Source of the DNA: a virus
Virus record (IMG/VR): IMGVR_UViG_3300027976_000246
Location: 1-21,987 of that record
DNA length: 21,987 bases
Direction: 5' to 3' (one strand)
The translations under genes were made by a program, and so were the position numbers. Positions 1 to 21,987 of this stretch are shown piece after piece (position 1 is the stretch's first letter; each line of letters starts with the position of its first letter). The notes beneath the pieces were generated by a model. The model searched no databases and was not told the origin of the DNA. It saw nothing but the letters and a program-made list of their open reading frames with translations.

Positions 1-116
1 ACCCTACCCCCGGGGGAAGCCAAGCACACGCGCGCGGGGGACCCATTGAACAAGAGACTCCCCTCCCCTTCTTAATCCTCCCAGTTCCCAGCAACCCAAA
101 TCCGAGCCTGAATCGC

Positions 117-273
117 ATGTGCCGAATCCGTGTGTGCCGAATCCTCTCCGAGCATGTCAAATCGGGGTGTGTGTGTATGTGCCGTTTGTGCCCCCTACGG
201 GGGGGGCACGGCACACACATACACACCGTGTGACCGGCACATGATCGGCACATCCCGGCACATCCCGGCACAT
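117..273. repeat. Iteron-like array of CGGCACA in two inverted arms
   Basis: The 7-mer CGGCACA occurs eight times in about 155 nt. Three copies read as TGTGCCG on the plus strand (118-124, 133-139, 178-184). Five read forward (209-215, 235-241, 246-252, 256-262, 266-272). The last four forward copies are spaced 10 or 11 nt apart, about one helical turn, and all have T as the next base (CGGCACAT). The two left-most reverse copies sit in a 15-nt direct repeat with the shared core TGTGCCGAATCC. Regular helical spacing resembles iterons or operator arrays; the bound protein is not identified. Confidence 0.7.
164..227. repeat. Large imperfect inverted repeat (hairpin)
   Basis: GTGCCCCC (188-195) pairs exactly with GGGGGCAC (202-209) around a 6-nt loop that begins with TACG. 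Outside this, GCCG (181-184) can pair with CGGC (209-212 region), and an alternating GT/AC tract (about 164-180 against 213-227) extends the symmetry with mismatches. It contains an uninterrupted run of eight G (199-206). There is no T-run after the stem on either strand, so a simple intrinsic terminator is unlikely. It sits at the switch point between the reverse and forward CGGCACA copies. Confidence 0.6.
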
Positions 274-274
274 A

Positions 275-308
275 GCTCTGATTCGAGAGTCAGATCGCTC
301 TGATTCGA
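275..308. repeat. Two 12-nt direct repeats GCTCTGATTCGA
   Basis: GCTCTGATTCGA is repeated exactly at 275-286 and 297-308, a 22-nt period or roughly two helical turns. Between them, TCTGA (277-281) and TCAGA (290-294) form a small inverted repeat. The pair directly adjoins the CGGCACAT array and lies 38 nt past the stop of the primase-helicase gene. It is probably part of the same regulatory or origin region. Confidence 0.6.
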
Positions 309-346
309 CGACAGAATTCAGCCCTTCTCGAACCTGAACCAGGGCG

Positions 347-2362
347 TTATTCCGCGGTCTTGGTGTCAGACTCAGCAGCCGGGGGTCGGACTGCGAGGAC
401 CGCGGCTCTCCGGCCCAGCTCGATCGCGTCGAATGTCTCGGCGTCGACCTTGCTGCCATCGAGGAAGTGAGCGATGCGGCGGCCTTCCATGGGCACGCGG
501 ACGATGCCTAGTCGGAACAGGATGTCGTCGATCGTGGACTGGCCGGCTTTGTCGACGGCCGACCTGATGACCGACCTGATCTCGCGGGTGCCGAGGCCGC
601 CGGGGTGTTCGAGCAGGGCCACGGCGACGCTGGCGCACTTTTTTGCCAGCTCGGCGGACTTCTTGAAGGACACAGTCTCACCTTCTTTCGAGGACCCATC
701 GGCGGGGGCATCGACTTCGGTCATACCCTGGCCGGCTTTGTCGAGGCGCAGGTAGATCCCTTCGGTGCGCGGGTTGGAGTGCTGGAAGCCGACCTTGTTC
801 TTGGAGATGTAGAGCTTGATGACGTTCTCGTCGTCGGTGCCGCGGACCGAGATGACGACCTTCCCCTGGTACTCGATCGAGCCAGACTCCTTCCCTAACG
901 CCAGGTCTGCAACATTGTTACCGCGCTCGTCGTATCCGGAGCGCACGATCTCGCCGGTGAAGATGACCATCTGGCCGAGCTGCATTGCCGCGGCCTTGCC
1001 AGCCAGCATCCTGGCCGTGACCTGCTCGCGGGGGGACCGCATGTCGGCCTCGAGTTCACAACGGCAGGTTTGAAGTGAGTCGATCACCAGGACTCCTTTG
1101 GTGCCGTTGCGCCTGCAGTCCTCCGCGAGGTCGATCGCGACCCGGTCTATGGTCCAGGAGTCGTTGTAGATCGACAGCCGCTCGCTCACCTCGGTGAGCC
1201 CGAGGGCCATCTTGCGCAAATCGTCGGGCTCACGCTCCTCCGCCTGTTCCCGAGTCCACCCGCGGCGCTGCACGAGCCTGGTTGTGATGCCGTCGTCATT
1301 CTCGTCTACACCGAGCATCCCGATCGTGATGCCACCCTCAGCTAGACGGTCGGATAGGACCGTCACAAGCATGGTCTTGCTCGCGTTCGGGGCGCCGTTG
1401 AAGACCGTCACCGTGCCGAATGGCAAGCCGCCGCGCAGCATCCGGTCCAGGGTCGGGAAACCCGTCGCCATCCGCTGGATCTTGCCTTCGTACCCCCACC
1501 TTTTGACTACCTCGATCGGCTTGATCTTCGTCTTCAGCGGTGGAGGCACCACTTTCTCCACCTTTGCGATGTCTGACCAAAGAGCGCCCGAAGCCCGCCA
1601 CGCCCGAGCGTCCTTGATGTCGGGCGGCGGGAAGACCACGGACACCGAGGACGCCGACCCCAGGATCGCCTTCACCACCGCGTCCACGCTGCGCTTGCCG
1701 GCGCCTTCGTCGTTGTCGCCGATCACCGTCACCGCGCGACCGCGCACGTAGGGGATCAGCGAGTCGACGGCCGCACCGGCGCTTGGCAACCCGAGCACGT
1801 CCACTTCGCCGTAGGACAGGATGGCCGCCGTGTCGCTCGCCCCTTCCACGATCGCGACCGGGCCGTCGTCCGGCGCGCCGACCCGCCGATACAGCCCGAC
1901 GGAACTGCCGCCGTAGTGTTGTTTCTTGCCGTCACGCTGCCGCCATGTGATGCCGCACACCGAACCATCGGCCGCGTGCATCGGGAAGGTCCAAGCCGAT
2001 CGGTCCTCGTCCCACCCGAGACCGATCTCCTGCAGCGCCAACGCCTCGACACCGAGGATGCCGGCAAGCTCCTCACCGAGTTCCTCCGTCACGCTCGAGC
2101 GGTAGGCGGCCTGGCGGGAAGCCCAGTCGACGCTGTTCTTCTTGGGCTCTTGCGCGCGCTCCTGGCGCTCCCGGTTCTCGCCGTCGAGGATGTGGATCCA
2201 TGCCGGGCCGTTCTTCGTGTCCCGCTCGTTCGTGCTCGGGATCTTCGTACACATTGCGGCCGAGTTGTCGGGCGCCATCGTGCAGAAGTGGTCCCGGTCG
2301 CAGACTGGGCAGTGGTGGGTCTTCGTGGCGCGAAGCCACGTCTCCGTCTCGTAGGTGGCCAT
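347..2362 (-). CDS. Phage DNA primase-helicase (zinc finger, Toprim, RecA-like)
   Basis: This 671-residue protein would prime and unwind DNA at the phage fork, like T7 gp4. The N-terminus has a CHC2-like zinc motif (Cys18, Cys21, Cys27, Cys38). A Toprim domain follows at about 168-235, with the VEG glutamate at 173 and the acidic GDNDEG motif at 215-220. A RecA/DnaB-type ATPase spans roughly 300-550, with P-loop GAPNASKT (323-330) and Walker B VLVIDS (D428). A winged-helix-like tail covers about 565-640. The P-loop has Ser where Gly normally precedes Lys. I chose the ATG at 2362 because GGTGA lies 5 nt upstream and the zinc motif needs it; the frame stays open further upstream but reads as Arg-rich non-coding sequence. 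It is downstream of the small zinc-ribbon gene on the same strand. No DNA polymerase is seen in the window. Confidence 0.85.
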   Translation of the reverse strand: MATYETETWLRATKTHHCPVCDRDHFCTMAPDNSAAMCTKIPSTNERDTKNGPAWIHILDGENRERQERAQEPKKNSVDWASRQAAYRSSVTEELGEELAGILGVEALALQEIGLGWDEDRSAWTFPMHAADGSVCGITWRQRDGKKQHYGGSSVGLYRRVGAPDDGPVAIVEGASDTAAILSYGEVDVLGLPSAGAAVDSLIPYVRGRAVTVIGDNDEGAGKRSVDAVVKAILGSASSVSVVFPPPDIKDARAWRASGALWSDIAKVEKVVPPPLKTKIKPIEVVKRWGYEGKIQRMATGFPTLDRMLRGGLPFGTVTVFNGAPNASKTMLVTVLSDRLAEGGITIGMLGVDENDDGITTRLVQRRGWTREQAEEREPDDLRKMALGLTEVSERLSIYNDSWTIDRVAIDLAEDCRRNGTKGVLVIDSLQTCRCELEADMRSPREQVTARMLAGKAAAMQLGQMVIFTGEIVRSGYDERGNNVADLALGKESGSIEYQGKVVISVRGTDDENVIKLYISKNKVGFQHSNPRTEGIYLRLDKAGQGMTEVDAPADGSSKEGETVSFKKSAELAKKCASVAVALLEHPGGLGTREIRSVIRSAVDKAGQSTIDDILFRLGIVRVPMEGRRIAHFLDGSKVDAETFDAIELGRRAAVLAVRPPAAESDTKTAE

Positions 2363-2447
2363 TGAGATCACCCGCCCTGCTCGTCGTTCGGGATGACCAC
2401 GTTCGATCGGCTGTTCCGCTTGCCGCCGCGCTGGGAAGGCGCCACGG

Positions 2448-2654
2448 TCACGCCTCACCGTTGTCGAGCGCCGCCTCCAGCAGTTCTTTGATCTCCCGGT
2501 GGAGCCGCTTGGAGTCGCCCTGTGAGCACGCCACGCACGCACCTGTTCGGGTGTAGCGCAGCCTGCCGTCGCACCGCCTGCATGACGATGTCGACAGGTA
2601 CTTCAGGCGACCGGACTCCGCGGCCTCGCGGCGGGTTTCGAGCTTTGGCTTCAT
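2448..2654 (-). CDS. Small zinc-ribbon protein, 68 aa
   Basis: The protein has a Cys-x2-Cys (25, 28) and a Cys-x2-Cys (40, 43) separated by RLRYTRTGAC, then a basic, helical C-terminus. A Tyr/Arg-Gly-Ala-Cys pattern of this kind recurs in small phage proteins and near phage endonuclease VII-type nucleases, where it binds zinc. No nuclease catalytic segment is visible here because the protein ends soon after the ribbon. The frame stays open upstream to 2819, but the ATG at 2654 removes a low-complexity Gly/Ala stretch and leaves the opposite-strand 2722 ORF free. It precedes the primase-helicase by 85 nt and is probably cotranscribed. Its exact role is unknown. Confidence 0.6.
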   Translation of the reverse strand: MKPKLETRREAAESGRLKYLSTSSCRRCDGRLRYTRTGACVACSQGDSKRLHREIKELLEAALDNGEA

Positions 2655-2665
2655 GCGGCTCGGCA

Positions 2666-2685
2666 CCCTAGCCTTGAGTCGTATT
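2666..2685 (-). promoter_or_regulatory. Possible T7-class promoter-like core in a divergent intergenic region
   Basis: Between the divergent starts at 2654 (minus) and 2722 (plus), the minus strand reads AATACGACTCA (2685-2675), then four bases, then TAGGG (2670-2666). The first 11 bases are identical to the recognition core of the T7 RNA polymerase promoter, and TAGGG resembles its initiation region, but the spacing is 1 nt longer and the CTA of the melting box is not kept. The same spot on the minus strand contains TACAAT, a sigma70 -10-like hexamer, without a good -35. No phage RNA polymerase gene is in the window. Promoter activity is plausible; its class is uncertain. Confidence 0.25.
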
Positions 2686-2721
2686 GTAATCAAGATCTCT
2701 GTCGGTAACCTTGGCCAGACC

Positions 2722-2856
2722 ATGACGACACCAGAAGCCCCAAAGCCAGCGGCTCCCGCCCCCAAGCCAGAATATGTGACCGACACCATGGGCATCGAAC
2801 GCGATCCAGACGCCTTCAAGCGGTCCGACTCCTCCTATGATCGAGGTCTATCGTGA
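2722..2856 (+). CDS. Small Pro/Ala-rich hypothetical protein, 44 aa
   Basis: I do not recognise this protein. It starts at ATG 2722 with a Pro/Ala/Lys-rich N-terminus, followed by an acidic and polar C-terminal half. Its stop TGA (2854-2856) is nested in the GTG start of the helicase (GTGA overlap), a typical coupling arrangement that supports real translation. No strong ribosome binding site precedes the ATG. It could be a true small protein or a leader that delivers ribosomes to the helicase start. The divergent promoter region for both directions would be 2655-2721. Confidence 0.4.
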   Translation: MTTPEAPKPAAPAPKPEYVTDTMGIERDPDAFKRSDSSYDRGLS

Positions 2857-4505
2857 CAATCACCCTACGCCCCTACCAACAGGCCGCCGTCACCGCCCTC
2901 GAGCAGTGGGACTATGCCGCCGACGGCAACCCGCTTCTCGTGGTGCCAACAGGCGGTGGCAAGTCTCTGATCCAAGCCGCTTACATCGCCGCCAACCCCG
3001 AGGCGCGCGTGTTGTGTGTGACCCACGTCAAGGAACTCGTGGCGCAGAACCACGGCGCCTACCTGCAGATCTGTCCTGATCAGTCGCATGACAAGTCGGT
3101 CGGCATCTACTCAGCCGGCCTGCGCCGCCGCGACACCGACTCGCACGTGCTGTTCGCCGGACTGCAGTCGGTCCACAGGCACCCTGAGAAGTTCGGCTGG
3201 TTCGACATCGTCATCGTCGATGAGGTCCACAGGGTGCCAAAGAAGGGCGCTGGCATGTACCTGTCGTTGTTCGAGGCCCTGCGTAAGACCAACCCCGAGC
3301 TACGCATCGTCGGCATGACCGCGACGCCGTTCCGCACCGACAGCGGTTCGCTCACCGTCGGCGAAGATCGCATGTTCCACGGCACCGCCTACGAGTGCGA
3401 CATGACGTCGTTGATCGAGCAGGGCTACCTCAGCGACGTGCACTGTCGCGGCACCGCTTCGGCGATCGACACCAAGGGCGTTCACGTCCGTGCGCGTGAG
3501 TTCGTTGCCGAGGAACTCGAGCGGCGCGCCATGGTAGACGGACTGGTCGAGAAGTCCTGTGTCGAACTCGTGAAGCGCGCCGAGGACCGCAGGTCGTGGC
3601 TGTTGTTCTGCACCGGGATCTCGCATGCAGGATCTGTCGCCAAGGAGTTGCGTGAGGTCCATGGTATCACATGCGGCGAGGTCTACGGTCATACACCTAT
3701 TGACGAGCGTGATGAGGTCATCCGTGCTTACAAGGCAGGTGAGATCCGTGCGTTGGTGAATTGTTCTGTGTTGACAACCGGCTTCGACGCACCGCAAACC
3801 GATGTGATAGCATTGCTGCGCCCAACGATGTCGCCAGTGCTCTACTGTCAAATGGTTGGCCGTGGACTACGACTGGCGCCAGGGAAGACCGACGCGCTCG
3901 TTTTAGACTTCGGCGGCAACGTCATGCGTCACGGCCCTATCAACGACGTGCGGTTGTCGCAGGACGCACGCGAGCAAGCCGCAACCAAATCAGCGCCGGT
4001 GAAGGAGTGCCCGGAGTGCCACAGCTTCATGCCGAGCGCGGTGATGATGTGCACGGCGTGCGGTCACAAGTGGCCGCTGAAGATGCCGAGTCACGACGAG
4101 ATGCCAGCCGACGGCGTGCTCGTGATTCGCAACAAGTGCGGCGACGCGACCGGCGTCGAGCGGTGGCTCGTGAACAGCGTGCACTACAGCTACCACGCCG
4201 CCAGGAAGCTCGGCAACCGACCGACCCTGCGCGTGAGCTACCTGTGCGCCGCGGGCCGTCGCGCGAACCAGTTCATCTGCTTCGAGCACCCGAAGGGCAC
4301 CTACCCCCGGCTGAAGGCCGAGCACTGGTGGGGCTCGGCCGTCGGTGACGATGTCGCGGTGCCGTGGAGCGTCGGCGAGGCGGCGCGACTGCTGACCGGC
4401 GACATCGCGGTGAAGACCGCTGCCGAGATCACCGTCGACACCCGTGGGCCGTGGCCGGACGTGAAGCGTGTGACGATGCGGAGCCTAGAGGCGGCGACGC
4501 CGTGA
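2853..4505 (+). CDS. DEAD/DEAH-type superfamily 2 DNA helicase
   Basis: This 550-residue helicase belongs to the SSL2/UvsW-like SF2 group, which phages use in replication, recombination or repair. The N-terminal Q-like motif RPYQ (6-9) precedes Walker A PTGGGKS (32-38). DEVH (123-126) is Walker B, and TAT (156-158) is motif III. The second RecA lobe contains TTGFDAP (308-314) and QMVGRGLR (333-340), the arginine-finger motif VI. After the helicase core comes a four-Cys zinc ribbon (Cys386, 389, 400, 403), then a roughly 120-residue C-terminal domain rich in Trp and His that is typical of phage members. The GTG start at 2853 has GAGGT 5 nt upstream and overlaps the stop of the 44-aa ORF. It ends 2 nt before a convergent leftward gene, so the two transcripts meet tail to tail. 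Confidence 0.9.
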   Translation: MTITLRPYQQAAVTALEQWDYAADGNPLLVVPTGGGKSLIQAAYIAANPEARVLCVTHVKELVAQNHGAYLQICPDQSHDKSVGIYSAGLRRRDTDSHVLFAGLQSVHRHPEKFGWFDIVIVDEVHRVPKKGAGMYLSLFEALRKTNPELRIVGMTATPFRTDSGSLTVGEDRMFHGTAYECDMTSLIEQGYLSDVHCRGTASAIDTKGVHVRAREFVAEELERRAMVDGLVEKSCVELVKRAEDRRSWLLFCTGISHAGSVAKELREVHGITCGEVYGHTPIDERDEVIRAYKAGEIRALVNCSVLTTGFDAPQTDVIALLRPTMSPVLYCQMVGRGLRLAPGKTDALVLDFGGNVMRHGPINDVRLSQDAREQAATKSAPVKECPECHSFMPSAVMMCTACGHKWPLKMPSHDEMPADGVLVIRNKCGDATGVERWLVNSVHYSYHAARKLGNRPTLRVSYLCAAGRRANQFICFEHPKGTYPRLKAEHWWGSAVGDDVAVPWSVGEAARLLTGDIAVKTAAEITVDTRGPWPDVKRVTMRSLEAATP

Positions 4506-4507
4506 CG

Positions 4508-4801
4508 TCATCGCCTGACGTCGCGCCCCTCGCCCCGATTCACGATCACGATCTTCCCGCGCAGCCAGCCGCCGTCGTCGATCTGGGAAAACTTCGGGAA
4601 CCATTCCGCGGTCAGGATCTCCCAGCCGTTTGGCGTGACGTACGGTGTGGCGATGATCAACACCGAAGCGTTCCGAGGGTATTCAGGAACGTCGGCACCG
4701 AGATGGTCGCTCATGGCCCTGGGAAGCGTGCCCCACCACAGGAGATCCTTGAAGGCGGCTCCCTTCGATCTCAGCTCCCCCAACGGTCCACTCAGGGGCA
4801 C
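4508..4801 (-). CDS. C-terminal part of an apparently frameshifted hypothetical gene
   Basis: The open frame has 97 codons from a GTG at 4801, but that frame only opens there because a TGA lies immediately upstream (4804-4802). The translation from about residue 9 onward (ELRSKGAAF... to RGEGRDVRR) looks like an ordinary globular protein with three Trp and a hydrophobic VLIIATPYV strand, and its third-position GC is high. Upstream of a five-G run, the coding-like signal lies in the other frame, which starts at ATG 4883. Joining the two by skipping one G gives a coherent protein of about 125 residues. I do not recognise the family. As an independent gene its start would be poor, with no clear ribosome binding site. 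Confidence 0.5.
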   Translation of the reverse strand: MPLSGPLGELRSKGAAFKDLLWWGTLPRAMSDHLGADVPEYPRNASVLIIATPYVTPNGWEILTAEWFPKFSQIDDGGWLRGKIVIVNRGEGRDVRR

Positions 4802-4883
4802 TCAGGAGCCCCATGGAGTCGGCGATCTTGCGGTGGATGATGAGTCGGTCCTGGCTTGTGATCGTTTCGAGAATGGTGCTCAT
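4683..4883 (-). CDS. N-terminal frame of the same apparently frameshifted gene
   Basis: This frame starts at ATG 4883 and reads a helical, ordinary-looking N-terminus (MSTILETITSQDRLIIHRKI, then ADSMGLLSAPEWTVG). Up to the G5 run (about 4776-4780) roughly three quarters of codons end in G or C. After it, in this frame, only about half do, and the translation becomes Gly/Ser/Arg-rich before a stop at 4683. The neighbouring frame takes over the coding signature at the same place. The likely reading is one gene, 4508-4883, carrying one extra G through mutation or sequencing error, or read by a +1 ribosomal shift. Neighbours are the convergent helicase and the non-coding 4884-5428 region. Confidence 0.4.
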   Translation of the reverse strand: MSTILETITSQDRLIIHRKIADSMGLLSAPEWTVGGAEIEGSRLQGSPVVGHASQGHERPSRCRRS

Positions 4884-5428
4884 GCCGTGACAGTAACGCT
4901 TGACAAGGCCGGAAGGAAGGCTACCGTCTCAGCGGGACGTCAGTCCTTCGGTTCTCCACCGATCGGCCGGCTGCTGGGTCCATGCGTTCCCGGCAGCCGG
5001 CCGACATTCAATAAATGTTCTGATCGGATCGGCCTGGCAGCGGAGACGTTCCCTGCCCCATCCGCGGCGAGTCCAAAGGGCTGTGACATGGCCAGCCACG
5101 CTGTGGGCAATGGAGCGGGCCCGATCCGGCCAGAACGCAACTACTTCCCCCGACTGGTAGGGCTCTCGCGAGCCTGCCGCATGATGAGGCGGCGAAGAGC
5201 GAGCTGGCATGGCCGCAGCCGGACGGTTCCTAGGCGACTGTCCGGGCCGGCAACGCGATCGCTACCTGAGAGGGCGACGATTCGTCAGTTGCGGCCGCTT
5301 TCTTCCTCCGGCAGTTCATCGAGGGTGACCGGACTCAGGCATATGCCATCCCTTCGCATTCTCCGTGCGACCCCAGCCGCAGACTGGCATCTTCGGCATG
5401 CGACGCGCTCCTCGAAAGCGGGTTGCTA
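4884..5428. other. Non-coding region of about 545 nt with hairpins
   Basis: No convincing gene is seen. The open frames across it are Arg/Ser/Pro-rich or have weak codon composition. It contains a 14-bp hairpin at 4965-5002, an adjacent small A/T-rich inverted repeat (ACATT/AATGT, 5004-5018), a direct repeat GATCGGCC (4961-4968 and 5027-5034), and a 10-bp palindrome GGCATATGCC (5338-5347). A perfect -35-like TTGACA lies at 4900-4905 on the plus strand, but only a poor -10 (TACCGT, 4922-4927) follows. It lies between two leftward transcription units and could hold an origin, an operator set or a small RNA; none is proven. Confidence 0.6.
4965..5018. repeat. 14-bp-stem hairpin followed by an A/T-rich small hairpin
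   Basis: GGCCGGCTGCTGGG (4965-4978) pairs with CCCGGCAGCCGGCC (4989-5002) over 14 positions with one G-T wobble and a 10-nt loop. Directly after it, ACATT (5004-5008) and AATGT (5014-5018) form a second small stem around CAATA, in one of the most A/T-rich spots of the window. The block is bracketed by GATCGGCC repeats. A strong GC stem beside an A/T-rich element fits a replication-origin hairpin or a regulatory site; there is no T-run for an intrinsic terminator. Confidence 0.55.
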
Positions 5429-5460
5429 GGTGCTCGCCGAGAGAGGTCTTGGCGAGCACC
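5429..5460 (-). terminator. Perfect 14-bp stem with tetraloop at the end of the leftward operon
   Basis: GGTGCTCGCCGAGA (5429-5442) and TCTTGGCGAGCACC (5447-5460) form a 14-bp stem with one terminal-region G-T pair and a GAGG loop. It begins 1 nt beyond the stop of the leftward nuclease-like gene (stop at 5462-5464). Its placement suggests a transcription terminator or RNA-stabilising hairpin for that operon. Neither strand has a good U-run after the stem, so it would not be a classical intrinsic terminator. Confidence 0.45.
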
Positions 5461-5461
5461 G

Positions 5462-5836
5462 TCATTCTAGATGGAGAAGGTCAGCAAGGGTCAACTCGAT
5501 TTCGCGAAGACTCCAGATAGCTCTCTTCGATTTCGACCCATCATTCTTCGTGGCCAGGATCTTCCGATACCCCCAGATAGAAAACCTCGAGCCGCTCTGA
5601 AGCCACGTCCGCAGGCGAGGCTCCGCAAGCGACTTCGTGATGCGCGCGGCGACGTTGCTGCCAGACGTGACCTGCACACCGAGCGCGCCGGGTTGGCCAT
5701 CGAGCACGATTAGGTCGATGCAGCCGAATAGGTCCTGACGGATCCCGGCGTGCACGTTCCACTTTTCGACGATGCCGGCGGTCCACCCTTTTGCGCGGCA
5801 GTGGGCGAGCGCGCGCTGCGTCGGCTTACTACCCAT
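5462..5836 (-). CDS. PD-(D/E)XK-like nuclease, resolvase-type
   Basis: The 124-residue protein fits a small phage nuclease of the restriction-endonuclease fold, of the kind annotated as Holliday-junction-resolvase-like. Visible elements are an N-terminal helix with E24 (VEKW), RQDLFGCIDLIVLDG (33-47) with candidate metal-binding D41, and GVQVTSGSN (53-61). In the last, Gln replaces the usual Lys of the E/Q-x-K strand, as in other members with a QVTSGSN motif. FSIWGYRK follows (85-92). I chose ATG 5836 because GGAG lies 10 nt upstream and it overlaps the preceding stop by 8 nt. It is the last gene of a three-gene leftward operon. Family assignment rests on motif pattern only. Confidence 0.55.
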   Translation of the reverse strand: MGSKPTQRALAHCRAKGWTAGIVEKWNVHAGIRQDLFGCIDLIVLDGQPGALGVQVTSGSNVAARITKSLAEPRLRTWLQSGSRFSIWGYRKILATKNDGSKSKRAIWSLREIELTLADLLHLE

Positions 5837-6092
5837 AATCGGCCATCTCCTCGATCGCCACATTCACGGCCCACGACCGAAGTTCCGCTGCCGTGCGCCG
5901 GCTGCCCCCCACCAGATCCAGGTATTCCTCCTGCAGCAACTTCATCATGTTGATGTGCTGCTTTGGGTCGAGGAGGGACATCTCGGCGTCGATCTCCTTG
6001 CGGCGCGTGACGCGGTGCACCCGCCACTTTGCGACGATGGCCGCGTCGAGCGTCACCTTCCCGTCCGATTTGCCGGAATACCTGCTAGACAT
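5829..6092 (-). CDS. Hypothetical protein, 87 aa
   Basis: I do not recognise this protein. It has a basic N-terminal third (KWRVHRVTRRKE) and then mostly predicted helix (MSLLDPKQHINMMKLLQEEY). It shows no Cys cluster, signal peptide or membrane segment. Its ATG at 6092 overlaps the stop of the upstream gene by 8 nt, and its own stop overlaps the nuclease-like gene by 8 nt, so the three genes form a tightly coupled operon. The basic and helical character would suit DNA binding or a nuclease partner, but this is speculative. Confidence 0.6.
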   Translation of the reverse strand: MSSRYSGKSDGKVTLDAAIVAKWRVHRVTRRKEIDAEMSLLDPKQHINMMKLLQEEYLDLVGGSRRTAAELRSWAVNVAIEEMADYG

Positions 6093-6318
6093 CGTCTTCG
6101 TCGTCTTGTTCGAGCACCGAGCGGCGAATGGCGTCGAGGTCGCTCATCGCGGAACGGCCGCCGGTCGACGGCTCTAGCAGCTTGTATAGCAGTTCGGCGT
6201 ACTTGACGCAGACCGGATGTTCCGGCTTGTCGCCGCCGTGCGCCGCATCCGTGAACAGGGCCACGAGTTCGGCGCGGAGCCAGTCCCGATCAACCAAGGC
6301 TTTACGGTCCACCGTCAT
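6085..6318 (-). CDS. Hypothetical protein, 77 aa, acidic C-terminus
   Basis: This small helical protein is not recognised. It has a middle segment HPVCVKYAELLYKLLEP and an acidic tail ending EQDDEDDV. The first gene of the leftward trio, it starts at ATG 6318, only 18 nt from the start of the rightward gene at 6337. No good ribosome binding site precedes it on the minus strand, so its promoter and leader must lie inside the opposing gene or it is nearly leaderless. The helical middle loosely resembles small-terminase helices, but this is not enough for a call. Confidence 0.55.
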   Translation of the reverse strand: MTVDRKALVDRDWLRAELVALFTDAAHGGDKPEHPVCVKYAELLYKLLEPSTGGRSAMSDLDAIRRSVLEQDDEDDV

Positions 6319-6336
6319 TCGTGCTAGATTAGCGCG
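6301..6336 (+). promoter_or_regulatory. Possible promoter and palindromic operator between divergent genes
   Basis: The 18-nt gap between divergent starts (6319-6336) is occupied by an imperfect palindrome GTGCTA-GAT-TAGCGC (6321-6335, one mismatch). On the plus strand it includes TGCTAGATT, an extended -10-like element (TAGATT, 6325-6330), with TTTACG (6301-6306) 18 nt upstream as a weak -35. A transcript from it would begin around 6336-6338, making the next gene leaderless from 6337 or started from ATG 6358. A palindrome over a -10 element would suit a repressor. Support is by sequence pattern only. Confidence 0.3.
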
Positions 6337-7074
6337 ATGGTTGCCCGAACGGAAAGCATGCTGAGCGCCGCCCTGGAGGCGTTGATCCAGTCACTGCCGA
6401 AGATGTCGCCGGAAGGTGGCATTCGGAAGTTCTACGTCAACAAGATCGCCGACAACCCGTCGATCGCATTCACGATCGTAGAGAAGTTGCCGGCGGGTCA
6501 ACTCACCCCCGAGGGATCGCGCATCAAGAACTGGGGTGGCCTGACCTATCGCCAGTGCAACCAGATCGAGCGCACCAGCGAGAGCGTCGCCGAGGTCGTG
6601 CAGCGCTTCCACGCCCACGTCTTCGAGGGCATCGACACCACGCGCACAGAGCGCAACCAAGGTGGCATGGACCCGCTGACGCAGCAGCGCGAGATCGAGG
6701 CGCGGGTCAATTCGATCCTGGCCGAGAAGCTCGACGAACTGATCGACAAGCGCCTCGCCGCCAGGGCCGCCGACAAGACGCCAACTGGCATCCAGCGCGG
6801 TGCCCACACCTCGAAGGTCGGCGAAAAGCCGCCGCCCGGCATCGACGAGGAGTGGGAGATGTGGCGCGAACGCGCGGCGAAGGCCGGATTCACCCCGCCG
6901 ATCGCCCGCACGCGAGACCGCCGCATCGACGGCCGCTGGCTTCGGGTGGCTGGGCCGCTGTGGGCGCAACACCTGGATGGTGTCGACGTCAGCGGCAGGG
7001 TGATCGCCTTCGGCAAGCCCTTCTCGATCGGCCCCGTCACTGCGTCCACCGAGGCAGTCGAAGACGTCAAGTGA
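6337..7074 (+). CDS. Putative terminase small subunit (by position)
   Basis: The 245-residue protein is directly upstream of the large terminase and overlaps its start (GTGA), the usual place of the DNA-recognising small subunit. A helical N-terminal region (about 5-100) includes LTYRQCNQIERTSESVAEVV, which could be a DNA-binding helical unit. A helical, charged middle (about 110-145, EIEARVNSILAEKLDELIDK) would suit oligomerisation. The C-terminal part (about 175-245) has Trp and Gly/Pro and is likely to be a separate fold. No family motif is clear, so the call rests on gene order. The start may be ATG 6337 or ATG 6358, which has GGAAAG just upstream; neither has an ideal ribosome binding site. 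Confidence 0.45.
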   Translation: MVARTESMLSAALEALIQSLPKMSPEGGIRKFYVNKIADNPSIAFTIVEKLPAGQLTPEGSRIKNWGGLTYRQCNQIERTSESVAEVVQRFHAHVFEGIDTTRTERNQGGMDPLTQQREIEARVNSILAEKLDELIDKRLAARAADKTPTGIQRGAHTSKVGEKPPPGIDEEWEMWRERAAKAGFTPPIARTRDRRIDGRWLRVAGPLWAQHLDGVDVSGRVIAFGKPFSIGPVTASTEAVEDVK

Positions 7075-8786
7075 CTGTTGAAGTTGTCCCGAGCGACCCG
7101 GCGGCGTTCAAGAAACGCTGCTTGGCGGACACCGGGTTCCTGGCGCGGAACCTGCTCGGGTTCAACTACGACGAGGCCGAGGGTGGCAGGAAGACCAACA
7201 TCGGCACCGGCGGCATCGTCAACTACGGCAAGCACCTCGAGATCTGCGAGCTGCTCGACGACCGCGACATCAAGTGCAAGCTCGTCATCGCGCCGCGCGA
7301 GTCGCGCAAGTCGACGCTCCTGCAGGCCTTCATCGTCCGGCAGATCCTGCTGAACCCCGACATCCGCGTCTTCTACGTCGCCCGCACCGACGCGATGGCG
7401 CGCGACAAGGCGCTCGCGATCCGCCGCCAACTCGAGAACCCGAACCTGGTGCGGCTGTTCGGCGAGCAGGCTGGCAAACCGTGGGAGGAGACCCGCTTCA
7501 CGATCCGAGGGCGTCGCAACACCGCGCTGATGAACGCGACGGTGCAAGGGTTCTCGATGGACTCGCTGCCGGTCGGCGGGCGCTGCAACCTGCTCGCGGT
7601 CGACGACTTCATCGACGACACCAACGTCACCAATGCGACCCAGAACAAGAAGAGCAAGGCGAAGTACGCGCACCTCCAGCCGTTCGTTGCCAAGGGCGGC
7701 ATCCTGGTGGTTGTTGGGACGATCTGGGACGACGACGACCTCTACGCCGACCTGCAGGCATCATCCGTGTTCGCCCCGCCATCTGGTGGCCAGGTCGTGT
7801 GCGGCGTCGGTGTGGACGTCTTCTACGGCAAGAACGGCAAGATGGACCTGATGGAGGATGAGACCGGGATCACCTTCCCGCACCTCACCGTCGACTACCT
7901 GCGCGGCAAGCTGCAGGGCATGCTGCTAGAGGGCAAGTCGGACCTCTTCGTCAAGCAGTACCTCAACATCGCCTCGACCGAGGGCGGCAACCACTTCGAG
8001 CGGCGCTTCTTCCAGCCCGTCAAGTGGGGTGACGACATGCGCCAGTTGTCGGGCTTCATCGTCACCGACACGGCGATCAGTCAGGAGGACTCGGGTTGCT
8101 ACTCGGTGGTGGCCTACGTCGCGCTCGACGCCAGCGACAACATCTACCTGCTAGACCTACGGTTAGGTCACTGGACCATGACCGAGTTCGTGGACGAGTT
8201 CTTCACGATGCTCGAGCACTGGCAGGCCATGGTGAACCACATCGGGGAGTGCTGGGAGGAGGCCCACCTGTCGACTGCCTTCCGCGAGGCGATCGAGTAC
8301 GACAAGCGGGCCAGGAAGGTGCGGCTGCGCACGATCGAGATGCCACGCACATCGAAGAACAAGAAGACGGCGCGCATCAACCGGCTGCAGCACCCCATGG
8401 CCAACCGGCGCTTCTGGGTCTGCAACACCGTGCCGGCGACCTTCATGGACGTCGATGGCGAGAAGGAGCTGTGGAACCCGACGGGCCACTACGACGCCCG
8501 CACCAAGGCGTTGTCGCCGTCCGGTGAGCTGGTCGACGAGTTCGTGCGGTCCTCGTCCAAGAAGGACATCCCCGACGCCTTGGCCATGATCCTGGAGTAC
8601 GAGAAGACCCGCCGTGGGGTGAGGCGGAAGTGCACCTTCAAGCCCTGGACCCCCCCGCCCTTGCGCCGATCCTTGACGGCGGAGCGCAATGAGGCATACC
8701 ATGTCGCCCAGTACTCCCCGAACGTCACGAGCGGTGACTGGTGGGACAACTTGCTCCATGACCCACGATTCGACCACCCTACGTAG
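7071..8786 (+). CDS. terL: Terminase large subunit (ATPase and nuclease)
   Basis: This 571-residue motor packages DNA into the prohead. Walker A is APRESRKST (74-82), with Arg where Gly normally stands before Lys80. Walker B is LLAVDD (174-179), and the coupling motif is VVGTIWDDDD (214-223). The RNase H-like nuclease follows, with D333 in FIVTDTA, and D499/D502 in KDIPDALA as candidate metal ligands. The layout is that of podovirus-type large terminases. The GTG start at 7071 overlaps the previous stop, with GAAG 7 nt upstream; the frame is open further upstream but there it overlaps the other gene and reads Arg-rich. The short C-terminal tail past 510 is variable in the family. Confidence 0.9.
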   Translation: MTVEVVPSDPAAFKKRCLADTGFLARNLLGFNYDEAEGGRKTNIGTGGIVNYGKHLEICELLDDRDIKCKLVIAPRESRKSTLLQAFIVRQILLNPDIRVFYVARTDAMARDKALAIRRQLENPNLVRLFGEQAGKPWEETRFTIRGRRNTALMNATVQGFSMDSLPVGGRCNLLAVDDFIDDTNVTNATQNKKSKAKYAHLQPFVAKGGILVVVGTIWDDDDLYADLQASSVFAPPSGGQVVCGVGVDVFYGKNGKMDLMEDETGITFPHLTVDYLRGKLQGMLLEGKSDLFVKQYLNIASTEGGNHFERRFFQPVKWGDDMRQLSGFIVTDTAISQEDSGCYSVVAYVALDASDNIYLLDLRLGHWTMTEFVDEFFTMLEHWQAMVNHIGECWEEAHLSTAFREAIEYDKRARKVRLRTIEMPRTSKNKKTARINRLQHPMANRRFWVCNTVPATFMDVDGEKELWNPTGHYDARTKALSPSGELVDEFVRSSSKKDIPDALAMILEYEKTRRGVRRKCTFKPWTPPPLRRSLTAERNEAYHVAQYSPNVTSGDWWDNLLHDPRFDHPT

Positions 8787-8997
8787 CGCCGAGCTGACCT
8801 CGGACCCGCTGACCCAGGACTCGAAGGTGCAGATCCGGTTGTCGGAACTGCAGAGCATCCGCGATCGGCTGCGCAAGTTGTGCCCCGGCAACAACTTGAT
8901 CGCGAGGCTCTGGGAGCAGGTGGCAGATCTCTATGTGCGCCTCGAAAAAGAGGCCAAGCTGGCGAAGAGCCAAACGGAAGAGGCCGACACACGATGA
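8758..8997 (+). CDS. Small helical protein, 79 aa, between terminase and structural gene
   Basis: I do not recognise this protein. A polar N-terminus (about 1-22) is followed by heptad-like helix from about 25 to 75 (IRLSELQSIRDRLRKL, then LWEQVADLYVRLEKEAKLAK), suggesting a coiled coil. ATG 8758 overlaps the terminase end by 29 nt; a later start such as GTG 8827 is possible. Its stop overlaps the next start as ATGA (8994-8997). In phages, small coiled-coil ORFs near terminase and portal are often head-assembly or spanin-like accessory proteins; there is no signal or membrane segment here. Confidence 0.55.
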   Translation: MTHDSTTLRSAELTSDPLTQDSKVQIRLSELQSIRDRLRKLCPGNNLIARLWEQVADLYVRLEKEAKLAKSQTEEADTR

Positions 8998-11024
8998 CGA
9001 CGTTGCAAACCCCGACCCCGGTGCGGAAGACCTACGACGCCTATGACCAGCGGGTGATGCGCTACGCGCGGGCGGCGACCGGAGGTCTGACGACGGCCTT
9101 CTCCGCGACGACGAACGTCTCCTGCGGCGCCAACGAGATCGCCTTCATCGACGAACTGACCTTGCGGTCCGCGACGCTCGACAACCAGTTCGCCAACAAC
9201 GCAACTCTGAGCGGCGCCGCGGTGACTGCAATTGTCGTTGCCAGTAACATCCCGTCCTGGGTGCCGCAGACCGGGATACTGACGATCCTGCGCGACAGCG
9301 GCATCTTCTCCGAGATCGCCTACACGTCCTGGGCCACGGCGACCTTCCAGATCGGCGCCACCGCATTCAACGCTACCGGAGCGACCTCTCCGGCTCAAGC
9401 CGCCACCCCGGTATTCGTCAGCTCAGGCAACGTCACCGTCACCGCCGAGATCAACGGCGTCGAGTGCCCGATCCACTTCGAGGCCGAGCCCAACGCCGCC
9501 CACACCGAAGTCGTTCGACTGCGCCCCAAGGGCAACCTCGTGCTGCAGCCGTCGCAGACCATCAAGTTCAAGACCAGCAGCGCCGGCGTCGGCAGCACCG
9601 TGGCGTTCACATACCGCAAGTACACGCTCGCGACGGCGCGGGAGCAGGGCTTGCTCGGCCCGACCATGGCCGCTGTCGCCTCATCCCGGCGGAAGACCAT
9701 GGCGCTCGGCACGACGCTGACCAGCGTGACGGCGACATCTGTCGTGGTCTCAGCGGCGATCCCGTCCTGGGTGCCACAGACCGGAAGCATCGCGGTCACC
9801 CGCAACTCGGGCGCCGTCTCGACGATCACCTACTCGGCGTGGACCGGCTCGACCTTCACGATCACACTGACCGATTTCAGCGGCGACAACGCCACCGCGG
9901 CCAACGTCGTCTTCGCACCGGTCACCGTCGCAGGCACCCCGAAGCAGATCGTGGCAGCCATCGCCGGCTTCCGCATCCAAGTGCTCGGCTACTACGTCTC
10001 CGGTCACAACTACGTCGCCGCCGATGACTACCTGTCGCTCGGCTTCTGGGAAGGCACCGGCACGTTCTTCAACGGCGTCGCCACCAAGGCAGCGACCGCC
10101 CACCTGGTGACGGTGGCGCACATGCACGGCCACCACGGTCGCCTCGCCCCGCGCATCCGCGTCGACAACACCGACGGCTGCGTCGAGGGTCCCACCGGCT
10201 ACGGGCTCTACGTCCGGGCATCCACGAATGTCGCAGGCTACGCCTCCAATGCCGACGTCTTCGTGATGTATCGCTACGTCAAGACGGACGTCAGACTTCA
10301 CGCCTACAGCCTCGCGACTGCGCTCTCCAGCGGCGGCGAAACCGCTGTCGTTGCGGGGCATGCAATCCTGCCCGACACCCCGCAGACCGGCACGGTCAAC
10401 ATCACTCTGACGGACGGCACCATCCTGTCGGTCCCCTATACGTCCTGGGCCACGACGACCTTCGCGATCGGTAGCACGGCGTTCAACGTCACCGGCGCGG
10501 CTGTCGGCGCGCTGATCACCGCCAACCGCGAACACGGCATCGTCAACGACTTCCGCGGCAGCGTGACGCAACCGATCGCGCGTCCCGGCAAGTTCTGGGT
10601 GAGCACGATCGCGGCCCCGGCACTCTTCGGATTCGGCAACACCACCGAGGTCCTGTTCACGCAGGCAGCGGCTGCCGGCGACAAGGTCGTCAAGATCAAA
10701 GGCTACGTCGCCAGCGCGATCGGCCGCGACGCCGCATCGACGGCCCCGATCGCAGGTATCTCGATAGGAGCCACCGTGTTCGCGCCGAACGAAGTCGGCA
10801 TCGGTGGGTCTGCGCTGTGGCCAGGTCACGGCGGCGGCGCCACGGCATTCGCCAGCAACTCCATCGTCGAAACTGAGATCCTGATCCCGACGCAGGTCAA
10901 TCTCATCCCCTCGATGATGGCCTTTCAGGCGAACTCGGGCGACATGCCGGTTCGCTTCCAGTCCGTCTGGGGCGAGTTCGAGTCGGCCCACGACACCACC
11001 GGCATGCTGACGCTCATCGCGTAA
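8994..11024 (+). CDS. Virion structural protein with three inserted beta modules
   Basis: The 676-residue protein is rich in Thr, Ala, Val and Gly, as expected for beta-rich virion proteins. The scaffold sequence is interrupted three times by a similar module of about 65 residues (about 77-142, 245-310 and 449-511). Each module has a PQTG turn (IPSWVPQTG at 86-94 and 256-264, ILPDTPQTG at 458-466), a Y-S/T-x-W segment and then TFxI. Modules of this type recur in phage virion proteins as exchangeable surface domains. The parts outside them (143-244, 311-448, 512-676) carry no motif I recognise; a role as a head decoration or fiber-like protein is inference. It lies between terminase and portal, an unusual place for such a protein. 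ATG 8994 overlaps the previous stop. Confidence 0.6.
   Translation: MTTLQTPTPVRKTYDAYDQRVMRYARAATGGLTTAFSATTNVSCGANEIAFIDELTLRSATLDNQFANNATLSGAAVTAIVVASNIPSWVPQTGILTILRDSGIFSEIAYTSWATATFQIGATAFNATGATSPAQAATPVFVSSGNVTVTAEINGVECPIHFEAEPNAAHTEVVRLRPKGNLVLQPSQTIKFKTSSAGVGSTVAFTYRKYTLATAREQGLLGPTMAAVASSRRKTMALGTTLTSVTATSVVVSAAIPSWVPQTGSIAVTRNSGAVSTITYSAWTGSTFTITLTDFSGDNATAANVVFAPVTVAGTPKQIVAAIAGFRIQVLGYYVSGHNYVAADDYLSLGFWEGTGTFFNGVATKAATAHLVTVAHMHGHHGRLAPRIRVDNTDGCVEGPTGYGLYVRASTNVAGYASNADVFVMYRYVKTDVRLHAYSLATALSSGGETAVVAGHAILPDTPQTGTVNITLTDGTILSVPYTSWATTTFAIGSTAFNVTGAAVGALITANREHGIVNDFRGSVTQPIARPGKFWVSTIAAPALFGFGNTTEVLFTQAAAAGDKVVKIKGYVASAIGRDAASTAPIAGISIGATVFAPNEVGIGGSALWPGHGGGATAFASNSIVETEILIPTQVNLIPSMMAFQANSGDMPVRFQSVWGEFESAHDTTGMLTLIA
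9249..10511 (+). repeat. Intragenic module repeats at DNA level
   Basis: The segments coding for IPSWVPQTG in modules 1 and 2 (9249-9275 and 9759-9785) match at 25 of 27 bases. The segment coding for YTSWATATF onward in module 1 (9321-9380) matches module 3 (10437-10496) at about 48 of 60 bases. Module 1 therefore resembles module 2 in its first half and module 3 in its second half. Conservation of third positions suggests recent duplication or recombination rather than only protein-level selection. Confidence 0.7.
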
Positions 11025-11028
11025 CGCC

Positions 11029-13290
11029 GTGTCCTCGACGACGACGATCCCGCAGGACGAGGGGGAGTTCACTCCGCGCGAGGCGGAAGCCCTCTACGAC
11101 GCCAGCATCGACACCGAGAACCAGGCGCTCGATCCCGAGAAGGCGAAGAACGCGCTGCGACTCGTGACCGGGATCGTCGCCGAGCACAGCGAGTTGATGA
11201 CGTCGCTGCATCGGCGGTGGCGCGCGATCGACTACATGCTGCAGGGCAACACCCTGGAGAAGGGTGGCCCCGAGGACGTTCACGTCCCCGAGATCTACAA
11301 GGCGATGGAGACCATGATCCCCCGCATCGAGGAGATCATCCTCGAGAAGGATCCGTGGTTCCGCATCGTCCCGCGCCGCTACACCAACCGCGCCGAGGCC
11401 GACGCCAATTCCGCCTACCTCGATTGGGAGTTCGACCAGGCCAAGATCCGCGACCTGATCCAGCCGTCCCTGCGCGACATGCTCGTGTCCCAGGCGTCGG
11501 CTTGGTACATCTGGTGGGAGACCAAGACCTCGATGCGTCAGGCGCGCGAGATCACGACGGTCTACGACGATAGCGGCAAGCCCTCGCGCAAGCTGAAGCG
11601 CGGCAAGCGCAAGGAGTTCGTCGACTACAACGGCCCCAAGGCCAAGCTCGTCGACCCGTTCGATCTCATGATCGACCCGAAGTCCACCAACCCGCAGGAC
11701 GCGCTATACTGCGGTCACCGGGTGTGGCTCACGATCGACGAGATCCGCCGCCTCGGGAAGAAGCGCGGCTGGGCCAACCTCGACGAGTTGGATGCCGGCA
11801 AGGCGACCACGCTCGGCAACGAGCAGGATCAGTATTCCTGGACGCGCGACCCGACCACCCGCTTCTCCGGCAACCGCGACCGCACGCCGAAGAACGACGG
11901 CCGACCGGATCCGATCGAGGTCGTCTTCCTGAACTGCCTCTACAGCATCAACGACGACGACACCTACGAGGACGTCTGCTTCGTGGTGGCTGGCGGCAAG
12001 ACCGTGCTCGACCTGCGCCCGAACCCGCTCGACGGGCAGTATCGCCCTTACGCGACGATGCGGGTCGCCAAGACCGGCCACAACTTCTACAGCACCGGCG
12101 TGTTCGACAACGCGGTGCGGCTCAACCAGCACATCGACCGGCTGCACCAGATCTTCCTGCGCGGCGCCGCGATCGCCGGCTGCCCGATCGGCTTCGCGGA
12201 CGGTGAGGGCGAGCTGCCGGACAACCTCTACCGCGTCACGCCCGGCAAGATCTACCCCGGCGTCGCGAACATCCGCTTCACCTCGATCCCCGACGGCTTC
12301 CTGCGCTCGCTGCCGCTGGCGATCTCGATGCTGACCAGGAACCTCGAGGAGGTCGTCGGCGCCTTCCGCATCCAGATGGGCCAGCAGGACGGCGGCACCG
12401 CCACCGAGGCCACCCTGTCGCTCCAGGAAGGCAACCGTCGCACGCGCGGCATCATCCGCTCAGTTGGCGATGGCCTGGAGCAGATCCTGACGATCTTCCA
12501 GAAGCTCAACCTGCAGTTCAGCCCGAGTGACGTCGAGTTCCCCGTGCTCGGCAAGCGCGCGCTGGACATGCGCAAGACCCACCTCGTGATGTCGCCGGCC
12601 GACCTGCTCGACGACGTCAAGTTCGAGTTGGTCGGCCTCGCCTCGCTCCGCACCTACGGTATGAAGGCGACCGGGCTGCAGGCCGTGATGAACAGCGGCA
12701 TGCCGCTCATCGCCGGCAACCCTGGCGCGATCGACCAGGTCGGCATCCTCTACGAGCTGTTTCGCGAGTTCGTGGGCGTCCAGGAGGCCGACCGCCTCGT
12801 CAAGATGCCGACGCCGCCAGATCGGCTGCGGTCCCAGGAGGAGGAGAACGAGGGTCTCATCGCAGGCGAGGAGATCGAGGTCGACGAGGACGATGATCAC
12901 AAGGACCACCGCAAGAAGATGCGGTTCCTGGTCGAACGCGCGCTCGATCCCGACGACTTGATGCCGCCTCATGTTCGCGGTGTGGTCCTGGCGCACGATC
13001 AGACCCACGAGCGCATGAAGCAGCACCAGGAGGCCAAGGAGCGCGCCGAGCAGCGCAGGAAGCCCCAGGGCCCGTCCATGGCGCCTCCAGAGGCCGGTGG
13101 CCAGTCAGCCGAGTCAGGGCGCTCGAGCCCACCCCCTGGTGGCATGAGCAACGCCCTGCAGGACCTCGCCGACGGTGGTGGTCCTGGCGGGCAGACGGCT
13201 GGTGAGAATCCGGGGCCGAGCGATTCCCGCAAGTACGGGCGCAGCGGGCGCGCGGGCCGCACCACCAACCAGAGCGACAACGAGCTATGA
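11029..13290 (+). CDS. Portal protein, P22-like large type
   Basis: The 753-residue product would form the dodecameric ring through which DNA enters and leaves the head. Its size fits the large portals of P22-type and related podoviruses. The N-terminal half has the helical wing (HRRWRAIDYMLQGN, 65-78; EIYKAMETMIPRIEEIILEK, 89-108), followed by DPWFRIVPRR (109-118), the membrane-like beginning of the clip and wing fold. Mid-protein NFYSTGVFD and a Gln-rich ATEATLSLQEGNRR region match the stem region of portals. The last 130 residues are charged and then Gly/Pro/Ser-rich and look disordered. The GTG start at 11029 is 4 nt after the previous stop. It is followed immediately by a small coupled gene. 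Confidence 0.85.
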   Translation: MSSTTTIPQDEGEFTPREAEALYDASIDTENQALDPEKAKNALRLVTGIVAEHSELMTSLHRRWRAIDYMLQGNTLEKGGPEDVHVPEIYKAMETMIPRIEEIILEKDPWFRIVPRRYTNRAEADANSAYLDWEFDQAKIRDLIQPSLRDMLVSQASAWYIWWETKTSMRQAREITTVYDDSGKPSRKLKRGKRKEFVDYNGPKAKLVDPFDLMIDPKSTNPQDALYCGHRVWLTIDEIRRLGKKRGWANLDELDAGKATTLGNEQDQYSWTRDPTTRFSGNRDRTPKNDGRPDPIEVVFLNCLYSINDDDTYEDVCFVVAGGKTVLDLRPNPLDGQYRPYATMRVAKTGHNFYSTGVFDNAVRLNQHIDRLHQIFLRGAAIAGCPIGFADGEGELPDNLYRVTPGKIYPGVANIRFTSIPDGFLRSLPLAISMLTRNLEEVVGAFRIQMGQQDGGTATEATLSLQEGNRRTRGIIRSVGDGLEQILTIFQKLNLQFSPSDVEFPVLGKRALDMRKTHLVMSPADLLDDVKFELVGLASLRTYGMKATGLQAVMNSGMPLIAGNPGAIDQVGILYELFREFVGVQEADRLVKMPTPPDRLRSQEEENEGLIAGEEIEVDEDDDHKDHRKKMRFLVERALDPDDLMPPHVRGVVLAHDQTHERMKQHQEAKERAEQRRKPQGPSMAPPEAGGQSAESGRSSPPPGGMSNALQDLADGGGPGGQTAGENPGPSDSRKYGRSGRAGRTTNQSDNEL

Positions 13291-13649
13291 ACCCAACTGA
13301 ACCCGAGCCGATCCTCCACGACTACGCTCGCCAAGCGGCGGAAGTCGAGCGCGAGATCGCAGCGGCGACGTCGGATCTCATCCTGAGCGAGGCGGTTGCG
13401 GTGATTCGCGAGCATCCCGAGTGGGACAAGTTCACCGCTCGACTTGGCGAGATCTACGACGGCTTGGCTCGTTCGCTCGTGCGCAAGCGCCTGGACAGCT
13501 ACGACCTCGGCTTCCACCAGGGCTATGCGCGAGCGCTCAGTGCCATGCTGTCACAAAAGCCTCTATCGCAGCAGGAGGTTGACCAGATCCGCACGGACAT
13601 TAGCATCCAGGCCGAGCGACTTGCGGACCTCCGTAAGATACTCGCATGA
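13287..13649 (+). CDS. Small helical protein, 120 aa, after portal
   Basis: I do not recognise this protein. It is entirely charged and helical, with possible coiled-coil stretches (AAEVEREIAAATSDLILSEA, and QQEVDQIRTDISIQAERLAD near the end). ATG 13287 overlaps the portal stop as ATGA, so translation is coupled. Its place between portal and scaffold suggests a head-assembly helper. A 93-nt gap follows with weak inverted repeats and a 12-codon ATG-started mini-ORF (13646-13684), neither of which I would call a gene. Confidence 0.65.
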   Translation: MNPTEPEPILHDYARQAAEVEREIAAATSDLILSEAVAVIREHPEWDKFTARLGEIYDGLARSLVRKRLDSYDLGFHQGYARALSAMLSQKPLSQQEVDQIRTDISIQAERLADLRKILA

Positions 13650-13742
13650 ATCTGACCCTTCGTCGTGTGGCTGGACGAGGGTGAGTAGTTCCCAGGCCAA
13701 TCCCGCGAGCCGGGTGTCACGGGCTCACCAGGACCGAAACGT

Positions 13743-14366
13743 ATGTCGGAATCGTCCCCCGAGGAACCGGAAGTCGATGCAGTCGATGAGATCGTAGAAG
13801 ACAAGCCGGAGAAGTTGGTTCCCGCCAAAGCAGTAGCCAAAGAGCGCAGCGAAAAGAGGGCCGCACGCGAAGAGGTGAACAAGCTACGGGGGGAACTTGC
13901 CGAGAAGTCGAAGCAGTTCCTGAGTGCTGAGGACCTGTCGTCCCTGATGGATGAGATGGCCGAAGTCGCGAAGACCGCGGCCGAGGAGTGTCTCAAGCCC
14001 ATCGAGGCCGAACGCGATCAGTACCGCATGGCTGCGGAGATGGGTCTGAACCCAGGGCAGGCTGCAAAGGTCATGAACATCAAAGCGAGCAACCCGAACT
14101 TGACGAGCCAACAGGCTCTCTTGCTCGCTCGCAGCGAAGATTCGGACGACCTGTTCCCCTCTCAGCGCAACCAAGTCAATCGAGCCGCGATTGGTGGTTT
14201 GCCGGTTGGCGGCCTTTCGCCAGCTCGCAGCGCCGCCCCCGCCCAGGACTTCGTCAAAAAGATGAACGAGGCCAGGGACAAGGGCGACGTCAACGCCACC
14301 AAGAAGTTCGCCAAAGACGAACTGTTCGCGCGCGTGCATCGGTTGTTCGGAACAAGCCCTCGGTAA
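13743..14366 (+). CDS. Capsid scaffolding protein
   Basis: This 207-residue product has the usual profile of a phage scaffold. The N-terminus is very acidic (about 1-25). A coiled-coil core rich in Glu, Lys and Ala follows (about 30-100, KERSEKRAAREEVNKLRGEL), then a Pro/Gln-containing flexible section. A basic, helical C-terminus ends it (FVKKMNEARDKGD, and KKFAKDELFARVHRLF), which in scaffolds contacts the capsid protein. AGGA lies 9 nt upstream of ATG 13743. It sits 12 nt before the major capsid gene, the standard arrangement. No protease motif is visible. Confidence 0.75.
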   Translation: MSESSPEEPEVDAVDEIVEDKPEKLVPAKAVAKERSEKRAAREEVNKLRGELAEKSKQFLSAEDLSSLMDEMAEVAKTAAEECLKPIEAERDQYRMAAEMGLNPGQAAKVMNIKASNPNLTSQQALLLARSEDSDDLFPSQRNQVNRAAIGGLPVGGLSPARSAAPAQDFVKKMNEARDKGDVNATKKFAKDELFARVHRLFGTSPR

Positions 14367-14378
14367 CAAGAGCACGAA

Positions 14379-15560
14379 ATGGCGACTCCCTACATGGTAT
14401 GGCCGACTGCCACCGTCGGCCCGGTGAATGAGACGCTCCTGAAGGAGTCGGTCTCGGACATCATGTCCAACCTCTTTCCCCTCGACACGACCCTGCACCA
14501 ACTGCTGGGCCGCGAAGGGATGGACCAGCCCGAGAAGACCTTCCCTCTCGACTACTTCTCGACGGCGCTGATCAACCGGGCCAGCTCGGTCTTCAATGCC
14601 AGCGCTGCCGGCGCGAGCACCTTCGCGAAGCCCGAAGGCCACACCTACACGGACCGGACTCCCGAGTTCCAGGACAAGATCAAGTCGGTCGTCCAGATCT
14701 ACGGTGACCAGTTCTCCGTGTCAGGCACCGAGCAGGTCGTCTCGACCTACGCCATCGCCGATCGCTTCGCGCACGAGCTGATGAAGACGATGAAGGGGCT
14801 GTTGAACATGCAGGAGTTCAGCTTCTGGTGGAGCCCCGGCACGAAAACGTCGGGCGCCGACATGGACTCAACCAACGGCACCGGCGCACCGTACCTGGCG
14901 ATCCGGCAGACCCAGGGCCTGATGCATTGGATCTTGAAGTCCGGCCTGTCGCGCGCCAAGCTCGGCGTCCGCACCGGCACGCTCGTGGACGGCCACGACA
15001 ACAACTTCGGCTCGACCTCCTCGGTCCCGCTCGGCAACTCGGCCTCCTGGGCCTACGACGCTGGCGGCCTCGCCATGGATCAGGCGATGTTCAAGGACAG
15101 CCTGATGGCGCCGTGGTATCGCAACACGGGCGAGCAGGCGGGTGCGGTGGGCTTCGCCAGCGCGCGCATGAAGAACCTGGTGTCGACCTTCGCGCACACC
15201 GCGGTTGGCGCGATCAACGAGCGCACGATCGGCGCCGAGCAGCGCGCCCTGATCGACACCATCGACGTCTACGAGACCGACTTCGGAGCCGTCAAGATCT
15301 CGCTGTGCCGCCAACTCGAACTGCCCGGCCAGTCGGTGTCGATCTCGCAGTCGGACGCATCGTCCACGACCGTGCTCTACGACGAGGTGCTCGCGCTGAT
15401 CAAGCCCGAGTACTACAGCATCGGCGAACTGCGCCCGATGACCTTCTCGCGCCTCGGCAAGACGGGCGACTTCGAGCAGGGCCTCTGCGTTGGCGAGTCC
15501 GGGCTGATCTGCCGCAACCCGAGCGCGGGCGCTGCGATCGTCAACGCAGTCGCGATCTAG
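14379..15560 (+). CDS. Major capsid protein, SU10/DUF5309-like
   Basis: The 393-residue protein builds the capsid shell and has the HK97 fold by family. Signs include a short N-arm, an early GREGMDQPEKTFPLDYF segment, and the R-T-P-E-F...KSVVQIYGDQFSVSGTEQ stretch (about 88-117) that is characteristic of this capsid family. Also seen are a long helix containing FAHELMKTMKGLLNMQEFSF (130-149) and a C-terminal domain with LPGQSVSISQSDASS and DFEQGLCVGESG. GAG lies about 8 nt before the ATG. It follows the scaffold gene by 12 nt. No separate decoration gene is clear nearby. Confidence 0.85.
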   Translation: MATPYMVWPTATVGPVNETLLKESVSDIMSNLFPLDTTLHQLLGREGMDQPEKTFPLDYFSTALINRASSVFNASAAGASTFAKPEGHTYTDRTPEFQDKIKSVVQIYGDQFSVSGTEQVVSTYAIADRFAHELMKTMKGLLNMQEFSFWWSPGTKTSGADMDSTNGTGAPYLAIRQTQGLMHWILKSGLSRAKLGVRTGTLVDGHDNNFGSTSSVPLGNSASWAYDAGGLAMDQAMFKDSLMAPWYRNTGEQAGAVGFASARMKNLVSTFAHTAVGAINERTIGAEQRALIDTIDVYETDFGAVKISLCRQLELPGQSVSISQSDASSTTVLYDEVLALIKPEYYSIGELRPMTFSRLGKTGDFEQGLCVGESGLICRNPSAGAAIVNAVAI

Positions 15561-15566
15561 TCGAAT

Positions 15567-15596
15567 CGTGACTTCTGACCAGCGTGACTTCTGACC
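15567..15596 (+). repeat. 14-nt tandem repeat before the zinc-ribbon gene
   Basis: CGTGACTTCTGACC occurs exactly at 15567-15580 and 15583-15596, a 16-nt period, filling the 36-nt gap between the capsid stop and the GTG start at 15597. Each copy contains its own GTG, and the real start follows the second copy. It may be a duplication of the initiation region or a protein or RNA regulatory site. Confidence 0.7.
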
Positions 15597-16046
15597 GTGC
15601 CGACTTACACCTATGAGTGCCCCTCCTGCGAGGGGCGTCAGGAACACTGGCTAGGCATCGCGTCCCACCCGGATGCGATGCCGTGCAAGTGCGGTGGCAC
15701 AGCGGAACAGGTCATGAATTGGGATGGCGGCACGATCGTTCGGGGCCGCACCCGTGACTTCAAGCTCGACGCCATGAGCGTCCCGGTGAATTGGGAATAC
15801 GGCAACACCGACGTTGCCGCCCAGCACCGTCGCTACGAGAAGCACATCGGCGAGAAGAGGAAGCTCGCGATCCAAAACGAAAAGGCTGCGATCAAAGGCG
15901 GCTTCCGTCAGATCGCCTGCATCCCGCGTGAGCTGGATCGCATGCGCTCCAATCAGTTCGGCAAGGACCACTTCTCCACCACGACACAGTCGATCGGCAA
16001 GTTGAAGGAGAAGCTCAAGGCCGACGACCTCCTCTTCAAGGACTGA
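15597..16046 (+). CDS. FmdB-like zinc-ribbon protein, 149 aa
   Basis: The first 40 residues follow the FmdB-type zinc ribbon pattern: MPTYTYECPSC with Cys8 and Cys11, then PCKCGG with Cys30 and Cys32, then AEQVM. The second pair is Cys-x-Cys instead of the usual Cys-x2-Cys. The match of the first residues to the family fixes the GTG start at 15597. The remaining 110 residues are basic and helical with no recognised domain. Phages often encode such proteins between capsid and tail genes; their role is unclear, perhaps in head completion or as a small binding protein. It lies 4 nt before the next gene. Confidence 0.65.
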   Translation: MPTYTYECPSCEGRQEHWLGIASHPDAMPCKCGGTAEQVMNWDGGTIVRGRTRDFKLDAMSVPVNWEYGNTDVAAQHRRYEKHIGEKRKLAIQNEKAAIKGGFRQIACIPRELDRMRSNQFGKDHFSTTTQSIGKLKEKLKADDLLFKD

Positions 16047-16049
16047 CCC

Positions 16050-18146
16050 GTGGTAGCCAAGGTCTTCATCTTCGCTGGCGACTCGATCGAGTACGGCTCT
16101 GGCAACCTGAGCCTTGTGACGGCAGAGGACTTCACGCGCTGGACCGGCACCGCGTGGCCAGGCACAGCGCCGAAGGACGTCTCGATCCCCGACGTCTACA
16201 TGCTGTCGCCGAAGATGCCGTATGGCGTGACGACGACGTCGAGGGTGGCATCGGCAACTCCGACGACGGTGGTGACGGCTGTTGCGATCTTCACCGGCAC
16301 GGTGACCGATGTCGACCGATGGGTCTACGTCCTCTCTGGCACCGGCCAGGGGCAACGCCGCAGGATCACCCTCCAGGTGTCAACCACCGCAGTCACCGTG
16401 GGCACATGGACGGTCACGCCAGATACGACGAGCGTTCTCGAGTTCTGGACCGACAGCCACAGCTTCGCCTCGCTCGTGACCGATGCGGTTGCGAACACGA
16501 CCGTGATCACGAAGAACGCGAGTTCCCCGGACTGGGCCGGACTGACCAACACCTGGGTGCAGGTCACCGACGGGACTGGCAAAGGGCAAGTTCGGCGGAT
16601 CGTCTCCAAGGCCAGCGGTGACATCATCGTCGTGGCACCGGCGCTTGCGACCACGCCAGACGTCAACGGCGGCCTGCGTGAAATGACCGGCGCGAACACG
16701 GTCAACACGATCGCCGACATCACGGCAGCGAAGTTCGCTGTCAGGAACCTCCGCTTCTACCAGGACGCCTCGGCGACGAGCTACAGCGACCCCTACCACT
16801 ACCCGAACTACCTGGGTGGCCCGCTCGTCGCGGGTGCGCACCCGGTCGTTGACGCGATCAACGCGATCCCCGAAACGATGTGGCGCCTGCGATCGGACCA
16901 CGAGGGCGCGATCTACGGCATCAACGTCTCGGCCGGCGGCGCAACGCTGGCGTCGTTCAACCTCAGCAACCTCCTGCCGTTGTTCCCCCTTGGCCTGTTC
17001 TCCGGTGGCGCGTTCTCATGGACCGTGGACGTCGAGCACCTCGACTTCCGACCGGGTGCGACCAACGGCCTCTACGGCGTCCTGCAAGGCTACGTCACAG
17101 CGCTTGCCGGCATCCTCGGCGCGATCGACGTGCAGGGGGTGTTCTGGTGCCTGGGGACGAACGACTCGATCAATGCGGAGAAGGCGGCGCAGTTCCACGT
17201 CAACATGGACACGCTGCGGGCCAAGTTCCGATCCTGGTTGGTCGCGAATAGCCACACCACCCTGAAGGCGTCGTCGGTGCCGTGGATCATGGACCGCGTC
17301 GGACCGTCTGTGACCCGCACCTACTCCTCGACGGTGAACACGGCGATCGACCAACTCGCGGCGGACGACATCACGTCCGAGGCGGTGGACGTCTCCGACA
17401 TCGCCTACTCCGCCGACACAGTTCACCCGAACCAGGAAGGCTACATCACGAAGGGCGAGCGGCGCTACGTCGCGTGGAAGGCGGCCCGGTCGGCGATCGC
17501 GGATGCGACAACGCCGTCGGCCAGCCGAGACACCCTGGCGACGATCCGCACGCGCGTGCGCCGCCGCTACGAGCGCATCACGGCATCGACCGACACGCTT
17601 TCCGACTCCGTCGATTACTACATCAACGAGAGCCTGCGCGAGATCTACAACCGCCTCGGCGACAACGCCTGGTTCCTGCGCATCCGCGACACCATCACGC
17701 TGTCGGCGAACTACCCGAAGTCGGCCGAACTGCCGCTGACGATGTCGAGGCCGATCCGCTTCGAGGACTCGCGCTACCCTGGCCGCCGGGTGAAGTGGCG
17801 CGCGGTAGGGCGCGGCAACGAGGGCCGCTTCATCGTCTCGTTCGACCAGACGATGCAATCGCCGATGGTGGTGTTCTACCGCATCGCGCCTGACGACATG
17901 ACCGAGGACGACGACGTGTGCCTTGTGCCGCACGAGCACATCGAACTGGTGACGGTGCTGACCTGCCGAGGACTGGCCGAGTCGTCCGGCAACGCCACCG
18001 CGATCGCGCTCTACGGTGCCAAGGCGCAGGAACTCTGGCAGCTCATGCTGCGCGATGCGGCGCGGTTTCAGCAGCAGTTTGACCAGTCGATGGACGCCGA
18101 CGGCACGGACGGTGACTGGCCGCTGCCTTCGTCCTGGAGCCTCTGA
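16050..18146 (+). CDS. SGNH-hydrolase and head-tail adaptor-like fusion protein
   Basis: This 698-residue product joins two functions. The front is an SGNH/GDSL-type esterase: FAGDSIEYG (9-17) carries the nucleophile Ser12, CLGTNDS (367-373) carries block III Asn371, and DTVHPNQ (456-462) carries catalytic Asp456 and His459. Between blocks I and III lie two similar structural modules (about 62-133 and 142-212), each with a GTGxGQxRRI turn. From about 494 to 698 the sequence resembles podovirus head-tail adaptor proteins, with TIRTRVRRRYERI, YYINESLREIYNRL, and a final helix rich in Gln and Phe. The frame is continuous, with no stop or shift. GTG 16050 starts 4 nt after the previous gene, and its stop overlaps the next gene as TGATG. 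The esterase could act on host-surface polysaccharide; this is inference. Confidence 0.65.
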   Translation: MVAKVFIFAGDSIEYGSGNLSLVTAEDFTRWTGTAWPGTAPKDVSIPDVYMLSPKMPYGVTTTSRVASATPTTVVTAVAIFTGTVTDVDRWVYVLSGTGQGQRRRITLQVSTTAVTVGTWTVTPDTTSVLEFWTDSHSFASLVTDAVANTTVITKNASSPDWAGLTNTWVQVTDGTGKGQVRRIVSKASGDIIVVAPALATTPDVNGGLREMTGANTVNTIADITAAKFAVRNLRFYQDASATSYSDPYHYPNYLGGPLVAGAHPVVDAINAIPETMWRLRSDHEGAIYGINVSAGGATLASFNLSNLLPLFPLGLFSGGAFSWTVDVEHLDFRPGATNGLYGVLQGYVTALAGILGAIDVQGVFWCLGTNDSINAEKAAQFHVNMDTLRAKFRSWLVANSHTTLKASSVPWIMDRVGPSVTRTYSSTVNTAIDQLAADDITSEAVDVSDIAYSADTVHPNQEGYITKGERRYVAWKAARSAIADATTPSASRDTLATIRTRVRRRYERITASTDTLSDSVDYYINESLREIYNRLGDNAWFLRIRDTITLSANYPKSAELPLTMSRPIRFEDSRYPGRRVKWRAVGRGNEGRFIVSFDQTMQSPMVVFYRIAPDDMTEDDDVCLVPHEHIELVTVLTCRGLAESSGNATAIALYGAKAQELWQLMLRDAARFQQQFDQSMDADGTDGDWPLPSSWSL
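16233..16686 (+). repeat. Two tandem GTGxGQ structural modules inside the SGNH domain
   Basis: Residues about 62-133 and 142-212 of the fusion protein share the same order: a V/T-rich strand, W-V-x-V, a GTG-x-GQ-x-R-R-I turn (98-106 and 175-184 region), a V/I strand, and an ending with TTPD or TPDTTS. Modules with this GTGxGQ-R-I pattern recur in phage tail and fiber proteins as spacer or binding units. Here they sit between esterase blocks I and III, so they would protrude from the catalytic domain. Confidence 0.5.
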
Positions 18147-21100
18147 TGGCATCGCCCGCCGCGACACCGATCTCGCTGAAGATCCCAGGCTTGCCGTGGG
18201 GTGGCACCACGACGCTCAGCAAGACGGCGCCAGGCCAGTTCACCTTGCTCGAGAACTGCTACGTCTCCAGCGACGGCAAGGAGATCCGCACGTTCCCCGG
18301 CTACGTCTGCGTCATCGACCCGGAGACGCAGCAGTGGAGCAACGCTGGCGAGGACACGAACGTCGGCTACAGGAAGACCCACTTCGACGCGCACCGCTCG
18401 GTGTGGTCCTTCTCTGGAGGCTACTACTACACGCACAACCTGGCGCCGGCCGAGAGCCTCCGCATCTGGACCGAGCCGACAACGCTGCACTGCATCGAAC
18501 AGATGGGGGGCCTATGGCGAATCGTCGGCGAGAGCGACTTCCGCCGGGAGCCGATCTACAACGCCGCCAGGACGCTGTGGGTCCGCGTCGCCAAGGTGTC
18601 CGACAGCGGCACGAAGATCACGATCGAACTGAACGAGCCAGCGGACGTGACGCCGAAGACCTTCAACGCGGTGTGGGCTTGGACGGCATCGACGCCACCG
18701 ATCGTGTGCCGCGTGTGGCTCACCGGCATCACGGGGACTCTTGCGGCAGCGCTGAACGACAAGGGCCACGTCGTCGAAGCCATCATCTTGGACCGGCTCG
18801 TCCTGAAGACCACGACCACCGCAGCGGTGACCGAGTACGACACGGAAGGCTTCATCGCCAAGGTCACCGAGACCGACAACGCCACCAGCCCGATCTCGGA
18901 CGACATTGAGAGTCTGACGACGTGGACTTGCCTGTCGCTCGGCGATCCCGACAGTGACGTGCCAATCGAAGCCGTGCACCCGGCGCACGTCGCCAACCGC
19001 CAGCGCGACTTCGCCGATACGGCGAGCGGCGGCACTGCCCCTTCGGCAGATGCTGACATCATCCCTGGATGCAAGAGCGGTGTGACGAACTACCCGAGGT
19101 CGCGGCGTCGGCAGAAGGCGCTGCCGTACCGGGTGTCGCCCGACGTCGCAGGCAACCGCCTCCTGCTTGCAGCGCCAGGCTACTCGTGCGTGTTCCAGGT
19201 GCCTGCCGTCACGCCGATCAACTACAACAACAGCACGCCAGCGCTCGGGTTGTCGAGCTTCGGCAACGACATCTACGACAGGCCAAGGTCGCTCGGTGTC
19301 CCGAAGGCGGTCTGCTACGAAGACCCTGACAAGACGGTCGGCACGTCGTTCCACAACAACGGCAGCACGGCGTTCGCGCAGCAGCAGTGGGGCGGTGCGG
19401 CGCAGCCTGGTCGAGCAGGAATCTACAAGTTCAAGTTCGCATACCAGGACAACGGCACCGGCGAAGTCGGGCTGTGCAGCGAGCCCATCACGGTCACGTC
19501 GGATGGCGCTGGAGTGAACGGTCAGAAGTTCGACTTCCTGGTGATGTTCCCAGGGTACCTGCTGCACGAGTGCCTGGCGTTGTCCGTGAACGTCTACCGA
19601 ACCAAGGCTGGCGGCACGCAGTTCTACTTCGACCGCACCATCGTCGTCAGCGTTACCGGTCACGGCAGCACGGCAAGCTCGAAGTACGGGCTCTACGCCT
19701 GGAGCTCGCTTGACGAGTTCGCATTCCATCTCCACTACATCGCCGAGTACCAGTCGGACACTGATCTCGAAGAGCAGACCGGCTTCATCCCCGACACCAT
19801 CGAGCAGATGCCGATGGGCTGCAAGGCGGTGCGCACGATCCGCAACTTCACGTTCTTCGGTGGAGCGCTCGGCAACGCCGGCAAGTCGCAGCACCTGCGA
19901 AGTGGCACGCTGTCGATGAACTTCGATCGTGTTGGCAGCCTGACTGATGGGTTCAGCTACAACCACGACGAGGTCGGGTCGCTCCACAGGAACGACTTTG
20001 CCTTCCCGGTGCTGCTCAACGTCTTCGAGGGCGCGGAGACCGACTTCGGGTGCGCTGGCAAGTCGATCCCGCCGGCCTACCAAGGCCAGATGATCCTGTC
20101 CCGGCAGATGTTCCCATACCCGAGGACGAGGTCTAGGCTCGACCTGCTCGTCAACACGGTGATGGGATGGATCCCGGCGTCTACCCTGGATCACAACGGC
20201 CGTCGCCCGGACATCCGGTACAGGATCACCGACACGCCGCTCGTCATCGACAAGGACTACGGTGGCTCGACTTCCAGGTTGCAGACCGCCTACATCGAAC
20301 TGCCGCAGGGCCAGCTTCAGATCAGCGAGCCCGACAACCCGAACATCGTCCCGGCGACCAACACGACGCCGGTGAGCAACGAGCAGTCCAACGACATCGA
20401 GGGCATCGGCGATGCCGGTGGTCACGCGGTGGTCTGCACGAAGAACAGCACCTACTACCTCGGCTTTTCGCAGAGCCCGATCGGCGCGACGCCCGAGATC
20501 GCATCGGACCAGTTCGGCTGCATCTCAGCGAACAGCATGGTGTCCTTCGAGTCAGGCTGCGCGTGGATGAGCGACCGCGGGCCATGCATGATGCTCGGCG
20601 GCTTCCAGTGGATCGGCGAGCCGTTGCAGAAGTTCTTCATGGGCGAGTCGGCCCGCTACCTCACGGACTCCAAGGGCATGATGCGCCACTCGTGGTCGTG
20701 CTACGACCCGGAGCGCGGGCTGCTCTACTTCGGCGTGTTCGCGAACCGCTTCGCCGGGACAGCCAACGAGGTGTTCGTGAACTACCGTGGTTCCAACTAC
20801 ACCTGGGCCATGGCTGCCGATCACGACACGGAAGCCGACCAGATCCAATCGCGCTTCCCATGCGACGAGGTGTTGGTCTACAGCTTCAAGGTCGGAGCCT
20901 GGAGCGTGTGGCGGCCACCGTCGGCCATCGCGATCCAGTGGATGACGCTGGGCTACGACGACAACGGCAAGCGGCGCGTGTTCTTCCTCGGCAACGACCG
21001 ACGGATCTACGCCCTCGACGATGCGTTCGGCCTGTTCCAGCGCGACATCTCGAAGGAGGTGCCGCTGGAGACCGGGACCGTCTCGACGCTGACTGTGACC

Positions 21101-21640
21101 GACAGCGCTGCGAACCGCGTCGGTGTGCCAGTGCTGGTGTGCTACGACGCCAAGCCGGGCGAGACCCGCGTCAAGTATCAGCGCACGATCGCTTCGGTTG
21201 GCGTCGGCACGATCACGCTGGACTCGGCGGTGACGCTGACCGGCAGCGAGTGGCTCGTGATCGGCGCACGGTCGATGTCGGTCCACAGCACATTCCTGGC
21301 CCCGAAGAGCAGCCAGCCGACGAAGGTGGACGCCATCGGCATGCGATACGACATGTGGAGCACGTTCGCGGCGTCGGGCGTCGGCATCCCGCAGAGCGCC
21401 TTCTACAAGATGTCGACCGTTACGACGCAGTGGCGGGACAACATCCGCAGGCGCAAGGAGGAGGTCCTCACGGCGGTCGGCGACGAGCCCTACCTGTTCA
21501 CCGGCTTCAACCTCGTCGATGAGCCCGTGCTCGAGGCGCGGCGCGCGGGGTCGGCCAGCGGCTATACGTTCCAGGTCAAGCTGGACTTCGTGGGCAGCGC
21601 GCAGGTCCGCCTGCATGACATCTACGCGGAGGTCGAGTGA
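18146..21640 (+). CDS. Tail nozzle-like structural protein, 1164 aa
   Basis: The gene order (after an adaptor-like domain) and content suggest the tail nozzle, or tubular B-like protein, of a podovirus. Near the N-terminus is LENCYVSSDGKEIRTFPGY (35-53), the start pattern of many nozzle proteins. About 757-830 contains a propeller-like repeat (CTKNSTYYLG, then GCISANSMVSFESG, and MSDRGPCMM) common to this family. A possible inserted beta module at about 172-240 (LTGITGTLAAALN) and another at about 976-1041 (TVSTLTVTDSA through WLVIGA) suggest the same exchangeable-domain logic as neighbouring genes. ATG 18146 overlaps the previous stop. Similar size and order occur in SU10-type relatives; exact role is inferred. 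Confidence 0.6.
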   Translation: MASPAATPISLKIPGLPWGGTTTLSKTAPGQFTLLENCYVSSDGKEIRTFPGYVCVIDPETQQWSNAGEDTNVGYRKTHFDAHRSVWSFSGGYYYTHNLAPAESLRIWTEPTTLHCIEQMGGLWRIVGESDFRREPIYNAARTLWVRVAKVSDSGTKITIELNEPADVTPKTFNAVWAWTASTPPIVCRVWLTGITGTLAAALNDKGHVVEAIILDRLVLKTTTTAAVTEYDTEGFIAKVTETDNATSPISDDIESLTTWTCLSLGDPDSDVPIEAVHPAHVANRQRDFADTASGGTAPSADADIIPGCKSGVTNYPRSRRRQKALPYRVSPDVAGNRLLLAAPGYSCVFQVPAVTPINYNNSTPALGLSSFGNDIYDRPRSLGVPKAVCYEDPDKTVGTSFHNNGSTAFAQQQWGGAAQPGRAGIYKFKFAYQDNGTGEVGLCSEPITVTSDGAGVNGQKFDFLVMFPGYLLHECLALSVNVYRTKAGGTQFYFDRTIVVSVTGHGSTASSKYGLYAWSSLDEFAFHLHYIAEYQSDTDLEEQTGFIPDTIEQMPMGCKAVRTIRNFTFFGGALGNAGKSQHLRSGTLSMNFDRVGSLTDGFSYNHDEVGSLHRNDFAFPVLLNVFEGAETDFGCAGKSIPPAYQGQMILSRQMFPYPRTRSRLDLLVNTVMGWIPASTLDHNGRRPDIRYRITDTPLVIDKDYGGSTSRLQTAYIELPQGQLQISEPDNPNIVPATNTTPVSNEQSNDIEGIGDAGGHAVVCTKNSTYYLGFSQSPIGATPEIASDQFGCISANSMVSFESGCAWMSDRGPCMMLGGFQWIGEPLQKFFMGESARYLTDSKGMMRHSWSCYDPERGLLYFGVFANRFAGTANEVFVNYRGSNYTWAMAADHDTEADQIQSRFPCDEVLVYSFKVGAWSVWRPPSAIAIQWMTLGYDDNGKRRVFFLGNDRRIYALDDAFGLFQRDISKEVPLETGTVSTLTVTDSAANRVGVPVLVCYDAKPGETRVKYQRTIASVGVGTITLDSAVTLTGSEWLVIGARSMSVHSTFLAPKSSQPTKVDAIGMRYDMWSTFAASGVGIPQSAFYKMSTVTTQWRDNIRRRKEEVLTAVGDEPYLFTGFNLVDEPVLEARRAGSASGYTFQVKLDFVGSAQVRLHDIYAEVE

Positions 21641-21828
21641 TGGTTGCCACGTCGGATACGCTCTCTCTCACGCCGCTCTTGTCCGTCAATCGCACCGACG
21701 ACGCCGTCGATCGAAGGGCCGCTGATCGGCAGATCCAGGAGAACCTGCGGCGGATCGAGGATTGGGCGCGCCGGATAACTGCTACGCTGGCCGATCACGA
21801 GGCACGCATCACGGTGCTGGAGCCGTAA
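21640..21828 (+). CDS. Small coiled-coil protein, 62 aa
   Basis: I do not recognise this protein. After a polar N-terminus it is one helix with heptad-like repeats (RRAADRQIQENLRRIEDWAR), suggesting oligomerisation. ATG 21640 overlaps the stop of the nozzle-like gene as TGATG; a GTG directly before it (21637) would add one residue. There is no signal or membrane segment to suggest a holin. A structural or tail-assembly helper is possible from its position. Confidence 0.6.
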   Translation: MVATSDTLSLTPLLSVNRTDDAVDRRAADRQIQENLRRIEDWARRITATLADHEARITVLEP

Positions 21829-21832
21829 CAAC

Positions 21833-21987
21833 ATGGTCGATGAAAACGTAGGCGGGGAACGTGCGGATCCTGGGCTGAGTCCGTATAGTCCGAACGCCCC
21901 TGGTTGGGATGAGACGGGGACGCCCATCGGTGAGCAGATCGGCGGCCATTACGCGCTCCACTGGCAACACGAAGCCAATCGCCGCGC
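21833..21987 (+). CDS. Partial gene running off the right edge
   Basis: From ATG 21833, 51 codons stay open to the end of the window (MVDENVGGERADPGLSPYSP, then NAPGWDETGTPIGEQIGG). The gap to the previous stop is only 4 nt, in keeping with the operon. The segment is Gly/Pro-rich and hydrophilic. I see no domain in this short piece, and its product cannot be named. Confidence 0.55.
   Translation, partial: MVDENVGGERADPGLSPYSPNAPGWDETGTPIGEQIGGHYALHWQHEANRR

Follow-up and report, generated by a model that had tools for sequence, protein, structure and literature searches.

A predicted SGNH esterase fused to a predicted head-tail adaptor in uncultivated podoviruses

What would a carbohydrate esterase be doing in the same polypeptide as the head-tail adaptor of a podovirus? 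The question is raised by one gene in the window, by which we mean the whole stretch of 21,987 nucleotides analysed here (IMG/VR record IMGVR_UViG_3300027976_000246; the record itself is complete at 21,987 bases and the virus is fragmentary). A sequence-only reading of this DNA had proposed that a single open frame carries the signature blocks of an SGNH esterase followed by an adaptor domain. The translated frame is indeed uninterrupted, without an internal stop, and the residues named in that reading (S12, N371, D456 and H459) are all present. The features of the locus are collected in Table 1.

Table 1. Features of the esterase-adaptor gene and its neighbours (window positions).
Feature	Position	Strand	Basis or remark
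SGNH esterase - head-tail adaptor fusion gene	16050..18146	+	698 aa; GTG start; TGA overlaps next ATG
SGNH/SASA carbohydrate-esterase domain (predicted), residues 1-484	16050..17501	+	Pfam SASA 3.3e-7; predicted fold, model 1-486
Ser12, predicted nucleophile, block I (G10-D-S12; FAGDSIEYG)	16083..16085	+	kept in 7/7 fusions
Inserted beta-rich module 1 (SGTGQGQRRRIT), residues about 72-138	16263..16463	+	self-alignment; strands in model
Inserted beta-rich module 2 (DGTGKGQVRRIV), residues about 150-217	16497..16700	+	self-alignment; strands in model
Asn371, predicted oxyanion-hole Asn, block III (G369-T-N371-D; LGTNDS)	17160..17162	+	kept in 5/7 fusions
Asp456-x-x-His459 (DTVH), block V, predicted remainder of catalytic triad	17415..17426	+	His in 7/7, Asp in 6/7
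SU10/T7-type head-tail adaptor domain (predicted), residues 491-698, including low-confidence C-terminal tail (about 680-698)	17520..18143	+	fold match; orthologous regions match PF24175
Portal protein	11029..13290	+	Pfam SU10_portal 1.8e-28
Major capsid protein	14379..15560	+	Pfam SU10_MCP 4.6e-39
FmdB-type zinc-ribbon protein between capsid and fusion	15597..16046	+	TIGR02605 2.4e-8; found in most relatives by tblastn
Putative nozzle (tail tubular B-like) protein, 1164 aa	18146..21640	+	weak PHROG matches to internal virion / virion structural proteins; syntenic with A-4L ORF31L

From 6.5 kb onward the genes run in the order terminase, repeat-rich protein, portal, scaffold-like protein, capsid, FmdB-type zinc ribbon, fusion and putative nozzle. 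The repeat-rich protein (674 aa, 9000-11024) lies between terminase and portal, contains several repeats of the type PSWVPQTG...YTSWATxTF and has no clear family; homologous pieces are found at the equivalent place in relatives. The zinc-ribbon gene is in close relatives always between capsid and adaptor gene, an odd spot for a regulator-like protein, and its product is perhaps a virion part. At the other end of the window, a primase-helicase-like replication gene (347-2542, minus strand) and a DEAD-type helicase gene (2853-4505, plus strand) face each other; both are recognised by eye only.

We consider the N-terminal domain first. The window protein scores 30.6 bits against Pfam SASA (PF03629; gathering score 24.8), and two GDSL models fall just under their own gathering scores. 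When a profile of the seven proteins is searched against solved structures, its matches include 1zmb, which is acetylxylan-esterase-like (6e-5), and 2apj, an esterase from Arabidopsis (7e-5). For a structural model, AlphaFold2 was run on a 7-row alignment (a single-sequence model gave pLDDT 34). The result has a moderate mean pLDDT of 64, with most of the adaptor at 75-92, most of the esterase core at 70-85 and the inserts and some loops lower; its pTM of 0.43 makes the relative orientation of the two domains unreliable. In the comparison by VIA-align, residues 1-486 of the model have the SGNH (flavodoxin-like) fold, with 1zmb at Z 18.2 (199 residues aligned, rmsd 2.9), 2apj at 18.2, NanS at 16.7, the cyanophage Pan3 tailspike at 16.6 and SIAE at 14.5, and with XAC1771 also among the top carbohydrate esterases. 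The window domain thus has the same predicted fold, the same Ser-(Asn)-Asp-His blocks and the same block order as the SASA/CE6-type SGNH esterases (1zmb, At4g34215 2apj, NanS, SIAE), from which it differs in having two beta modules between blocks I and II and in being fused to a virion neck protein.

The two modules align with each other at a local score of 80, where 1000 shuffles reach a maximum of 60, and we take them to be genuine tandem copies. The sequence-only reading had put these GTGxGQ modules between blocks I and III; their place can be narrowed to the loop between blocks I and II, past S12 and ahead of about residue 290. The exact motif is missing in some relatives and the region varies in length, with little of it in L018 and L019. 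The modules probably shape or lengthen the glycan-binding face.

The C-terminal domain requires a different route, as the window protein's own C-terminal region gives no direct match in Pfam, PF24175 (SU10_adaptor) included. The equivalent regions of its relatives do pass the gathering score of 27: L018 with 37.2 bits (5.5e-9), L015 with 33.5 (7.3e-8), L001 with 29.6 (1.1e-6) and L016 with 27.1 (7e-6). The window region is 37.5% identical to that of L001 (E 5e-46). The model of residues 491-684 has the adaptor fold, a helix bundle with a beta dock domain, and VIA-align places it closest to the A4 adaptor (9k09, Z 14.1), followed by Pa223 (13.1), GP4 (13.0), SU10 (7z47, 12.9) and KHP30 (12.7). 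In a Foldseek search the SU10 adaptor ranks first (7z4b, 1.5e-5) and 1zmb third, so that structure prediction and structural search recover both an SGNH and an adaptor fold, as the sequence-only reading had anticipated. In the low-confidence tail, residues 680-698, a W and an L are partly conserved.

The position of the gene points the same way. It adjoins the nozzle gene within an SU10-like portal-capsid module, and the putative nozzle gene lies directly 3' of the adaptor-slot gene in the window and all eight relatives described below (9/9 contigs); two scans of bacterial and archaeal genomes turned up no relative of this nozzle gene. In Anabaena phage A-4L, whose synteny agrees, the same slot between the capsid and the next tail gene is occupied by a stand-alone 217-aa SU10_adaptor protein (9e-10). 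When a nine-row adaptor profile is compared with 267 ORFs, this A-4L protein, ORF32L, comes top at E 0.01. The profile comparison with ORF32L alone is not significant, and the adaptor assignment therefore rests on the Pfam matches and the fold instead; against solved structures the nine-row profile gives nothing significant. The fusion is thus like SU10 gp11, T7 gp11 and the cyanophage A4 adaptor (PF24175) in the predicted fold of residues 491-684 and in its pre-nozzle gene position, and the window has its portal and capsid in common with SU10-like families. Compared with the stand-alone adaptors ORF32L and PACQ9_40 (208 aa), it adds about 490 N-terminal residues that are the predicted enzyme.

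The next question is whether the fusion is real. Using the capsid, nozzle and adaptor alignments, we gathered eight further uncultivated-virus contigs. Six of them have an esterase-adaptor fusion in the same locus (L009/L014, 698 aa; L001, 720; L006, 772; L015, 844; L018, 602; L019, 630), at 25-33% identity to the window protein. In L015 one chain passes the cut-offs of both SASA (27.6 bits) and SU10_adaptor, which alone establishes the architecture. The sequence-only reading had allowed that the two parts might always be separate genes in relatives, or that an assembly chimera might lie around 17480-17540. Neither objection holds: an assembly artefact or an accidental loss of a stop codon is refuted by six fusions in contigs from other samples and by a GC content that is flat across 17480-17540. 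A tblastn search of 50,697 cultured-phage records found no match to the whole protein, to the modules or to the adaptor domains of L015 and L018. In a viral structure library the two strongest matches are UniProt A0A516LTA4 and A0A516LMG1, with more than 700 alignment columns; both are unnamed viral proteins, and similar fusions may therefore already sit unannotated in UniProt.

The other two contigs have a different protein in the adaptor slot. In L016 (458 aa; 7619-8995) and L017 (465 aa; 7593-8990) the adaptor is preceded by some 240 aa that form an unrelated, beta-rich domain with no SGNH signature; the two versions share 26% identity, and that the domain is "lectin-like" is only an impression. 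The N-terminal end of the adaptor therefore looks exchangeable. Trees of the nozzle and portal are compatible with a single change of the N-terminal domain, without settling its direction.

Is the esterase domain catalytically active? The four closest sequences (30-33% identity over the full length) all have S12, N371, D456 and H459, and from the conserved residues we infer that residues 1-484 would be. In L015 and L018, block III has the SASA-type GE[AS]E in place of the Asn form; the GE[AS]E form is usual among SASA enzymes. In L019 (fusion at 7118-9010) the Asp of block V is replaced (NASNH), and this protein is possibly a pseudo-enzyme or uses a Ser-His dyad. For block II, the window has GG at 294-295, a position that is not conserved across the family, where the alignment is weak. 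Since the block II Gly is unconserved, the Asn replaced in two proteins and the Asp in one, not every homologue need be active.

These variations bear on another explanation, in which the SGNH domain serves mainly to bind glycans and the collar at the neck to attach the virion, several members having weak hydrolysis or none. The non-SGNH domain of L016 and L017 would fit binding as the common need, and L015, L018 and L019 all depart from the standard residues of the triad or oxyanion hole. There is also a precedent in phage DEV, whose virions have no detected LPS hydrolase activity though their fibre has an esterase-like domain (PMC10925440), which makes a binding-only role the main rival, above all for homologues with altered triads. 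However, the window and L009 have the full canonical set, and Ser and His persist in every fusion despite identities of 25-33%, which pure binding would not need. We judge this explanation rather unlikely, at roughly one chance in five.

Taken together, the sequences and models establish both predicted domains, their order, the short linker, the conserved catalytic residues and the conserved locus. The function that we propose, and consider a fairly probable one on these grounds and by analogy, is a dodecameric neck ring that shows about 12 N-terminal SGNH (SASA/CE6-type) esterases and deacetylates host surface glycans during adsorption. An adaptor of the SU10/A-4L-like podovirus kind would carry the esterase on its N-terminus. 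In SU10 the adaptor forms a dodecamer and inserts a C-terminal loop into the portal (PMC9509320); by analogy, the C-terminal adaptor here would form the usual 12-mer between portal and nozzle, and its extreme C-terminus would grip the portal as in SU10. The C-terminus must stay free for this grip, which fits fusion at the N-terminus only. At about 54 kDa each, twelve such domains are too large for the DNA channel, so the esterases would sit outside as a collar with about 12 active sites. On contact they would strip host capsule, LPS or EPS of O-acetyl (or similar ester) groups, and the glycan, loosened or remodelled, would let the short tail reach the envelope. SGNH receptor-binding proteins of phages are known as active deacetylases, in G7C spikes and Klebsiella prophage tail fibres (PMC13123978).

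Alternatively, the enzyme could work in the manner of a virion-associated lysin at the neck while the genome enters the cell, with O-acetyl groups of peptidoglycan or some other ester of the envelope as its substrate. Phage P22 offers a precedent in its neck protein gp4, which has muramidase activity and was described as the only virion lysin located there (PMC5380687), and the fold matches include peptidoglycan O-acetylesterases (Ape1, PatB-like). The best sequence and structure matches, however, are sugar acetylesterases (1zmb, 2apj, NanS, SIAE) rather than Ape1-type enzymes, and the neck ring normally remains outside the envelope; we regard such a role as improbable. Still less probable, and to be given little weight, is that the polypeptide is processed, with cleavage at the junction separating the esterase from the adaptor, followed by its release or reattachment elsewhere. 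The junction, residues 484-490, is a low-confidence part of the model, as processing might suggest, but it is short and of near-constant length in 6/7 fusions, and inspection showed neither an extended linker nor a common cleavage motif.

How does the proposed enzyme collar compare with known systems? One parallel is in the N4-like phages (Schitoviridae), podophages in which G7C gp63.1, Moo19 gp82, B2 gp48/49 and DEV gp53 surround the neck with an esterase or esterase-like domain that binds O-antigen or acts on it. These spikes project from the collar (PMC10925440, PMC11654681) and deacetylate host glycan (PMC11654681). They are, however, separate trimeric fibres that dock on the tail or adaptor, whereas the window protein is a single polypeptide with its esterase domain covalent in the adaptor, in an expected 12 copies; the fusion may work like an N4-like collar spike without being one. 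As six distant relatives share the fusion, these viruses probably bear the enzyme collar at the neck, not on a separate fibre. In L006 the gene just after the nozzle gene (12625-13794) encodes a fibre whose N-terminus is of the Mtd_N (major tropism determinant) type, so that virus probably has a receptor-binding fibre of its own in addition to the neck esterase; L015 encodes, among its tail genes, a separate laminin-G/ConA-like lectin protein (16404-17147; PF13385 3.5e-10).

Enzymatic activity has been reported for adaptor or neck proteins themselves: P22 gp4 as a muramidase (PMC5380687), and KP32 TTPA (gp31), which is reported to hydrolyse polysaccharide and degrade capsule (PMC5440376). In both cases it is the small adaptor that is credited with the activity, rather than a fused enzyme domain of known fold. 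The neck passage structure proteins of Lactococcus phages likewise have exchangeable carbohydrate-directed domains at the neck (PMC10684548), but they decorate a siphophage neck and are not an adaptor ring. In the open-access literature we found no account of an esterase joined covalently to an adaptor. The sequence-only reading slightly overstated the oddity of the combination, given P22 gp4, KP32 TTPA and the N4-like collar spikes. The parts are known, as is the idea of neck-mounted enzymes, and what is new is a real, conserved covalent fusion with a likely function, as predicted from sequence and model.

A wider reading, which we offer tentatively and think somewhat doubtful, is that the adaptor ring is a modular display platform whose N-terminus bears interchangeable host-glycan domains (SGNH in seven viruses, beta-rich in two), the 12-fold collar replacing the work of docked tail spikes. 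Adaptors usually count as passive plumbing, and it is in fibres and spikes that annotation pipelines seek host-glycan enzymes. In our search of PHROGs, no family was found for the adaptor part and none covered the fusion protein, so that such genes go unnamed. The conserved fusion indicates that an essential ring can itself bear an enzyme, with a stoichiometry set by the ring, and it predicts the site of a glycan-modifying activity in a large group of uncultivated podoviruses.
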